Of a stretch of 64,000 nucleotides of DNA, positions 1 through 64,000 are shown piece after piece. The stretch lies in contig JAENYE010000003.1 of assembly GCA_016841955.1 (NCBI GenBank), positions 64,497-128,496 of the forward strand, in the 5' to 3' direction. Each line of letters starts with the position of its first letter. Position 1 is the first letter of the stretch. The position numbers and the translations under genes are program-made. Under the pieces are notes generated by a model, which saw nothing but the letters and a program-made list of their open reading frames with translations, was not told the origin of the DNA and did no database searches. This stretch comes from Methanobacteriota archaeon (GTDB taxonomy: Archaea > Halobacteriota > Methanomicrobia > Methanomicrobiales > Methanoculleaceae).

Positions 1-566
1 TCGTCTCGTAGCAGGCGTAGAAGTGGTCGCCGCCGATGACCGTGATATCGTAGTCGTAGAGTTTCTTCGCAAGGGTCTCTTCGCGGGTCCCCCGCCACAT
101 CCGGGCATACTCGTCATTGATGTTGATACGGCTCTTGTCGGGGCGGAGGGTTGCGATCGCGAGCGGGTTCTGCTCGATCATCGCGTCAACCCGGTGCTCG
201 GTCTTCTCGACCTCCTCCTTCTCCTTCTGGAGGTCGGTCCAGTCGTTCCAGACGTAGAAAGCCATCTCGATATCGCCGTTTGCGTCCAGGATCGGGATGG
301 CGTTCAAGGTGAGGTACTTCCTCACGCCGTCCGGCCACTTGACCATGACATCGGTTCGTGCGAGCTTCTTCGTCTCGTAGCAGGCGTAGAAGTGGTCGCC
401 GCCGATGACCGTGATATCGTAGTCATAGAGTTTCTTCGCAAGGGTCTCTTCACGGGTTCCCCGCCACATCCGGGCATACTCTTCGTTGATGTCGATCCGG
501 CTCTTGTCGGGGCGGAGGATTGCGATCGCGAGCGGGTTCTGCTCGATCATCGTGTCGATACGGTGC
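1..566. repeat. Tandem 369-base duplication encoding PAS3/PAS4
   Basis: Bases 1-197 and 370-566 align without gaps at a spacing of 369 bases (123 codons), with only scattered mismatches. The unit codes for one PAS domain plus linker, so the gene has recently duplicated a domain in tandem. The left copy is cut by the window edge. Confidence 0.85.
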
Positions 567-1594
567 TGCATCCTCCGGATCTCGTCTTCCTCTTTCCGTT
601 TTTCAGTGACGTTGTTATAGACGTTCAGGATCCCTGTCAGTTCGTTCTTCTCGTTTAAGAGCGGGATCCCGTACTGTTCCAGGATGTAGGTGCCGGTGGG
701 GAACTCAACCGTCACTTCGCCGGAAACCCGTACCTTCTCGGTGAGCACCTTCTTGATCCCGTCTCCTTTCTGAGCGAGGACCTTGAAGTCCCGCAGGGTC
801 ATCGTGGCGATCCGCGACCGATCGATGCCGGTCAGTTCGAGGTATGCATCGTTGGCCGTGGTGATCTTCATTGCGGGATCGACGACCAGCATGGGCATCG
901 GGTTCTTCTGGACGATCGTCTCGGACTGACGCTGCAGTTCGGCGATATTCTCCATCTGGGTTCGGATCTCTTCCTCCCCTTCGCGCTGCTTGGTGAGATC
1001 GTTATAGACGATGAGGATGCTCTCGACCGCATCCTCATTGTCAAGCAGCGGGATGCCGTACTGCTCGAGGATATGGGTGCCCGAGGGCAGTTCGACGACG
1101 ACTTCCGCATACACACGCTTCTTCTCCTGGATCGCCTGCCGGAGACCCGAACCCTTCTGCGATGCGATCTTGAAGTCTCTCAGGCTCCTGCCGAGCACCT
1201 GGTCCATCGGGATCCCGCTCATCTCGGCATAGGCGGTGTTTGCCACGGTTACTTTGAACTGCGGATCGACGACCAGCATGGGCATCGGGTTCTGCTGGAT
1301 GATCGTATCGGCTCCCTTCAGAAGCATTTTGGCCTCCTCCAGCCGGCGCCTGAGGGCCCGCTTCTCCTCCTGTTTCTTCTCGAGCAGCGCGTTGATCGAG
1401 ACGGCCAGGGGCCGGAACGCCTCAGAAACTCCAGCAAGGTCGATCGTCGCGGCGTCGCCGCCGTCGATCCCTGCATGGAGTGCGGCCTCGATCGCCTCGG
1501 GCAGTACCATCGCCCCCTGCTCCTGTGCCTGTCCTGTCGTACCCGGCACAACCGGCCCGGTAAATAGTGCTTTTCTTCCAGGTTTATCGATCAT
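1..1594 (-). CDS. PAS-repeat sensor protein, N-terminal 531 residues (runs off window)
   Basis: Open frame on the minus strand with no stop down to base 1, so the C-terminal output domain is unseen. Reading from the ATG at 1594, I see a variable N-terminus, a probable coiled coil (about 70-95) and four PAS-like domains: about 98-205, 228-335, 350-455 and 472 onward. PAS1 and PAS2 share the motif QNPMPMLVVD (QKNPMPMLVVD in PAS2); PAS3 and PAS4 share QNPLAIA and IGGDHFYACYE and are nearly identical at DNA level. The start lies 3 bases after the stop of the ParA-like gene, so the two are surely cotranscribed. Such PAS arrays in methanogens usually feed a methyl-accepting or histidine kinase module; which one cannot be told here. 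A cytoplasmic protein is likely because no membrane segment is visible. Confidence 0.85.
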   Translation of the reverse strand, partial: MIDKPGRKALFTGPVVPGTTGQAQEQGAMVLPEAIEAALHAGIDGGDAATIDLAGVSEAFRPLAVSINALLEKKQEEKRALRRRLEEAKMLLKGADTIIQQNPMPMLVVDPQFKVTVANTAYAEMSGIPMDQVLGRSLRDFKIASQKGSGLRQAIQEKKRVYAEVVVELPSGTHILEQYGIPLLDNEDAVESILIVYNDLTKQREGEEEIRTQMENIAELQRQSETIVQKNPMPMLVVDPAMKITTANDAYLELTGIDRSRIATMTLRDFKVLAQKGDGIKKVLTEKVRVSGEVTVEFPTGTYILEQYGIPLLNEKNELTGILNVYNNVTEKRKEEDEIRRMQHRIDTMIEQNPLAIAILRPDKSRIDINEEYARMWRGTREETLAKKLYDYDITVIGGDHFYACYETKKLARTDVMVKWPDGVRKYLTLNAIPILDANGDIEMAFYVWNDWTDLQKEKEEVEKTEHRVDAMIEQNPLAIATLRPDKSRININDEYARMWRGTREETLAKKLYDYDITVIGGDHFYACYET

Positions 1595-1597
1595 TGA

Positions 1598-2479
1598 TTA
1601 CACATCCTCATCATGTTTCGCGTCCCGTTCCAGAAGCGCAGTGGTTATTGCCCGGTATTCCCTGCCGGCATCGCTCTCGGGTGCATAGTGGGAGATTGGA
1701 ATTCCCTGTTGCTGTGTTTCGTAGATTGCAGGGGAGTATGGGACCGTGAATACCTGCCTGAACGCTTTTCTAACCTCGGACTCAAACGCCTTCAGCCGCT
1801 CCCTCTCCCGCTCATCTTCTGCGGAGGAGGCGGGTGAGAAGATCCGTTTCAGGAAGAGTGCAAGGCCGCCCGTTCCGGCCGCCGGGTCGCCCGACCCCCT
1901 CCAGCGGGTCAGAATAGCGAAATCTGTGGCGACGTCCTCCCCGAGCATCTCCCTGATGTCGCCAAAGACCGTTGACAGGGCTTCCATGCCTCTGAGGGCA
2001 AAGGTGCCGGGATCGAGGGTGACGATGGTGTGATCCGCTGCGACGAGGCCGTTGATGACGAACTGGCCCATGCTTGGGGGCGTATCGATCAGGATGAAGT
2101 CGTAGGTATCCTTCACCCGGTCGAGCGCCTCCTTGAGCACCCCTGCCCGGTCCTCGATACCGTAGAGATAGGGCTCAACCCCCACAAGATCCAGGGCTGC
2201 CGGAGCAAGATCAATCCCTGATGCCGTGGGAACGATCACATCACTGATCCCGACGTCGGGAAAACCTTCAAAGACGGTCATGAAGACGTCATACATGCTC
2301 AGTTCAAGGGTTTCGGGGTTGACCCCGAGTCCCGTGGTGGCATTGGCCTGCGGATCGCAGTCTACTACCAGAACGCTCTTCCCGTCTTTCTGGAGGTAGC
2401 CTGCAACATTGAGGCACGATGTCGTCTTTCCGGTGCCACCTTTGTGGTGGGCGAACGCTACAATCGTAATATCCAGCAC
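1598..2479 (-). CDS. ParA/MinD-family ATPase
   Basis: 293 residues. The N-terminus has the deviant Walker A motif KGGTGKTT (about 14-21) with the signature lysine of the ParA/Soj/MinD family, then VVDCDPQANATTGLG (Walker A') and DFILIDTPPS (switch/Walker B), all in order. These ATPases dimerise on DNA or membrane and position cargo such as plasmids, chromosomes or chemoreceptor arrays. No ParB partner is nearby; the next gene in the operon is a PAS-repeat sensor, so a role in placing a signalling cluster is a reasonable inference. The only in-frame start is GTG at 2479, preceded by an in-frame TGA two codons upstream. A TATA-like box around 2508-2516 would start transcription just upstream of the GTG, so the message is leaderless or nearly so. 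Confidence 0.9.
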   Translation of the reverse strand: MLDITIVAFAHHKGGTGKTTSCLNVAGYLQKDGKSVLVVDCDPQANATTGLGVNPETLELSMYDVFMTVFEGFPDVGISDVIVPTASGIDLAPAALDLVGVEPYLYGIEDRAGVLKEALDRVKDTYDFILIDTPPSMGQFVINGLVAADHTIVTLDPGTFALRGMEALSTVFGDIREMLGEDVATDFAILTRWRGSGDPAAGTGGLALFLKRIFSPASSAEDERERERLKAFESEVRKAFRQVFTVPYSPAIYETQQQGIPISHYAPESDAGREYRAITTALLERDAKHDEDV

Positions 2480-2507
2480 CCCTCAATACCACTATTTGAA
2501 ACGATGG

Positions 2508-2516
2508 TTATTTAAA
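2508..2516 (-). promoter_or_regulatory. TATA box of the parA-like/PAS operon
   Basis: On the minus strand this reads TTTAAATAA. Its centre is about 33 bases from the GTG start, so a start site 26 bases downstream leaves a leader of only a few bases. Confidence 0.45.
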
Positions 2517-2702
2517 CCTATTTTTATGACGCGGTGCAAATTCTGAGTGTGTCACGCTTTTGAAGTGCCCTGAAAACTTTGATGATAAATTCTGCCTGTA
2601 TTTGCCGTTGCGTCTACCACGGTATCAGAGGAGTAGATGTGGGATTTCCTATTGGTCATTGCTCGTCGTCCCGGGCTTCTGCGTATGAGGGAAGAGCAGG
2701 CG

Positions 2703-3383
2703 TCAGCGGGAGAGGCCGCTCTCCGTGCGGTGTGCAGCCGGGCCCCCGTCCCGGGGACCTGCTCTGTCCCGGACTCTCTGCACACGTTCGGAGATAGATG
2801 GGCGGTAGTCGGGTTCGGAACGGAAGAGTCCGGAGATCACTCCCTTGCGGCGTGGGGCCGACGCACCGGCCGTTAGGCCGGAGAGGAGGTTCTGGAGAAG
2901 TGCTCCGGGGTCCCCGATCCGGTAGCAGTACCTCATTGCATCCGCCGCGTACCGGTCGGCGGTGAACTCCTCGTCGTACATGCGGCAATAGTATGTCCGG
3001 TAGGCGAAGAAGACGGTCAGGAGGAGGAGGGCGATGAAGACCAACTTTGTGACGGGAAGACCCCCCGCCTGCAGGGACGGATGCCCGAGGAACATAAGGC
3101 ACAGGAGAACCGGGAGGGCCGGGAGGGCGGAGAGGAGGGAGGAGCCCTTTCTCGCGTGCCCCTCTTCGTGGAGCAGCAAGAACCGGAGTATGTCGTCGCT
3201 TGCCCGGGAGAGGTTTCTTTCGTAGAACGAACGCCGGTAGCGGATGCAGTTGAGCGCCGGGCATCCCCGCATGGAGGGCGTGAAGGTGCATCTCACCAGC
3301 CTTCTCCTGCGGTCGATCAATCCTTTCTCCTGCAACTCCTGAAATATCCGGTACAGGCGACAGTCCCGGTCTGCCCCACGCAT
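2703..3383 (-). CDS. Membrane-bound M48-like metallopeptidase
   Basis: 226 residues. Residues 72-76 are HEEGH, an HEXXH zinc motif in the hydrophobic context LLLHEEGHARKG that is typical of M48/M56-type peptidases. Two membrane segments follow (about 83-100 and 113-130), and then DEEFTADRYAADA, which fits the third zinc ligand region (E in ExxAD). The N-terminal third resembles a small basic helical domain with CTFTPSMRGCPALNC cysteines. The zinc site should face the cytoplasm near the membrane. The C-terminus is Arg/Pro-rich and uncertain. Another frame over the same bases is longer (2656-3387) but has no domain. An AT-rich stretch at 3388-3420 is the likely promoter. Family placement is by motif only. 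Confidence 0.65.
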   Translation of the reverse strand: MRGADRDCRLYRIFQELQEKGLIDRRRRLVRCTFTPSMRGCPALNCIRYRRSFYERNLSRASDDILRFLLLHEEGHARKGSSLLSALPALPVLLCLMFLGHPSLQAGGLPVTKLVFIALLLLTVFFAYRTYYCRMYDEEFTADRYAADAMRYCYRIGDPGALLQNLLSGLTAGASAPRRKGVISGLFRSEPDYRPSISERVQRVRDRAGPRDGGPAAHRTESGLSR

Positions 3384-3869
3384 TCAAACTAAATTATAAT
3401 AATTAACATATATTAAACATTGCTCCGGATCGGAACGCCGGTTAATCCGTAATTTACCGATTTTATTCGCATCAGTCCCGCGACTGCGGGTTCTTCCCGA
3501 CGGAGTGCCGGCCAGGCCCATTGCAGCCTGGCCTCCCTGTTCGGGCCGTCATACGGTGCATCCCGGGTGCCCGGCCCCTGCCGATCGGCCGGTCCTCACA
3601 CCCCGGAAGTGAACGGGGTGCTCTGAGGGGGACGAATCCGTGCGGGCGCCCGCACCAGTACGACGCGACCCACGGGAATCCCATATCCTGCCTTCAGGTA
3701 TCGGGCCCGGAATCCGAAACATTTGCAATGCCCGTTTTTTTCACAATATTTTAATAATAGCAACCAAAATTGTGAATGAATAGAGTGGAGGTGAATTTAT
3801 AGGACCGGAGGGTTCATGTGGCCCGTGCTCGCGCCGGCACGGCATGCGGGTCTCCGGTCCTCTGAGCGA
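3384..3869. other. Intergenic region with divergent promoters
   Basis: Lies between the divergent peptidase and lipoprotein genes. The left end (3388-3420) is very AT-rich and suits the peptidase promoter; the middle (about 3470-3700) is GC-rich without a convincing coding frame; the right end holds the inverted repeat and TATA region listed separately. Confidence 0.5.
3740..3776 (+). promoter_or_regulatory. Inverted repeat TTCACAAT/ATTGTGAA around a TATA box
   Basis: TTCACAAT at 3740-3747 and its exact complement ATTGTGAA at 3769-3776 flank ATTTTAATAAT (3747-3757), a fair archaeal TATA box. A repressor or activator dimer bound to the two arms would straddle the core promoter of the lipoprotein-adenine deaminase unit. 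Confidence 0.4.
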
Positions 3870-4229
3870 ATGTCCAGCAAATACGTGAGTCTTCTGATAC
3901 TGGCCCTTGCCGTCCTCGCCGGGGCTGCCGGGTGTCTCTCCACGGCATTTGGGGAGGTGACCTATAGCGGCGACGCCCTGCAGGTCCATGTGGAGCAAAC
4001 CGGTGAGCCCGTTGAGAACGCCGTGCTCCAGGTAACGATCATGGAGGTGAGCGCACTTGAACAGCACGAGGCCTTCTCCGAAGCGCGGTATATCAATCTC
4101 GACCGGGGAGGGAACGAATACACAATCCCGGTAGACCTGCAGCCCGGTTCATACAAGGTCTTTCTGACCATATTCGTCGGCGACGAACGGAGGGCATCCA
4201 TCATCCGCGACCTGGAGGTAGCAGCCTGA
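3870..4229 (+). CDS. Small secreted lipoprotein, unknown function
   Basis: 119 residues from the ATG at 3870. The N-terminus is a lipoprotein signal: SSK, then a hydrophobic run and the lipobox LAGAAGC (cysteine at about 21), so the mature protein should be lipid-anchored outside the cell. The rest (about 100 residues) looks all-beta, with the pattern of an immunoglobulin-like domain (PVENAVLQVTI, YTIPVDLQPGSYKVFLTI). An upstream in-frame ATG at 3816 would bury the signal peptide behind 18 extra residues and is less likely. Its stop overlaps the probable start of adenine deaminase, so they are translationally coupled, though a functional link is not obvious. Confidence 0.7.
   Translation: MSSKYVSLLILALAVLAGAAGCLSTAFGEVTYSGDALQVHVEQTGEPVENAVLQVTIMEVSALEQHEAFSEARYINLDRGGNEYTIPVDLQPGSYKVFLTIFVGDERRASIIRDLEVAA
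4214..4228 (+). promoter_or_regulatory. Shine-Dalgarno site and CTG start of ade
   Basis: GGAGGT at 4214-4219, six bases, then CTG at 4226-4228, whose last two bases belong to the lipoprotein TGA. This spacing is ideal and is the main argument for a non-standard start codon. Confidence 0.5.
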
Positions 4230-5884
4230 TCCCGACGGGACTCGCGGCGGCGCGGGGGCTTGAACCGGCGGACGCCGTCTTCTCCGGCGCCGAGGTCTTC
4301 AACCCGTTTGCGTGCGCCTGGGAACGCGTGGACTTCGCGGTGAAGGACGGCTACGTCGTCGGCCTCGGGGACTATCAGGGGAGGCGGGAGTACGATCTTT
4401 CAGGTGCTTTCGTGGTGCCCGGATTGATCGACGCCCACGTCCACATCGAGAGTTCTCTCCTCGCGCCGGCGGAGTATGCCCGGCTCGTCCTTGCGCACGG
4501 TACGACGACCGTGATCGCCGACCCCCACGAGATTGCCAACGTCTGCGGGGCGCCGGGGATCGAGTACCTGCTCGCCGAGGGCATGGAAACACCGCTCGAT
4601 ATCCTGGTCATGCTTCCCTCCTGTGTCCCGGCAACACCCCTTGATGCGGGCGGCGCCGTGCTCGCAGCCGCCGACCTCGCCCGGTTCCGGGGGCGGGAAG
4701 GGGTCATCGGGCTTGCCGAGGTGATGAACGTACCCGGCGTCCTCGCCGGCGACGAGGACCTCCGGGCGAAGATGGACCTTTTCGAGGTGATCGACGGCCA
4801 TGCACCGTTCCTCTCCGGGAAAGACCTGAACGCCTACATCTACGCCGGAGTCCAGAGCGACCACGAGTGCACGACGTTCGCGGAGGCAAGGGAGAAACTC
4901 CTCCGGGGGATGTACATCATGATCCGGGAAGGCTCGACGGAGCACAACCTCCGGGACCTCCTGCCGCTCGTGAACGCCTGCACGGCGCCGCGGTGCTGCT
5001 TTGCCACCGACGACCGGCATGCCGACATGCTTGCCGGGGAGGGGCATATCGACGACTGTGTCCGGAAAGCGGTAGCGTGCGGTCTCGAGGTCGAACAGGC
5101 GCTCCGTATGGCCACGCTCTCCGCTGCCGGGCGGTTCGGGCTCCACGACCGGGGCGCCCTCGCGCCCGGGAGGCTTGCCGACTTCTGCGTCGTCGAAGAC
5201 CCCGGCCGCTTTAAGGTCCTGCGGACGTTCAAGCGCGGCGTCGAGGTCGCCGATGCCGGCTACCGCCAGCCGGCCTGTCCCGCGGCCCCCCTGCACGCCC
5301 GCGTGCCGGAGCCCCGCGATATCCGGGTCGCCGGCCGGGGAGAGGCGCGGGTGATCGGGATCGTGCCCGGGCAGATCGCGACCCGGGACCTGCGCTATTC
5401 GGTGGACGGCGCCGATATCCCTGATGTCGGCCGCGACATCCTCAAAGCGGTCGTCACCGACCGCTACCGGGCGAGCGGCTCCGGCGTCGGGCTCGTCCAC
5501 GGTTTCGGCCTGCAGGAAGGGGCGCTCGCCGGGTCGGTCTCCCACGACTCACACAACATCGTCGCCGTCGGGGTCGGTGACGCCGATATCGTCCGTGCCG
5601 TCGGCGAGGTGGTCCGGCTCGGGGGGGGGCTCGCGGTGGTCTCCGGCGATGACGTGACCGCGCTCCCCCTCGAGTGCGCCGGGCTGATGTCGGCGCTCCC
5701 CCACGACGAGGTCGTGCGGCGCCTCATGGCCCTTGAGGAGCATGCCCGGCGCTTGGGCGCAATCGAGAACCCCTTCATGTACCTCTCGTTCCTCGCCCTG
5801 ACCGTCATCCCCGAGGTGCGGGTCACGGAGCGGGGGGTCTTCGACGTCGGGGCGTTTTCGGACGTTCCGTTGTTCTGTGAGTGA
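4226..5884 (+). CDS. ade: Adenine deaminase
   Basis: 552 residues if started at 4226. Converts adenine to hypoxanthine and ammonia (purine salvage, cytoplasm). Metal-binding and catalytic motifs of the Ade family of amidohydrolases are present: DAHVHIESS, ADPHEIANVCG, GLAEVMN, GHAPFLSGKDLNAY, SDHE and ATDDRHADM, followed by the C-terminal domain with VGIVPGQIATRDL-like and HDSHNIVAVG motifs. The first conventional start codon in frame is GTG 4328, but that would lose the conserved beta-sandwich start (ADAVFSGAEVFNPF). No ATG, GTG or TTG exists upstream in frame. GGAGGT at 4214-4219 sits 6 bases before CTG 4226, which overlaps the lipoprotein stop; I take this CTG as the start. Confidence 0.9.
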   Translation: MIPTGLAAARGLEPADAVFSGAEVFNPFACAWERVDFAVKDGYVVGLGDYQGRREYDLSGAFVVPGLIDAHVHIESSLLAPAEYARLVLAHGTTTVIADPHEIANVCGAPGIEYLLAEGMETPLDILVMLPSCVPATPLDAGGAVLAAADLARFRGREGVIGLAEVMNVPGVLAGDEDLRAKMDLFEVIDGHAPFLSGKDLNAYIYAGVQSDHECTTFAEAREKLLRGMYIMIREGSTEHNLRDLLPLVNACTAPRCCFATDDRHADMLAGEGHIDDCVRKAVACGLEVEQALRMATLSAAGRFGLHDRGALAPGRLADFCVVEDPGRFKVLRTFKRGVEVADAGYRQPACPAAPLHARVPEPRDIRVAGRGEARVIGIVPGQIATRDLRYSVDGADIPDVGRDILKAVVTDRYRASGSGVGLVHGFGLQEGALAGSVSHDSHNIVAVGVGDADIVRAVGEVVRLGGGLAVVSGDDVTALPLECAGLMSALPHDEVVRRLMALEEHARRLGAIENPFMYLSFLALTVIPEVRVTERGVFDVGAFSDVPLFCE

Positions 5885-5893
5885 GGGGCGATT

Positions 5894-5915
5894 GGGGGTG
5901 CCCCCCTGCTTTTTT
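5894..5915 (+). terminator. Hairpin plus T-run after ade
   Basis: GGGGGTGCCCCCC can fold into a short hairpin and is followed by TGC and a run of six Ts, ten bases after the ade stop. Confidence 0.6.
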
Positions 5916-5940
5916 CGGTTGTGTTCTGGTTGATGGGATT

Positions 5941-6016
5941 TCACGCGAAGCCGCGAAGCCGCGAAGGTGGTGTGGTTGCGAACAGTTCTCTTCGCGCCCT
6001 TCGCGGCTTCGCGTGA
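5941..6016. repeat. GCGAAG-rich palindromic repeat, copy 1
   Basis: Left arm TCACGCGAAGCCGCGAAG... (5941-5967) and right arm ending CTTCGCGGCTTCGCGTGA... (5990-6016) are near-perfect complements with a loop of about 22 bases. Each arm is built of a roughly 9-base GCGAAG unit repeated three times. It lies between the convergent ade and acyltransferase-like genes, where it could end transcription both ways. Confidence 0.85.
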
Positions 6017-6026
6017 GCTGATAACA

Positions 6027-6776
6027 TCACCAAAACCCCGTCACCGCCCCCGGCGCGAGAACCGCGACCAGGAGCAGGATGAGGGGCTGGTGCAGGAAGT
6101 AGATGACGAGCGAGTGCCGGCCCAGGAACTCGAGCGGCCGGGAAAATGCCGGCCGCGCCGCCGGGAGCGAAAAACTCCGTTTCCCGTCCGGGTAGAAGAG
6201 AGACCCGCAGGCCATGCCGACGAGGACGAGACCGAACCAGGGGAGGAGCGGCACGTAATCGAGGCTCGCGAAGGACTCCGGGTGGATGCCGATCCAGAGA
6301 AGGGGCCAGGGACCTGAAACGGCGTTCGTGACGTAGCCCGCGATGAGGCAGGCGATGCTCGCGAGGATGAGGTTTTGTGCGTTAAACCGCACGAACAGCG
6401 GTGCCAGCAGGATTGCGACCCCGATGAAGTGCAGGATGCCGAAGACGACGTAGACGGACGGCAGGAAGAGCCAGGTAACGGCGGTGATGACGAGGCCGTA
6501 GCCGAAGATCTTAAGGCCGCGCCGGACGTACTTGAGCGCGAGGTCACGCCCGGCAAGCCTTCGTTCGGCCCGGGCGTAGCTGATGGTGAAGGAGACCCCG
6601 ACGAGGAAGATGAACGTCGATGCGGTCAGGTAGGCGAGCATCCGGAGGAACCCGCCGGAGACGTTCAGCGGCAGGACGGCGAAGAAGTTGAGGTCGAAGA
6701 CCGAGTGAAAGAGGATCATCGTCACGACGGCGATGCCCCGGGCGAGATCGATCTCCCAGTAGCGCTCTCCCGGCAT
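6027..6776 (-). CDS. DUF1624 / heparan-alpha-glucosaminide acetyltransferase-like membrane protein
   Basis: 249 residues with about seven membrane segments. It begins RYWEIDLARGIAVVTMILFHSVFDLNFF, the DxxRGxAxxxMxxFH-type start of the DUF1624 family, followed by TFIFLVGVSFTISYAR and the late motif LGRHSLVIYFLHQPLIL. The family is related to eukaryotic lysosomal enzymes that acetylate glucosamine across a membrane; the conserved histidine in the first helix is the presumed acetyl carrier. Archaeal substrates are unknown, and modification of a cell-surface or lipid-linked sugar would be a guess. It starts 11 bases after a small zinc-ribbon frame and is probably cotranscribed with it. Confidence 0.8.
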   Translation of the reverse strand: MPGERYWEIDLARGIAVVTMILFHSVFDLNFFAVLPLNVSGGFLRMLAYLTASTFIFLVGVSFTISYARAERRLAGRDLALKYVRRGLKIFGYGLVITAVTWLFLPSVYVVFGILHFIGVAILLAPLFVRFNAQNLILASIACLIAGYVTNAVSGPWPLLWIGIHPESFASLDYVPLLPWFGLVLVGMACGSLFYPDGKRSFSLPAARPAFSRPLEFLGRHSLVIYFLHQPLILLLVAVLAPGAVTGFW

Positions 6777-6787
6777 GGTTTCCGCCG

Positions 6788-6946
6788 TCAGAAAAACCTT
6801 CTCCGGACGGGGGCGCCGCAGGCAGGACAGGTCTTCGTATCGGCGATCTCACGGCTCTGCTCCTCGGTGGGCTCGTTATACATCCGGGAGAAGCCGCACT
6901 GCCGGCTGCACTCGAGCACGACGAACGGGCTACAGATCCGGCCCAC
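6788..6946 (-). CDS. Small zinc-ribbon protein
   Basis: A 52-residue frame from GTG 6946 to TGA 6788, with an in-frame TGA three codons upstream of the start. It contains two cysteine pairs, ECSRQCGF (about 12-16) and TCPACGAP (about 42-45), a classic zinc-ribbon layout, and ends RRRFF. GAGGAG precedes the GTG closely. It sits just upstream of the DUF1624 gene in the same orientation. No function can be given; such ribbons often bind nucleic acid or a partner protein. The frame is short, so confidence is moderate. Confidence 0.5.
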   Translation of the reverse strand: MGRICSPFVVLECSRQCGFSRMYNEPTEEQSREIADTKTCPACGAPVRRRFF

Positions 6947-7281
6947 GTCTCCTCACCCCGCCTTCCTGCTGTGGACTCTGCAGAAGTGCTTTACATGCCT
7001 CTGGAATCCCACGCGAAGCCGCGAAGAACGCGAAGGGGACTGCCAACAACTCTCCAGATTTCGCGTCTTCGCGTCTTCGCGCGAAGCAACAAGACCTCCC
7101 CGAAGGTTTCCCTGTTGTCGATGGACACAGTAGGTTGTATGGCCTCAGCGAGAGGTTTTCTATAGAGCCCTGCTGTAAGCGTATCATGGATTGTCTACAT
7201 TGTCATGGAAGAGTTATCTGATAAGCGTTTACCCGGGACCGGGAGAGGCACCATTATTCCTCCACCCACCCTACTCTCTCC
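6947..7281. other. Intergenic region holding palindromic repeat copy 2
   Basis: Lies between the divergent zinc-ribbon and methanogenesis marker 8 genes. Apart from the GCGAAG repeat at about 7009-7085, I see only AT-richer sequence before 7282 (7186-7262), which is the likely promoter area of the marker gene. Confidence 0.5.
7009..7085. repeat. GCGAAG-rich palindromic repeat, copy 2
   Basis: Left arm CACGCGAAGCCGCGAAGAAC (from 7010) and right arm CGCGTCTTCGCGTCTTCGCG (about 7062-7081) pair imperfectly. Same family as the copy at 5941. Confidence 0.75.
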
Positions 7282-8139
7282 ATGAACGACCGTGACGAGC
7301 ATATCATAGAGGCCGCCGGCAGATGCCGGGTCGTGGTCCGGAACGGCCGGGTGGTCAAGGTCGGGACGCCGCAGATACAGGACTGCCCGCTGGCGCGGCG
7401 GTTTGCCTGCCCGGTCAGGGAGATGACGGCTGAAGCGATACGCGAGAACATCGAAGGAAGGATCCGGTCCTTCGGGATGTGCACGCCAAAGCGCGAGGTC
7501 CTCGCCGGGCCGGACTTCGTCCTCTTCGGGGCGTCGGAACTCCTGAGCAGCGCCGTCCGCCGGGGAGACCTCGACGTTGCGGTGACCGCCTCCGACGGGG
7601 CCGGGACACTGGTCGCGAAGAACCCCGCTCTCATCCAGGGGATCGGCGGCCGGATGTCGGGGCTCGTGAAGACGAGCCCGATCCCGGAGGTTATCGCACG
7701 GATCGAGGAGAACGGTGGCGTTGTCCTCGACCCAAAGACCGCCGTCATCGACCAGGCCGCCGGCGTCGCCCTGGCGACAACGCTCGGCTGCCGGCGGATC
7801 GCCGTGACCACCGCCGTTGCCGCCGAGGCGGCGGCTATCCGGGAACGGTTCCCCGATGCCGTGATCGTCGGCGTCCACCTGACCGGGATCTCGCGGGAGG
7901 ACGCGGTCCTGATGGCCGGTGCGGCCGATCTGGTCACCGCCTGTGCATCGCAGCACGTCCGGGAGGAGGCGGCGAAGACCGCGCTCCTGCAGGCGGGGAC
8001 GTCTATCCCGGTCTTCGCGATGACCCCGGCGGGAAAAGCAGTCATTCTCGGGAAGGTCGCGGAGACCGACCAGCCGGTCATCGTCCACGGAGCGCGCCTC
8101 CCGGTGCCGGGGTCGCAGTCTCCCTCGCCGCTCTGCTGA
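7282..8139 (+). CDS. Methanogenesis marker protein 8 (DUF2099)
   Basis: 285 residues. Recognised by the run of family features: DEHIIEAAGRCRVVVRNGRVV at the N-terminus, DCPLARRFACPV, RIRSFGMCTPKREVL, GASELLSSAVRRG, SDGAGTLVAKNPALIQGIGGRMSGL and a C-terminal TPAGKAVILGK. The family occurs essentially only in methanogens and relatives, so it supports the assignment of the organism; its biochemical role is not settled. Conserved cysteines (in DCPLA, GMCTP) could bind a metal cluster (inference). It stands alone, convergent with the HAD-phosphatase unit five bases away. Confidence 0.85.
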   Translation: MNDRDEHIIEAAGRCRVVVRNGRVVKVGTPQIQDCPLARRFACPVREMTAEAIRENIEGRIRSFGMCTPKREVLAGPDFVLFGASELLSSAVRRGDLDVAVTASDGAGTLVAKNPALIQGIGGRMSGLVKTSPIPEVIARIEENGGVVLDPKTAVIDQAAGVALATTLGCRRIAVTTAVAAEAAAIRERFPDAVIVGVHLTGISREDAVLMAGAADLVTACASQHVREEAAKTALLQAGTSIPVFAMTPAGKAVILGKVAETDQPVIVHGARLPVPGSQSPSPLC

Positions 8140-8143
8140 CAGT

Positions 8144-8839
8144 CTACCGGTCCGGTATACCCACGTGACCGGGGAGTTCGGAGAACTCGCGAAGGACGAT
8201 ATCGGCCTCTACGTCCGCGACGCTGCTCCGGCGCCAGTCGCCGTAGGCGGCAAACGCGGTCACCATCCCGAGGTGCCTCCCGGGAGCAATGTCGCGGATC
8301 AGGCTGTCGCCCACCATCATCCCCTTCGCCGGAGCCGTATCGAGCCGCCGGAGGGCGTAAAGGAGGGAGTCGGGCTCCGGTTTCCGTCTTCCCGAGACCT
8401 CGGGGGTCACCACGACCTCGAAGAAATCGATGAGCCCGGTCTTCTCGAGCCGCCGGCGTGCCTGGAACGACTCCGCGTCGGTGGCGACCGCGAGCCCGAT
8501 CCCGGCGTCCTGCAGGCACCGGAGCGTCTCCTCGACGCCCGGGTAAGCCTCGACCAGGTCGAGTTTCACATCCTCGTAGGTGCGGCAGCAGACCTCGAAC
8601 GTCCTCTGCTCGTATACCCCGAGTCCGTCAAGGTAGTCGCGGATGTTCCTGTGATCCTCGAACCCGTGAACTCCGCGGAGAAACTGCGAAAAAAGCGTTT
8701 CGGAGTCTCCTGTCCCGAGGTAATCGACCACGCACCGGCATGCCTCCCGCTTCGCTCCGACAAGGTCAAAGAGGGTGTTGTCCATGTCGCAGAGGACCGC
8801 CTCTACCTTGTTATGCCGAGTGCCGCGAGTTGTCTGCAT
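8144..8839 (-). CDS. HAD-superfamily phosphatase
   Basis: 231 residues. Motif I CDMDNTLFD (nucleophile D18, acid/base D20), motif II around VATDAESF, motif III lysine in RRKPEPD and motif IV MVGDSLIRDI are all present, with a helical cap between I and II, as in phosphoglycolate phosphatase-like HAD enzymes. Substrate unknown; a small phosphorylated metabolite or nucleotide is likely. Its ATG at 8839 lies 37 bases inside the end of the upstream PIN-like gene; the next V codons are GTA, so no later start is available before motif I. The overlap ties it to the CARF-like/PIN-like pair. Confidence 0.85.
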   Translation of the reverse strand: MQTTRGTRHNKVEAVLCDMDNTLFDLVGAKREACRCVVDYLGTGDSETLFSQFLRGVHGFEDHRNIRDYLDGLGVYEQRTFEVCCRTYEDVKLDLVEAYPGVEETLRCLQDAGIGLAVATDAESFQARRRLEKTGLIDFFEVVVTPEVSGRRKPEPDSLLYALRRLDTAPAKGMMVGDSLIRDIAPGRHLGMVTAFAAYGDWRRSSVADVEADIVLREFSELPGHVGIPDR

Positions 8840-9810
8840 ATCTCCAGTTCCCTTGTGAATGCACGGCAGGCCTCGTCGTCCCCGAAACGCACCTTCAGTT
8901 CGTCGAGATCGCTGCCCTTCCCGCCGTACTCCCCGAAGATCGTGGTGCCGTTGCAGCCTATGAACCCGAAGACGGCGGCGAGGTTGAAGAGCAGCCGGCG
9001 GAATGCCGGCGCCGTGCAGGTTGTTGCCGCGAGTAGGTATGGGCGGTCAAAGTAGAAGTACTCAAGCCCCTCGGCCATGCAGAGGTCTGCCATGTAGATG
9101 TCGGCGGTCAGGAGGACCGGGAGAGCATACCGCTCCTCTTCGAACTTCCGGAGCGCCCGCACAATGTTGCGGTCGTTCTCCTCCGAGAGGTGCGTGTGCG
9201 GGTCCGGCGACGCGATCTCCGTCGCCCGGTCGCGGATGGTGCGGTACTCTTTCAGCGCGAGGTATGCTGCTTTCCGGGACCGTTTCATCCGCTTGTTCTC
9301 GAGTTCACCGATGAACTCACGGCAGCGGGGTGCATGCGCCGTCATCTCCTCGATCATCTTTGCCGGGTACTTGCGGTTGATGGCGTACGCGATCTCGTCC
9401 CGGACGGTATCGACGATCAGGTAGGAGGCGTGATCGATCTCCGGGTTGTTCGATGCAAAACCGTGGTAGAAGAGGTTCGTATCCAGGCCGAAGAAGACGG
9501 CCTTTTTGAGCTGCCCGTAGGATGTGCGCATCGCATCAAAGGCGGCCTGGTTCACGTAGCCGGTGGTTCCGCTTGCAAGCATGCACTCCAGGAGGTCGGC
9601 GTATGAGGGGAGTTCACCGGCGATCGGCTCGTACCCGGCAAGCCAGTCCCGGAAGGTCTCGCGTGTTGCAGGCAGTTCGAGCGAATAGCCGGTCCCTTCA
9701 GGGCGTGCGACCAGGATCTCCCCCTCGTAGAGCGGGTACGAGACGCGGACCGCATCAAGGCTGTTGAGGAGAACCTGCAACTCGTCCTCCCGGATGATCG
9801 CATCGTTCAT
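8803..9810 (-). CDS. PIN-like nuclease domain protein
   Basis: 335 residues, no family name that I know. Residues 104-118 read AVFFGLDTNLFYHGF, the first-strand Asp and DTN of a PIN domain (D110). Other acidic residues at the right places are E139 (VRDEIAYAI), D213 (SEENDRNIVRAL) and D237 (PVLLTADIYMADLC), which matches the second and third PIN acid sites with the usual hydrophobic strand LLT-D. This quartet would bind Mg/Mn for RNA cleavage. The first 100 residues (rich in aromatic and acidic residues) and residues 150-200 (basic helix, KRMKRSRK) are extra and could form a regulatory or RNA-binding part. The gene overlaps the CARF-like gene by 4 bases (ATGA). The call is by motif pattern only. 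Confidence 0.55.
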   Translation of the reverse strand: MNDAIIREDELQVLLNSLDAVRVSYPLYEGEILVARPEGTGYSLELPATRETFRDWLAGYEPIAGELPSYADLLECMLASGTTGYVNQAAFDAMRTSYGQLKKAVFFGLDTNLFYHGFASNNPEIDHASYLIVDTVRDEIAYAINRKYPAKMIEEMTAHAPRCREFIGELENKRMKRSRKAAYLALKEYRTIRDRATEIASPDPHTHLSEENDRNIVRALRKFEEERYALPVLLTADIYMADLCMAEGLEYFYFDRPYLLAATTCTAPAFRRLLFNLAAVFGFIGCNGTTIFGEYGGKGSDLDELKVRFGDDEACRAFTRELEICRQLAALGITR

Positions 9811-10325
9811 GGCCTCACCCCCGCATCCTCCATGACATCCCGGATCCTCTGGATCCGGTGCGGGATCATCATGTACGGCTTTGCGACGTCGTCGGTGTTC
9901 TGCATGGCGAGGTAGTAGATGTGCCGGACATCAAGCCCCGCGAGCGAGACCGCGATGAGCGCCCCGGCGACCGTGACCTTCCTGCCCGAGGTGATATCGA
10001 TCGCCACGCGGAACCCCTGCCGGATAAGGTCTCCGGCAAGCGAGCGGATCGTCTGTCCGGCCCGTATGAAGTCCGCTTCAGGCAGGACATCCACTCCAAT
10101 TGCGGGAACGAACCCGTATCCCTTCGAGACTATCCGAACCGCCTCGGCTGCGGTTGATGCATCTCCTGCGTAGGGTTCTTCGGTGACGATAAAGACCCGT
10201 TCGGGGCGCAACCCCTTCTCCCGCAGGACTGCATGATAAGCGTTGACGAGCGCCCATGTTGAACGTCCGAGAAGTGTTATGTAAGCATCGCCGGAGGCGG
10301 GTGTCACGAGGAAATCACTGCTCAA
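9807..10325 (-). CDS. CARF-like Rossmann-fold protein
   Basis: 172 residues. The pattern is that of a CARF domain: strand 1 and helix (AYITLLGRSTWALVNAYHAV), strand 2 with VFIVTEEP, a loop, and DITSGRK (110-116) followed by a small-residue helix VAGALIAVSLAG and strand VRHIYYLAM. In CARF proteins the equivalent DxTxGxK loop contacts a cyclic oligoadenylate. There is no effector domain in the same chain; the overlapping next gene carries a PIN-like nuclease that could be the effector. Start is uncertain: TTG 10325 follows GGGTGAG, but GTG 10307 sits about 10 bases after the start site expected from the TATA box at 10339-10348. No CRISPR array or cas gene is in the window. Confidence 0.5.
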   Translation of the reverse strand: MSSDFLVTPASGDAYITLLGRSTWALVNAYHAVLREKGLRPERVFIVTEEPYAGDASTAAEAVRIVSKGYGFVPAIGVDVLPEADFIRAGQTIRSLAGDLIRQGFRVAIDITSGRKVTVAGALIAVSLAGLDVRHIYYLAMQNTDDVAKPYMMIPHRIQRIRDVMEDAGVRP

Positions 10326-10625
10326 GACTCACCCTGCTCCTATATAGGCTTTGTCGGAGACCTTCTCCCGGGAACGCAGTTCGTGGCAGGCGATCTGAGG
10401 CATATTATTTGCTATTTTTTGATTATTCGCCCCATATTCGCTTCCCTGGACACTGCATCCGGCACCTTGCCGGATTATGGCTGCATTTCACCCCCGGGGT
10501 TCTGAGAATACGCCTTTAGCGCGAAAGAAATCGCAAAATCTCGCAAGATATTTGGTAAATCTTTTATGATCGGTATCCCCATAGTGGTATAGAAGAGCGC
10601 GAAATTACCCGGAGAGATATGGTTC
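10326..10625. other. Intergenic region between divergent units
   Basis: Contains the CARF-operon TATA box at its left end and AT-rich patches (10400-10440, 10535-10570) that may hold the promoter of the DUF6573 gene. No other feature is seen. Confidence 0.4.
10339..10348 (-). promoter_or_regulatory. TATA box of the CARF-like operon
   Basis: CCTATATAGG, a perfect 10-base palindrome. A start site 26 bases downstream falls near 10317, just before GTG 10307. Confidence 0.5.
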
Positions 10626-11231
10626 ATGGAGATGAAAAGATTACGATTACGGACACCTGCAGACACCTGGGGACTGGCGGACCCGGAGCAACAGAGTAAG
10701 GCCCGGCAGGATGCTATCGATGACGGGGATCTGATCGAGATCACCCGGATGGGGAGGGACATGGGCATCACCTTTCCCCTCGCGGTCTCGGCACGGGCCG
10801 CGCAGAGTATGGTGCCGTTCCCGAACATCCCGCAGGAGACCGTTACGGAGAATTTATGGGACACCCTTCACGCGTTCAGGGATAAAGCCCGTACGACGGC
10901 CGAAGAGGAGTTCGAGTTCCAGGTCAGCCTTTACCAGAACGGCCTCGTCCCCACCCTCACCTTCAAGGCCGCAGTCTCCCCGGGAGACGACGGCGAACCG
11001 GTCATCACCATCATGCTGCCGGACGAGGACTGGGAGACGATCGGGTGCGGCCACCACCACAGCGCAGGCGACGCGATGCTCACCGTCGACGACGTTGCCT
11101 CGACCCTGAATTTCACCCCCGGCCGGATCCGGGAGTTCATCCGGGAAGAGCGGATCCCTGCGGTCAAGTGCGGGGGGTCCTGGCGGATCAAGCGCTCGGA
11201 GCTCAACCGGATCATGAACGAAGGGTTCTGA
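10626..11231 (+). CDS. DUF6573-like protein with C-terminal excisionase-type HTH
   Basis: 201 residues. The N-terminal part (about 30-130) contains DAIDDGDLIEITRMGRDMG and ITFPLAVSARA, the pattern of the DUF6573 family often met on mobile elements. From about 152 the chain changes to LTVDDVASTLNFTPGRIREFIREE and GGSWRIKRSELNRIM, a MerR/excisionase-type winged helix of the kind that binds DNA. So it looks like a two-domain regulator. GGAG at 10611 lies 11 bases before the ATG. No phage genes adjoin it, so it could be a domesticated control gene. Function not known. Confidence 0.6.
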   Translation: MEMKRLRLRTPADTWGLADPEQQSKARQDAIDDGDLIEITRMGRDMGITFPLAVSARAAQSMVPFPNIPQETVTENLWDTLHAFRDKARTTAEEEFEFQVSLYQNGLVPTLTFKAAVSPGDDGEPVITIMLPDEDWETIGCGHHHSAGDAMLTVDDVASTLNFTPGRIREFIREERIPAVKCGGSWRIKRSELNRIMNEGF

Positions 11232-11323
11232 CCGGCTGCTCCGGGTTGGCCGCAGGCCCGGATCGGCCGGAAGATGAGGGGTAATACAACAGAGGAGCAA
11301 AACTCCCCTGGAGGCTTCTGCCC

Positions 11324-11996
11324 GTGCCGATACCGTCCGTCTGGATATACTGGGTGATCAGTCTCACCGTTGCGGCGTATGCGGGTGCCGCCGTCGTCGG
11401 GCGGTATCCCGGGTACGGCTTGCCACACTCACCGCCCTGTATATCATCGACCTTGGCGCCTCACAGATCATCGCGGCCCGGTTTATGAGTTCGATATCGG
11501 GATCGCCACATTCATTGCCCCTGCTTCTGTCTTCATTTACCCGTTTGTCGCGCAGGCGATCGATATGATCAACGAGGTCTACGGCAGACCAGTGACCCGG
11601 GTCGCCATCGCCATTGCCCTCCTCTCGCAGATCCTTCTCGCCGTCCTCATCGCCGTAACGAACTCCCTGATTCCGGCACCGGTCTTCGCGTTCGAGGCGG
11701 CGTGGCAGAGCATCTTCACTCAGGGGTTGTTGATCCTTCTCGCGCCGTGAGTTTCGTTCCTGGTCAGCCAGAACCTCGACTGTTGCGTCTTCGACCGGCC
11801 GAAGCGCGCCTGCTCCGATGTCGCCGACCCGACCCTCGACAGCGTCATCTTCGTGAGCATCGCCTTCTTCAGCGCCGGTGTCCCCCTGCTTCCCCTGATC
11901 GCCGGTCGGATCGTCAGCAAGGGCATCATCGGAGTTCTCGATACGCCCTGGTTCGTCCGGTACAAGCGTTACCCCGGGCCACGGGACCGGGAGTGA
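11324..11996 (+). pseudogene. Broken queuosine-precursor transporter (VUT/DUF165, YhhQ family)
   Basis: Protein-level similarity continues across three frames. From GTG 11324 (with GGAGG at 11310-11314) the chain reads IPSVWIYWVISLTVAAYAGAAVV; it must shift frame near 11400 to continue TLTALYIIDLGASQIIAARF and again near 11485 to reach the core YPFVAQAIDMINEVYG, a family signature. A TGA at 11748-11750 then interrupts, and the same frame goes on with SFLVSQNLD..VFDR, DSVIFVSIAFF and IIGVLDTPWF to the stop at 11996. Two frameshifts plus a nonsense codon mean no functional product. An intact copy would import queuine or an archaeosine precursor across the membrane. Confidence 0.8.
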
Positions 11997-12233
11997 ACGG
12001 CGATCTCCAGGAATAAATGTTACTTAAATATTATCTTATTGATGTGGCACGGAAAACAAACATATTTAATTTTTAGATGTAGAGTTCTCATGATGTGCGC
12101 CGAGCCCTCACGAGCAGTACTGAATAGTCTTTTCGCCGATTCCATAGCGAGATTCGGCTATCTGGCAGAAAAACAGCTGAATCGTGGGGATGGGCGCTTG
12201 TCCGGGCCTGATGGCGATTGCGCACCTTCTCCG

Positions 12234-15200
12234 ATGTCGCGTGCCCTGATATGTGCAATCTTCGGGACCGCGTGTCTTCTTCTCCTTCTGCTCGGTGCAG
12301 GGGTACCGGGTATGCCGGCGATGCCGACGGTTGAAGCCGTATGTCCCATCGTAGCCCTTCCCGGGCTCTTTGGGCCGAACGGTTCTTCGTTCCTCAGGCA
12401 CTGGATGAGGAGGAGTGCTGAAGAGAGCGGCAGGGAGAACGACGCGGGAGCCTCCTCGCCCGTTGAGCCACCCCCGAGCAAGCGTGCCCCACCCGATGAC
12501 GGGACGAGCGTCTTCGAGAGGCTCGAGAGGATCCCCGACGCCCTCCAGCAGTTCGACGGTCTCGTCGCACCGGGCGGGGCGAGTGCAGCCCTCCCCTCCG
12601 AAGAGCCGGAAGAGGTCGGCCCCCTCCCGGACAGCTCGGGCGACGAAGTCTCCGGCGATTCGGACGAACTTCCGGAACTTCTTCCGGATGACCCGCCTGC
12701 CCCGCATTCGGGGTTCCCCACCGACGATGAACTCATGCAGATGTTCGGGTTCGACGACGGAGGTGTTGAACCCACTCCGGAGGTTGTCGAATTCGATGTC
12801 TGCCTGCCGGAGGACGAGCCGTCGGCTCTCGCCTGTACCCCCACTCCTGTCCGTGAAGGTGCCGTGGACGAGGAGCGCCCGGTGGAGTCGCTCATCGACG
12901 ACCTCGGCAGTAACGATGCCGGAATCCGCGGACATGCCGTGGATGCCGTCGCAGGGCGTGGAGCCGACGCCGTCACTCCCCTGATCCGGGCCCTCGCTCG
13001 TGCAGACGACGGGAGACGGTGGTGCATCGCCGAAGCCCTCGCGTTGATCGGTAAAGATTCGATCCCGGCGCTGATCGCTGCGCTCGGGGACGATGCGACA
13101 AAGATCGGGGCGGCTGCCACGCTTGTGCGTATCGGGGGTCCCGCCGTGCCGCCACTCATCGAAGCGCTCGCCCGCGATGACGGCGAGGTGCAGTTCGGCG
13201 CTCTCTACGCGCTCCGGGAGATCGGCGACGAGGCGATCCCCTCCCTTGTGGGGGCCCTTGATGCGCCCGAGGGGAGCATCCGAAGGTCTGCCGCTTCCGT
13301 TCTCCGGGACCTCGGGTGGAAAGCGTCCGATGACGCCGGGGCGATACGCTACCTCATTGCCAGCGAGGCGTGGCTTGATGTCGCGGATTACGGCCAGGCC
13401 GCAGTCGGCCCCCTCATCGGCGTCCTGAAGTCTCCGGATAAGGAGATATGGTGGAATGCCGCCCGGACCCTTGGAGAAGTCGGCGGGGCCGCAGTCGCCC
13501 CCCTGGTCAATCTCCTGCACGAAGCGGACGATGAGGTCCGGCCGCTGGCGGCCATGGCGCTCGCGGAAATTGGTCTTCCTGCGGTCGATCCGCTCATCGG
13601 GCTGCTTTCCGTCCCCTCTCTCCGCGGCACGGCAGCGGCGACCCTGGTTAAGATCGGGGAGCCTGTGACGGAGGCATGCATCCGGGGCCTGGACAGCACG
13701 GACGGCGAGGTGCAGGAAGCGCTCCGGGAGATCCTCGGTGCGCTCGGGGAGGGGGCGGTCCCGTCCCTGATCCAGGCGCTGACGTCCGGCCGGTCCCGGA
13801 TCCGCGCCCGGGTCGCCGATATCCTGGGCGAGACGGGCTGGGAACCCTGGAGCGACGCCGAGCGGGCATGGTACCTGATTGCCCGGGAGGAGTGGATGGA
13901 ACTTGCCCTGATGGGCACGCCGGCGGTCGAACCCCTGATCCGGACACTCAACGGCGACGACGACCGCATCCGTTGCGAGGCTGCGGCAACACTCGGCGAG
14001 ATCGGCGATCCGGTGGCTGTAGGGCCGCTCGTGGATGCCCTCGCCGATGATGCTGTTGCCCCGGTGGCTGCGGATGCGCTCGTTGCTACCGGGGAGCCGG
14101 CCGTAGCCCCCGTCCTCGGGCTGCTTGAAGGGGAGACCGGGGCCGCCCGGGAGAACGCCGTCGAGGTCCTGGGCAGGCTCGGGGCGCCCGAGGCGGTCCC
14201 GGCCATCGTCGAACTCGTCAGGAGCGGCGGCGACCGCCTTCACCGGAAGGCCGTCGACGCCCTGGTCGGCATCGGTGCGCCTGCGATAGGCGCCCTCATC
14301 CCCCTCCTCGGCGAGGACGGCGACGGACACGCGGGAGCGGCGGCGGCACTCACCGGGATCGGCGACGCGGCACTCGCACCGCTTGCCGAAGCACTCGGCG
14401 ATGAGAACTCCCTGACCCGCATGGGGGCCGCCACGGTCCTCGAGAGGCTTGGCTGGGCGCCCACGGAGGTAGAGGAGCAGGCCGTCTACCTGATCGCGTT
14501 GCAGCGGTGGTCGGAGCTCGTCGACCTCGGAGCCCCCGCCGCCAACCTCCTGGCGGCGCGGCTCGGCGATCCGGATACGGGAGTGCAGGCCGGGGCCGCA
14601 GAATCGCTGGCCTGCCTCGGGGCCCCTGCGGTTCCCCCCCTGATCCGCCTGCTTGGCAGAAAGAGCCTCCGCGGTCCGGCGGAAGAGACGCTGGTGCGGA
14701 TCGGGGAAGCGGCAGTGGAACCGCTGATCCACGCCCTGGACAAGGTCCGGCTCCGCAAAACGGCCGCCGGGGTGCTGGGCCGGATCGGGCGTCCTGCCGC
14801 CGGTGCGCTCGTCCCGGTTCTCGGGCGTCCTGATGCCGGGCAGACTGCAGCCGAGATCCTTGAGGCGATGGGAGAGCCTGCTCTCGATGTGCTGGTCGAG
14901 GCGCTCGGGAACGACGATCCCGGGATCCGGCAGCGGGCCGGGGACGTGCTCGTCGGCCTTGGGGATGCGGCCGTCGCCCCGCTCATCGTGGCACTGGGGC
15001 ACCCGGACGACGTCATCCGCCTGGAGGCGATCGATACGCTCACCCGGGCCGGCAGACCGGCCGTCGCCGATCTTACGGAGGCGCTTTTAGACGAGCGATA
15101 CCTTGTGCGGCTGGGTGCGGCGGAGGTTCTCGGGAGAGCCGGATGGGCGCCGGAGACCGAAGGCGAGACTGTCTGCTACCTGATTGCAAAGGAGCAGTGG

Positions 15201-16331
15201 GCCTCTGTTGCCGAGCTTGGGGCCGGTGCTGTCGAGCCGCTGATCCGGACGCTCAACGACCCCGACACTGCGATCCAGATGGGTGCGGCACGGGCGCTCG
15301 GGATGATCGGGGCGCCTGCAGTCAGGAGACTGATTCATGAACTCCGCACCGAGCAGGACGGCGGGCAGAGAAAGGCGGTCGAGGCGCTCAAGATGATCGG
15401 GGAGCCGGCGGTCGTACCGCTCATCGACGCTCTCCAGGACCGCGACTGGCATATACGCCTCGGAGCGGCACGAGCACTCGTCGGCATCGGGGATCCCGCC
15501 GTCGAACCGCTGGTCCGGGCTCTCCGCGGCGCCCCCCCGGCGATCCGGATGGGAGCGGCGGCAACGCTCGGCAAGATCGGAAACCCAGGCGCAATCGAGC
15601 CGCTCACGGACGCGCTCCTGCAGGAAGACTGGCGTCTGGGGCGTGTCGTGGTGCGGGCGCTCGGCATGATGGGCGAGGCGGCGGTCAGACCGCTCCTGGG
15701 TGTCCTCAGGGAAGGGAACGATACGGCCCGGAAGGGTGCGGTGACGGCTCTCGTGCTGATCGGTGATGCTGCGGCACGGCTGCTCCCCGGTGCGCTCACC
15801 GATGCGCATTTCCGTGTCCGTGCCGGGGCTGCGGACGCCCTCGACCGCCTGGACTGGTCGCCGGAACCGGGGGAAGAGACGGTCCACTACCTGATCGCGA
15901 AGGAACGGTGGGGCGATCTTGCCCGGATGGGCCCGCCTGCGGTCGAACCGCTGGTGCGGATGCTCGACGACCGCGACGACAGCATCCGGCGGCGGGCGAC
16001 GAAGGTCCTCGGCGAGGTGCGCGACCCACGCCCGGTCCCGGCGCTGATGGACCTCCTCCACGACGACTACTACAGCGTCCGTCGGGAGGCTGCGGCTGCG
16101 CTCGTCTCCATAGGCACCCCGGCGACGGAGCCGGTCGTATCCGCGCTCGGCGACCCGGACGGCGACGTCCGGAAGCGTGCGGCGGACGTGCTGGCCGAGA
16201 TCGGGGATGAACGGGCGATCGAGGGCCTTGAGGGCATCCTCGACGACGAGGACTGGTACGCCCGGAGGGCCGCCGAGAACGCGGTGGAGAGGATCCGGGA
16301 ACGGATCGGGAAAGGGCCGGGAGACTTATAG
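12234..16331 (+). CDS. Giant HEAT-repeat protein
   Basis: 1365 residues from ATG 12234. Starts with a hydrophobic segment (ALICAIFGTACLLLLLLGAG) that should be a signal or membrane anchor, then a 150-residue acidic, proline-rich linker, then about 35 PBS-lyase-type HEAT repeats of roughly 31 residues (pattern AVxPLIxALxDxDxxIRxxAAxALGxIG). Five times the solenoid is broken by a module of the form GWxP....E...YLIA...W..L...G (near 13312, 13832, 14447, 15138 and 15849). HEAT solenoids bind proteins, so a scaffold is likely. The frame is open from 12039 and an ATG at 12093 is possible as a leaderless start after the TATA at about 12062; I prefer 12234 because of the hydrophobic start. Confidence 0.85.
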   Translation: MSRALICAIFGTACLLLLLLGAGVPGMPAMPTVEAVCPIVALPGLFGPNGSSFLRHWMRRSAEESGRENDAGASSPVEPPPSKRAPPDDGTSVFERLERIPDALQQFDGLVAPGGASAALPSEEPEEVGPLPDSSGDEVSGDSDELPELLPDDPPAPHSGFPTDDELMQMFGFDDGGVEPTPEVVEFDVCLPEDEPSALACTPTPVREGAVDEERPVESLIDDLGSNDAGIRGHAVDAVAGRGADAVTPLIRALARADDGRRWCIAEALALIGKDSIPALIAALGDDATKIGAAATLVRIGGPAVPPLIEALARDDGEVQFGALYALREIGDEAIPSLVGALDAPEGSIRRSAASVLRDLGWKASDDAGAIRYLIASEAWLDVADYGQAAVGPLIGVLKSPDKEIWWNAARTLGEVGGAAVAPLVNLLHEADDEVRPLAAMALAEIGLPAVDPLIGLLSVPSLRGTAAATLVKIGEPVTEACIRGLDSTDGEVQEALREILGALGEGAVPSLIQALTSGRSRIRARVADILGETGWEPWSDAERAWYLIAREEWMELALMGTPAVEPLIRTLNGDDDRIRCEAAATLGEIGDPVAVGPLVDALADDAVAPVAADALVATGEPAVAPVLGLLEGETGAARENAVEVLGRLGAPEAVPAIVELVRSGGDRLHRKAVDALVGIGAPAIGALIPLLGEDGDGHAGAAAALTGIGDAALAPLAEALGDENSLTRMGAATVLERLGWAPTEVEEQAVYLIALQRWSELVDLGAPAANLLAARLGDPDTGVQAGAAESLACLGAPAVPPLIRLLGRKSLRGPAEETLVRIGEAAVEPLIHALDKVRLRKTAAGVLGRIGRPAAGALVPVLGRPDAGQTAAEILEAMGEPALDVLVEALGNDDPGIRQRAGDVLVGLGDAAVAPLIVALGHPDDVIRLEAIDTLTRAGRPAVADLTEALLDERYLVRLGAAEVLGRAGWAPETEGETVCYLIAKEQWASVAELGAGAVEPLIRTLNDPDTAIQMGAARALGMIGAPAVRRLIHELRTEQDGGQRKAVEALKMIGEPAVVPLIDALQDRDWHIRLGAARALVGIGDPAVEPLVRALRGAPPAIRMGAAATLGKIGNPGAIEPLTDALLQEDWRLGRVVVRALGMMGEAAVRPLLGVLREGNDTARKGAVTALVLIGDAAARLLPGALTDAHFRVRAGAADALDRLDWSPEPGEETVHYLIAKERWGDLARMGPPAVEPLVRMLDDRDDSIRRRATKVLGEVRDPRPVPALMDLLHDDYYSVRREAAAALVSIGTPATEPVVSALGDPDGDVRKRAADVLAEIGDERAIEGLEGILDDEDWYARRAAENAVERIRERIGKGPGDL

Positions 16332-16500
16332 ATCACCTTCACCGGTTCGTCTCTTCTCGTCCTCTCGGTTTCTCTTGCGAACCTCCGGCCGGAGATCTTC
16401 GTTTAACTGGGCCCACGCTCTTTAGACCGTGTAAGGGCCTGTTCGTATGTGGCGATTCTTAAAAACGATACGGGATGCTGGAAGCGCATCATAACCCTGC

Positions 16501-17784
16501 CTATGCATCCACATCAATTCCCGAGATATACGCCACGCCCAGTTTCGCCCGCCTGATCCGGGTGCTGTCCTTGAGGTGCCTCATATCGACGAACTCGCCG
16601 TCGCTCACGATCCTTTCGATCTGCCGACCGAGGTCGAGCGCGGCATCCCACGGCACCCCCCGGAAGATGACGCCGTGATCGTGGAGCTGCACCCGTTCTC
16701 CTCCCGCATGACCCGGGTCGATGAGGGCTGCGACGTGCTCGTCGTTGCAGGCGGAACAATCGATCCCGAACCCGAAGCCGACCATCGTATCGCCGCGGTA
16801 CTTCGGCTCATCGTCCTCTGCGAACCATTCCCGCACGTTCTCTTCCGCGTTGATCGCAAGACCGTTCTTCGGGGCTGATGCGGCAACCGGGGACTTTTTC
16901 ACCCCTGAACTGCAGACGCCGTCGACGACGGCCCAGATCGCAAGAGCGACGATGCCGGAGAAGTCGCGCCTTTGCTCCCGGGCAAAGTCAAAGATCGTAC
17001 GGTATAATTCGGAGAGCGTGATGCTGCCGCCGTCCCCGGCGTCGACGGTGACGATCTCGTGAAACGGTCCGTCCAGCGCGACATTATACCCGGAATAGAC
17101 GTAGAGTTCCCCTGTGTCCCTCATCGGCGTGAAGAAGTCCGGAGTCTCGTTCCCGTCCGTCGGCAGCCATACCGCCGAGCCGTGCAGCGTGATCATCTCT
17201 CCGAGGAGCGGGAGCGTGTCCGCCACGCCCTCACCGAGCGCGCCGAGCCCGAGCGAGTACCGGAGTGCCGAAAACGGTATTGCACGGATGTCCTCCTCCG
17301 TCAGGCGGGCGTGTAACACCTTATCCAGGCTGCCGGTGACCCTCAGCGTGGATTTTTTGGTAGAGACCGGCTCGAGGGTATAGGCAACGCCGTTCCTGAC
17401 GACCGGAGTCCGGGCGATCTCGCTGATGACCGAGAGGCTGTCCTGCGGCCTTCTGCAGGCGATGACGGCCTCCTCGACCCCGGAATAGATGGAGAATATC
17501 GGTGCCACTCCAGCCATATCGAGAACGTTCTTCGGGTACTCCTGCATTCCGGCAAGGGCCAGGACGCCGTTGCGTTCTTTTAATTGCTTTTTAACGGCGA
17601 TGAGGACCCGGATGCCCGCGCTGCTCAGGTAGTTCAGCCCTGCAAGGTCGAAGACGACCGAACGGTCGTCGTCCTGCAACGACGCCTGTACGGCATCCGA
17701 CACCTGTCCCGCGCCATACCCGTCAAGCCTTCCACGAATAACGAACGTCAGAATCCCGTCTTTCCTCTCGGTCTGCAGCTCCAT
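16501..17784 (-). CDS. STAS-domain protein with large uncharacterised C-terminal region
   Basis: 427 residues from ATG 17784. The first 110 residues form a STAS (anti-sigma-factor antagonist) domain: MELQTERKDGILTFVIRGRLD, VVFDLAGLNYLSSAGIRVLI (serine in the usual phospho-site loop) and a final helix to EEAVIACR. Residues 120-427 match nothing I can name; they include LGLGALGEG, TVDAGDGGSITLSELYRTIFDFAREQRRDFSGIVALAIWAVVDGVC and GFGIDCSACND, which suggest an enzyme-like alpha/beta domain. The open frame extends upstream to 17898, but those 38 residues do not look like the family start. Probable role: a switch protein controlled by a kinase/phosphatase, by family analogy. Confidence 0.7.
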   Translation of the reverse strand: MELQTERKDGILTFVIRGRLDGYGAGQVSDAVQASLQDDDRSVVFDLAGLNYLSSAGIRVLIAVKKQLKERNGVLALAGMQEYPKNVLDMAGVAPIFSIYSGVEEAVIACRRPQDSLSVISEIARTPVVRNGVAYTLEPVSTKKSTLRVTGSLDKVLHARLTEEDIRAIPFSALRYSLGLGALGEGVADTLPLLGEMITLHGSAVWLPTDGNETPDFFTPMRDTGELYVYSGYNVALDGPFHEIVTVDAGDGGSITLSELYRTIFDFAREQRRDFSGIVALAIWAVVDGVCSSGVKKSPVAASAPKNGLAINAEENVREWFAEDDEPKYRGDTMVGFGFGIDCSACNDEHVAALIDPGHAGGERVQLHDHGVIFRGVPWDAALDLGRQIERIVSDGEFVDMRHLKDSTRIRRAKLGVAYISGIDVDA

Positions 17785-17934
17785 GTGTATCCCGGTACAG
17801 GTATCGGACTGTTGCCGGTTAATTTTTCCCAAATCCGTTTTACCACCGGCGTGTCGTGCCGTGGCAGACTCCATTGGGCGCACAAACTTCGTAACCATTA
17901 TCTCTCCGGTTATGTGATCCTCCTATGATCCGCC

Positions 17935-19314
17935 GTGAAACCCAACAGAGCCTTAATTGTCATGATCACCCTTTCCATCACAATTTTTTTTGTCGTTTCT
18001 GCAGGCTGTACCTCGACCGGCCAGGAATCGCCGGTACCGCCTCCCGCCACCGCGGTTGCCGCACCTGCCTGTGACTGCCCCCCGCTCGTGTTTACGGATC
18101 GGGAATTTGCTTTCGAGCTCCAGCGGACACTTGGCGCCTCGTATTCGGGAGAGGCCGATATTGGCGAATGCCTTGCCACTGCGTCCCGGATCAAGGAAGG
18201 AGACTTTGAAAGTTGGTACAGCGAATGGAAAAAGACCGCGGACAACTTCAGGACAGCGGGTGACGAGAGTCTCGCAGCCGGGCACGGGGTTACCGCAATG
18301 GAAGCATACTACCGGGCCGCAACGTATTACCGCACAGCCGAGTTCTTCCTGCACGGCAACCCCACCGATCCCCGCATCGTGGAGACGTGGGGAAAGAGCC
18401 GGGATTCGTTCCGCGATGCACTCTCGCTCGACGTCGTTCCTTACGAGATTGTCGCCATCCCGTACGGGAATACCACGCTGCCGGGTTACTTCTATACGGT
18501 CGACAACTCCGGCAAATCCCGGCCGCTACTCATCGTCCAGACCGGCTTTGACGGCTGCCAGGAGGAACTCCATCCGTATGCAATGGAAGGGATCAAACGC
18601 GGATACAACGTCCTGACATTCGAGGGGCCGGGCCAGGGCGAAGTGATACGGATCCAGCATATCCCGTTCCGTCCCGATTGGGAGAATGTGATCGGACCTG
18701 TCGTGGACTATGCGGTGAGCCGGCCCGACGTCGACGAAGACCGGATTGCACTATGGGGAATTTCACTCGGAGGCTACCTCGCCCCCCGCGGTGCTGCATA
18801 TGAACCCCGGATCATGGCGCTGGTCGCGGACGCAGGCACCTACGATGTCGGACTGGCTCTCCTGCGGAACCTGCAGGAAGGCGGGGGAGCGGCCGCGAAC
18901 CTGACGGAAATTGAGCTGCAGGAGTGGTTGCAGACGGATCCTGTTGAGTTCAACGACGCCCTCCGCGACGCCATGGCGCACGATACCGGCACCCGCTTGC
19001 TGAACGAGAACGGGATGTTCGTCTTCAATGCGAGCTCGCCGGCACAGTTCTGGGCGAAATGGATGGATTTTTCACTTGTCGGAATTGCCGAAAAGATACG
19101 GTGCCCCACGCTGGTCTGTGCCGGTTCGGCCGATCACGTCGACGCGGGCGGGGTGCAGGCAAAGGCACTCTACGACCACCTCACCTGTGAGCGGGAGCTT
19201 ATGGTGTTCTCCGACGACTACGGCGCCGGGTCACACTGCCAGCTCGGGGCGTTCGCGCAATCGTTTGCCGCCAAGTTCGACTGGCTCGACGATCAGATGG
19301 GAATGAGCAAATAA
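17935..19314 (+). CDS. Lipoprotein alpha/beta hydrolase
   Basis: 459 residues. The N-terminus is a lipoprotein signal with lipobox SAGC (cysteine 25), so the enzyme should be anchored outside the membrane. Catalytic residues are S277 in WGISLGGYLAP (nucleophile elbow GxSxG), D400 in CAGSADHVDAG and H434 in GAGSHCQLGAF. An N-terminal helical part (about 60-160) precedes the hydrolase fold, as in FrsA- and pseudooxynicotine-hydrolase-like esterases or C-C hydrolases. Start GTG 17935 gives a positively charged KPNR before the hydrophobic core. Divergent from the STAS gene. Substrate unknown. Confidence 0.8.
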   Translation: MKPNRALIVMITLSITIFFVVSAGCTSTGQESPVPPPATAVAAPACDCPPLVFTDREFAFELQRTLGASYSGEADIGECLATASRIKEGDFESWYSEWKKTADNFRTAGDESLAAGHGVTAMEAYYRAATYYRTAEFFLHGNPTDPRIVETWGKSRDSFRDALSLDVVPYEIVAIPYGNTTLPGYFYTVDNSGKSRPLLIVQTGFDGCQEELHPYAMEGIKRGYNVLTFEGPGQGEVIRIQHIPFRPDWENVIGPVVDYAVSRPDVDEDRIALWGISLGGYLAPRGAAYEPRIMALVADAGTYDVGLALLRNLQEGGGAAANLTEIELQEWLQTDPVEFNDALRDAMAHDTGTRLLNENGMFVFNASSPAQFWAKWMDFSLVGIAEKIRCPTLVCAGSADHVDAGGVQAKALYDHLTCERELMVFSDDYGAGSHCQLGAFAQSFAAKFDWLDDQMGMSK

Positions 19315-19452
19315 AGGGGCCGGGTCGGGGGATCTCGCCCCTCTTCTTCGGGGCCTCCAGGCACAGTACTTCGCTAATTTTGACATCAGACCTCGATCGG
19401 TGCAGCCTCGCGTGACGACTCAACACGGAGTTAGCAGCACCCGGACACCGGA

Positions 19453-19534
19453 CTTCGCGGCTTCGCGTCTTTCGCGTGAGGCTCTATCACCCCCTGTGCT
19501 GAAAACTCACGCGAAGCCGCGAAGAACGCGAAGG
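19453..19534. repeat. GCGAAG-rich palindromic repeat, copy 3 (arms inverted)
   Basis: Arms CTTCGCGGCTTCGCGTCTTT (from 19453) and CTCACGCGAAGCCGCGAAG (from 19506) pair around a loop of about 25 bases. Here the order of the arms is the reverse of copies 1, 2 and 4, with CGCGTGAG next to the loop. It lies in the 281-base gap between the hydrolase and YkgJ genes, which are convergent. Confidence 0.8.
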
Positions 19535-19595
19535 GAAGTCGGTGGTGTGACCTCCTGGGGACTGTCTCAACAGTTTAGCGAAGTACTGAGGCAGG

Positions 19596-20078
19596 CTACC
19601 GGCGAACACTGTATCCGGCTGCCGTGAGAATATTGATGACGGCGTCGTCCCATTCCGTGCCGCAGAGCCCGTTTAACGTCGGTTGCACCTGTTCCCAGAG
19701 CCGGCTGAGTTCGTCATTGTCCGGGACGAAGGTTGTCTGATACATCACACGTCCGGCCCGCTTCCCCTGTGCATCGAGGATGAGAAGGCGCCAGCAGCAG
19801 TACTCGCGGCAGATGTCCGGGCGTGTCAGGTGGACCGTACACCATGCCTTCGCCGTCTTCCTGTCAAATCTCAGAAAGGGGCATGCGTCCGGCAGTCCCT
19901 CGATGCTGCTCTCATCCTCGAAGAGGGCGATCTTGTCCGGGTCAACCTGCACCTCCTTCACATCCCCGCTGTAGGCGTTATGCACGACAAAGGTGTAGTT
20001 GCCACGCTCTTCGATAGTCTCGTGAACGTTCCGCATGTGGCTGCAGCAGCTGCCGCACTGACAGCACTTACACGCCAT
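19596..20078 (-). CDS. YkgJ-family cysteine-cluster protein
   Basis: 160 residues from ATG 20078. The N-terminus is packed with cysteines (MACKCCQCGSCCSH), followed by DACPFLRFD, WCTVHLTRPDICREYCCW, the pattern of YkgJ/UPF0153 proteins that bind zinc or an iron-sulfur centre. Function in the family is not settled. The open frame extends seven codons upstream to 20099, but the family start is MACKC or similar. Monocistronic by layout. Confidence 0.8.
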   Translation of the reverse strand: MACKCCQCGSCCSHMRNVHETIEERGNYTFVVHNAYSGDVKEVQVDPDKIALFEDESSIEGLPDACPFLRFDRKTAKAWCTVHLTRPDICREYCCWRLLILDAQGKRAGRVMYQTTFVPDNDELSRLWEQVQPTLNGLCGTEWDDAVINILTAAGYSVRR

Positions 20079-20407
20079 GGTGACCGCCCCCCTGAACACC
20101 GGGCGGTTGGTGAACTGGCATGCTCATTATCCGGTAGTGCTCATCGCATTAATAAGGTACCTGCCGGAAATGCGATCGGGAAGCAGCCAGCCGCGTTGTG
20201 AGCGGGTGAGGGCGTCGGAGACCGCCGTTGCTCGTTCTCCCGTCAGTTGCGACTTTAACCACTCTGCGGTCAGGTCGACTTAATCCCAGTCGGAATTCCA
20301 TTTGAGCGCGTTTGCAGCCTTTATTCTCTCCTCCCTCAGTTCGATTGCCCCTTGCTCACCCTTCTCTCGCCATCATCCCGGAATTCATGATCTGCACCGG
20401 ATCCTGC
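20079..20407. other. Intergenic region, nothing recognised
   Basis: Holds the presumed YkgJ promoter (AT-rich ATTAATAAGG near 20145) and the downstream side of the truncated hydrolase. No coding frame or RNA structure stands out. Confidence 0.35.
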
Positions 20408-20797
20408 TCAGGCGTGTAGCGGGACAGGCTGCGTCCCCATTTTGGCACCCAAGCCTTGGACGATTGTCCGGCCGAGAACGAGAGCGGCGTGCTCGTCGTC
20501 CTGCGTGCCCGTGCTGAACCAGACGACAACGGCACCCTTCGCCCTGGAGACGTAGAGACCCTGGCCGCCGACCCCCAGCTTGGCGAAGTCTCCGTCGGGG
20601 AAGACGATGTCCCACTGGAACCGGTTCGTCAGTCCGTTAATGTCGGGAAATAGTTCCTGGAGCTGCGTGCCATAGCGGCCCTTCAAGAAGATGTCGGGGT
20701 AGCCGCCCGTCTGGATCTCCTTGATGACCGCATCGGGCACGACCTGCTCCTTGCTGACCTTGCTCCAGCTGTATGATATCTTCACCCTGGGCGGCAT
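20408..20797 (-). pseudogene. C-terminal fragment of a serine hydrolase (beta-lactamase-like)
   Basis: A frame of 129 codons whose last 100 residues read like the C-terminal end of a serine beta-lactamase/esterase family protein: FQWDIVFPDGDFAKLGVGGQGLYVS, then AVVVWFSTGT. The nucleophile SxxK and YxN motifs lie far upstream in this family and are absent, so the product cannot be active. The first 20 codons (MPPRVKISYSW) overlap the divergent membrane-protein remnant and are probably not native. Best read as a gene that has lost its 5' two thirds. Confidence 0.5.
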
Positions 20798-21092
20798 GCG
20801 CCCGGTGGATGATCCGCTGATGCTGTTCTTCTTCGCCTACCCGTTTATCCTGTCGTTTGCAGCGGCCGTCGTATTCGACCCGGTGAAGAGTGCGCTGCGA
20901 GGTTCGCCGAGCGGCAGGGGGGCGACTTTCGGTGCGCCGCTCTTCCTGATCTATACGGTGCCGAGCGTTTTTATCACCTTTACGTCGATGAACTACCCGA
21001 TCGGGTTCTACTTTGAAAACCTCCTCTTCGGCATTGTCGGTTTTCCTCTTATCGGTGTCATCTATGCCACGCTATGGGAGCGACTCCTGTAG
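20763..21092 (+). pseudogene. N-terminally truncated membrane protein
   Basis: About 110 codons reading LQLYDIFTLGGMRPVDDPLM, then three hydrophobic segments (LFFFAYPFILSFAAAVVF, LFLIYTVPSVFIT, LLFGIVGFPLIGVIYA). The best fit is a small polytopic protein whose first helix and start are missing: in-frame codons upstream of about 20763 belong to the opposite-strand hydrolase fragment. A start at GTG/ATG inside (for example ATG 20797) could still give a short product. Family not recognised. Confidence 0.4.
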
Positions 21093-21396
21093 CCATTCCC
21101 GATCCAAACCCGCTTTTTAACTTCATCGCCCCTATCGCCCCGTTGGGACACTCGCTGATCCCGGCGACGTCCGGCACGAAACGATCTGCCCGGACGAGAA
21201 TCGTGCGGGCGATCACGGCGTCGAACCTGCCGGGCCGGTCAGGGTTGACCCCCGGCAACTCGAATGCCGCCACAAAACCGCCTCGCAGTCGACATATATA
21301 CCAGTCCGATCAATGAGAGGAACGAGGATCCCCCTATGACAGCACCTCAACCCTGCACGGCGGAACCGGGGCAGGCCGCACGGAGGAGGACGGAGA
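21093..21396. other. Intergenic region before the ClC channel
   Basis: Contains short AT-rich ATATATACC at about 21293-21301, a plausible promoter for the channel gene; a 24-codon frame from ATG 21335 ends just inside it and has no support. Nothing else is seen. Confidence 0.35.
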
Positions 21397-22530
21397 ATGA
21401 CGATGTCTGATAGGCTCGCCGATAAGGAATACCTCAGGTTCGTGCTCGTCGCTGCCCTGCTCACTGTTGCGTCCGCCGGAGGGATGATGCTCTTTCTTGC
21501 GGTGCAGTACGCGGGAGAGGGACTCCTCTGGCCGGACGTTTCCCCCATTCCCTTCTTCACCCTGATCCTTACGACCGCCGGCGGCATAGTGGTGGGATTG
21601 TGCCTGCACGTCTTCGGAGACCACGTGCTGCTGCTCCAGCAGAGCCTCACGGAGTTCCGGAAGACAGGCCGGTTCGAGCCACGGTACCTTCCCGCCGGGC
21701 TGCTCACCATCTACCTCTCCCTGGTCTTCGGGGCAAGCCTCGGGCCAGAGGTGGCCGCCATCGATATGGGCGGGAGCATGGGAACCCTGGCAGGCGACCG
21801 GCTGCGGAACCGGATACGGACGCTGGCGACCATCGGTATCTTCGGAAGCCTGGCCGGGTTCGGGCTCTACCTCTTTATCAACCGGACAACCGGCGGCGCC
21901 CTGTACCCGCTTCCCCCGCTCGGGGAGTTCCTCCCGCTCTACCTGCTCTACGCCGTGATCCTCGGCCTCGCTGGTGCGGCGGCGGGAGTCCTGTTCATTA
22001 TGTCGTTTCATCTCTTCAGCCGGCTGCTCTCTCCCCTCGCCGGGCGGCACCTGGTCCTGGGGGTGGCCGGGGGCGTGGGGCTCGGGATCGCCGGGACAAT
22101 CTTCCCGCTCGTGCTCTTTTCAGGCCAGAATGAGTTTAAAACCGTTCTCGATGCGGGTGCGACCACCGGTGCGATCGTGCTGCTGCTGCTTGTCGCGGTG
22201 AAGATCCTCGCCAGCACGTGGTGCATGGCAACGCTCTTCAAGGGCGGACCCATCTTTCCCCTGATCTTTGCGGGCGGCACGCTCGGCCTTGCCGTCAGCG
22301 CCCTCTTCCCCTTCATTCCACTCACCGTCGCCGTCCCCGCCGTCATGGCAGGGATGATCATCTGCGTGCTGAAGATGCCGGCCGCGGTGATCCCCATCGT
22401 GGCGCTCGTCTTCCTGCAGTGGGAGATCCTGATCATCGTCGTCATCGCCGCCCTGGCCGGATATTTCGCCACCCGCAGCGTCACGATGTTTCCGCAGGGC
22501 GACGGAGGGGATGGGGGAGGAGCGGAATGA
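21397..22530 (+). CDS. ClC-family chloride channel/transporter
   Basis: 377 residues with about ten membrane segments. The ClC selectivity motif appears as GASLGPEVA (about 112-120), equivalent to GxEGP in the family, with the gating glutamate position changed to Leu or shifted to the E after P. Later family regions are GGALYP, KILASTWCMATLFKGGPIFPLIFAGG (matching the GGxFxP motif as GGPIFP) and MPAAVIPIVAL. It moves chloride (or another anion) across the cytoplasmic membrane, either as a channel or in exchange for protons. Strong SD-like GGAGGAGGACGGAG lies just before ATG 21397. Shorter than bacterial ClC-ec1 but near full for short archaeal members. Confidence 0.85.
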   Translation: MTMSDRLADKEYLRFVLVAALLTVASAGGMMLFLAVQYAGEGLLWPDVSPIPFFTLILTTAGGIVVGLCLHVFGDHVLLLQQSLTEFRKTGRFEPRYLPAGLLTIYLSLVFGASLGPEVAAIDMGGSMGTLAGDRLRNRIRTLATIGIFGSLAGFGLYLFINRTTGGALYPLPPLGEFLPLYLLYAVILGLAGAAAGVLFIMSFHLFSRLLSPLAGRHLVLGVAGGVGLGIAGTIFPLVLFSGQNEFKTVLDAGATTGAIVLLLLVAVKILASTWCMATLFKGGPIFPLIFAGGTLGLAVSALFPFIPLTVAVPAVMAGMIICVLKMPAAVIPIVALVFLQWEILIIVVIAALAGYFATRSVTMFPQGDGGDGGGAE

Positions 22531-22829
22531 GGGGCGTCGGCAAACGGTATCCGGTCAAGAATGCAGAGGTATCGCTATCGTAAGTGCATCCTTCTCGAAG
22601 AGGATGAGATCATTGAGTGTCTTCGTATCGGCAGGATATTGTAGTATCTCGCATCCGGAAGAACAGGCGTTTCTGGACCTCTTCTACCACTCCCCGAATA
22701 TCTCGAGGTGAAAGACCGAGCCTACGAGACCCTAGCAATACAGAGAACTATTTGTTATGGGTAGACTTCAGAGGGTGAATCACCGGAGATGCAGGTTTCA
22801 TCATCCGGTGAACGTCTCTCTTTCGATCA
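22531..22829. other. Intergenic region at the left edge of the island
   Basis: Base composition falls from GC-rich to AT-richer here. No gene, tRNA or repeat of the tRNA-Leu 3' end is found. Confidence 0.35.
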
Positions 22830-23776
22830 CCATAAGAGAGTGACAATCAGGCCACACGACAGCCCCTTCACGGTTCAAGGGGACATTCTCGAAGTGAAAC
22901 TCTTCTTCCGCTGGCTCACCTTGGGGAGAGAAAGACCTCTTCCAGAACATCAAGATCAAGAAGCCCCGCCGGCACCTCCCGGTAGAGCAACTCATCACCC
23001 GCGAAGACATCATTCGGCTCGTCGACGCTTGCGACAAGCCACGCGACCGGGCGCTGATCATGCTCATGTGGGACTCCGGCGCCCGGATCGGGGAACTCCT
23101 GAGCCTCAACATCGGCCACGTCCAGTTCGACCGCTACGGTGCGGTGGTGATTGTGAACGGCAAGACCGGGATGCGGCGGCTCCGCCTGATCAGCTCCGTG
23201 CCGGACATCCAGACCTGGATCAATATGCACCCACTCCGTGCGGATGCAAACGCACCGCTCTTCGTGACCTCCCGGAGATACGGGCATGAGCCCCGGCGCA
23301 TAAGTGCCCGGACCGTTGAGAACAGACTGAAATACGTCGCCCGGAAACTTGGGATGACAAAACCGATTCACTCGCACGCGATCCGCCATGCCAGGCTCAC
23401 CGATCTGACCCGGAGCAATGGTAAGAAGCAGGGGCTCTCCGAGATGGAACTCCGGCTCGTCGCCGGCTGGGAGAAGAACAGCGCGATGCCGGAGGTGTAT
23501 ATCCACCTATCCGGTGCAGATGTCGAGCGGAAACTACTGGAGAACGCCGGGTTTATCGATGACACTCCCGATCCGGCGGATACTGCGCTCGAGCCCCGGC
23601 AGTGCCCGCGGTGCAAGGCCCTGAACGCTCATGACGCTCTCTACTGTGCGACGTGCTCGATGGCGCTCGTCGAGGAGGCGGCAAGGAAAGTGGACGAGTC
23701 GACGGAGGAGGCGAGGAAAAGTGAGGAGTATCTTGAGTTACTAAAGGCATTGAGAACGGATTTGGGGCTATTGTGA
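22830..23776 (+). pseudogene. Tyrosine recombinase/integrase, 5' end damaged
   Basis: The catalytic half is intact from about 22934: DLFQNIKIKKPRRHLP, ARIGELL (Arg I), NGKTGMRRLRL (Lys), SHAIRHARLTDL (HxxR), GWEKNSAMPEVYIHLS (catalytic Tyr in YIHLS), followed by a zinc ribbon CPRCKALNAHDALYCATC and a coiled tail. This is the XerD-like archaeal type. The preceding part, VKLFFRWLTLGRE, fits the end of the core-binding domain but lies in a different frame, so a frameshift sits near 22928-22935, and most of the N-terminal domain is missing. A shorter product from ATG 23060 or 23066 could still be made, but would lack the DNA-clamping half. It marks the left edge of the AT-rich island. Confidence 0.7.
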
Positions 23777-24215
23777 AGACCCTTGCGTGTGGTGTGAGTA
23801 GGGCATATCGATCACTTTTCGTCGAACGAACCTGCCAGCACAAATTATCATTTGTAGAGTTTGATTAATAAAATAGAAGAAGGCTATTCCTTGTAGAATA
23901 GTCTCCCATTTTTAAGGAGAGGGATTAAAACGACAGATTAATATGATCCAAATTAAATGGTTGAATTAAAAAATGTTATGAGATGAGTAAGAAGAGACAG
24001 GGATATTCGGTTTAAAAACCAGTCTGTTCATCATTCTCTACATACTTCTAGTGTAATGGAGCGTCAACACTAGAATGCGTGTACGCCATCAGGGATCACA
24101 TACCAAGTCCTGCCTCCAGAGCATCGAAGATCCTCTAAAGATGAAATAAGGGAAGGGGCTCATAGAGTTGATGCACCCATCTGCCCCGTCTGGCGAAGAA
24201 GGAGATAGCAGTACA
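23777..24215. other. AT-rich intergenic region before the defence genes
   Basis: About 440 bases without a gene. Holds the integrase terminator and AT-rich tracts (23840-23990) that can serve as promoter for the nuclease-helicase pair. Codon and base use on both sides differ clearly from the GC-rich chromosome. Confidence 0.5.
23882..23913 (+). terminator. Hairpin with T-run downstream of the integrase
   Basis: GGCTATTC and GAATAGTC form a stem around CTTGTA and are followed by TCCCATTTTT, about 105 bases after the integrase stop. Confidence 0.5.
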
Positions 24216-25010
24216 ATGGATGAGACCTTGGTAACTCTCAACTACGAAGACCAAATACAGCAGGTGACCTGGCAAGGTATCAGCATGGCTGACGGGGATT
24301 TGTTCGATTCCTTTATGATAAATGACGTGGCTTCTCGTCTCCGTGATGAAGAGGGAGCAAGACAGTTTGAGTCACATATGCGAGGTCTCGCCACCACAGG
24401 CTTTGCACAGGAAAACCTCAATGAAATTCTGGCAGCGGAAGTTCCCGAAGAGCGAAATTGGGCCATTGGCGAGGCTATAGCTGAAGCCTATTTAGGGAAC
24501 CAACACGACATCACTTGGCCTTGGAATATGGAGCGAGATAAAAGAACCCCAAAGGCTAGCCTTCCTGGTGCTGATTTGATCGGTTTCAAGGTCAATGGGA
24601 AGAGTGTTCGCCTTGTTCTCGGAGAGGTCAAGACATCCAGCGACGCCAATACACCCCCTGGTGTTATGAATGGTCGGAGTGGCATGAGGCATCAGATCGA
24701 CGACCTTGCAAGTGATCTTGGGTTGATCAACCAGCTATTGAAGTGGTTGTGGTTTCGCTGTAAAGGTAAGGAATATGAATCCCATTTCAATGCGGCGATC
24801 ACCGTGTTTCTCGAGTCGGGAAATACAGATGTCGCTCTGTTCGGCGTGCTGATTCGGGACACTCTACCCAACCAACTGGACCTGAAAGCAAGGGGAGAAT
24901 CCTTGTCGGAAACGCTTCAGCATCCAGCAACGTGTCACTTAATCGGAATATACCTCCCCTGCGCCATTGCACATCTTCCAGATCGTGTAGTAGTAGGGTG
25001 TGGGTCATGA
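24216..25010 (+). CDS. HamA-like PD-(D/E)XK nuclease subunit (Hachiman-like)
   Basis: 264 residues from ATG 24216 (GGAG at 24201-24204); an in-frame ATG at 24168/24171 is the alternative. The core LPGADLIGFKVNGKSVRLVLGEVKTS holds D120, E137 and K139, the D..ExK signature of the restriction-endonuclease fold. After it comes a helical region (HQIDDLASDLGLINQLLKWLW) and strands AAITVFLES and ALFGVLIRD, the layout of HamA/DUF1837 proteins. Its 4-base overlap (ATGA) with a large SF2 helicase gives the gene pair of the Hachiman anti-phage system, in which HamA is the nuclease that is released or activated when HamB meets damaged or foreign DNA. Assignment rests on gene order and motif, not on an alignment. 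Confidence 0.6.
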   Translation: MDETLVTLNYEDQIQQVTWQGISMADGDLFDSFMINDVASRLRDEEGARQFESHMRGLATTGFAQENLNEILAAEVPEERNWAIGEAIAEAYLGNQHDITWPWNMERDKRTPKASLPGADLIGFKVNGKSVRLVLGEVKTSSDANTPPGVMNGRSGMRHQIDDLASDLGLINQLLKWLWFRCKGKEYESHFNAAITVFLESGNTDVALFGVLIRDTLPNQLDLKARGESLSETLQHPATCHLIGIYLPCAIAHLPDRVVVGCGS

Positions 25011-28000
25011 GTCACTGGTTGCTTGAGGCATTAGGCGACACAAGGATGCAGGCTCTAAAACAGGCTAGTTATATTCAGATTCATCGCGAGCTCCAAGACG
25101 ATCCGCTTGATGAAGATGACACAATAATTCGGCGTGCTGCTGAAGCATTGGAGATGGTTGTTCTCGATTTGATACTTGAGGGAATAACAGACGACGAAGG
25201 CAAACGAGAAGAATTACGTCTTTCAGCGGCAGATTCCTTCCGACTTCTTCGAGTGTTGCCTAGGCCAGACGAACCCATCGAAGTTGCAACGTTTTTACTA
25301 CGTGCCAGTGCGCTCGCTGTATTGGGAGATATGGGCGCAGATGCGGCACGAATGTTACGTGAAGAAGAGTGGCCCGAGTTACCACTGGAATCGAGTAACT
25401 GGGGCGAACGTACTTGGGGTACCATCCTCGATACTTGGTTGCGCTTGATTCGTAAAAATGGCTGGACTGATCGCGATTTAGTTCTTGAAAGAATTTCCGC
25501 ATTGCGCGATGCACAGGCAGAATTTGAAAAAGATTACCTTGAGGGCTTAGAGCCTAGGAAGGCTAAATCTTCTGCTTTGGAGTTAATTGGCCTCTATCAC
25601 TTAGCCAAGGCGGCCGAAATCTTCGCTCTATTTATTACCGAGGGTGTCGTCGACGGGAAATACCAGATCCAAAAAATACTTGAAATACACTTTGACCGTG
25701 CTCTTGCCGTATGTGAACAATCCCAAATGTTAGAGTTGGAACCTTTGGCTCGGCTCCTTGCTGCATGTTCGTCCCAAATGGTGGAAAACTGCATTTGGAC
25801 CGTTACGCGAGCCGTTAACTCACGGGTAACCCAATTTGTCGAGACGCTAGTTGAGCGTGGTCGCGGCGATCGCGCTATTTTTGATGTCCTCCCTCCCCAG
25901 CGTCGTGCTCTTGCCGAAAAAGGCTTGCTTGGCTCCAGTCGTCGCGCGGTCGTTGTCAGCTTACCTACATCCAGTGGTAAGACTCTAATCGCAGAGTTCC
26001 GTATTCTTCAAGCGCTAAATCAGTTTGAGCCGGAGCGAGGATGGGTGGCCTATCTCGTTCCTACTCGTACACTCGTGAACCAGATTGCGCGAGGATTACG
26101 GCGAGATTTTGAGCCTCTTGACATTGTTGTCGAGCAAGTAAGCCCGGCCTTGGAAGTTGACGGCATCGAAGCCGACCTATTACAACAACGTGACCAAACA
26201 CAGGAGTTCCGCGTACTCGTTACCACACCTGAGAAACTGGATCTGATGCTCCGGCAGGGTTGGGAGAGAAAAATTGGCCGCCCCTTGACGCTCGTTGTCG
26301 TGGATGAGGCCCATAATATCCAAAGTGTTCGCCGTGGATTAAAACTCGAACTGCTTCTAGCGACCATCAACAACGAATGCAGTCGAGCGCAGTTCCTATT
26401 GCTAACGCCTTTCATCAGTAATGCACGCGAAGTCGCAAGGTGGTTAGGTGGGCTCAACTCAGACGATGTCAGCCTCGCACTCGATTGGCAACCCAATGAT
26501 CGAGTCATTGGGGTAGTCCAAGCAGAGAAAGGTGAATCCCTGACCAGGCAGAGTTTCGATTATCATCTCCGCATGGAAACCGTTCAAACAACAAGGAATA
26601 CGCTTTTTGTGGATGATCTGCTAACTATCCCGAAGAACACGGAAATAGCCCCTACATACAGAAAGGTGTCAAATCAAAGTGCCTTGGCCGCCGTAACCGC
26701 ACAGCGATTGCAAAAGCGCGGTCCGGTAATCGTGATGCATGCAAGGCCGGACTGGGTATGGTCGTTGGCTGAGCAATTTAAAATTGACGCAAACAAATCG
26801 CATCAGTCAACAGAAAAAATCAAACTTGTTCAGGACTTTCTTACCCTCGAGTTTGGTAACAGTTTCCCTTTGATTGACCTATTATCCTATGGTGTCGGTG
26901 TTCATCATGCGGGGCTATCAGATGATGTCCGAGCCCTGGTAGAATGGCTGTTCGAAGAAAATCAGCTGAAATTTCTAGTTGCGACCACGACTATAGCACA
27001 GGGTGTGAACTTCCCTGTAACCGGTGTTGTCATGGCTTCGCATCAATATCCATTCGGCGAGGATATGCCGCCCGAGGATTTCTGGAATATTGCAGGTAGA
27101 GCCGGACGAGTTGACCAAGGTCACCTTGGAGTCGTGGCATTAGTTGCAGAAAACGCCCACAAGGCAGAACTCCTTCGTAATTTCATCAATAAGCAAGAAG
27201 GTGAGCTCAATTCAGCTCTCCTCATCCTGGCAAGGGAAGCTGGCGATATGTTGGGTGATCTCGGAAAGATCGTTTATATGAAACCAGAATGGTCTACTTT
27301 CGTCCAATATATAACTCACTCTTATTACCAAATGGAGGAACCAAAAGAATTTTCGGATGAGATCGAACAGATCATGCGTGGAACTTTCGGATTTGAAAAA
27401 CTGCGAAGTCAGAGTTCTACTTTGGCAAATCGCCTCCTTGAGGGAATTCACAGGTATACAGAATACCTTCAGGAGCCAGGCCAACCGTTGAAATTGGTTG
27501 ATAGCACTGGTTTTTCTCTACAAAGTGTTTGCGGAGTGTTATACGCTGCTCATAATGAAGGCATCCGAGATTCGATGTGGAATCCAGAGTCTTTGTTTAG
27601 CCAAGACAACCCAGACCTGCAAGGAATGATGGGTGTTTTACTCAGAGTTCCGGAGTTGCGTGAGAATCTCGAAGCAGTAACCGGTGGAAAAAATCCAGAT
27701 GGCAGGAAACTTGCACTAATTGTCAAGGATTGGGTGAATGGGGCTTCAATTCCAGATATCGCCAGCCGCTATTTTATGAAAGAAGATGGCGATATTACAA
27801 CAGCGATGACGACATGTGGGCAAAACCTCTTTGGCAGGTTGACACATACTACCGCGTGGGGCTTGGGAGCCTTGCTGTCAATAACCGGGAGCGATCTGCC
27901 AGAGGAGCAATTCCAATCCCTTAAAAATTTGCCCTCTCGTGTATATTATGGCGTCAACGACGATGCAGCAATTGTTTTACGGTTGTTGGGTGTGCCCAGA

Positions 28001-28171
28001 ACTGCAGCCCCCCCTCTTGCTGCATCAATGGATGATATTTTTGAACACCCCCTTAAGAGTGTTAGAGCACAACTACGAAGCATGGGGGAAGAAAACTGGA
28101 CCCAAGCTCTTGGGGAACGCGAAGGTCAGGTCTACCGAAAGGTTTGGCGTGTCTTAGAAGGACTTGATTAG
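25007..28171 (+). CDS. HamB-like Ski2-type SF2 helicase (Hachiman-like)
   Basis: 1054 residues. Motifs in order: LPTSSGKTL (Walker A, about 318-326), VAYLVPTRTLVNQ (Ia), LVTTPEKLD (Ib), VVVDEAHNI (DEAH, about 431-439), LLTPFISNA (III), then the second RecA domain with VIVMHAR, VGVHHAGLS (IV/V region), LVATTTIAQGVNFP and NIAGRAGRVDQG (VI, near 694). Such QGVN/AGRAGR motifs mark Ski2/Hel308-like helicases. The 310-residue helical N-terminus and 330-residue C-terminus are extra, as in large defence helicases. The gene begins at ATG 25007 overlapping the nuclease stop. The pair is AT-rich with codon use unlike the flanking genes, which points to transfer. Confidence 0.8.
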   Translation: MSHWLLEALGDTRMQALKQASYIQIHRELQDDPLDEDDTIIRRAAEALEMVVLDLILEGITDDEGKREELRLSAADSFRLLRVLPRPDEPIEVATFLLRASALAVLGDMGADAARMLREEEWPELPLESSNWGERTWGTILDTWLRLIRKNGWTDRDLVLERISALRDAQAEFEKDYLEGLEPRKAKSSALELIGLYHLAKAAEIFALFITEGVVDGKYQIQKILEIHFDRALAVCEQSQMLELEPLARLLAACSSQMVENCIWTVTRAVNSRVTQFVETLVERGRGDRAIFDVLPPQRRALAEKGLLGSSRRAVVVSLPTSSGKTLIAEFRILQALNQFEPERGWVAYLVPTRTLVNQIARGLRRDFEPLDIVVEQVSPALEVDGIEADLLQQRDQTQEFRVLVTTPEKLDLMLRQGWERKIGRPLTLVVVDEAHNIQSVRRGLKLELLLATINNECSRAQFLLLTPFISNAREVARWLGGLNSDDVSLALDWQPNDRVIGVVQAEKGESLTRQSFDYHLRMETVQTTRNTLFVDDLLTIPKNTEIAPTYRKVSNQSALAAVTAQRLQKRGPVIVMHARPDWVWSLAEQFKIDANKSHQSTEKIKLVQDFLTLEFGNSFPLIDLLSYGVGVHHAGLSDDVRALVEWLFEENQLKFLVATTTIAQGVNFPVTGVVMASHQYPFGEDMPPEDFWNIAGRAGRVDQGHLGVVALVAENAHKAELLRNFINKQEGELNSALLILAREAGDMLGDLGKIVYMKPEWSTFVQYITHSYYQMEEPKEFSDEIEQIMRGTFGFEKLRSQSSTLANRLLEGIHRYTEYLQEPGQPLKLVDSTGFSLQSVCGVLYAAHNEGIRDSMWNPESLFSQDNPDLQGMMGVLLRVPELRENLEAVTGGKNPDGRKLALIVKDWVNGASIPDIASRYFMKEDGDITTAMTTCGQNLFGRLTHTTAWGLGALLSITGSDLPEEQFQSLKNLPSRVYYGVNDDAAIVLRLLGVPRTAAPPLAASMDDIFEHPLKSVRAQLRSMGEENWTQALGEREGQVYRKVWRVLEGLD

Positions 28172-29074
28172 ACCAAAAGAAAGATGAGCGTTATCAAAGC
28201 GGCCTTAATTTGGCATTCGGGCGAAGAGTCCATTGGATAAAAGTTTTTCAGAGATCTCAGTAGTCAACATCAACTAAACTACATTGATCCCATCTCCGTC
28301 ATTGGAAATCCCAGCCAAACTGCCGTGCACAGTGTGTGTCAGAATGCATGCTAGACACGCATGAGCAAAAAAGGCTGGCATTGTTGCTCTCGATTGCACC
28401 TGTGGTCAAGGATTTACTTATACTCACTTTCACTGAACGCTGTTCTCGCTTATAACCCCCCTCATCCACTTCTTCTACGTGCGGGAATCTGCTCGGGGCC
28501 GACAGACCAAACCGCGACATCCCCATTCTCTTCAGCACCGATCACCGTGATCCCCCCGCACAGGGGCAGCTCATGAGAGAGATAACGCAGGAAGTACTCG
28601 ACCACATCCCGGACCCCATTGCAAAACTCGTCTGGGAGAAGTGGATCGCCGATGGTAAAGCCAGATTGATAACGCCACACAACGAGGGAACGAAATGCAA
28701 CGCACAGGCAGGATAGACGGCAGCCCACATGATGAAGCGTGCACCAACATCGATTCACACGGGACTGCCAGCAACTCTTCTCCGTTTGGGGGCACCGGAC
28801 GCCCTCACTCGCTCGATTCTGCTCGCGGCGTGGCGGCTGCTCTCCGCTCAATATCAGTCCTGTGGATCTCGGTCTAGTGCCCACCTCCGCCCGCTCCCTG
28901 CGGTCGCTCCGCCCTCCTCCCAGGAGGAGGGCAGTCCGTGGCGATAGTCCATAGCAGGGGTTCCTCTTGCCGATAGAGTCAAGGTGGCAGAGGGAGTGGA
29001 TCGCAGTTGTTCTATAATCACAGGAAAGATTTATTTCCGAGACACATCGAGGAGTCACTCCCTACCAAATTGAC
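28172..29074. other. 900-base segment of the island without a convincing gene
   Basis: Patchwork composition: AT-rich to about 28460, then GC-rich. A 47-codon plus-strand frame (28573-28716, starting MREITQEVLDHIPDPIAKL) looks protein-like but is too short to trust; a 198-codon minus-strand frame over the GC part shows no domain. GCCCTCCTCC and its complement at 28911-28932 form a 10-base perfect palindrome. The segment is likely debris of earlier insertions. Confidence 0.4.
28911..28932. repeat. Perfect GC-rich palindrome
   Basis: GCCCTCCTCC, CA, GGAGGAGGGC: ten-base arms around two bases. No T-run follows, so it is not an obvious terminator. Confidence 0.6.
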
Positions 29075-30262
29075 CTAAGAGTCAGCATGTCTTCGCTTAT
29101 ATTGTGAAAGATGTACATATTCCTCAAAAAGGCTATCAATTGTCCCCTCAAGGCCGTCTGCCCAGATTCCAAGACGACGTAGCTCATCCGCAACCTCCTC
29201 CAATTCCGTATACGCAGGTTCGGAGATATCATCCTCCGCAGGTATTGATTGCAGTTTCTCGGTATTATTCTTCCAAGAGGCAATTAACTGCTCATATTTA
29301 CCACAAGCATCTTCAACGCGCCCGGGTATCAAACCAGGATCATATGTGAATAACTGAAGCCAGTTTGACCTGACTTTGGTATTTTCATGCACACAGCTAA
29401 GTAATTCTTTCAGCTCCCGTGGTAAAGCAACGAACACGGATTGTAGAGAGTTTAACCCATATGTATAGATAAAGTCAAGACACCAGACCATTAGGTTCTG
29501 TGCTTTAATGTCACTAAGATCTCCAAATCTGCTCGAATCTTCGAACATGAGTTGAGCCATGCTGAGGCACCTGTTGACGGTAACGGCTCTATCTTTCATG
29601 TCCCAGAGCATCCTCATAAGTTCTTGTGATGGTGGTTGGCTCGGGGTATTGGAGGGTTGATTATCAATCACCTCAATTATACCTTTCATAATTCGGAACA
29701 TTGCCATTTTAGCAGGCGAATTGTCGGCCTTGAGTTTAAGAGTGAGGTCAGATTCATTCAGTCTTTCTTCAAGAATCTTCTCATCCCAAAATCCCACTTC
29801 AGAAGCGAAAGTTTCCCGTTGGTCCCTAAAACTCTGAGCTGCCCCATTAACATATACGTACATGCGCTCGTGTGCATCTCCTTGAGACAGTTCTAGGACC
29901 TGTCCTAAGTCGTTCTTTTTCGGTTTCTTTTTTACAGCGACAATGATTTTTTTGCCGTCAGAATCTCGCCTGCATTCGAGATCTATACCTTTCTCGTTAG
30001 CAGGATCCTCTCTATGACGCCAGATAACGCTAAAGCCAAGGATCTCAAAATGTAGTTTAAGGATTGCTTGTATTTCTACTTCAGAGAATGATGGCCAGGG
30101 TATCCCTTTTGAAATTGGTTTGCCGAGGGACATGTTCAATTTAGCAAATTGTTCATCCCATTCTTGAATGCCTCTCTCGGAACCCCTGAGAATGCTGGTC
30201 GTGATATCAAAGAGTGATGTATTAGAAGATTCTCTTGGCTTTGCTTTTTTGGCCTTCTCCAT
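29075..30262 (-). CDS. Restriction-endonuclease-fold-like protein of unknown function
   Basis: 395 residues from ATG 30262, whose codon lies about 25 bases after a TATA box (30282-30292), so the message looks leaderless; the open frame goes back to a TTG at 30319. Residues 60-150 have the layout of an Mrr-like nuclease domain: SEVEIQAILKLHFEILGFSVIWRH, GIDLECRRD, IIVAVKKKPKKNDLGQVLEL. The Asp of the first acidic site (GID) and the Lys of the third are there, but the residue two before the Lys is Ala rather than Glu/Gln, so activity is doubtful. The remaining 240 residues are mostly helical, with no known domain. It lies in the island beside the defence pair but on the other strand. Confidence 0.6.
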   Translation of the reverse strand: MEKAKKAKPRESSNTSLFDITTSILRGSERGIQEWDEQFAKLNMSLGKPISKGIPWPSFSEVEIQAILKLHFEILGFSVIWRHREDPANEKGIDLECRRDSDGKKIIVAVKKKPKKNDLGQVLELSQGDAHERMYVYVNGAAQSFRDQRETFASEVGFWDEKILEERLNESDLTLKLKADNSPAKMAMFRIMKGIIEVIDNQPSNTPSQPPSQELMRMLWDMKDRAVTVNRCLSMAQLMFEDSSRFGDLSDIKAQNLMVWCLDFIYTYGLNSLQSVFVALPRELKELLSCVHENTKVRSNWLQLFTYDPGLIPGRVEDACGKYEQLIASWKNNTEKLQSIPAEDDISEPAYTELEEVADELRRLGIWADGLEGTIDSLFEEYVHLSQYKRRHADS

Positions 30263-30281
30263 AATGAGAAGGGTGCTTCCT

Positions 30282-30292
30282 TGATTTAAATC
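30282..30292 (-). promoter_or_regulatory. TATA box for the 29075-30262 gene
   Basis: Reads GATTTAAATCA on the minus strand; its centre is 25 bases from ATG 30262. Confidence 0.5.
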
Positions 30293-30332
30293 GATTTTGA
30301 TGAAATGGTTGCTCGTCAAAAAGGCCAGATCG

Positions 30333-30343
30333 TTTTATATATA
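30333..30343 (+). promoter_or_regulatory. TATA box for the small membrane protein
   Basis: TTTTATATATA; its centre is about 26 bases before ATG 30364, predicting a leaderless transcript. It sits back to back with the opposite promoter at 30282-30292. Confidence 0.5.
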
Positions 30344-30363
30344 CATTTTAAAGAATTAGATTG

Positions 30364-30675
30364 ATGCCTTCATTTCCGGATGGAGTTCATAGAGCCATTA
30401 TTGAAGGTTGTTCTGGTGTTGCAACTTATGCTATTGTTAGTGCGCTATTTTTAGCATCTGGGATGCCACATGCAATTGTCATTTTTAATATATTTTCAAT
30501 AATCTCAGTAGTCTATCTCTTTGACAAAATGACCTATTGGTCTTTAACCTACATGTTGGGATGGGCATTTGGTCTATTGGTAATTGGGACCCATGTCTTT
30601 GGTTTGATAGAACTGCTATTTTATGGTGGAATCACTGGAATTGCTTTGTATATCAAAATTAATAACCGACTATAA
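30364..30675 (+). CDS. Small four-helix membrane protein
   Basis: 103 residues from ATG 30364 (the codon before is a TTG). Hydrophobic segments at about 18-33 (TYAIVSALFLASG), 38-53 (IVIFNIFSIISVVYLF), 57-75 (YWSLTYMLGWAFGLLVI) and 78-97 (VFGLIELLFYGGITGIALYI). AT-rich like the rest of the island and the last gene before tRNA-Leu. I do not recognise the family. As a small membrane protein in a defence island it could be a toxin or a sensor, but nothing in the sequence shows it. Confidence 0.6.
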   Translation: MPSFPDGVHRAIIEGCSGVATYAIVSALFLASGMPHAIVIFNIFSIISVVYLFDKMTYWSLTYMLGWAFGLLVIGTHVFGLIELLFYGGITGIALYIKINNRL

Positions 30676-30784
30676 ACTGTTTATCTCCTATAGACAGAAT
30701 TGAAATCTTCCAAAAAGGATTGCAAAATTTCGTAAGGCTATAATTAATAGCATTTTTCACTACCAACTATATCCAAATTCCAGA

Positions 30785-30869
30785 TGCGAGGGATGGGATT
30801 CGAACCCATGGACCCCTGCGGGAGTGGATCTTAAGTCCACCGCCTTTGGCCGGGCTTGGCTACCCTCGC
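30785..30869 (-). tRNA. tRNA-Leu (anticodon UAA)
   Basis: Minus-strand sequence folds as a class II tRNA of 85 bases: acceptor GCGAGGG paired with CCCTCGC, discriminator A at 30785, D arm from GCCAAGCCCGG to CCAAAGGC, anticodon stem GTGGA/TCCAC with loop CTTAAGA (anticodon TAA), a long variable arm TCCCGCAGGGGTCC and T arm ATGGGTTCGAATCCCAT. No intron and no encoded CCA. Its 3' end faces the AT-rich island, the usual orientation for tRNA genes used as integration targets. Confidence 0.95.
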
Positions 30870-31020
30870 TCGAAAAGATCCAGTAGTTATTGTCGATGGA
30901 ACGTATTAAGTCCAACGCCCGGGCAGGTCTTCGGCGAAAACCGGATCCGGCAACCTTTCGCCGTGTCAACCCCCGAGCCCAAAGGTATTTGAGGCCGGGC
31001 CCGGAAAGTTGGAAACCGCC

Positions 31021-31482
31021 ATGGAGACGAACCGTAGGCCAGACAGGCCAGAAGTACCTTACTGGCACGTCTGGACCGACGAAGACGGCGTGAGCCGCCA
31101 GAACCGCTGCCGGATGGGCAACTTTGAGTTCGCGAGCATATCGAGCGGTGCCGCGCCGTCGTGGATCGGGAAGCCCGGCGACCCGGCTCGCCGCGTGATC
31201 GTCCTGGTCCTGCCCGTGGGCTGGGTGGGCGAGTGGCACGAGAACCCGGAGCCGCAATGGATCGTACCCCTCTCGGGCCGCTGGTTCGTGGAGACCATGG
31301 ACGGCACGCGCGTGGAGATGGGGGCGGGCGAACTCTCGTTCGGCAACGACCAGAGCACCAGGCCCGACGAGCGGGGACAGAGGGGCCACCGCTCGGGGAC
31401 CGTGGGCGACGAGCCCGCGGTGCTGATGCTCGTGCAGGTGGAGCGGGGGGCCGCCCCCGGCCGGCCCTGCCGGCCAGAATAG
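31021..31482 (+). CDS. Cupin-like protein
   Basis: 153 residues from ATG 31021. The chain has a single small beta-barrel pattern: VIVLVLPVGWVGEWHENPEPQWIVPLSGRWFVETMDG and VEMGAGELSFGNDQSTRP, which fits a cupin with WHxNPxPQW and GEL..G motifs (metal-binding H and E/Q). These resemble small cupins that bind a metal and an organic acid or sugar; substrate unknown. No operon partner: the tRNA precedes on the other strand and the next gene is convergent. Confidence 0.7.
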   Translation: METNRRPDRPEVPYWHVWTDEDGVSRQNRCRMGNFEFASISSGAAPSWIGKPGDPARRVIVLVLPVGWVGEWHENPEPQWIVPLSGRWFVETMDGTRVEMGAGELSFGNDQSTRPDERGQRGHRSGTVGDEPAVLMLVQVERGAAPGRPCRPE

Positions 31483-31509
31483 GAAGGCGGCGGTGCCTGA
31501 GGCTCCGGT

Positions 31510-32691
31510 CTAGGCCGCCAGCCGCCGCACAACCCGGGCCAGCCGGTGCATCCCCTCCGCGATCTCCTCCTCGCCGGCCGCCGAGAAGTTCAGGCGGATC
31601 GTATCCTCCCCGCCACCGCCCACAAAGAACGGCGCACCGGGGAGGACCGCGACGCCTTCTTTGACACCCTCGCGGAAGACCTCCATCGACGAGACGCCGC
31701 CCGGCAGGGCCGCGGTCATGAACATCCCGCCCTCGGGATGGGTGTGGGTCATGCCCGGCGGCATCAGGTCGTCGAGGAGGTCGCAGATCAGCCGGCAGTG
31801 CTCGCCGTAGACAGCAGAGACCAGGGCAACGTGGGCGTCCAGGTCGTGGGTCGAAAGGTAGCGGTGCAGGATCACCTGGCAGAGGAAGTTCGAGTGGAGG
31901 TCGGCCGCCTGCTTCGCGACGTTGAACTCCCGGAGGACCGGTGCCGGTGCGTAGATCCAGCCGATCCGCATCCCCGGGGCGACGATCTTCGAGAACGACC
32001 CCGACATCACCGTCTGGTCCGGGAGGTAGCGCTTCACCGGCAGCCGGGGTTTCCCGTCGAAGAAGAGCTCCCCGAAGGCGTCGTCCTCGTAAAAGACCGT
32101 ATCCGTCCCCTCGAGGATCTCCGCGACGGCCCGCCGCTTCTCCTGCGAGTAGGTCCTCCCCGAGGGGTTCTGCGAGTTCGGGATGCCGTAGAAGAACTTC
32201 GGCGCGTGACCACGGATAAGCGACTCAAACGCCGCGAGATCCGGCCCGTCGTCCTCCAGGGGGACTGAGTGGAAGACCGGCTCGTAGAGGGAGAAGGCCT
32301 CGATAGCGCCGAGGTAGCCGGGCCGCTCCATCCCGACGGCGTCCCCCGGATCGAGGAAGATCTTCGCGACGAGGTCGAGACACTGCTGGGAGCCGTTCAC
32401 GATCTGGATCTCGTCGGCGGTCGCCGGGAGGCCGAGGCGTCGCCGGTAGCGGTCGGCGACGAACTCCCGGAGCGGCAGGTAGCCGTCCGTCGTCGTGTAC
32501 TGCAGCGCCGTCCTCCCCTCTTCGGCAAAGACCTCGCGGGCCGCCTCCCGGATTCCCTCGACGTCGATGTAAGCCGAGCCCGGCAGGCCGCCGGCAAACG
32601 ATATCACCCCGGGGACCGCCGAGACCCGGAAGAGTTCCTTGAGGAACGACTCCGGGACCCGCCCCATCCGGGAAGAAAACCGGTACTCCAT
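31510..32691 (-). CDS. PLP-dependent class I/II aminotransferase
   Basis: 393 residues from ATG 32691 (the open frame runs further back, but the fold starts MEYRFSSRMGRVP). Fold type I motifs: ISFAGGLP near 30-37, YTTTDGYLPLRE, NGSQQCLDLVAKI, the PLP pocket PNSQNPSGRT (NP at 175-176), YEDDAF (Asp 203/204) and SGSFSKIVAPGMRIGW with the Schiff-base Lys 235. This set resembles 2-aminoadipate/aromatic transaminases of the LysN/MocR-like branch. Probable job: transfer of an amino group between an amino acid and 2-oxoglutarate in amino acid synthesis; exact substrate not decided. Downstream of DUF2070 in the same direction with a gap of about 47 bases. Confidence 0.85.
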   Translation of the reverse strand: MEYRFSSRMGRVPESFLKELFRVSAVPGVISFAGGLPGSAYIDVEGIREAAREVFAEEGRTALQYTTTDGYLPLREFVADRYRRRLGLPATADEIQIVNGSQQCLDLVAKIFLDPGDAVGMERPGYLGAIEAFSLYEPVFHSVPLEDDGPDLAAFESLIRGHAPKFFYGIPNSQNPSGRTYSQEKRRAVAEILEGTDTVFYEDDAFGELFFDGKPRLPVKRYLPDQTVMSGSFSKIVAPGMRIGWIYAPAPVLREFNVAKQAADLHSNFLCQVILHRYLSTHDLDAHVALVSAVYGEHCRLICDLLDDLMPPGMTHTHPEGGMFMTAALPGGVSSMEVFREGVKEGVAVLPGAPFFVGGGGEDTIRLNFSAAGEEEIAEGMHRLARVVRRLAA

Positions 32692-32738
32692 GTAACCAGT
32701 ATTGAGTGTCTCAAAAGAAAAATGCCGGGTATCCTCCC

Positions 32739-34478
32739 CTACTGCAGCACGAGGTAGGCGAAGACCGAGAGCAGGAACGCGAGCACGAGGATCATGAAAC
32801 TGATCGGGGCGATGAACGCGAGCATCGCATTGACGGTGCTCGCGAGCTGCGAGACCCGCTGCGACCCGAAGACGACGATCCCATCGCACGAGGCCGTTGC
32901 TGCCCCCACCCGTGCCGGGGCGAGGTCGGCGACCGCCTCACGGATCGCCTGCTCGACGTACGGGACGATCTCCTCCGCCGGTACCGCGTAGCCGACCGGG
33001 TTCTTGCCGCTGACGGTATTCACCGTGTGCGTGTCGGTGGTCATGATCTCGCCCTCGTCCACGTGGTCCAGCACCACCGCGAGCAGGCGCTCCCGGACGC
33101 CCTGGGCCATGTTGTTCCCGTCGATCAGAACGTAGGCCGCCCGCTTCCCGCCGACCTCCGTCGCCAGCACCTGCACCCCGAGCGACCCGAACCCCTGCTC
33201 GCGGGTGAACGGGACCCGGACGTGGGAGACCCCGATCGCGAGCGGCTCCGCGGGGAGGTCCCGCACGACCCGGAACCCCTCGCGTGCGGCGGCGATGTAC
33301 TCCGTCGCGATCCGCGTCGCCGGGAGGACCGGGGAACCCACACTGGTCATGCAGTTGTGGGCGTCCACGAAGGCGACCTCCGAGAAGGAGCCCCGCCCCT
33401 CCGCCATGATCGCCATCCCGATCGAGTAATCGAGGTCCTCCGTCCGTTCCGGGGACCGGGTGCTCACCATCAGGAGGGCGTCCCCGAACCGCTGGCAGAG
33501 GATCGCCACCGAGCCCGAGACCACCCGGACCGGGCGGCTCGCGGTGCCGGAGAAGGTGAGCCCGTCCCGGGACGCCTCAACGGCGCGGGCGATCTTTTCT
33601 ATCTCGCTCTCCGAGACCAGGTTGAAGTCGTGGGTGGCGCACCCGTGGGCGACCAGCGTCTCCTCGGGAAACGTGTCGTGGAGGAGCCGGGGGAGGTTGC
33701 CGCCGCCGACGTCGCCCATAGGCCCGGGATGGACGTTCGGGACCGTGAAGAGGACGTCATCCCCCGAGTCGCGGGAGAAGAAGAGCGAGACCTCCGGGAC
33801 GTAGACCTCCTCGCCGATCTCGCGGAAGAAGTCCTCCATGTTCTTCGAGCCGTCGGTCAGGTGGGCGATGAAGGTGTTGAGGAAGTTGAGCCCGCTGATC
33901 TGGAACGCCCGCTTCAGCGGCCGCTCGATCAGCCAGATCAGGAAGAAGAAGACCAGCCCGAAGACCGCCTGGAGGAGGAGGGCGTAGGGGATGAACCCGG
34001 GCGTGAAGAACCATGCACCGACCGCTATCCCGGCCGCGCTCTGGAGGAACGCGGGGAGGACCATCCGGGCGATCCGGTAGTCGGCCACGGCAACGAGGAC
34101 CAGCAGCCTAAGGCCGAAGACCAGGCCGAGAGCGCCCGCATAGAGCGCGGGGAAGAGATCCCTGCCGAAGACCAGGACCGGCGAGAGGCTCAGGATCACT
34201 GAGAGAACCGTGCAGGCCAGGGCGAGGAGGGCCGACCGGTTCCAGGTGATATGCCGGCCGGAGATCCCCACCAGCGGCACGGTCAGCAGGAAGGCGACCA
34301 GTGCCGGGACCGAGAACCCGAGTGTGCCGGCGAGAAAGAGCTCGTTTCCTGCCCGGTATGTAGCGGCGTCGATGAAAAACCCTAGCACGACGACGATCGC
34401 AAGCGACCGCGGCCAGGACGGGGCGGAGAAGATGTACCGGGTGAGCCGCTCGACGCGTACGTCGGGGCCGGACTCCAT
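32739..34478 (-). CDS. DUF2070 archaeal membrane protein
   Basis: 579 residues from ATG 34478. About seven membrane segments fill the first 220 residues, then a soluble domain with VLFTVPNVHPGPMGDVGGGNLP, HGCATHDFNLVS, DAHNC and TTDTHTVNTVSGKNPVG, and two hydrophobic segments at the very end. These are hallmarks of the archaea-specific DUF2070 family; several conserved His/Asp suggest a metal-binding hydrolase-like domain, not proven. An in-frame GTG at 34553 would add 25 residues, but the family begins close to VRVERLTRYIFSAPSWPRS. The upstream PfkB gene ends at 34562. Confidence 0.85.
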   Translation of the reverse strand: MESGPDVRVERLTRYIFSAPSWPRSLAIVVVLGFFIDAATYRAGNELFLAGTLGFSVPALVAFLLTVPLVGISGRHITWNRSALLALACTVLSVILSLSPVLVFGRDLFPALYAGALGLVFGLRLLVLVAVADYRIARMVLPAFLQSAAGIAVGAWFFTPGFIPYALLLQAVFGLVFFFLIWLIERPLKRAFQISGLNFLNTFIAHLTDGSKNMEDFFREIGEEVYVPEVSLFFSRDSGDDVLFTVPNVHPGPMGDVGGGNLPRLLHDTFPEETLVAHGCATHDFNLVSESEIEKIARAVEASRDGLTFSGTASRPVRVVSGSVAILCQRFGDALLMVSTRSPERTEDLDYSIGMAIMAEGRGSFSEVAFVDAHNCMTSVGSPVLPATRIATEYIAAAREGFRVVRDLPAEPLAIGVSHVRVPFTREQGFGSLGVQVLATEVGGKRAAYVLIDGNNMAQGVRERLLAVVLDHVDEGEIMTTDTHTVNTVSGKNPVGYAVPAEEIVPYVEQAIREAVADLAPARVGAATASCDGIVVFGSQRVSQLASTVNAMLAFIAPISFMILVLAFLLSVFAYLVLQ

Positions 34479-34561
34479 CAGGCGCCCCCGGGTGCCGCTC
34501 TCGGGCCGGGAGCAGATGCCGGCGCCTTCCCGCCGGCTATCAGCGCTTTGCACCCCATAAT

Positions 34562-35452
34562 TCAGACAATTATTTCCCCGGGCTCCCCAAAGACCTTCCG
34601 GTAGCGTGCAAGCATCCGGTCCCAGTCAGGGAGGTTCGTCTGGGTGCCCGTCTGCTCGACGACGAAGGACGAGACCACCGCCCCCGCACGGCAGCAGTCG
34701 AGCGGAGCGTAGCCCTTCCGGAACGCGGTGAGGAAACCGGCGCGGTAACCGTCGCCGGCGCCGGTGGGGTCGACGGCCGCGACAGTGACGGCCGGGACAC
34801 GATACTCCTCGCCGTCCATGCTGAGGATGCTCCCCTCCGCCCCCCGGGTCGTGACCGTCATCGGGACCGACGCGACGAGCGCCGGGCGCTCCACCCCCAG
34901 CATATCGCACATCCGGTCCATCTCATGGTTGTTCGAGAAGAGGATATCGATGTTCGCGAGGATGATCTCGAGCTGGTCGGGGGTGTAGCGGAGGAGGTCC
35001 TGCCCCGGGTCGAAGGAGGCGAAGGTGCTCTTCTGTGCCACCCGGACGTTGAAGTCGGGATCGGCCGTCGCCATGTGGACGAAGTCGAGAGCGGGAGCCT
35101 CCACACGGGAGAACGCGGCGGACGCGCCCCACTCGAAGAAAGTCTCCTGGTCGCCGGCGTCGTCCGTAAAGACGTACGCGGTCGCGGTGCGGGCATCTTT
35201 TACCAGGGTAAAGTCCTGCACGATCTCGAGGCCGTGCATCCAGAGGTCGTAGTCGCTGCCCGGGAAGTCCCCGCCGACCGATGAGACCAGCCGGCACCGT
35301 TCTCCCAGGGTCGCGATCCCGGCCGCGATGTTCGCCGCCCCGCCGCCGAAATAGACCTCGTGGCCGGTGATGTACGTCGAGTTGTGCCTCCCGGGGAGCT
35401 TCGGCACCCGGAAGAGGTGGTCGATGGCGGTATGCCCGACGACGGCGATCAT
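34562..35452 (-). CDS. PfkB-family sugar/nucleoside kinase
   Basis: 296 residues. Motifs: N-terminal [11 protein letters not shown], di-glycine [11 protein letters not shown] (36-42), AND the C-terminal signature [13 protein letters not shown] (228-240) with catalytic base D234. Phosphorylates a sugar or nucleoside with ATP; in methanogens members of this group include broad nucleoside kinases, so that activity or a sugar kinase is likely. Overlaps the DUF555 gene by 4 bases (35449-35452). Confidence 0.9.
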
Positions 35453-35787
35453 AACTCCTGCACTTCCTGGACCTTCAGCGGAACGTCGTGCAGCGCCTTC
35501 CCGACGACCGACTTTGCTATCCTGGCCGCGTGTTCGCCTGACTCCGCACGGAAGACCTTCATCTGAAGCACGAGCCCGACGAGGGCGGTATTGGCGACCA
35601 CCAGGGCGGTGTTCAATTCGCCCTCACAGTAGGGGCAGGCGATCATGCCCGCCTCGATCTCCACGAACTTCGCCGAGGGGTTGAGCCGTTTCCCGGCCTC
35701 GCTGATCGCGATGCTCACTGCGTCGTCCATGGACTTGACGTCTTTAATTATCCACGCTGATTCAAGCGTAACCAAATAATCCGGCAT
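35449..35787 (-). CDS. UPF0212 / DUF555 protein
   Basis: 112 residues, full family length. Features: [36 protein letters not shown] at the N-terminus and a CPYCEGEL motif (C51, C54), suggesting a single zinc site, perhaps shared in a dimer. Found almost only in euryarchaea; function unknown. Overlaps the kinase gene downstream and lies 23 bases after the nitroreductase. Confidence 0.85.
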
Positions 35788-35810
35788 AATCTCTCCGAGA
35801 ATGTTGTATC

Positions 35811-36338
35811 CTACCAGGTCTCACGGTGTACGTGCTCGTCCACCGGCATCCGCTCCATGGGTTCGAGCGGCGGTGTCCCCCGGCCGACCGCGAGGAGCGC
35901 GACGGGGCGGAGATGCTGCGGGAGGCCGAGGACCTCGCGGACCTCACCTTCATCGAACGCCCCGGTCCAGCACGAGTGGAGGCCCTGTGCGTGGGCGGCG
36001 AGCATCATGTAGGTGCAGGCGATGGTGGCGTCCTCGAGCGCATAGAGGATCCCCCGCTCCCCGTAGTGCGACATGGACCGGACGTAGTTCGCGCAGACCA
36101 CGAAGATCGCCGGCGCCTCCCGGATATGCACCTGCTCGAGGGCCGCGGACGCAAGTTCCACCCGGACGTCCTCATCGGTGACGACGACGACGTCCCAGGC
36201 CTCGCGGTTGCCGGCGCTCGGCGCCGTACTCGCGCAGGCGAGGATATAATCGATATCCTCCTGGTCGAGCGGCTCCCCGGAGTATTCCCGGACCGACGAC
36301 CGTGTTTTTAAGAAGCGAAGAAGATCAGAGGAGTTCAT
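35811..36338 (-). CDS. Nitroreductase-family flavoprotein
   Basis: 175 residues. FMN-binding pattern: [20 protein letters not shown] at the N-terminus (RxSxR), [15 protein letters not shown] (about 41), and the C-terminal GRGTPP and ALLAVG. A dimeric FMN enzyme that reduces nitro or quinone-like or other substrates with a reduced carrier. Physiological substrate not clear. Overlaps the preceding gene by 14 bases. Confidence 0.85.
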
Positions 36339-36681
36339 GCTCTTTGAGCGTATCCCATGCTGCCTGGGCTGCGGTCGTGACGGCGCTGACGGCTCTGCTC
36401 ATCCGCTCCGACGCGGCGCCCAGTTCCATACTCTCAGTCAGGCTGATCGCCTCGTTGAGGTGATCGATGGCCTTCTTAAACTCACCGAGTTCCGTATCGC
36501 CATAAGCAAACTCAAGCTCCGAGCGGATCGACTCGAGCACCATCACAAGCATCCGCTTTCCGCCGGGCTTCTCCTGGAGCGGAAACTGGATCAGGGCTGT
36601 CGTCAGCTGCGACCCGACAATCAGTTCGGATTTCGCCCGTTCGGCAAACTGATAGGTCCTGATGGCGGTTTTAAGATCCAT
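36325..36681 (-). CDS. Conserved helical protein, unknown
   Basis: 118 residues, almost all alpha-helical by pattern (LKTAIRTYQFAERAKSELIVGS, KKAIDHLNEAISLTESMELG). No motif known to me. ATG 36681 is 25 bases after the TATA box 36701-36710, so leaderless; overlaps the nitroreductase start by 14 bases, so both are coupled. Confidence 0.65.
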   Translation of the reverse strand: MDLKTAIRTYQFAERAKSELIVGSQLTTALIQFPLQEKPGGKRMLVMVLESIRSELEFAYGDTELGEFKKAIDHLNEAISLTESMELGAASERMSRAVSAVTTAAQAAWDTLKEHELL

Positions 36682-36700
36682 ACCACATACTGGAACTCGC

Positions 36701-36710
36701 TAGTATAAAA
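36701..36710 (-). promoter_or_regulatory. TATA box of the 36681-34562 gene run
   Basis: TTTTATACTA on the minus strand, centre 25 bases before ATG 36681; predicts a leaderless transcript. Confidence 0.55.
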
Positions 36711-36737
36711 AGTATTGAAGAAGAAGAGGGAGACGGC

Positions 36738-37040
36738 TTATCTCGATTTCTGCTTGGTCCCGAGAGCCGACACCTTGGCGCGCCGCACGCTCCGGCGTAC
36801 CCGCACGTCCATGGTCGGGGTGCCTCCACCTCGGCGGCCGCCCCGGCCACCGCGCCCGCCGCGCCCGCCGCGCCGGGAGTCCTGTCCTTCCCTGCTCGCC
36901 CGCTTCTGGATAGCAGCCATAGACTTGAACCGCTGGTTCGGGCCGGGTTTCTTCACTTCGCCTTCACTTGCAGGGACGAGCCGTATCTGCCCCTTCACGC
37001 CCTTGACCTGGGCCCACTGGACACTTCCTGTCTTTCCCAT
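36738..37040 (-). CDS. DUF5350-type RG-rich basic protein
   Basis: 100 residues, strongly basic. MGKTGSVQWAQVKGVKGQIRLVPASE and PGPNQRFKSMAAIQK recall the DUF5350 family of methanogens; then comes a glycine/arginine tract of GRGG units (57-70), and the C-terminus VRVRRSVRRAKVSALGTKQK. Such RGG tracts often bind RNA. AAGGAG sits 8-9 bases before ATG 37040. Function unknown; an RNA- or ribosome-associated protein is a reasonable guess. Confidence 0.7.
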   Translation of the reverse strand: MGKTGSVQWAQVKGVKGQIRLVPASEGEVKKPGPNQRFKSMAAIQKRASREGQDSRRGGRGGRGGRGGRRGGGTPTMDVRVRRSVRRAKVSALGTKQKSR

Positions 37041-37126
37041 GATAAAACTCCTTTATATTTATGAACTGATCCGGTGATAAAAGTAACCCGGGGCAGGCCC
37101 GGGTCCAGGAGCGAGCGTGCCCACTA

Positions 37127-38986
37127 TCAGGAGAGCAACCGCTTGAGCTCGCGCCGGAGGGTCTCGCTGACGACCTTCCCGTCCACGCTCCCCCGGAGTT
37201 CCTGCATGACGATCCCCATCAGGGGACCGAGCGCGCCCATACCCTTCTCGCGGGCGAACGCCTGGCGCTCGGCCACGATACGGCGCACGATCGCCTCCAC
37301 GTCCGCCTGCGAGACGGCGGGCCCCATCTTTTCGATGACCGCATCCACACGGTCCCGGGGTGTTGCGGCACCGCCGCCCGCCGTCCGTGCAAGTTCGGCG
37401 AGGAGGTCAGGGATAGCCTCCTTTGCGGCCCGGCCGGCCTCCACGGCGGAGAGGAGGGCGAGGATCTCGTCCTCGCTCACCCGACCGACGTCGACACCGT
37501 CGCGAGCGAGCTCCCTGCAGGTGGCAAGGAGCGTCCGGGCCGCAAGGGTGGGACGGACACCGGCGGCGACGGCCTTCTCGAACGTCGGCAGCCGCTCGGA
37601 GAACGCCGCCTGCCGCGCCAGCGCCTCGTCAAGGCCGAGCTCCCGGACGAACCGCTCGGCCCGGTCGGTGAGGAGTTCGGGAACCGCGATGCTCTCCCAG
37701 AGGGGCTCGTCGATCGCGACGACAAAGACATCGGTCTCGGGATACATCCGGGCGGCTCCCGGGAGCGGGCGCATGTAGGCCGTGCTCCCTTCCTCGAGCA
37801 TCTTCCGGGTCTCCTCGGGCACGCCGGAGATGGCCATCTCCGCGCGGATCATCACCTGCTCGGCCGCACATCCGGCCCGCTCTCTCCCCGCCGCCACGAT
37901 GACGACGCAGTCCTCTTCTGCGGCGCCGACAAACTCCCGCAGGTGCGCCACCTCCTCTGCGGTGACGCCGTAGGCGGGGAGCTCGTCGGTGTGGAAGATC
38001 CCGCCGACGCCGCACTTCTTCGCGTAGTCCGACATCTCGCTCCCGAGACGCCGCCCGGGCTGGATCTCCCGTCCGACGAGCCCCGCAAACCCGCAGAGCC
38101 GGACGGCCAGGATGGACTTCGCCTTCTTTAAGATGGCGGACGCCGTCCCGGAGAAGAGGGCGGTGACGTCGACGACGGTGCGGTCGACACGGGCGCCCCG
38201 TTCCCGGAGGGCGTCCCGGATGGAGAGGAGGGCGACCTGCCGCTCGACCTCGCGGCGCACCACCTCGGCGATGAGGTCGAGTTCCTGGACGCCCTTGATC
38301 TCCACCCGGGCGCCGTCCGCGATGGAGACATTGACGTCCTGCCGGATCGTCCCGAGGCCGCGCTTCACCCGGCCGGTCGAGCGGAGCACCATCCCGATGT
38401 GCCCCGCGACCTGCTGGACGGCCTCGGGGGTGTGCATGCAGGGAGCGGTGGTGATCTCGACGAGCGGGATCCCCAGGCGGTCGAGGGAGAAGGTCTCGTC
38501 CTCAACCCGCTGCGCCGCCTCCTCCTCGAGGCAGATCGTCTCGATCCGGCAGCCGTCCGGGAGGGCGCCGGAGAGCGCGACGAGCGCCGTCCGCTGGAAC
38601 CCGCTGGTGTTCGAACCGTCGATGACGAGTTTCCTCATCGTGTGGACCTGCTCGACGGGGGTCATGCCGAGCATCTTTGCGATCGTGAGGCAGACCTCGA
38701 GCGCCTCCGGGTTCATCGGGGCCGGGGGCTCCTCGTCGTGCTCCACCAGGCAGACCGTATCGTAGGTGTAGTAGCAGAACTTCCGGACGAGCCGCATCTC
38801 CTCCCGCGCCGCCCGGTCGATCTCCCCGAGCTCGCTCTCCGTCGCACGGAGGTAGCGGTAAAACTCCCCCGTCCGCTCGCTGGTGTCCCGGAGGGTGGTG
38901 GGGCACCGGCAGAAGAGTTTCTCGGCGGTGTCGAGCTGCTGGTGGATCTCGATCCCGGCCCTCAGGCCAAGTTCCTTATAGTCCAT
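37127..38986 (-). CDS. gatE: Glu-tRNA(Gln) amidotransferase subunit E
   Basis: 619 residues. GatE subunit that binds Glu-tRNA(Gln) and transfers the amide: N-terminal ELGLRAGIEIHQQLDT, CRCPTTLR, and then CYYTYDTVCLVEHDEEPPAPMN and GSNTSGFQRT, all GatB/GatE cradle motifs; an inserted aspartyl-tRNA-synthetase-like GAD domain (about 280-400) is specific to GatE; the tail is a YqeY-like helical region (MGPLMGIVMQELRGSVDGKVV). Works with GatD, whose stop immediately precedes it (TGAATG). Archaea use this enzyme instead of glutaminyl-tRNA synthetase. Confidence 0.95.
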   Translation of the reverse strand: MDYKELGLRAGIEIHQQLDTAEKLFCRCPTTLRDTSERTGEFYRYLRATESELGEIDRAAREEMRLVRKFCYYTYDTVCLVEHDEEPPAPMNPEALEVCLTIAKMLGMTPVEQVHTMRKLVIDGSNTSGFQRTALVALSGALPDGCRIETICLEEEAAQRVEDETFSLDRLGIPLVEITTAPCMHTPEAVQQVAGHIGMVLRSTGRVKRGLGTIRQDVNVSIADGARVEIKGVQELDLIAEVVRREVERQVALLSIRDALRERGARVDRTVVDVTALFSGTASAILKKAKSILAVRLCGFAGLVGREIQPGRRLGSEMSDYAKKCGVGGIFHTDELPAYGVTAEEVAHLREFVGAAEEDCVVIVAAGRERAGCAAEQVMIRAEMAISGVPEETRKMLEEGSTAYMRPLPGAARMYPETDVFVVAIDEPLWESIAVPELLTDRAERFVRELGLDEALARQAAFSERLPTFEKAVAAGVRPTLAARTLLATCRELARDGVDVGRVSEDEILALLSAVEAGRAAKEAIPDLLAELARTAGGGAATPRDRVDAVIEKMGPAVSQADVEAIVRRIVAERQAFAREKGMGALGPLMGIVMQELRGSVDGKVVSETLRRELKRLLS

Positions 38987-40216
38987 TCAGACCGACCTCC
39001 GCCGGATCTCGCCCGCAAGGTCGGTCTGCATCAGCACGCCCGCCCGTTCGGGGTCCGGCTCGTTCCCGAGCACCCACATCAGTTTGACGAGCGCCGCCTC
39101 GGGGAGCATATCCTCGCCCTCGATGACGCCGGCGCGAAGGAGATCTCTTCCCGTGTTGTAGACCCGGTCGCAGACCCGGCCGTGCAGGCACTGCGACGTC
39201 ATGACGACGGTCGTCCCGTCCTCGATCATCTCCCGGAGTTTCGGGATCCACGCCGTCGCCACGTGCCCGAGCCCCGTCCCCGAGATGACCAGTCCCGCGC
39301 AGCCCTCGAAGGCGTCGAGGACGGCGGATGGCATCCCCGGGTAGAATTGGAGGAGGGCGCAACGCTCCTCCAGCGCATCATGGAGCTCGGGTTCCTCCGC
39401 TCCCCGCCGGACCGCCTCGTCGGAGAGAGTGACGGAGAGCGAGGGGTAGTCGACGTAGCCGAGCGGCGCCATCCCCATGCTCTGGAATGCGTCGCGCCGG
39501 GAGGTGTGCATTTTGCGGACCCTCGTCGCCCGGTGGACGGCGCACCGGTCGTCGTTCGTCGTCGCGTGCATCACCACCGCCACCTCGCCGAGATCGCCGG
39601 TTGCAACAGCGGCGCTGCAGAGGGCGTTCATGGCGTTGTCGGAGCTCGGGCGGTCGGCGGACCGCTGCGACCCGACAAAGACGACCGGCACCGGCGTCTT
39701 GAGCATGAACCTGACCGCCGCCGCCGAGTAGGCCATCGTGTCGGTGCCGTGGGTGACGATCACCCCGGCTACGCCGTGCCGGATCTCGTCGTAGACCGCC
39801 CGGGCGAGTTCCTGCCAGAGTGCCGGAAACATGTTCTCGGAGAGGATGCTTGCGATCTGACGGTCGCGGTAGCGGGCGATCTCCCCGAGTTCCGGGATCG
39901 CCCGCAGGATGTCGCTCGCCGAGAACTGGCTCATCACCGCGCCGGTCCGGTAGTCCACCCTGCTTGCGATCGTCCCGCCGGTCGATATGATGGCGAGTTC
40001 GGGGAGGTCGGGGTTCTGGACGACGACCCCGGCACCTGCCGGCGGTTGCGGGGCCGGTCGCCCGCTGATCTCGATCTTTTCGGGGGACGTCCCGATGTTG
40101 TAGCCGCTGTCCAGTTTGATGACGGCCATCCCATCCCGTTCGGTGATGTAGGTGCCGGTGAGCGCGGTCCCGCCGTTAACGTACCGCACCCGATCTCCGG
40201 TCTGAAGTGTCTCCAT
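38987..40216 (-). CDS. gatD: Glu-tRNA(Gln) amidotransferase subunit D
   Basis: 409 residues. The N-terminal 70 residues are the small beta-barrel of GatD (GDRVRYVNGGTALTGTYI). The rest is an L-asparaginase-like amidase: AIISTGGTIASRVDYRTGAV (nucleophile Thr in TGGTIAS), VTHGTDTMAYSA (second Thr, Asp), VGSQRSADRPSSDNAMN. It frees ammonia from Asn/Gln for GatE. ATG 40216 shares its A with the TAA of argH. Confidence 0.95.
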   Translation of the reverse strand: METLQTGDRVRYVNGGTALTGTYITERDGMAVIKLDSGYNIGTSPEKIEISGRPAPQPPAGAGVVVQNPDLPELAIISTGGTIASRVDYRTGAVMSQFSASDILRAIPELGEIARYRDRQIASILSENMFPALWQELARAVYDEIRHGVAGVIVTHGTDTMAYSAAAVRFMLKTPVPVVFVGSQRSADRPSSDNAMNALCSAAVATGDLGEVAVVMHATTNDDRCAVHRATRVRKMHTSRRDAFQSMGMAPLGYVDYPSLSVTLSDEAVRRGAEEPELHDALEERCALLQFYPGMPSAVLDAFEGCAGLVISGTGLGHVATAWIPKLREMIEDGTTVVMTSQCLHGRVCDRVYNTGRDLLRAGVIEGEDMLPEAALVKLMWVLGNEPDPERAGVLMQTDLAGEIRRRSV

Positions 40217-41694
40217 TATGCTGCCAGCCTCCGTGATTCAAGAATAAGGTCTTCAAGTGCGCAGAGGAGCGCCGCTTCCGTTTCCTCCACCCATGCCGTG
40301 TCCCGGGCGAGGAGGTCCTTCTGCTCCGAGCACTGCACCGCGACCGCCGCGGGCGCCGGGCCGCCGACGATGCTTCGCACGGCAACAGCGTGGCGCGGGT
40401 CGAGGACGGCGTCTATCTTCTCCGGGGTTATCCCCAGGTCCACGACCGAGAGACCGGCCGCTTCACGGGCGGCGTCCTCGAGCGTGGCGAGGTCGAGCGA
40501 GCCGTGCCTGACCGCCCGCCCGACGATCCGGTGGGCGGTGCGGAAGGGAAGTCCGTACTCCCGGACGAGGACGTCGGCAAGTTCCGTGGCGGTGGAAAAG
40601 CCCCTGCCCGCCTCTGTGGCCATCCGCTCCGTATCGAAGGTCGCAGAACCGATCATGCCGGCAAGGAGCGGGATGCTCTGCCGGACCGCCTCCACGCCCC
40701 GCCAGAGGTGCGGGGTCAGTTCCTGGAGGTCGCGGTTGTAGCTCATGGGGAGGGCCTTTGTGATTGTGACGGCCGCGGCGAGCTCCCCGGCGACCGACCC
40801 GGCCTTCGCCCGCATGATCTCGGCGACGTCCGGGTTCTTCTTCTGGGGCATGATCGAGGAGGAGGAGCAGTAGGCGTCGTCCAGCTGGACGAACCCGACG
40901 AACGCGGTGCTCCAGAGGACCAGCTCCTCGCAGAGCCGGCTTACCGTCGTCATGCAGGCGGCAGCGTCGGCAAGCACCTCGATAGCGAAGTCCCGGGCGG
41001 CGACCGCGTCCATGCTGTTCGGCGCCGGGCGGGCGAACCCGAGGAGCCGGGCGGTGTAGTCGCGGTCGAGCGGAAAGCCGGTCGAGGCGAACGCCGCCGA
41101 ACCAAGGGGCGATACGTCCACCCGGGCATACGCCTCCCGCAGCCGGGCCGTATCCCGGGAGAAGGCCTGCTCGTAGGCGAGGAGGTAGTGGGCCAGCGTC
41201 GTGGGCTGGGCGTGCTGGAGGTGGGTGAAGCCCGGCATCACCGTCTCCGTATGCACGGCAGCAGTCTCGAGCAGGGTCCGCCGCAGGTCGATGAGCGACC
41301 GCACGAGAGCGATGATCTCCTCTCTCAACCGTATCCTGATGCAGGTGGCGACCTCGTCGTTCCGGGACCGGCCCATGTGGAGGCGGCCGCCGAAGTCCTC
41401 CCCGACCCGGTCGATGAGGTAGGCTTCCTTGCCCGCGTGGACGTCCTCGAACCGCTCGTCGAACGCCTCCTCCGGGAGGCCGTGGTCGTGGAGGTCGAGG
41501 AGCGCCGCCATCAGCGCCCGTGCCGGAGCCTCATCGATGATCTCCTGCCGCCGAAGCCCGAGGAGGTGCGCCATATCCACGAGGAGGTCCGCCTTCGCGA
41601 TCCACCGGTCGGCGTCCATCGACGCAAGAAAGTGCTCGAGATCGCCCGACCGCTCGCCGGCGAGACGGCCCTGCCGAATCTGATCCGTTCGCAT
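40216..41694 (-). CDS. argH: Argininosuccinate lyase
   Basis: 492 residues. Splits argininosuccinate to arginine and fumarate. Motifs: DVHAGKEAYLIDRVG, RLHMGRSRNDEVAT, PGFTHLQHAQPTTLAHY (catalytic His), and the fumarase/lyase signature SSSIMPQKKNPD (about 290-301). First gene of a TAATG-coupled unit with gatD and gatE. A TATA-like TTTTAAT near 41734-41741 lies upstream. Confidence 0.95.
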   Translation of the reverse strand: MRTDQIRQGRLAGERSGDLEHFLASMDADRWIAKADLLVDMAHLLGLRRQEIIDEAPARALMAALLDLHDHGLPEEAFDERFEDVHAGKEAYLIDRVGEDFGGRLHMGRSRNDEVATCIRIRLREEIIALVRSLIDLRRTLLETAAVHTETVMPGFTHLQHAQPTTLAHYLLAYEQAFSRDTARLREAYARVDVSPLGSAAFASTGFPLDRDYTARLLGFARPAPNSMDAVAARDFAIEVLADAAACMTTVSRLCEELVLWSTAFVGFVQLDDAYCSSSSIMPQKKNPDVAEIMRAKAGSVAGELAAAVTITKALPMSYNRDLQELTPHLWRGVEAVRQSIPLLAGMIGSATFDTERMATEAGRGFSTATELADVLVREYGLPFRTAHRIVGRAVRHGSLDLATLEDAAREAAGLSVVDLGITPEKIDAVLDPRHAVAVRSIVGGPAPAAVAVQCSEQKDLLARDTAWVEETEAALLCALEDLILESRRLAA

Positions 41695-42178
41695 CCTATC
41701 AACAGTCCTGTCTGTACCGTTTTACCGGGGGAGAGATTAAAACCACGCCCCTGGTGGCCGCACTTCCCGGGGACGGCAGGGTGGGGTGATCGGACTCCCG
41801 TCCGTCACACATGCCAGTTCACTCCACGGGGGCATGCCGCATTTCCCGGAACACTGAAAGAATGCAAAGTGCATCCCCGGTGCTCAAACTCTTGCCATGC
41901 AATCGGTCACACATCTCTGCCCTCACTTCCCGGATGGATACCCAAAACCTCACCATACGGCCCCCTCCCCGTCGCCCTGACATCCGCATCCGTCATCCTT
42001 AGAAGTTTACCCCCGGCCGGCCTCCCGACCTTGCGTCTCATCACCCCTATAAGATAAAAATTAAGACGGTAATTTCTACCAAAGTATAACAATTCACCCG
42101 ATTTTCGACAAAACTATATACCGACAGCGTGAAGATTACACCGCATACCAATTACAACCCATACGGATGGAGAGACCA
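41695..42178. other. Intergenic region between argH and the ABC importer
   Basis: Divergent promoters at both ends (argH side near 41737, importer side near 42113). The middle is GC-rich; I see no gene or riboswitch-like structure. Confidence 0.4.
42113..42120 (+). promoter_or_regulatory. TATA box of the ABC importer
   Basis: ACTATATA within AT-rich sequence; a start near 42143 leaves a leader of about 35 bases with GGAG before ATG 42179. Confidence 0.45.
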
Positions 42179-43165
42179 ATGAGATCATTAACCGCAATTC
42201 TTCTGGCCGTGGCCCTGGTCGCGGCGTTCATATTCGTCGCCGGGTGCACGGGCACCGACACCGGCGATGTAACGCACCTGCGCATCGGCTACCAGCCGAG
42301 CACCCACCAGATCGCCCACGTCACCGCGATGGAGAAGGGATGGTGGCAGGACGACCTCGCGCCTCTCGGCGTCACCCAGGTGACCGACTACGAATTCGGT
42401 ACCGGCGCTCCCGAGATGCAGGCGATGCTTGCCGGAGACCTGGATATCGCCTACGTCGGCGCCGCCCCGTTCGTCGCGGCCGTGAGCAGCGGGCTTGACG
42501 CCAAGATCGTTGCAGCGGTGCAGACGCAAGGGTCGGACCTGGTCCTCAGGAACGAGGTCGCTTACTCGACCCCCGCCGACCTCGTGGGCAAGAAGATCGC
42601 CACCTTCCCGCCGGGAACAATCCAGGACACCATCCTGCGGACCTGGCTCGAGAAGAACGGCGTCGACCCCGCAAACGTCGATATCGTCGCCATGGACCCC
42701 GGTGCCGCCACCACCGCCATCTCCGCAGGCCAGGTCGACGGCGTCTTCCTGCCCCACCCGTCTCCGGCCATCATCGCGGCGGAGGGTACGGGAAGAACCG
42801 TGGTGCAGTCGGGAGAGATGCTCAAAGATCACGCATGCTGCGTCCTCGTCGCGAGCGGCTCGCTGATCCGTGAGCACCCCGAGATCGTCGAGCAGGTCGT
42901 GAAGACGCACATCAAGGCGACGGAGTACAACCTCAATAACACCGACGAGGCCGCGTCCATCTACGCAGGGAAGACCGGACAGAACGTCGAGACCGTGAAG
43001 GCATCCTTCAGGGACTGGGACGGCACCTGGACCGCCGACCCGCAGATCATCACGTCGTCGGTGGTCGAGTACACCGAGCTCCAGTACGACCTCGGCTACA
43101 TCGACAAACCACTCACAGAGGACGACCTCTTCGACCTCACGTTCTACGAGAAGGTCCGGGCATAA
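42179..43165 (+). CDS. ABC importer substrate-binding lipoprotein (SsuA/TauA/NrtA type)
   Basis: 328 residues from ATG 42179 (GGAG at 42169). Lipoprotein signal with lipobox VAGC (C near 22), then a periplasmic-binding fold type II: LRIGYQPSTHQIAHVTAMEKGWW, the middle AMLAGDLDIAYVGAAPFVAAVSSG and GKKIATFPPGTIQDT, AISAGQVDGVFLPHPSPA. This is the family that binds sulfonates, taurine, nitrate or thiamine precursors. With the permease and ATPase downstream it forms a complete importer. No sulfonate- or taurine-degrading gene is next to it, so the ligand is open. Confidence 0.9.
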   Translation: MRSLTAILLAVALVAAFIFVAGCTGTDTGDVTHLRIGYQPSTHQIAHVTAMEKGWWQDDLAPLGVTQVTDYEFGTGAPEMQAMLAGDLDIAYVGAAPFVAAVSSGLDAKIVAAVQTQGSDLVLRNEVAYSTPADLVGKKIATFPPGTIQDTILRTWLEKNGVDPANVDIVAMDPGAATTAISAGQVDGVFLPHPSPAIIAAEGTGRTVVQSGEMLKDHACCVLVASGSLIREHPEIVEQVVKTHIKATEYNLNNTDEAASIYAGKTGQNVETVKASFRDWDGTWTADPQIITSSVVEYTELQYDLGYIDKPLTEDDLFDLTFYEKVRA

Positions 43166-43181
43166 CCCGGAACCCTACCCG

Positions 43182-43189
43182 TTTTTTCT
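43182..43189 (+). terminator. T-rich stop site after the binding protein
   Basis: TTTTTTCT 16 bases after the stop; archaeal RNA polymerase stops at such T-runs, which may make the binding protein more abundant than the other subunits. Confidence 0.4.
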
Positions 43190-43294
43190 CCAAAAGTATC
43201 TTTTATGGGCGTGCCGATGAAATATTGGAAGAATCTTTTGAAGCGAACCGGTCCTCATCTCCCTTCGGCAATAATTTAGCAATGGAATAAAGAC

Positions 43295-44071
43295 ATGAAC
43301 CGACAGACACAGAAACGACTACTCGGCATCGCAGCACTCGTCGTCGCGGCAGTAATCTGGCAGATCGTCGCCGAATACGTGGTGGGGCGATCCTTCATCC
43401 TCCCGAGCGTCACCGACGTCGCCGGCGCATTCGCGAACCTCCTCGGGTCCGGCACCCTTTTGGCCGACATCGCAGTAAGTCTCGAACATTTCGGGATCGG
43501 GCTCCTTGCAGCGTTCTTCCTTGGCGTCCCCATCGGGATCCTCATGGGGTGGTTCCGGGTGGCGGACTTCCTGCTCGACCCGATCATCGAGATCCTCCGT
43601 CCCATCCCGCCGCTCGCCTGGATCCCGTTCGCCATCATCTGGTTCGGGCTCACCACCCAGGCGGCGGGCTTCGTCATCTTTGCGGGAGCGTTCTTCCCGA
43701 TCCTGACCGCGACCTACTCCGGGTTCCGGGACGTCCCGAAGGTCTTTGTCGAGGCGGGCAAGGTCCTCGGGTGCGACACCTCGTTTGAACTGATCCGCTA
43801 CGTCGCCCTTCCCGCTGCCATCCCCGCGATAGCCTCCGGTATCAGGATCGCCATGGGCGTCGGGTGGATGTGTCTGGTGGCGGCCGAGATGTTCGGCGTC
43901 TCCCGGTACGGCCTGGGCTACGAACTCTGGCATAACTACTACCTCCACCAGATGCCCAACGTCGTCGTCTACATGCTGATCCTCGGCTTTGCGGGGCTCA
44001 TTATCGACCGCATCTTCAGGAACTACGTAGACGGACAGCTCCTGCGATGGCGGGCCGGCGAGGTGGCATAA
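43295..44071 (+). CDS. ABC importer permease (SsuC/TauC type)
   Basis: 258 residues, six membrane segments. The EAA loop reads EAGKVLGCDTSFELIRYVALPAAIPAIASGIRIAMGVGWM, typical of the SsuC/TauC/NrtB branch, and couples to the ATPase. The N-terminus has PSVTDVAGAFANLLGSGTLLADIAVSLEHF, also typical. Lies 130 bases after the binding protein. Confidence 0.9.
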   Translation: MNRQTQKRLLGIAALVVAAVIWQIVAEYVVGRSFILPSVTDVAGAFANLLGSGTLLADIAVSLEHFGIGLLAAFFLGVPIGILMGWFRVADFLLDPIIEILRPIPPLAWIPFAIIWFGLTTQAAGFVIFAGAFFPILTATYSGFRDVPKVFVEAGKVLGCDTSFELIRYVALPAAIPAIASGIRIAMGVGWMCLVAAEMFGVSRYGLGYELWHNYYLHQMPNVVVYMLILGFAGLIIDRIFRNYVDGQLLRWRAGEVA

Positions 44072-44115
44072 TGCATCGAGGCTTCCTCATTTGCAGGTGT
44101 GAGGCCGACCGCCAC

Positions 44116-44192
44116 CTCACGCGAAGACGCGAAGACCGCGAAGGAGATCGCAACAACCATACGGTCTTCGCGCCTTCGCGCCTTCGCGTGAG
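44116..44192. repeat. GCGAAG-rich palindromic repeat, copy 4
   Basis: Left arm CTCACGCGAAGACGCGAAG... (44116-44144) and right arm ending CTTCGCGCCTTCGCGTGAG (to 44192). It sits between permease and ATPase genes of one importer, so transcription must read through it or start again after it. The nearby spacer GCAACAACC also resembles that of copy 2. Confidence 0.85.
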
Positions 44193-44234
44193 TCATCTTT
44201 GCGTGTGGAACTTTAACTGCACTGGAGTACCAGG

Positions 44235-44996
44235 ATGAGCGGGGTTACGATACGGGACCTCGGCAAGGCCTTCCCGAAGGAGGACGGCACCACCACGCAG
44301 GCGCTTGCCGGCGTTAACCTGGAGATCGGCGACGAGGAGTTCGTCTGCCTGGTCGGGCCGTCGGGATGCGGGAAGACGACGCTCCTGCGGATCATCGCCG
44401 GGCTCGAGACCACGACCACCGGGGGCGTGACCGTCGACGGGCGCGCAGTTACCGGCCCGGACCCGAAGCGGGGGATGGTTTTTCAGGAGTACTCGCTCTT
44501 CCCCTGGCGGAGGGTGATCGACAACGTTGCCTTCGGCCTCGAGATGAAAGGCGTCGCAAAGGAAGAGCGCCGGCGGACGGCGGATTACTACCTTGAACTG
44601 GTCGGCCTCTCCCAGTTCCGGGACGCCTACCCCTTCGAGCTCTCCGGCGGGATGCGGCAGCGGGTGGCGATCGCCCGGGCGCTCGCGAACGACCCCGACG
44701 TCCTCCTCATGGACGAGCCGTTCGGGGCGCTGGACGCCCAGACCCGGAACCGGATGCAGAAAGAGCTCCTCTCACTCTGGGAGCAGACGAAGAAGACGAT
44801 CGTCTTCGTCACCCACAGCGTCGACGAAGCGGTCTACCTCTCCGACCGGATCGTCGTCCTCTCCCCGCGGCCGGGGTCGATCCGGGAGATCATCACCATC
44901 CCATGGTCGCGGCCGCGAGACCGCACCAGCGCCGAGTTCGCGGAAGTCCGGCGGCGGGTGCTCCGGATGATCGACGAGACCGAAAACACCCAGTAA
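44235..44996 (+). CDS. ABC importer ATPase (SsuB/TauB type)
   Basis: 253 residues. Walker A GPSGCGKTT (about 40-48), Q-loop FQEYSLFPW, signature LSGGMRQRVAIARAL, Walker B VLLMDEPFGALD, H-loop FVTHSVDEAVYLSDR. Powers the importer. It follows the permease by 163 bases, an unusual gap filled by a palindromic repeat. Confidence 0.95.
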   Translation: MSGVTIRDLGKAFPKEDGTTTQALAGVNLEIGDEEFVCLVGPSGCGKTTLLRIIAGLETTTTGGVTVDGRAVTGPDPKRGMVFQEYSLFPWRRVIDNVAFGLEMKGVAKEERRRTADYYLELVGLSQFRDAYPFELSGGMRQRVAIARALANDPDVLLMDEPFGALDAQTRNRMQKELLSLWEQTKKTIVFVTHSVDEAVYLSDRIVVLSPRPGSIREIITIPWSRPRDRTSAEFAEVRRRVLRMIDETENTQ

Positions 44997-45007
44997 GGTT
45001 TATTAGA

Positions 45008-45027
45008 GGAGATCTCCATTTTATAAA
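45008..45027 (+). promoter_or_regulatory. Palindrome GGAGATCTCC and TATA box of the L10e gene
   Basis: GGAGATCTCC (45008-45017) is a perfect 10-base palindrome directly before ATTTTATAAA, a good TATA box. A regulator could bind the palindrome, where BRE and activators usually sit. Confidence 0.4.
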
Positions 45028-45057
45028 GCACTCATAGATCGGCAGGAGTTTTTAACA

Positions 45058-45570
45058 ATGGTACGAAAACCAGCGAAGATGTACAGGAATCTCGCAAAGA
45101 AAGCATATACACGCAGAGAATACATGGGCGGCGTGCCGGGCAGCAAGATCGTGCAGTTCGATATGGGCAACCTCACCGAGAGTTACCCGGTCGAACTCTC
45201 CATCGTCGCCGACGAGACCTGCCAGATACGCCACACGGCCCTTGAAGCCGCCCGTATCGGCATCAACCGGCAACTCGTCAAAGAGGTAGGAAGGGCAAAC
45301 TTCCACCTGAAGATCCGGACCTACCCGCACCATGTCCTGCGCGAGAACAAGCAGGCAACCGGTGCAGGAGCGGACCGTGTCTCGGAGGGCATGCGCCTCG
45401 CCTTCGGGAAGGCCGTCGGCACCGCGGCACGGGTTGAGAAGGGCCAGAAAGTCTTCTCCGTCTGGACAAACCCGCAGCACGTCGAGAAGGCAAAGACTTC
45501 CCTCAAGCGCGGCATCTACAAGCTCCCGACTCCCGCCAGGATCGTCGAAGAACGGGCGCCGGCAGCGTAA
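45058..45570 (+). CDS. rpl10e: 50S ribosomal protein L10e (uL16)
   Basis: 170 residues, full length. [64 protein letters not shown] and a C-terminal KGIYKLP-like pattern ([12 protein letters not shown]) mark the archaeal uL16/L10e, which lies near the A-site tRNA in the large subunit. Stand-alone gene with its own promoter; GGAG 12 bases before ATG. Confidence 0.95.
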
Positions 45571-45588
45571 ATTCGCATCCCCTCCCGT

Positions 45589-45595
45589 CTTTTTT
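45589..45595 (+). terminator. T-run after L10e
   Basis: CTTTTTT after a GC-rich CCTCCCGT, 19 bases past the stop. Confidence 0.4.
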
Positions 45596-45673
45596 GCGAG
45601 GAGCGCCCCCCCAGGCGGCAGATTCGGTACCTGCGGGAATATAGGTTTTTATAGTCGCTTCCCACCAGTATAA

Positions 45674-46513
45674 ATGATGGCTAACCCGGCAGACACGATG
45701 CTTTCGGGCGCATTGGCAGACGCCACAGAGAGGGCTCTTGCAGAGGCCGAGATCCGGCTCCCTTCCGACGTGCTCGAGGCGCTCAGGAGGGCGGCGGCGG
45801 CCGAGAGGGACGCGATTGCACGGCAGGAACTCTCTAACATTCTGGAGAATATCGCACTCGCCGGGGAGCGGCAGGTGCCGATCTGCCAGGATACCGGCGT
45901 GCCCGTGATCTATCTCACCCTGCCTCCCGACATCCCGTTCTCCCCCTCCCTCTTTGAGGGAGTGCGGGAGGGGGTGCGCCGGGCGACGGTCACAATCCCC
46001 CTCCGCCCGAACGTCGTCGACCCCCTCACCCGGGAGAACACCGGGGACAACACCGGTGCCGGGATGCCTGCAGTCCACGTGACGCCCGGGGACCGGCTCA
46101 CCGTAACCGTGCTCCCGAAAGGCGCAGGCTCCGAGAACGCTTCAAGGCTCGGGATGCTCCTCCCCTCGCAGGCGGCGGAGATCCCGAAATTCGTCGCCGA
46201 GACGATGCTCCTTGCCGGGGGCAGGCCCTGCCCGCCCGTGATCCTCGGCGTCGGGATCGGCGGAACGTTTGATATGGCCGCGGCGCTTGCAAAGGAAGCC
46301 CTGCTCCTCCCGGTCGATACCATGGACGACTACGAGCAGGAACTCTGCGACGCGGTCAATGCCCTCGGCATCGGGCCGATGGGGCTGGGCGGCGACACTA
46401 CGGCGCTCGCGGTGAAGGTGAAGCGGGCGGACTGTCACACCGCATCCCTCCCGGTGGCGGTGAACATGCAGTGCTGGGCCTGCCGCCGGGCGACCGTGGA
46501 GGTGAAGCGTTGA
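45674..46513 (+). CDS. fumA: Fumarate hydratase, alpha subunit (class I)
   Basis: 279 residues. Fe-S class I fumarase N-terminal half: VPICQDTGVPVIYL (cluster Cys), ENTGDNTGAGMPAVH, PKGAGSENASRLGML and GIGGTFDMAAALAKEALL, GLGGDTTALAVKVKRADCHTASLPVAVNMQCWA (further Cys). Interconverts malate and fumarate. The C-terminal half is encoded separately by the overlapping next gene, as usual in archaea. ATG 45674 or 45677 is possible. Confidence 0.95.
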   Translation: MMANPADTMLSGALADATERALAEAEIRLPSDVLEALRRAAAAERDAIARQELSNILENIALAGERQVPICQDTGVPVIYLTLPPDIPFSPSLFEGVREGVRRATVTIPLRPNVVDPLTRENTGDNTGAGMPAVHVTPGDRLTVTVLPKGAGSENASRLGMLLPSQAAEIPKFVAETMLLAGGRPCPPVILGVGIGGTFDMAAALAKEALLLPVDTMDDYEQELCDAVNALGIGPMGLGGDTTALAVKVKRADCHTASLPVAVNMQCWACRRATVEVKR

Positions 46514-47082
46514 ACCTTACGACGCCGCTCGGCGACGAGGTGCTCGACCTCCGGGCGGGCGACCGGGTAACCCTCTCCGGGACGATCTACACCGCCCGGG
46601 ACGAGGCACACCTGCGGATGATCGCGGAGGGCATCCCCTTCGACCCGAAAGGCGCCGTGGTCTACCACTGCGGTCCGGTGGTGCAGGACGGCCGGCTCGT
46701 CGTTGCCGGCCCCACCACATCCGCCCGGATGAACGCGCTCACGGGATTCCTCATCGACGCGGGTGTCCGCGCCCTCATCGGCAAAGGCGGGATGGGGCCC
46801 GAGGTGGTCGAGCAACTCCGGGGGCGCGCCGTCTACCTCGCGCTCACGGGCGGGTGCGCCGCGCTCGCGGCCGCCCGCATGCACCTTGCAGGCGTCTATT
46901 TCGAAGACCTCGGCATGGCCGAGGCGGTATGGGTCATTGAAGCCGACAGCCTGCCGCTGACGGTCGGGATCGACGCCCACGGCGGCGATCTCTTCGAGGC
47001 CGTACGGCAGAAAGCGAAAACACAATTTCACCAGCGATTCAATATCAACAGGATACCGTCTCATGAAACTCGTCATCGATGA
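46510..47082 (+). CDS. fumB: Fumarate hydratase, beta subunit (class I)
   Basis: 190 residues with a TTG start at 46510 that overlaps the TGA of fumA; GGAGGTG at 46498-46504 supports it. Family motifs: LRAGDRVTLSGTIYTARDEAHLRM, VVYHCGPV, AGPTTSARMN (substrate), GKGGMG, TGGCAALAA and WVIEADSLPLTVGIDAHG. Forms the active enzyme with FumA. Confidence 0.95.
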   Translation: MNLTTPLGDEVLDLRAGDRVTLSGTIYTARDEAHLRMIAEGIPFDPKGAVVYHCGPVVQDGRLVVAGPTTSARMNALTGFLIDAGVRALIGKGGMGPEVVEQLRGRAVYLALTGGCAALAAARMHLAGVYFEDLGMAEAVWVIEADSLPLTVGIDAHGGDLFEAVRQKAKTQFHQRFNINRIPSHETRHR

Positions 47083-47335
47083 AAGCCGCTGCAAAGGATG
47101 CAACCTCTGCGTGCTGGTCTGCCCCTATGGGATCTTTGGAGAAGGGACGGAACTCAACAGCCGGGGGATCGTCTCCCCGGTTCTCGACCGCCCCGAACGG
47201 TGCACGAACTGCAGGCTGCAGGCCCTCTACGGGCGGATGCTCTGCGGGGTCTGCCACATGATCTGCCCCGACCAGGCTATTGCCTGGGTCGAGGAGAAAC
47301 CGTTTGAGCCGCACCGGGTGGAGGTGGAGTTTTGA
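47063..47335 (+). CDS. korD: 2-oxoglutarate:ferredoxin oxidoreductase, delta (ferredoxin) subunit
   Basis: 90 residues, 20-base overlap with fumB. First cluster: C10, C13, C16, C20 in CKGCNLCVLVCP. The second set is unusual: C47, C50, then ten residues, C61, C64, C68 (CGVCHMICP); the normal first Cys before C61 is missing, and C47/C50 with an insertion may replace it. Passes electrons between the catalytic subunits and ferredoxin. Confidence 0.9.
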   Translation: MKLVIDESRCKGCNLCVLVCPYGIFGEGTELNSRGIVSPVLDRPERCTNCRLQALYGRMLCGVCHMICPDQAIAWVEEKPFEPHRVEVEF

Positions 47336-48432
47336 GCAGGGTTGAGTTCATGCAGGGGAATGTCGCCTGTGCGGAGGGCGCGCTCGCCGCCGGATGCCGG
47401 TTCTTCGGCGGCTACCCGATCACGCCGTCGACCGAGATAGCCGAGACCATGGCCCGGAGACTCCCGAAGGCCGGCGGGGTCTTCATCTCCATGGAGGACG
47501 AACTCGCGAGCATCGCCGCGGTGATCGGCGCCGCCTGGACAGGGGCCCGGGCCATGACCGCCACGAGCGGGCCCGGGTTCTCGCTGATGATGGAGAACAT
47601 CGGCTACGCGGCCATGACCGAGACGCCGTGCGTCATCGTCAACATCCAGCGGGGCGGCCCGAGCACCGGCCAGCCGACGCGGGCGGCGCAGGGCGACATG
47701 CTCCAGTGCCGGTTCGGGTCGCACGGCGACTACAGCACCATCGCGATCACCCCGAACTCCGTCCAGGAGATGTTCGACCTGACGGTGAAGACATTCGACC
47801 TCGCCGACCGGTTCAGGGTCCCCACCTTCCTGATGGCCGACGAGATCGTCGGTCACATGCGGGAGCGGGTGACCATCCCCGACGCGGTCGAGGTCGCCCG
47901 CTCAAGCCCGCTCGCGGAAGGCGCGCTCCCCTTCGAGGGGGGCGACGACGGCGTCCCCGGGTTCGCACCCTTCGGCTCGGGGAGATCCGTCCACGTGACC
48001 GGTCTCACCCACGACGAGCGGGGCTACCCGGACACGACCGACCCTGAGGCGCACGACCGGCTGGTGCGGCGCCTGGTCGCCAAGGTCGAGTCGGCACGCC
48101 GCGAGATCGCCGACTACGAGGTCACAAACCTCGACGCCGAGACGGTCTTCGTCACCTACGGCCCGCCGTCCCGGACGGTGCAGCAGGTGATGCGCGACAG
48201 TCAGGACGACTCGATCGGCCACCTGCGGCTCAGGGTCGTCTGGCCGTTCCCGGAGTTCGCCCTGCAGGAGTTCCCGAACGCTAAGGTCTTCCTGATGCCG
48301 GAACTGAACATGGGCCAGATGGTGCGGGAGGTCCAGCGCCATGTGGACCAGCCGGTCATATCTATCCCGAAGATCGGGGGAGAACTCCACACCCCCGCCG
48401 AACTCGTGCAGGCCCTGGAGGCGCACCGATGA
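47332..48432 (+). CDS. korA: 2-oxoglutarate:ferredoxin oxidoreductase, alpha subunit
   Basis: 366 residues. TTG 47332 start overlaps the korD TGA (TTGA) and follows GGAGGTGGAG. N-terminal domain: FMQGNVACAEGALAAGCRFFGGYPITPSTEI, MEDELASIAAVIGAAWTGARAMTATSGPGFSLM, IVNIQRGGPSTGQPT; C-terminal domain: VTYGPPSRTV, LRVVWPFPE, MPELNMGQMVREVQR. The pattern GGYPITPS is typical of the KorA group. Makes 2-oxoglutarate from succinyl-CoA, CO2 and reduced ferredoxin (or the reverse). Confidence 0.95.
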   Translation: MSRVEFMQGNVACAEGALAAGCRFFGGYPITPSTEIAETMARRLPKAGGVFISMEDELASIAAVIGAAWTGARAMTATSGPGFSLMMENIGYAAMTETPCVIVNIQRGGPSTGQPTRAAQGDMLQCRFGSHGDYSTIAITPNSVQEMFDLTVKTFDLADRFRVPTFLMADEIVGHMRERVTIPDAVEVARSSPLAEGALPFEGGDDGVPGFAPFGSGRSVHVTGLTHDERGYPDTTDPEAHDRLVRRLVAKVESARREIADYEVTNLDAETVFVTYGPPSRTVQQVMRDSQDDSIGHLRLRVVWPFPEFALQEFPNAKVFLMPELNMGQMVREVQRHVDQPVISIPKIGGELHTPAELVQALEAHR

Positions 48433-49217
48433 TCGCGCCCGGCTGGTTCCGGGAGGACCGCCTGCCCCATATCTACTGTACCGGGTGCGGCAACGGGACG
48501 GTCATCAACTGCACCCTCGGGGCGGTGGAGGAGATGGGCTGGAAACGGAACGAGACGATCTTTGTCTCCGGGATCGGGTGCTCTTCACGCGCTCCCGGCT
48601 ATATCCTCACCGACTCGCTCCATACCACCCACGGGCGTGCGCTCGCGTTCGCCACCGGGGTGAAGATGGCACAGCCCGACTTAAACGTCGTCGTCTTCAC
48701 GGGAGACGGGGACCTTGCCGCCATCGGCGGGAACCACTTCATCCACGCCTGCCGCAGGAACGTGGACATGACCGTGATCTGCATGAACAACCATATCTAC
48801 GGCATGACCGGCGGGCAGGGGAGCCCGACGACGCCGCCGGGAGCCATCTCGACGACGACGCCTTACGGGGCGAGCGAGCCGGCCTTCGACCTCGCGGAAC
48901 TCGCCGTGGCGGCGGGCGCAAACTACGTCGCCCGCTGGACGTCCTACCACGTCAAAGAACTCACGAAGGCCGTCGCTGCCGGGATGCAGACGCCTGGGCT
49001 CGCCTTTATCGAGGTGAGGACTCAGTGCCCGACCAACTACGGCCGCCACAACAAACTCCGGCGGGTCTCGGACATGATCGAGCACCTCCGGAGCCACGCG
49101 ATGCTTGTCGATAAGTACAACCGGCTGACTGCCGAAGGGAAACCGGTCCCGGACGGGACCTTCACCGTCGGGGAACTCGTCCGGCGGAACCGGCCGGCGA
49201 TGGGAGTGAAGCGATGA
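48429..49217 (+). CDS. korB: 2-oxoglutarate:ferredoxin oxidoreductase, beta subunit
   Basis: 262 residues, ATGA overlap with korA. Thiamine-diphosphate binding: IYCTGCGNGTVINC, GIGCSSRAPGYI, TTHGRALAFATGVKMA, the ThDP motif TGDGDLAAIGGNH...NN (GDGD to NNHIYGMTGGQGSPTTP). Cys in CTGCG and GIGCS recall the [4Fe-4S] ligands of the beta subunit in this family. Confidence 0.95.
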   Translation: MIAPGWFREDRLPHIYCTGCGNGTVINCTLGAVEEMGWKRNETIFVSGIGCSSRAPGYILTDSLHTTHGRALAFATGVKMAQPDLNVVVFTGDGDLAAIGGNHFIHACRRNVDMTVICMNNHIYGMTGGQGSPTTPPGAISTTTPYGASEPAFDLAELAVAAGANYVARWTSYHVKELTKAVAAGMQTPGLAFIEVRTQCPTNYGRHNKLRRVSDMIEHLRSHAMLVDKYNRLTAEGKPVPDGTFTVGELVRRNRPAMGVKR

Positions 49218-49753
49218 GGCACGAGGTCAGGTTCTCGGGGTACGGCGGGCAGGGGATCATCCTCTCCGCGGTCATCCTCGGACGGGCGGCGGCGCTCTAC
49301 GACGGCAAATACGCCGTCCAGACCCAGGTCTACGGCCCTGAGGCCCGGGGCGGGGCCTCGATGGGGCAGGTGGTGATCGACGATGCGCCGATCCTCTATC
49401 CCGAGGTGACCGAACCCGACATCTACATCATCATGTCCCAGCAGGGATTCGAGAAGTACGGGGTCCAGGCGCGGGAGGAAGCGACCATGCTTCTCGATTC
49501 CGACCTGGTCCGGTCGCGCCCGATCTCGCGCTACTGCGAGGTCCCGGCGACGGCGGAGGCGAAAGGCACTCTCGGCCGGGAGATCGTGGCAAACATCGTG
49601 ATGATCGGCGCCCTCGTGACCGCAACCGGGGTCGTGAGCAGGGAGGCGATCGAGCGTGCAGTGCTCGACAGCGTCCCCAAAGGCACCGAAAACCTGAATC
49701 TAAAGGCATTAAAGAGGGGATTCGAACTCGGAGAGCGAGCGTGTAACCTATGA
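49214..49753 (+). CDS. korC: 2-oxoglutarate:ferredoxin oxidoreductase, gamma subunit
   Basis: 179 residues, ATGA overlap with korB. VRFSGYGGQGIILSAVILGRAAA and QTQVYGPEARGGASMGQVVIDDAPI are the standard gamma-subunit motifs. Completes the four-subunit enzyme. Confidence 0.95.
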   Translation: MRHEVRFSGYGGQGIILSAVILGRAAALYDGKYAVQTQVYGPEARGGASMGQVVIDDAPILYPEVTEPDIYIIMSQQGFEKYGVQAREEATMLLDSDLVRSRPISRYCEVPATAEAKGTLGREIVANIVMIGALVTATGVVSREAIERAVLDSVPKGTENLNLKALKRGFELGERACNL

Positions 49754-50835
49754 AACTACTGGAATACGAGGCAAAACGGGTCTTTTCGGGATACGGCATT
49801 CCGGTCCCGAAGGGGGTACTTATACGGGGACCGGAAGAGGTCACGGCACACCTGCCGGAGCTCGGCGACGGCGTGGTGCTGAAGGCGCAGGTGGACGTCG
49901 GCGGACGCGGAAAGGCCGGCGGCGTCCTCTTCGCCGACGACGCGGCGGCGGTCCGGACCGCCCGGGAACTCTTCTCCCGGGAGATCAAGGGCGTCCCGGT
50001 CAGGGAGATCCTCGTGGAGGAGCGCCTCCCGATCGAGCACGAGTACTACGTCAGCATCGCCGTCGACCGGTCGAGCAGACAGCCGGCGGTCCTCTTTGCC
50101 GACGCCGGCGGGGTGGAGATCGAGAACAAGGCGTTGGCCGACGAGTCCGCCGTTCGCAAGGTCGTCGTATCCCCTCTCCTCCGGGACATTCCGCCGTTTC
50201 TCATGCGGGAACTCCTCGGCGGGGCCCCGAAAGAACTCGCACCCGTCATCAACAGCCTCTACCACGTATTCCAGGAGAAGGATGCCATGCTTGCGGAGAT
50301 CAACCCGCTCGTGACGACGCCACGGGGCGTCTACGCGGCGGACGCAAAGCTGATCGTCGACGACAACGCCCTCGCCCGCCAGGGAATAGCGGTCAACCGC
50401 GACCTCTCGGAGCGCGAGCGCGAGGCCGAGAAGCACGGCTTCTCCTACGTGGAACTGGACGGAAGCATCGGCGTCATCGGCAACGGCGCCGGGCTCACGA
50501 TGTCGACGCTCGACCTCATCGAGTACTACCGCGGCCGGGCGGCGAACTTCCTCGACGTCGGGGGCGGCGCCGACCAGGAGCGCGTGATGCACGCCGTCCG
50601 GCTCGTCGCGAGCATGCCCGAGGTCGCGGTGATCGTGGTCAACCTCCTCGGCGGCATCACCCGGTGCGACGAGGTGGCGAAGGGCATCATCGCCGCCGGC
50701 GTCGCGCCGACGGTCATCGTCCGGATGGCCGGGACGAACGAGGAGGAAGGGCGGCGGCTGCTCGCCGAGAGCGGCTACCGGATGCTCGAGAGCATGGATG
50801 CGGCCGTGAAAGCGGCGATGGAGGTCGTATCATGA
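49750..50835 (+). CDS. sucC: Succinyl-CoA ligase, beta subunit
   Basis: 361 residues, ATGA overlap with korC. N-terminal ATP-grasp: KLLEYEAKRVFSGYGIPVPKGV, VLKAQVDVGGRGKAGGV, EKDAMLAEINPLV; CoA-ligase part: FLDVGGGADQERV, VVNLLGGITRCDEVAKGI, VRMAGTNEEEG. Links succinate, CoA and ATP to succinyl-CoA. Confidence 0.95.
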   Translation: MKLLEYEAKRVFSGYGIPVPKGVLIRGPEEVTAHLPELGDGVVLKAQVDVGGRGKAGGVLFADDAAAVRTARELFSREIKGVPVREILVEERLPIEHEYYVSIAVDRSSRQPAVLFADAGGVEIENKALADESAVRKVVVSPLLRDIPPFLMRELLGGAPKELAPVINSLYHVFQEKDAMLAEINPLVTTPRGVYAADAKLIVDDNALARQGIAVNRDLSEREREAEKHGFSYVELDGSIGVIGNGAGLTMSTLDLIEYYRGRAANFLDVGGGADQERVMHAVRLVASMPEVAVIVVNLLGGITRCDEVAKGIIAAGVAPTVIVRMAGTNEEEGRRLLAESGYRMLESMDAAVKAAMEVVS

Positions 50836-51698
50836 TCTACGGTGATCGGAACCTTTCGGTGATCGTGCAGAACATCACCGGCAGGCAGGGCACGTTTCAC
50901 ACCGAACTGATGAACGCCTACGCCCGCGAGGTCGGCGGGCGGGGCGTCGTCGCGGGGGTTGCGCCCGGGAAGGGAGGCCGGGAGGTCCACGGCGTCCCGG
51001 TTTACAACACGGTGAAGGAGGCGCTCCGGGAGCACGACGCGACCGCAAGCGTCGTCTTCGTCCCGGGAGCGCACGCCTGTGACTCAATCATGGAAGCGGC
51101 GCACGCGGGGATCGAACTTGCGGTCGCCATCACCGAGCACATCCCGGTCCACGACGTCATGTTGGCGATCGCCTACGCGAAACTCCACGACTGCACGGTC
51201 ATCGGCCCGAACTGCCCGGGGCTCCTCTCGCCGGGAGAGTGCAAACTCGGGATCATGCCGGCCCATCTCGCCACCCGGGGGAACGTCGGCGTCGTCTCCC
51301 GGAGCGGCACTCTCACCTACGAGGTGGTCGACGAACTCACCCGTGCCGGCATCGGCCAGAGCACGGTGGTCGGGATCGGCGGCGATCCGGTGATCGGCCA
51401 GACGTTCGTGGATGCGCTCGCGCGGTTCGAGGACGATCCCCATACGAAGGCCGTCGTCGTCATCGGCGAGGTGGGGGGTAACCTCGAAGAGGAGGGAGTC
51501 CGGTCGACCGATCTTCCGGTCGTCACCTACATCGCCGGCGTGAGCGCCCCGCCCGAAAAAAGGATGGGCCACGCGGGTGCGATCATCGAGGGCGGCGAGG
51601 GCGACGCACGATCCAAGGTCCGGCGGCTTGCCGCTCTCGGGATCCCGGTCGCGTCCCGGCCCTCAGAGATACCGGAACTGATCCGGGAGGTGCTATGA
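50832..51698 (+). CDS. sucD: Succinyl-CoA ligase, alpha subunit
   Basis: 288 residues, ATGA overlap with suc[75 protein letters not shown] (phospho-His in GHAGA). Forms the alpha-beta enzyme with SucC. Confidence 0.95.
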
Positions 51699-52507
51699 AC
51701 GGCGACCTGATGCTTGTAACCGCCTGTGAGGTGGCGGAGAAGATCGGGGCACTGGCGGTCATCTCGTTCGTCGACCCGATCCCGCTCCCCCCGGACACGC
51801 CCGATGTCCCGATCATCCGGGTGCAGGAACTCCAGCTCGATGTCTTGAAAGACCTGACCATGCACGATATCCTGGAGGTGAGCGAGCGGCATATGCTCGA
51901 TGCCGCAGTCCACCTCTATCTCAGGCGCAACCTGGAGAGCGGCCTCGTCATCGGTGTCTTCCCCTACGCTATCATCATCTACGACATCGAGGAGGGGAAG
52001 AACTTCATCAACCTCAAGGACTTCTCCGACATCGTCCCCCGCGAGGTGCTCCACGCGGCCCTCACGCTGGCCCTCGAGATCGCGGTCGAAGGGAGGGAAG
52101 GAAGGGCCATCGGCACCGCGTTTATCATAGGAGACCCGGAGGAGATCTTCCGGCACTCCCACCAGGCGATCCTCAACCCCTACCAGGGGCAGCCCGCCGC
52201 CCTCCGGGACATCAAGAACCGGGATAACTGGGAGAGCGTCAAAGAATTCGCCCAGCTGGACGGCGTCTTTGTCATCGACAAGAACGGCGAGGTGCGGTCG
52301 GCGGGGCGCTACCTGGACGTCACCGGGCGGGACATCTCTCTCCCCGGGGGCCTTGGAGGGAGGCACCGCGCAACCGCGTCCATTACGCACGAGATCCCGG
52401 TCATCGGCATCACCGTCTCCGAGAGCGGAGGCATGGTGCGCATCTTCAGGGACGGAAACTGCAAAATCAGCATCCGTTCCGACATCCGCCTCAGGAGTGA
52501 CGGTTAG
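51695..52507 (+). CDS. dacZ: Diadenylate cyclase (c-di-AMP synthase)
   Basis: 270 residues, ATGA overlap with sucD. The N-terminal half (about 1-130, pyruvate-kinase-like alpha/beta pattern) is followed by a DAC domain: FAQLDGVFVIDKNGEV (DG at 189-190, where DGA is usual; here DGV) and GGRHRATASITHE (RHR at 223-225). Makes cyclic di-AMP from ATP; in euryarchaea this messenger is linked to salt and osmotic control. It is soluble, with no membrane segment. It is the last gene of the fum-kor-suc train, an interesting place for a second-messenger enzyme. Confidence 0.9.
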   Translation: MNGDLMLVTACEVAEKIGALAVISFVDPIPLPPDTPDVPIIRVQELQLDVLKDLTMHDILEVSERHMLDAAVHLYLRRNLESGLVIGVFPYAIIIYDIEEGKNFINLKDFSDIVPREVLHAALTLALEIAVEGREGRAIGTAFIIGDPEEIFRHSHQAILNPYQGQPAALRDIKNRDNWESVKEFAQLDGVFVIDKNGEVRSAGRYLDVTGRDISLPGGLGGRHRATASITHEIPVIGITVSESGGMVRIFRDGNCKISIRSDIRLRSDG

Positions 52508-52512
52508 AAATG

Positions 52513-52519
52513 GTTATAT
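52513..52519 (+). promoter_or_regulatory. TATA box of metK
   Basis: GTTATAT; would start transcription near 52543, 25 bases before ATG 52568. Confidence 0.35.
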
Positions 52520-52567
52520 GAGTTGCAATCATTTCTCTTATCACACTTTAGAACTACGGTGGATTTG

Positions 52568-53770
52568 ATGACCAGGAACATCAGCGTAGAAGGGCTTGAC
52601 CAGATCCCGATCGAGAAGCAGCGGATTGAACTGGTGGAGCGCAAGTGCCTCGGGCACCCGGACAGTCTCGCAGACGGTATCGCGGAGTCGATCAGCCAGG
52701 CACTCAGCATGTCATACCTGGAGGAGTGCGGCAGCGTCCTGCACCACAACACCGATCAGGGCGAGGTCGTGGCAGGAGAGTCGATCCCGAAGTTCGGCGG
52801 CGGCCAGATCACCAAACCGATCTACTTCCTCATATCGGGCCGGGCAACCAAGACCTTCAACGGCGTGAACATCCCCGCAGACGCGATCGCCGTCGAGGCG
52901 GCACGGGACTACATCAAGAAGATCCTCCCCACCATCAACATGGACCGCGAAGTCATCGTCGACTGCCGGATGGGAAAGGGGTCGACCGACCTGCAGGACG
53001 TCTTCCGGTCCTGCGAAGGGAAAGTCCCGCGGGCGAACGACACCTCGTTCGGTGTCGGACATGCGCCGTTCAGTGAGGCGGAGAGCATTGTCAGGGGCGT
53101 TGCCGCGTTCATCGACGGTACGCTCCGCCCGAAGTATCCTGTCATCGGCCAGGACTGCAAGATCATGTGCCTGCGTGACGGCGATGCCATCACCCTCACC
53201 ATCGCCATGGCGTTCGTGGACCGTTACTGCTCGAGCATCGCCGAATACATTGAGCAGAAGAACTTCCTGACGGAGCAGATCACGGCGGTCGCAAAACAGT
53301 TCACCACGAGAGCAGTCAACGTCGCCATCAATACCGCCGACGACCTCGAGGGCGCCAGCGTCTTCCTGACGGTCTCGGGAACCTCGGCCGAGATGGGCGA
53401 TGACGGGTCTGTCGGCCGCGGCAACCGCGCGAACGGGCTGATCACCCCGAACCGCCCGATGAGCATGGAGGCAACGAGCGGCAAGAACCCGATCAACCAC
53501 ATCGGAAAGATCTACAACCTCCTCGCGACCCAGATCGCACAGGACTGCGTCGCGAGGGTCGACGGCATCGAGGAGATGTACGTCCGTATGCTCTCCCAGA
53601 TCGGCCACCCGATCGACCAGCCGCACGTGGCAAGCGCCCAGATTCTCACGAAACCGGGTGTCAATATCAACTCTATCAAACCCGATATCGAGGCGATCAT
53701 CGACGGGTGGCTGGAGAAGACCCCCACCATCACCGAAAAGGTCATCAGGGGAGAACTCTCCACCTTCTGA
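52568..53770 (+). CDS. metK: S-adenosylmethionine synthetase, archaeal type
   Basis: 400 residues from ATG 52568, the usual length for the archaeal family. Motifs: [106 protein letters not shown]. Makes AdoMet from methionine and ATP. The open frame runs to 52523, but the first 15 codons are not conserved. Confidence 0.95.
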
Positions 53771-53793
53771 CCTTCCCGGAGTTGTTGTAACCC

Positions 53794-54693
53794 ATGAGTA
53801 AACCGTCATCCCGGCAGCCCGGGTCCGGACCCGGGCTCGTTCGTCTCGCCATCCCGAACAAAGGGAGAATTGCCCAGCCCATCAACGAGTTGATCGAGAA
53901 GAGCGGGCTCCATCTGGTTGACGGGGGAGAGCGAAGGCTCATCACCCGGACCCGCGACCCGAACGTGGAGATCCTCTTCGCCCGTCCGATCGATATACCG
54001 GAGTACGTGGCGAGCGGCGTTGCCGACCTCGGCATTACCGGAAGAGATATGGTCATGGAGCGGGGCTCGGCGGTCGAGCAGGTACTCGACCTGCAGACCG
54101 GCAGGGCCACGCTCGTCGTCGCCGTGCCGGAGGAGTCCGGCATCGAGACCGTCGCCGATCTCGGAGGGGCAACGGTGGCGACCGAGTTCCCGGCGATCAC
54201 CCGCTCGTTCTTTGCCGGGCACGGAGTCGCCGTGACGGTGGTGACCGTCGGGGGGGCATGCGAGGCGACGCCGCACCTCGGGATCGCCGACGCCATCGTC
54301 GACCTCTCCTCCTCGGGCACGACCCTCCGGACGAACCATCTCCGCGTCATCGACGAGGTCCTCATCTCCACGACGGTTCTGGTGGCGAACCCCGCCTCTC
54401 TCGCGGAGAAGAGGGAGAAGATCGACGAGATCGTCCTTGCCCTCGAGAGCGTCATCCGCGCAAAGGGACAGTGCTACCTGATGATGAACGTCCACCGGAG
54501 CGCCCTTGCGGACGTGAGAGAGGTGCTGCCCGGCCTCTCCGGTCCGACGGTGATGGACGTGGCATCCGACGAGAACCTGGTCGCCGTTCACGCTGTCGTG
54601 AAAGAGGAACGGGTCTACCAGTTGATCAACCAGTTAAAGCGGGCCGGCGCAAAAGACATATTAGTCATGCCCATCGAACGGATCATACGCTGA
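53794..54693 (+). CDS. hisG: ATP phosphoribosyltransferase, long form
   Basis: 299 residues: catalytic part ([60 protein letters not shown]) plus the C-terminal ACT-like regulatory domain ([18 protein letters not shown] to the end), so the long, self-sufficient HisG that is feedback-inhibited by histidine. First step of histidine synthesis; followed by hisA after 4 bases. Confidence 0.95.
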
Positions 54694-54697
54694 GAGC

Positions 54698-55417
54698 ATG
54701 GAGATCTATCCTGCAGTTGATATCCTGGACGGGCGGTGCGTGCAGCTTGTGCAGGGGCGGCCGGAGGCGGCGACGGTCTACGGCGACCCGGCCGCCTGGG
54801 CACGCCGGTGGCTCGACGAGGGAGCGGACGGCCTCCACGTCGTCAACCTCGACGGGGCGTTCGGCCGGGCGCAGAAGAATGCCGACCTGATCCGGGCCTT
54901 CATCGGAGAAACGAGTGCTTTTGTCGAACTCGGCGGCGGCATCAGGAGTGTGGAGGACGCCGCGGGATGGCTTGAAGTCGGCGTCGACCGGGTGATCCTC
55001 TCGACCCTGGCCGTCCGGGAGCCGGAGACGGTTCGGACGCTTGCCGACGAGTTCGGAAGCGTTCGGGTCATGCCGGGGATCGACGCCCGGGGAGGCGAGG
55101 TGATGATCGAGGGATGGGAGCGCCCTGCCGGAAGTTACCTCTCCTGGGCGGAGCGGTTCGAAGACCTTGGCGCAGGATCGCTCCTCTACACGAACGTGGA
55201 CGTGGAGGGGCTTCAGCAGGGGATCGCACTCACACCCGTGACGGACCTCCTTGCAAGAGCGAAGATCCCGGTCGTCGTCTCGGGCGGAATATCGAGTCCC
55301 GGGGATGTGGCGGCGCTCCGGGAAGCAGGAGCAGCCGGTGCGGTGCTCGGATCGGCCCTTTACGCCGGGAAGGTGCGGCTCTCAGAGGCCAGGGAGGCGG
55401 CGCATGCGGCAGAGTGA
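54698..55417 (+). CDS. hisA: ProFAR isomerase
   Basis: 239 residues. TIM barrel of the HisA/HisF family: [18 protein letters not shown] (Asp base in VDI), [49 protein letters not shown] and [22 protein letters not shown]. Position between hisG and hisB agrees. Confidence 0.95.
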
Positions 55418-55985
55418 GGTCCACCGGACCACGAAGGAGACCGATATCACCCTCTCCCTCGACCTCGACGGCACCGGAGCCGGGACCATCGTGACCGGGA
55501 TACCGTTCTTCGACCACATGCTGACGTCGTTTGCCCGGCACGGCAGGATGGACCTCTCCGTCCGGGCGGCCGGCGACCTTCCGGTGGACGCCCACCACAC
55601 CATCGAGGATATCGGTATCGTCCTCGGTGCGGCCCTTGCCGATGCGGTCGGGGACGGGAGAGGGATTGTCCGGTTCGCCGACGCCGCCGTCCCGATGGAC
55701 GAGGCGCTCGCCCGGGTGGCGCTCGATGTGGGCGGCCGGGGATACCTCGTCTTCGAGGGCGCCTTCTCGCCGGCGGGTCCGGGCGGCATCCCCGGCGACC
55801 TCATCGAGCACTTCTTCTACAGCCTCTGCACCAACGCCGGAGTCACCGCGCACATCACGGTCACGGGCAGGAACGACCACCATATGTGTGAGGCGGCGTT
55901 CAAGGCGTTTGCACGGGCGCTCGCTGCGGCCGTGGCGGTCGACCCCGCGATAGGCGACGTGCCGAGCACCAAAGGCACGCTGTGA
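55404..55985 (+). CDS. hisB: Imidazoleglycerol-phosphate dehydratase
   Basis: 193 residues from ATG 55404, which lies 14 bases inside hisA; GGGAGG just upstream is its ribosome site. Metal-binding motifs [45 protein letters not shown] and [16 protein letters not shown]. Monofunctional, as usual in archaea. Confidence 0.95.
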
Positions 55986-56403
55986 GCCCGGGGAGGGGCA
56001 ACTTTTTTGTCCGGGGCAAGGGCCCGGCTTCTCCGGAAGACGAGAGAGCCATCACCCCGAAACGCGACGCATCGGCCTTTAGAGCCTGCATTTTAGGGGC
56101 AGGCGCCCCCACAATGACATGGCAGCGTAACCGGGCTGGAATCGCAGATATGGGCGTCTGACGCCCATTGCCGGCATGGATACGGGGGTGTGTAGCACGG
56201 GATGCGTGTAAGCTGCCGGGGATGCTCCGGGCAGGCGGTGTGGTGTGGGAGGGCTACGCGGCTGAAGGGGCAACAGCACCGGGGGTAAGTTATGGGGCGC
56301 CGTTCTTTTCGTGCACCCTCATGCCGCTGGTCACTCCGCAGAACCCCCGCATGGCTGAACTCTGCGGTTCCATCAGTTGCCAACCTCGTCTAGGAACAGA
56401 GTT

Positions 56404-56427
56404 CGAGCACCGGAGGTGCGAGGTGCG
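56404..56427. repeat. GAGCACC/GGTGCGA palindromic repeat, copy 1
   Basis: CGAGCACCGGAGGTGCGA and GGTGCG; 24 bases that match 63885-63909 apart from three changes and one gap. The GCACC/GGTGC arms can fold into a hairpin. Confidence 0.6.
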
Positions 56428-56602
56428 CAGTTCCCACGGTCCACTGTAACGGATGTTCCTTCGCATCAGTTATCCGGCAGGGCGCTCCCACCCCTCGATC
56501 ATCACCTCGCCTCCTCGGACAGCAGTCGCGATACCGTCCACAACGAGATCCATAAAAATATCCAGTCACCGGGGCATACGCTGCCGGAGATGGATCAGAG
56601 AA

Positions 56603-56623
56603 GGGGGGCTCGGAGCGCCCCCC
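56603..56623 (-). terminator. GC hairpin downstream of the histone gene
   Basis: GGGGGGC (56603-56609) and GCCCCCC (56617-56623) with a 7-base loop, about 26 bases after the histone stop. On the minus strand TTCTCT follows, a weak T-run. Confidence 0.45.
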
Positions 56624-56648
56624 GGTAAAGAGAAAGAAAACGGTCGAT

Positions 56649-56855
56649 TTACGCGGACTTAACCGCGAGGTCGACGTCTTCTGCCTTGATCGTCTTGCGT
56701 CCCGCGTGCTGGGCAAGCCGGTTGGCTTCCTTGGTCAGCTCGGCGATGTACGCCTCAGCCTTGGTAACCAGTGCGGCAGCAGCGTCACTGCCCACTCTCT
56801 CAGCACCATTCTTCTTTGCGATACGAACAACCGCAGCAATAGGTAGATCTGCCAT
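56649..56855 (-). CDS. Archaeal histone
   Basis: 68 residues, whole HMf-type histone fold: LPIAAVVRIAKKNGAERVG, DAAAALVTKAEAYIAELTKEANRLAQHAGRKTI and EDVDLAVK. Dimers wrap DNA. GAGGTGG lies 9 bases before ATG 56855. Confidence 0.95.
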   Translation of the reverse strand: MADLPIAAVVRIAKKNGAERVGSDAAAALVTKAEAYIAELTKEANRLAQHAGRKTIKAEDVDLAVKSA

Positions 56856-56865
56856 AATCTAATTC

Positions 56866-56902
56866 CACCTCTAAAAAGAGGTGTATGAGTTAATATTTAA
56901 AC
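56866..56902 (-). promoter_or_regulatory. Histone promoter with inverted repeat at the start site
   Basis: TATA box TTTAAATATTAA at about 56891-56902. Downstream, CACCTCT (56866-56872) and AGAGGTG (56877-56883) form a 7-base perfect inverted repeat around AAAA; it contains the ribosome site GAGGTG and overlaps the expected start of transcription (near 56870). Confidence 0.5.
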
Positions 56903-57041
56903 GTTTCGGGATTATCTCGGGAATTTGCGTTTCTCTTCCCCATTGAGGATGCATCCGGACAGGGCACCCCGATACTCGGCAGGGAATCAACCCGATTGGA
57001 AAACGCCAGATATTGACTTGTCTGGGAGATGGGCGCACGAT

Positions 57042-57803
57042 TCAGGGTTTTTTAGACTCCGCCAGTGATTTCGCGAGCATTATTGCATTGGTATAATCTG
57101 CTGAGGCGCGCGACGTATCCACGAAAATTTTGTCGATATTCACCACCGGGGCACCATGCCCGGCCCCGGCTCCGAGGAACGTGAGCGTACGGAAGATCAG
57201 GTTCCCGGAGACCCCGTCGGGGGCCACGACCATCCCGTACCGCCTCGCTGCCTCCTCGATCAGGATCTCGGTGTGCTCCGCACCGGTCAGGCGGGCGACG
57301 AGCTCGGCATCCGCCATCGTCCGGTCGACGACCGGGTGCCGCCCGAGATCCCCGAGCCGTCCTCCCGAGAGGACCGCCACCCCCTCGGCGAGGCCGAAAC
57401 TCCGGGCGATATCCCGGCCGAATCTGACGAACCGCACCTTTTCCTCGACGGTCCAGCCCTCATCGACCCCGACCGGGGCAAGGAGAAAGAGGTGCCCGTC
57501 GGCAGCCTCGAGAAGGGCGATCCGCTCCAGGTGATCGACTCCTGCGGCCGTTTTGAGGGCCTTCAGGGTGGAGGACGCAGGCAGGGTGCCCCTGACGGCG
57601 GCATCGATCCTGCCGGCACAGAGAGCCTCGATAAGGGCGACCTCCGGCTCCTCGGCCTCGACGACCGTAACCGCATCACCGAACGAACCGGCAGTCCCCG
57701 GGTAGGAAAAAAGGATCAGGTCAACCTCCCGGCCGACCGCCCGGGCGGTCGCCAGGATCTTCGCATCAGGGGATGCCGCACCAAGCCCGACCGTTACCGG
57801 CAT
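57042..57803 (-). CDS. mtxX: Methanogenesis marker protein 4 (MtxX-like)
   Basis: 253 residues. VTVGLGAASPDAKILATARAV, AAVRGTLPASSTLKAL, FVRFGRDIARSFGL, GVAVLSGGRLGDLGRHPVVDRTMADAE and DGVSGNLIFRTLTFLGAGAGHGAP match the methanogen marker 4 family, related to phosphotransacetylases. Role unknown, though present throughout methanogens. Overlaps the marker 2 gene by 10 bases. Confidence 0.85.
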   Translation of the reverse strand: MPVTVGLGAASPDAKILATARAVGREVDLILFSYPGTAGSFGDAVTVVEAEEPEVALIEALCAGRIDAAVRGTLPASSTLKALKTAAGVDHLERIALLEAADGHLFLLAPVGVDEGWTVEEKVRFVRFGRDIARSFGLAEGVAVLSGGRLGDLGRHPVVDRTMADAELVARLTGAEHTEILIEEAARRYGMVVAPDGVSGNLIFRTLTFLGAGAGHGAPVVNIDKIFVDTSRASADYTNAIMLAKSLAESKKP

Positions 57804-58804
57804 GCCCCTCCTTCAGTGAAGATCCGCATGATACCGTTCTGGTCCAGGTCAAAGACCTGCGTCTCCCGTCCCAGATATTTGATGGTCAGTTTCCTTCCCC
57901 CGTTAATCTCCCCGATGGGGACGGCGGTGATGCCGGCATCGGTAAACCGGCGGCAGACCTCCTCCACGTTCTCCTCTTTTGCGGTCAGGATGAAACCCAT
58001 GCCGGGATACATGCGCACCCACTGCTCGAAAGGAAGGTCTATCGCTGAGAGATCCGGGCGTGGTATCGCCTCGAGGTCGATCACCGCGCCCTTCCCGCTC
58101 ACCTCAAGGAGCATGCCGAGGGTCCCGATGACACCCGGGTTGCTGATGTCCTTGCCTGCCGTCACCAGGTGCTCCTTTCCGAGATCCTCCATCACCCGGA
58201 TCTGGGCCCGCACCTCCTCTGCCGACTTCATCGTGACCGAGTCCCAGTTGAAGCAGCATGACGGGTGTACCCGGCCGTCGAGGTCTATCGCCGCGATCAC
58301 CCGGTCGCCCTCTTCCGCCGTGTCCGAGAAGATGAGCTGGTCCATCCTGGCCGTCCCGAGGATCGCCACGTCCACAACGCTGTAGGGCGTATTCGGGTGC
58401 AGGTGTCCGCCCACGATCGGGACGCCGAACTGCGCGGATGCGGTGACCATGCCCCGGGTCACCTCGTCGCGGATCAGGTCGTCCGTGACGGAGAGGATAT
58501 CGACCATCGCAACAGGCCTCCCCCCCATGGCAGCGATGTCGTGAACGTTCACGAGCACGGCGCAGTACCCTGCCCAGAACGGGTCCGCCTCCATCAGCTT
58601 GCTCCAGATACCGTCCGCCGCAAGCAGCAGCGCGTCCTCTGCGTTATGCCGGATGACCGCGGCGTCCTCACCGAACGAAGCGACAACGTCGGGGTTCTCC
58701 ATCCGGAGAGACCGGATCATATCCCCGATCACCTTCTTCCGGGTAACGCCCTCGTATTCCCTGACGGCCTGTGCTACCGTATCGGTGGAGCAATCCTTCA
58801 CCAC
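57794..58804 (-). CDS. Methanogenesis marker protein 2 (AIR synthase/SelD-like)
   Basis: 336 residues. Two-domain PurM/ThiL/SelD fold: GEDAAVIRHNAEDALLLAADGIW, VLVNVHDIAAMGGRPVAMVDIL, VGGHLHPNTPY, KDISNPGVIGTLGMLLE. Such proteins bind ATP and form a phosphorylated or acyl intermediate; the methanogen marker 2 group has no settled substrate. Start GTG 58804 or the next GTG. Confidence 0.85.
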   Translation of the reverse strand: MVKDCSTDTVAQAVREYEGVTRKKVIGDMIRSLRMENPDVVASFGEDAAVIRHNAEDALLLAADGIWSKLMEADPFWAGYCAVLVNVHDIAAMGGRPVAMVDILSVTDDLIRDEVTRGMVTASAQFGVPIVGGHLHPNTPYSVVDVAILGTARMDQLIFSDTAEEGDRVIAAIDLDGRVHPSCCFNWDSVTMKSAEEVRAQIRVMEDLGKEHLVTAGKDISNPGVIGTLGMLLEVSGKGAVIDLEAIPRPDLSAIDLPFEQWVRMYPGMGFILTAKEENVEEVCRRFTDAGITAVPIGEINGGRKLTIKYLGRETQVFDLDQNGIMRIFTEGGACR

Positions 58805-59058
58805 AAGAACACCAACACTCCACGTTTCTTTATGGTATTCTGCCTCATCAGAGATAATGTATTTGATTCACCGGTATTATGCACTCTGCTCCGGGAACCG
58901 ATCATGGTAGAGGAGAGCCGGCCGACCCCGATCAGGAAGTGGGCTCCGGCAGGCACCCGGTCGGGGGCGGGCATGGCTCTCTCCCGGCGTGTCCCGGGAA
59001 CAACTTTTGCATCCGCACCGGGGTGGTATTTTTGATGCACCGCGTCGAATAGATCGGT

Positions 59059-60423
59059 ATGGACTGGGTGGAAAAGTACAGGCCACAGCATCTCCAGGAC
59101 GTTGTGGGGAACTCCGGCGCCGCCAGGCAGATGTACGAGTGGGCGCGGGACTGGTCGCGGCAGAAGAAGCCGCTGATCCTGTACGGGAAACCCGGTATCG
59201 GCAAGACCTCAAGCGCTTACGCCCTTGCAAACGACATGAACTGGGAAGTGGTGGAGCTGAACGCCTCCGACCAGCGGACCAAATCGGCCCTTGAACGGGT
59301 GGCCGGCTCGGGTTCCACCACGGCCAGCCTCTCCGGTGCGAGCCGCAAACTCATCCTGCTCGATGAGGCCGACAACCTGCACGGGCAGGCGGACCGGGGG
59401 GGAGCAAAGGCGATCGTGGAGATCATCGCGGCGTCTCAGCAGCCGATCATCCTGATCGCAAATGACTACTACTCCCTTTCAAGAGAACTCAAAGCGGTCA
59501 CGGAGCCGGTGCAGTTCCGGGCGCTCCAGGCCCGCTCGATCGTCCCCCGCCTCCGCCAGATCTGTGCCGCGGAGGGCGTGGCGTGCGATGCCGGCGCGCT
59601 CGACGCAATCGCCGAACGCGCCGGCGGGGATATGCGGGCCGCGGTGAACATGCTCTACGCCGCGGCTATCGGGAAGGAGCGCCTCGCGACGGGTGACGTC
59701 CACACCTCCGCAAAGGACGAGCGGTCCACCATCTTCGAACTCGTCGGAGGGGTCTTCAAGGGGCGGAGGGACGCCGACCTGCTCCGCATGGCGGTGGAGG
59801 TCGAGGATACCCCGGATGCCGTCGAACAGTGGCTCGAGGGGAACCTGGACCATATGCCCGATCCCGCCTCCCGGGCGAAGGGCTACGCCTGCTTATCAAA
59901 GGCGGACGAGTACATCGGCCGGACCTACCGGCGGCAGTACTACACCCTCTGGCGGTACGCGAGCGCGGTCATGCTCCTCGGCGTCGCCGACGCCGCCGGC
60001 GGGCACGGCATCCACGGCCGCATCATGCCGCCGTCGCGCTGGCAAAAGATGGGGGCGTCGAAGAAGCAGAAGGCGGTCAGGGCCGGTCTCGCCCGGAAAC
60101 TCAGCGAAATGACACATATTCCACAGGACGCACTGCGCGAGGACTTCTTCACCGCGATCAGCATCCTCGTCGAGCAGGACACGGGAGTATACGTCCGCGA
60201 GTTCCAGCTGGACGCCGACGAACTGAACCTCTTCATCCACGACAAGGCCCGGGCCGCGAAGGTGGTCAAAGACGTGGCAAAGGAGGAGAAGGAGAAGGCG
60301 AAGAAGGCATCCGGCAAAGAGAAGGCGTCAGGCAAAGTCGGAAAGTCCGGGGACGACGACCCTCCCGGCGATCCCGGGGAGGGGCGGCAGGACCTCCCCC
60401 GGGGCCAGGCAACGCTGTTCTAA
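59059..60423 (+). CDS. rfcL: Replication factor C large subunit
   Basis: 454 residues. AAA+ clamp loader: [16 protein letters not shown], Walker A GKPGIGKT (43-50), [12 protein letters not shown] (Walker B), sensor 1 ANDYYSLS; then the collar domain, a basic Lys-rich tail (about 400-430) and the C-terminal QATLF, a PCNA-interacting (PIP) motif. Loads PCNA with RfcS. Convergent with the next gene, overlapping it by 4 bases. Confidence 0.95.
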
Positions 60424-60827
60424 GGACGGCGGCGGTGGTAGCGGTGGAGGAGGGCAGGGCCGCAGTCCACGACCTCGCCGCCGTCCTCGTAGATCTCGCA
60501 CCCCAGGTGGTAGACCAGGAGGTCGCTGTCGACCCGGCCGGCAAGCGCGATCAGCGGCGGGACCATCTCCACACCGGGGCGCACGGCGTAGATCAGGTCC
60601 GCACCCGCATAAAGCCGGAGATCCGGCTCGAAGATATCGTCGGTCACCACGGCGAGCCCGTCGTGCCGGATGCCGGGCCTGATATCGGTGCAGAGCATAA
60701 GAGCGCCGGCAGCCGCGATCAGCCTTGCGGCCTCGGGATTGCTGCCGACACCCACTTCCACGACCCGCCGGTAGTGACCCGCAATATACTCCCCGATACT
60801 CCGTTCAATATGTTTATACCGACACAT
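60420..60827 (-). CDS. UPF0146 family protein
   Basis: 135 residues. [21 protein letters not shown] and LCTDIRP are AdoMet-methyltransferase-like nucleotide loops; [20 protein letters not shown] is typical of UPF0146. Small, archaea-specific; enzymatic role not shown. Ends in RYHRRRP, 4 bases inside the rfcL end. Confidence 0.85.
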
Positions 60828-60844
60828 TACCCAGAGATTAGGTA

Positions 60845-61384
60845 ATGGGCATCAATATCCTTTGGGACCAGCAGGCACCGGGAGGTATCGAACTCCCGGT
60901 CGTCCGGATGATTGCGATGATCCTCGGGAAGGACCCCGGGCTCGTCGAATATCCGTTCCTCGTCGACGGCTACGACCGGAACCGTAACCAGCACGATGCT
61001 CAAAAGATCCTGGACCGCCTGCGGGACACCCTCACGCGCAGGTACGATATTCCCGGCCCCCTGCTGCTCGTCACCTCCCGGGACCTCTACGTCAACGGGT
61101 GCGACTTCGTCTTCGGTCTCGCGAGGCCGACATGCGGCGTCGCCGTCGTCTCGACCGCCCGCCTCGGGAACGACTACTACGGCAGGACGCCGGACGACAC
61201 CGACCTTATCGACCGGACCGCAAAAGAAGGAGCGCACGAACTCGGGCACCTCCTCGGGCTCGACCACTGCAGCAACCCCGAATGCGTCATGTTCCGTCCG
61301 CGGACGCTGGATGAACTGGACCGGAAGAGGAAAATGCTCTGTCCGGCCTGCAGGGAGACGCTCGCGTCGTGGGAAGAGGGATGA
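60845..61384 (+). CDS. amzA: Archaemetzincin
   Basis: 179 residues. Zinc protease motif HELGHLLGLDHC (H131, H135, H141, catalytic E132) followed by C142, C147 and M149 in CSNPECVM, then C166 and C169 in CPAC: the archaemetzincin pattern HExxHxxGxxHCx4CxM with extra zinc. Hydrolyses peptides in the cytoplasm; natural substrate unknown. Divergent from the UPF0146 gene. Confidence 0.95.
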   Translation: MGINILWDQQAPGGIELPVVRMIAMILGKDPGLVEYPFLVDGYDRNRNQHDAQKILDRLRDTLTRRYDIPGPLLLVTSRDLYVNGCDFVFGLARPTCGVAVVSTARLGNDYYGRTPDDTDLIDRTAKEGAHELGHLLGLDHCSNPECVMFRPRTLDELDRKRKMLCPACRETLASWEEG

Positions 61385-61467
61385 TTTCCCACGGCGCGAG
61401 CACCGTGCGGAGCCGGTCAAAGAAAAGTATTAAACACGAGTTACGGGAAACTTAGGAGTGCATTACC

Positions 61468-62010
61468 ATGGGATACTCATCATCCTTGATTCAGCGAAAG
61501 TTCAGAGATATCGTCGGGAGGCGCTACGAATCGGTCCTCAAGGAGTACAGTGAGTTCCTTTTGACCGAAGAAGAGGTACTCGTCCCTGAGGTCCGGTCCA
61601 TCCTGGTGCCGCTCGACTTCTTTGTCCACGACATCACCGACGAAGCCATCGACGTCCTCTCCGCTTACGATGCCACCATCTCGCTTGCCTACATCACCGA
61701 TGCCGGGGTAGTCGAGCTCCTCGAGCGGGCGCTCAACCAGTCGTCAACGGAGGAATTCCGGGCAAAGAAGGAAGAGTACGGCCGGAGACTCCTCGACCGA
61801 ACCGCGGCAAAACTCAAAGAACACGGTTTCTCCACCCAGACGCGGATGTTTGTCGGGCATAAGGGTGACGATGTCGTACAGATGGCAAAGAACCACGACA
61901 TGGTCGCGCTCTGCCGCCGCTATGCCGACGGGGAGTCGACCGACGTTTCGATCAGCCCGATCGTCCTGCGCATCTGCCAGCGGGTGGAGACCCCTGCGCT
62001 CATCTACTGA
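61468..62010 (+). CDS. Universal stress protein-like (first copy)
   Basis: 180 residues. After an N-terminal helical extension of about 40 residues it has a USP fold: SILVPLDFFVHDITDEAIDVLSAYDATISLAYI, then VGHKGDDVVQMAKNHDMVALCRR and SPIVLRICQRVETPALIY. The usual ATP loop GxxGxxx is only partly kept, so nucleotide binding is unsure. Eleven bases before the transporter, so probably regulates it or works with it. AGGAG precedes the ATG. Confidence 0.8.
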   Translation: MGYSSSLIQRKFRDIVGRRYESVLKEYSEFLLTEEEVLVPEVRSILVPLDFFVHDITDEAIDVLSAYDATISLAYITDAGVVELLERALNQSSTEEFRAKKEEYGRRLLDRTAAKLKEHGFSTQTRMFVGHKGDDVVQMAKNHDMVALCRRYADGESTDVSISPIVLRICQRVETPALIY

Positions 62011-62021
62011 CAGGTACATCA

Positions 62022-63344
62022 ATGGAAACAGTTGCACTGATCGCGATAGCGGTCTTTCTCTTCACCTACGCCCTGATCGTAGACGAGCGGATCCACCGGG
62101 CGGTGGCCGCCATGCTCGGGGCGGCGATCGTGGTCTTCATCGGGATCGTCCCCTGGGAGGCGCTCCTCGAATACATCGACTTCGGGACGATCTTCCTGCT
62201 CCTCGGGATGATGATCATCGTCAATACCGCCCGGGGTAGCGGCCTCTTCGAGTATATCGCTATACGGACGGCAAAACTCGCAAAAGGGAGTCCTATCCGG
62301 GTCCTCGTCCTCTTTGCGCTCGTGACCGCGGTGGTGAGCGCCTTCCTCGACAACGTCACCACGGTCCTTCTCCTCACCCCGATGCTCCTCTACATCGCGA
62401 AGGTGATGAAACTCAACCCCATCCCGTTCCTGGTTACGGAGATCTTCGCTTCCAACGTCGGCGGGGCGGCGACGCTCATCGGCGACCCCCCGAACATCAT
62501 GATCGCATCGTCTGCGGGAATCACCTTCAACGAGTTCCTGATCCACCTCGGCCCCATCATGGTCATCGATATGGCGATCCTTCTCCTGATGATGTACCTC
62601 ATCTACGGCCGGTCCATGAAGGTGAGCCCCGAAAAGCGGCAGGAGATGGTTCGGACGCTCAACGGCCTCGACGAGCGTGCGGCGATCGTCGACCGGTCGC
62701 TCTTCAATAAGTCGGTGGCGGTTATCGGGTTCGTGGTCCTGCTCTTCTTCGTCCACAACCGGATCGGAGAGATCCTGCACTTTATCCTGCCGTTCGTCGA
62801 CCCGGCGATGGGGCTTGAACCCGCGGAGGTGGCCCTCATCGGAGCGGCTATCATCCTCTTCTGGAGCAGGCAGTCCCCGGAGGAGATCTTTGAGAAGATC
62901 GAGTGGCCGGCCCTCTTCTTCTTCGGCGGGCTTTTCGTCATCGTCGGCGCTCTCGTCGAGACGGGGATTATCGCAAACATCGCCACGGTCATGGTCGAGA
63001 ACGTAGGTTCGACCGGCGAAGCGATGTTCATCGTGGCCTGGTTTGCCGCCATCGCCTCGGCGATCGTGGATAACATCCCCCTGACCGCGGCGATGATCCC
63101 GCTCATCCATGACCTGGGAGCGACGATGGACGTCTACCCGCTCTGGTGGTCGCTCGCCCTCGGCGCATGCCTCGGCGGCAACGGCACCGCCATCGGGGCG
63201 TCGGCAAACGTCGTCGTTATCGGTATCGCCGAGCGTGAGGGGGTCGGTATATCCTTCGTCGACTTCCTGAAGATAGGTATGCTCGTGCTCTTCGTGACGG
63301 TGGCGGTAGGTCTCGGAATACTCTGGCTGAAATTTGCGGTGTGA
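62022..63344 (+). CDS. ArsB/NhaD-type ion transporter
   Basis: 440 residues with about eleven membrane segments. Ion-transporter superfamily motifs: TAVVSAFLDNVTTVLLLTPML (first half), SNVGGAATLIGDPPNIMIASSAG and ASAIVDNIPLTAAMIPLI, GGNGTAIGASANVVVIGIAE in the second half. The paired DN(V/I)(T/P) segments define the substrate path; sodium/proton exchange or export of an oxyanion are the known roles in the family. Lies between two USP genes in one operon. Confidence 0.9.
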   Translation: METVALIAIAVFLFTYALIVDERIHRAVAAMLGAAIVVFIGIVPWEALLEYIDFGTIFLLLGMMIIVNTARGSGLFEYIAIRTAKLAKGSPIRVLVLFALVTAVVSAFLDNVTTVLLLTPMLLYIAKVMKLNPIPFLVTEIFASNVGGAATLIGDPPNIMIASSAGITFNEFLIHLGPIMVIDMAILLLMMYLIYGRSMKVSPEKRQEMVRTLNGLDERAAIVDRSLFNKSVAVIGFVVLLFFVHNRIGEILHFILPFVDPAMGLEPAEVALIGAAIILFWSRQSPEEIFEKIEWPALFFFGGLFVIVGALVETGIIANIATVMVENVGSTGEAMFIVAWFAAIASAIVDNIPLTAAMIPLIHDLGATMDVYPLWWSLALGACLGGNGTAIGASANVVVIGIAEREGVGISFVDFLKIGMLVLFVTVAVGLGILWLKFAV

Positions 63345-63349
63345 ATGAC

Positions 63350-63799
63350 ATGAAGATTCTCGTGCTTATCGATGGTTCGAAGTGGAGCCAGAAGGCGGCT
63401 CTGCACGCGATTGAACTGGCAAAGCGAAAAGATGCCGAGGTAGTCCTCTTCTCGGTGCTGGATATCAAGGAAGCCAAAGCGATGGCGTTCAACTTCTGCG
63501 CCCAGAGCGGCATCTGCGACCAGTTGAAGGACTACGAAGGCCGGATCTGGAAGGACATGCATGACAGCATCGAGGACGATCAAAACAGCATCCTCTCCCG
63601 CTACAGGGGTGAGGAGATCCGGTGCTCGTCAAAGATCGTGGAGGGCCGCATCAGGGACGAAGTCCTCAGGGAGGCAAATTCCGGCGAATACGGGCTGGTC
63701 GTCATGGGCGCTTTCGGCAGGAGCGGAAAGACCCGAATCAGCACCCTGTTCGAGGAGATCGGCGGCGCGGTCAGACCGCCGCTGCTCGTCGTCCGGTAA
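63350..63799 (+). CDS. Universal stress protein (second copy)
   Basis: 149 residues from ATG 63350; a GTG at 63341 overlapping the transporter stop is possible. KILVLIDGSKWSQKAALHAIELAKRKDAEVVLFSVLD, then SSKIVEGRIRDEVLREANSGEYGLVVMGAFGRSGKTRISTLFEEIGG. The ATP loop G(x)2G(x)n(S/T) is present as GAFGRSGKTRIS, so this copy probably binds ATP. Likely partner of the transporter. Confidence 0.85.
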   Translation: MKILVLIDGSKWSQKAALHAIELAKRKDAEVVLFSVLDIKEAKAMAFNFCAQSGICDQLKDYEGRIWKDMHDSIEDDQNSILSRYRGEEIRCSSKIVEGRIRDEVLREANSGEYGLVVMGAFGRSGKTRISTLFEEIGGAVRPPLLVVR

Positions 63800-63884
63800 C
63801 CCTCTATTTTTCTGTCCGGGTCACCCCGCGCAGTGTAATTTCATGCTCTAGGGGATTGTGCCCGTAGGGGTGTGCGAGCGAGAG

Positions 63885-63909
63885 CGAGCACCGTTAGGTG
63901 CGAAGTGCG
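63885..63909. repeat. GAGCACC/GGTGCGA palindromic repeat, copy 2
   Basis: CGAGCACCGTTAGGTGCGA and AGTGCG, matching the copy at 56404-56427. It is followed by GAAGACC/GGTCTTC arms (63936-63950) and a GCGAAG motif at the window end. Confidence 0.6.
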
Positions 63910-64000
63910 ACGGGCCGGAGGGCCGGAGCTTGAGAAGACCGAAGGTCTTCGAAGCCGCGAAGAACAGAGATAAAAAAGAGACCCCTACCGGGCAGGGTCG

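What the first reader, a model, noticed from the sequence alone, without database searches (positions are those of the whole stretch)
24216..28171. Hachiman-like nuclease-helicase pair in an archaeal island
A PD-(D/E)XK protein (D120, E137, K139) is coupled by ATGA to a 1054-residue Ski2-type helicase, the gene order of Hachiman HamA/HamB. The active-site spacing and size fit; similarity is strong in motifs but has not been aligned.
Basis: partly seen in the sequence, partly recalled or inferred. Interest (0 to 1): 0.62.

Follow-up and report, generated by a model that had tools for sequence, protein, structure and literature searches.

The report
Divergent Hachiman-like defence pair in archaeon
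Two overlapping genes on a tRNA-linked island of an archaeal chromosome encode a DNA-cutting enzyme and a DNA-unwinding motor; by predicted shape they belong to a distant branch of the Hachiman antiviral system, a branch so far listed only as an untested candidate (PDC-M23) and often found inside restriction-modification operons.

Summary
A 264-aa PD-(D/E)XK protein (24216-25010; D120, E137, K139) overlaps by ATGA a 1054-aa Ski2-type helicase (25007-28171). Curated HamA profiles barely respond (Pfam HamA 11.2 bits against a cut-off of 25; PADLOC HamA E 0.002). Both proteins match PADLOC's untested candidate PDC-M23 far better (E 1e-102; 1401 bits). Fold-level evidence rescues the idea: AlphaFold2 models of A and B each have Hachiman as top PDB match (HamA 8vxy_A, the only significant hit; HamB 8vx9_B, TM 0.73 against 0.49 for Hel308). 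Profile-profile alignment superposes the HamA catalytic residues. So PDC-M23 is a divergent branch of the Hachiman superfamily, and the window holds an intact stand-alone copy in a low-GC island at tRNA-Leu(UAA). The likely mechanism is a HamAB-type DNA-integrity sensor with an abortive nuclease; this is inferred, not tested. Among 82 relatives, 34 lie in type I R-M operons, typically hsdM-hsdS-A-B-hsdR and always in the same orientation; the window's copy does not. This pattern fits the guilt-by-embedding origin of PADLOC candidates. Moderate interest.

The parts
24216..25010 (+). Gene A: 264-aa PD-(D/E)XK nuclease, PDC-M23A / HamA-like
   Evidence: AF2 pLDDT 92.3; only significant PDB fold match is HamA 8vxy_A
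24471..24473 (+). Codon of E86 (aligns with HamA E84 of the E. coli plasmid homologue)
   Evidence: invariant 73/73; hhalign
24534..24545 (+). Codons R107-D-K-R110, an RxxR in the loop that corresponds to the HamB-binding loop of HamA (102-117)
   Evidence: R107 72/73, D108 73/73, R110 71/73 plus 2 K; loop 98-120 in the model; equivalence to the (R/K)XX(R/K) interface motif of PMC12278908 is inferred
24573..24575 (+). Codon of catalytic D120
   Evidence: invariant 73/73
24624..24632 (+). Codons E137-V-K139, catalytic ExK
   Evidence: invariant 73/73; aligns with E137/K139 of the E. coli HamA
25007..25010 (+). ATGA translational coupling of A and B
   Evidence: sequence; same 4-base overlap in 60 of 88 loci
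25007..28171 (+). Gene B: 1054-aa Ski2-type SF2 helicase, PDC-M23B / HamB-like
   Evidence: AF2 pLDDT 86.7; top three PDB fold matches are HamB
25016..25858 (+). B residues 4-284: all-helical N-terminal bundle, equivalent of HamB NAH (HamA-binding)
   Evidence: DSSP on the model; HamB match spans the whole length
25964..25984 (+). Walker A PTSSGKT (320-326)
26303..26314 (+). Walker B DEAH (433-436)
27086..27109 (+). Motif VI NIAGRAGR (694-701)
27155..28162 (+). B residues 717-1052: all-helical C-terminal region; no beta-barrel (OB-like) domain in the model
   Evidence: DSSP on the model
22789..23776 (+). Tyrosine integrase remnant at the far end of the island; catalytic part in 23060-23776, frame shifted near 22920
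   Evidence: Pfam Phage_integrase 1e-12; sequence
30785..30869 (-). tRNA-Leu(UAA); its 3' end faces the island
   Evidence: flank to its right conserved in relatives, island side replaced

Best explanation
The pair is an intact, stand-alone copy of PDC-M23, a divergent branch of the Hachiman superfamily. B (HamB-like) would bind A (HamA-like) through its N-terminal helical bundle, patrol DNA, and on loading a free or damaged 3' DNA end use ATP to move and release or activate A. A would then cut DNA non-specifically with its D120/E137/K139 metal site, destroying invader and host DNA and aborting infection. Shown here: the two intact genes, their coupling, the conserved active sites, the predicted fold of both proteins, patchy distribution and island setting. 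Inferred from the ECOR31 HamAB work (PMC12278908): complex formation, end sensing, abortive DNA degradation, and that it defends at all.
For: PADLOC PDC-M23A E 1.3e-102 over residues 1-258 and PDC-M23B 1401 bits over 2-1052. Foldseek of the A model against the PDB: one hit below E 0.001, HamA 8vxy_A, E 7.7e-7, probability 1.00, TM 0.55/0.58. Foldseek of the B model: HamB 8vx9_B E 2.7e-30, TM 0.73, against Hel308 TM 0.48-0.49. hhalign of 73 A sequences with annotated HamA: E 4e-6, probability 87%, and with a wider HamA set E 1.6e-6, 90%, pairing E86, D120, E137 and K139 with the HamA residues. HamA interface regions 30-63, 102-117 and 159-199 (PMC12278908) have counterparts in the A model: helices 28-42 and 45-58, loop 98-120, helices 157-200. 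[quoted passage not shown] B falls in one clade with HamBs (100/100), apart from the host's own Hel308. Only 5 of 199 genomes of the order carry A; the pair occurs across many bacterial and archaeal phyla.
Against: Curated HamA thresholds are not reached. Identity to HamA and HamB is only 15-18%. The OB-like barrel of ECOR31 HamB is missing from the model. HamB-like branches are long and their joins uncertain. No PDC-M23 member has a published test in the library searched; PDCs are described as mostly unvalidated. No complex of A and B was modelled.
Confidence: 0.77

Rival explanations
1. PDC-M23AB is an accessory module of type I restriction-modification: it acts on DNA ends or stalled complexes made by HsdR, or as a fallback when a virus blocks HsdR, and stand-alone copies such as the window's use the host's R-M system in trans.
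For: 34 of 82 loci have hsd genes nearby, all on the same strand; 19 have hsdM/hsdS and hsdR around A-B, often with A overlapping hsdS by 4 bases. Canonical HamAB controls: 1 of 31. The window's genome has one unlinked type I R-M locus. Precedents: R-M-linked PrrC and break-activated RloC (PMC3874168, PMC2610378) and TgvAB embedded in a V. cholerae type I operon (PMC11411939).
Against: More than half of the loci, the window's included, have no hsd genes next to them; the association changes at least 16 times on the tree. TgvAB worked without HsdR restriction (PMC11411939), so embedding alone does not show cooperation.
Confidence: 0.25
2. A and B take the place of HsdR, that is, they are a split restriction subunit (nuclease plus translocase) driven by HsdM/HsdS.
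For: Same enzyme types as HsdR; A follows hsdS directly in many loci.
Against: A separate HsdR follows B in about 20 loci; B folds as HamB and Ski2, not HsdR; the window copy has no HsdM/HsdS beside it.
Confidence: 0.03
3. A housekeeping DNA-repair pair related to Hel308 rather than a defence system.
For: B is Hel308-related.
Against: Present in 5 of 199 genomes of the order; the genome has its own Hel308; island location beside a broken integrase and a tRNA gene; closest structural matches are the Hachiman proteins.
Confidence: 0.05

Closest known systems
PDC-M23 (PADLOC-DB 2.0 models PDLC04527-04529 for A, PDLC04530-04532 for B)
   Same: Both proteins match end to end; same gene order and overlap as the relatives fetched here
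   Different: No structural difference seen; the window copy is free-standing rather than embedded in an R-M operon
Hachiman HamAB (ECOR31, PDB 8vx9/8vxa/8vxy; PMC12278908)
   Same: Fold of both proteins, E/D-ExK active site, three HamA interface elements, N-terminal helical bundle of HamB, gene order
   Different: 15-18% identity; below curated HamA thresholds; no OB-like barrel in the B model; 1054 against 1174 aa; many relatives sit in type I R-M operons
AbpAB (Hachiman variant)
   Same: Nuclease plus Ski2-like helicase operon
   Different: AbpA carries an extra N-terminal nuclease and a dead HamA site (PMC12278908); here a single domain with an intact site
Hel308
   Same: Ski2 helicase core
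   Different: Lacks the N-terminal HamA-binding bundle and partner nuclease; TM 0.48-0.49 against 0.73 for HamB
Type I R-M embedded or linked defence genes (PrrC, RloC, TgvAB)
   Same: Relatives of this pair are embedded in hsd operons
   Different: Unrelated proteins; window copy not embedded

Membership tests
PDC-M23 (PADLOC candidate) | PDC-M23A model match | tested here: met
   E 1.3e-102, residues 1-258 to model 1-258/263
PDC-M23 (PADLOC candidate) | PDC-M23B model match next to A | tested here: met
   1401 bits, residues 2-1052 to model 4-1059/1060; ATGA overlap
Hachiman (canonical HamAB) | HamA/DUF1837 profile above curated cut-off | tested here: not met
   PF08878 11.2 bits against 25; PADLOC HamA E 0.0019 and 0.0049
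Hachiman (canonical HamAB) | HamA fold | tested here: met
   8vxy_A E 7.7e-7, probability 1.00, sole significant PDB hit of the AF2 model
Hachiman (canonical HamAB) | D-E(X)K nuclease active site | tested here: met
   D120, E137, K139 invariant 73/73 and aligned with HamA
Hachiman (canonical HamAB) | HamB Ski2-type helicase with intact motifs | tested here: met
   HamB1 models to E 1.3e-66; motifs; fold
Hachiman (canonical HamAB) | N-terminal helical HamA-binding bundle of HamB | tested here: met
   residues 4-284 all helical in the model; that it binds A is inferred
Hachiman (canonical HamAB) | C-terminal OB-like barrel seen in ECOR31 HamB (described there, not stated to be universal) | tested here: not met
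   no strand after residue 714 in the model
Hachiman (canonical HamAB) | A-B complex; DNA-damage-triggered DNA degradation; phage defence | not testable with these tools
   needs experiment
AbpAB | extra N-terminal nuclease domain and inactive HamA site | tested here: not met
   264-aa single domain with intact site
Type I R-M (split HsdR) | hsdM and hsdS in the same operon, no separate HsdR | tested here: not met
   none beside the window pair; HsdR follows B in embedded relatives

The most novel reading that the evidence does not exclude
PDC-M23 is a Hachiman branch specialised to work with type I restriction-modification: HsdR cutting or stalled hsd complexes supply the DNA ends that fire the HamB-like sensor, making a two-stage defence, and the module has repeatedly moved between hsd operons and free-standing islands such as this one, where it works alone or with the host's unlinked R-M system.
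Probability: 0.25. Interest if true: 0.65.

Novelty: new variant of a known kind. Interest (0 to 1): 0.42.

Why it matters
It gives an untested PADLOC candidate a concrete identity and a testable mechanism, widens Hachiman beyond what curated HamA profiles detect, and offers an archaeal copy in a lineage where few experimentally studied defence systems are known. The recurrent order hsdM-hsdS-A-B-hsdR makes a direct experiment possible: does restriction by type I enzymes trigger a DNA-end-sensing abortive nuclease?

Tried and rejected
Canonical Hachiman by profile: rejected for A, which led to the fold test. A and B as a replacement for HsdR: suggested by hsdS directly upstream, rejected because HsdR follows B. 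Direct att repeats of the tRNA-Leu 3' end: none of 15 bases or more found in the window. The 414-aa gene 29075-30319 as a third component: rejected, its only relative in 199 genomes of the order is in G059, which has no A. A in phage and plasmid records: no tblastn match; two viral-contig hits. Control scans of viral contigs for canonical HamA gave only two loci, so the control set was built from archaeal genomes, plasmids, those two and one E. coli chromosome; it is small, plasmid-heavy and not phylogenetically corrected. The empty-site test was incomplete: the right flank is conserved in relatives but the left flank lies elsewhere in them.

Full report
WHAT IS THERE. The window carries two intact overlapping genes. 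A (24216-25010) encodes 264 aa; B (25007-28171) encodes 1054 aa; the stop of A and start of B share ATGA. They lie in a low-GC stretch (0.48-0.52 against 0.60-0.68 around it) between a broken tyrosine integrase (about 22789-23776) and the 3' end of a tRNA-Leu(UAA) gene (30785-30869, minus strand). In five congeneric genomes the sequence to the right of this tRNA is conserved (about 82-90% identity) while the island side is not; one of them, G034, has a relative of the same integrase and a second partial copy of the tRNA region nearby. So this is a variable integration site, although no intact att repeat was found in the window. A is present once in the genome and in only 5 of 199 genomes of the order.

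WHAT THE PROTEINS ARE. Against PADLOC, A matches PDC-M23A (E 1.3e-102) and B matches PDC-M23B (1401 bits) over their whole lengths; HamA models reach only E 0.0019 and HamB1 models E 1.3e-66. Pfam HamA scores 11.2 bits with a cut-off of 25. Sequence alone therefore files the pair under PDC-M23, not canonical Hachiman. A and B were found side by side in 85 of 88 loci, 60 with the identical 4-base overlap; of the three others one is cut by its contig end and the other two have room for B downstream of A (inference). Across 73 A sequences E86, E90, D120, E137, K139, Q160 and R214 never vary; across 57 B sequences Walker A, DEAH and motif VI are invariant or nearly so.

FOLD TEST. AlphaFold2 with these alignments gave confident models (A pLDDT 92.3; B 86.7). 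Foldseek against the PDB returned a single significant match for A: HamA of E. coli ECOR31, 8vxy_A, E 7.7e-7, probability 1.00, TM 0.55/0.58, 15% identity. For B the first three matches are HamB (8vx9_B, E 2.7e-30, TM 0.73, 1180 alignment columns); Hel308 follows at TM 0.48-0.49. hhalign of the A family with annotated HamA proteins gives E 4e-6 (probability 87%) and with a wider set 1.6e-6 (90%), and pairs E86, D120, E137 and K139 with the HamA residues. The three HamA stretches that bind HamB in the solved complex (30-63, 102-117, 159-199; PMC12278908) have counterparts at 28-58, 98-120 and 157-200 of A, and an RxxR (107/110) conserved in 71-72 of 73 sequences (K in two) lies in the loop. B has an N-terminal helical bundle (4-284) like the one PMC12278908 describes as present in all HamBs and absent from related Ski2 helicases. 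It lacks beta structure after residue 714, so the OB-like barrel of ECOR31 HamB is missing. A core-helicase tree puts PDC-M23B as one clade (91/98) inside a group with HamBs (100/100), apart from the host's own Hel308; the joins among HamB-like branches are long and not reliable.

NEIGHBOURHOOD OF RELATIVES. This was not part of the finding. The commonest neighbour family of A is HsdS. In 34 of 82 loci hsd genes are present, always on the strand of A and B; 19 show hsdM and/or hsdS together with hsdR around the pair, commonly in the order hsdM-hsdS-A-B-hsdR. With at least 2.5 kb of upstream sequence the rate is 25 of 65. In 31 HamAB or HamAB-like control loci it was 1 (Fisher p 3e-5; 0.003 for 25/65 against 1/21 controls with longer flanks; neither is corrected for relatedness, and the control is plasmid-heavy). 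The hsd association changes at least 16 times on a tree of A, so the module moves in and out of such operons. The window copy and the archaeal relatives examined (G031, G063, G160, G171) show no hsd genes in the stretches fetched; the window's genome has one type I R-M locus elsewhere. PADLOC's PDCs were found by guilt-by-embedding (PMC12988326), so embedding itself is probably known to that database's authors; no paper naming PDC-M23 was found.

MECHANISM. Shown: genes, coupling, predicted folds, active sites, signs of mobility. Inferred by homology to ECOR31 HamAB: complex of A and B, surveillance of DNA by B, activation by a free 3' end, non-specific DNA destruction by A and abortive outcome. 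Not shown: defence in any host. Whether embedded copies cooperate with restriction is open; RloC, a relative of the R-M-linked PrrC that is activated by DNA breaks (PMC3874168), and TgvAB, embedded in a type I operon but independent of HsdR restriction (PMC11411939), show that either outcome has precedent.

VERDICT. Observation confirmed. Interpretation partly supported: not canonical Hachiman by curated profiles, but a member of PDC-M23, which fold and active site place in the Hachiman superfamily. Novelty lies in linking an untested candidate to Hachiman and in the stand-alone archaeal copy; the linkage may already be noted in material not held here.

Noticed in passing
L034 2043-14144 and similar loci (L008, L035, L076, L021, L042): PDC-M23AB embedded between hsdS and hsdR of type I R-M operons, same strand in every case.
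   Followed up: yes
window 29075-30319 (-): 414-aa protein with a weak Mrr_cat match (17.4 bits against 21); found in only one other genome of 199 in the order (G059). Possibly a separate defence nuclease.
   Followed up: partly
window 22789-23776: Tyrosine integrase with a frame change near 22920, so probably inactive; carries a C-terminal zinc-ribbon-like segment.
   Followed up: partly
window 30361-30675 (+): 104-aa predicted membrane protein between the Mrr-like gene and the tRNA, only a weak 2TM match.
   Followed up: no
L089 3740-7712 (Rhizobium etli plasmid) and L111 2138-6143 (Ensifer): HamB-like helicase (about 30% identical to B) with an unannotated 285-aa partner, beside CBASS genes in L089; looks like a further nuclease-helicase branch.
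   Followed up: partly
L107 1813-6077 (Deinococcus) and L110 1750-6221 (Streptomyces): HamB-like helicases with unannotated partners of about 290-300 aa.
   Followed up: no
L159 3047-8900 (genome G227): A canonical archaeal HamAB directly behind a type I R-M operon in the order R-M-S.
   Followed up: no
L154 4795-16263 (window's own genome, contig C8): The host's type I R-M locus itself holds extra genes between M, S and R: a 371-aa protein, a 359-aa protein and a 623-aa AAA-like protein.
   Followed up: no
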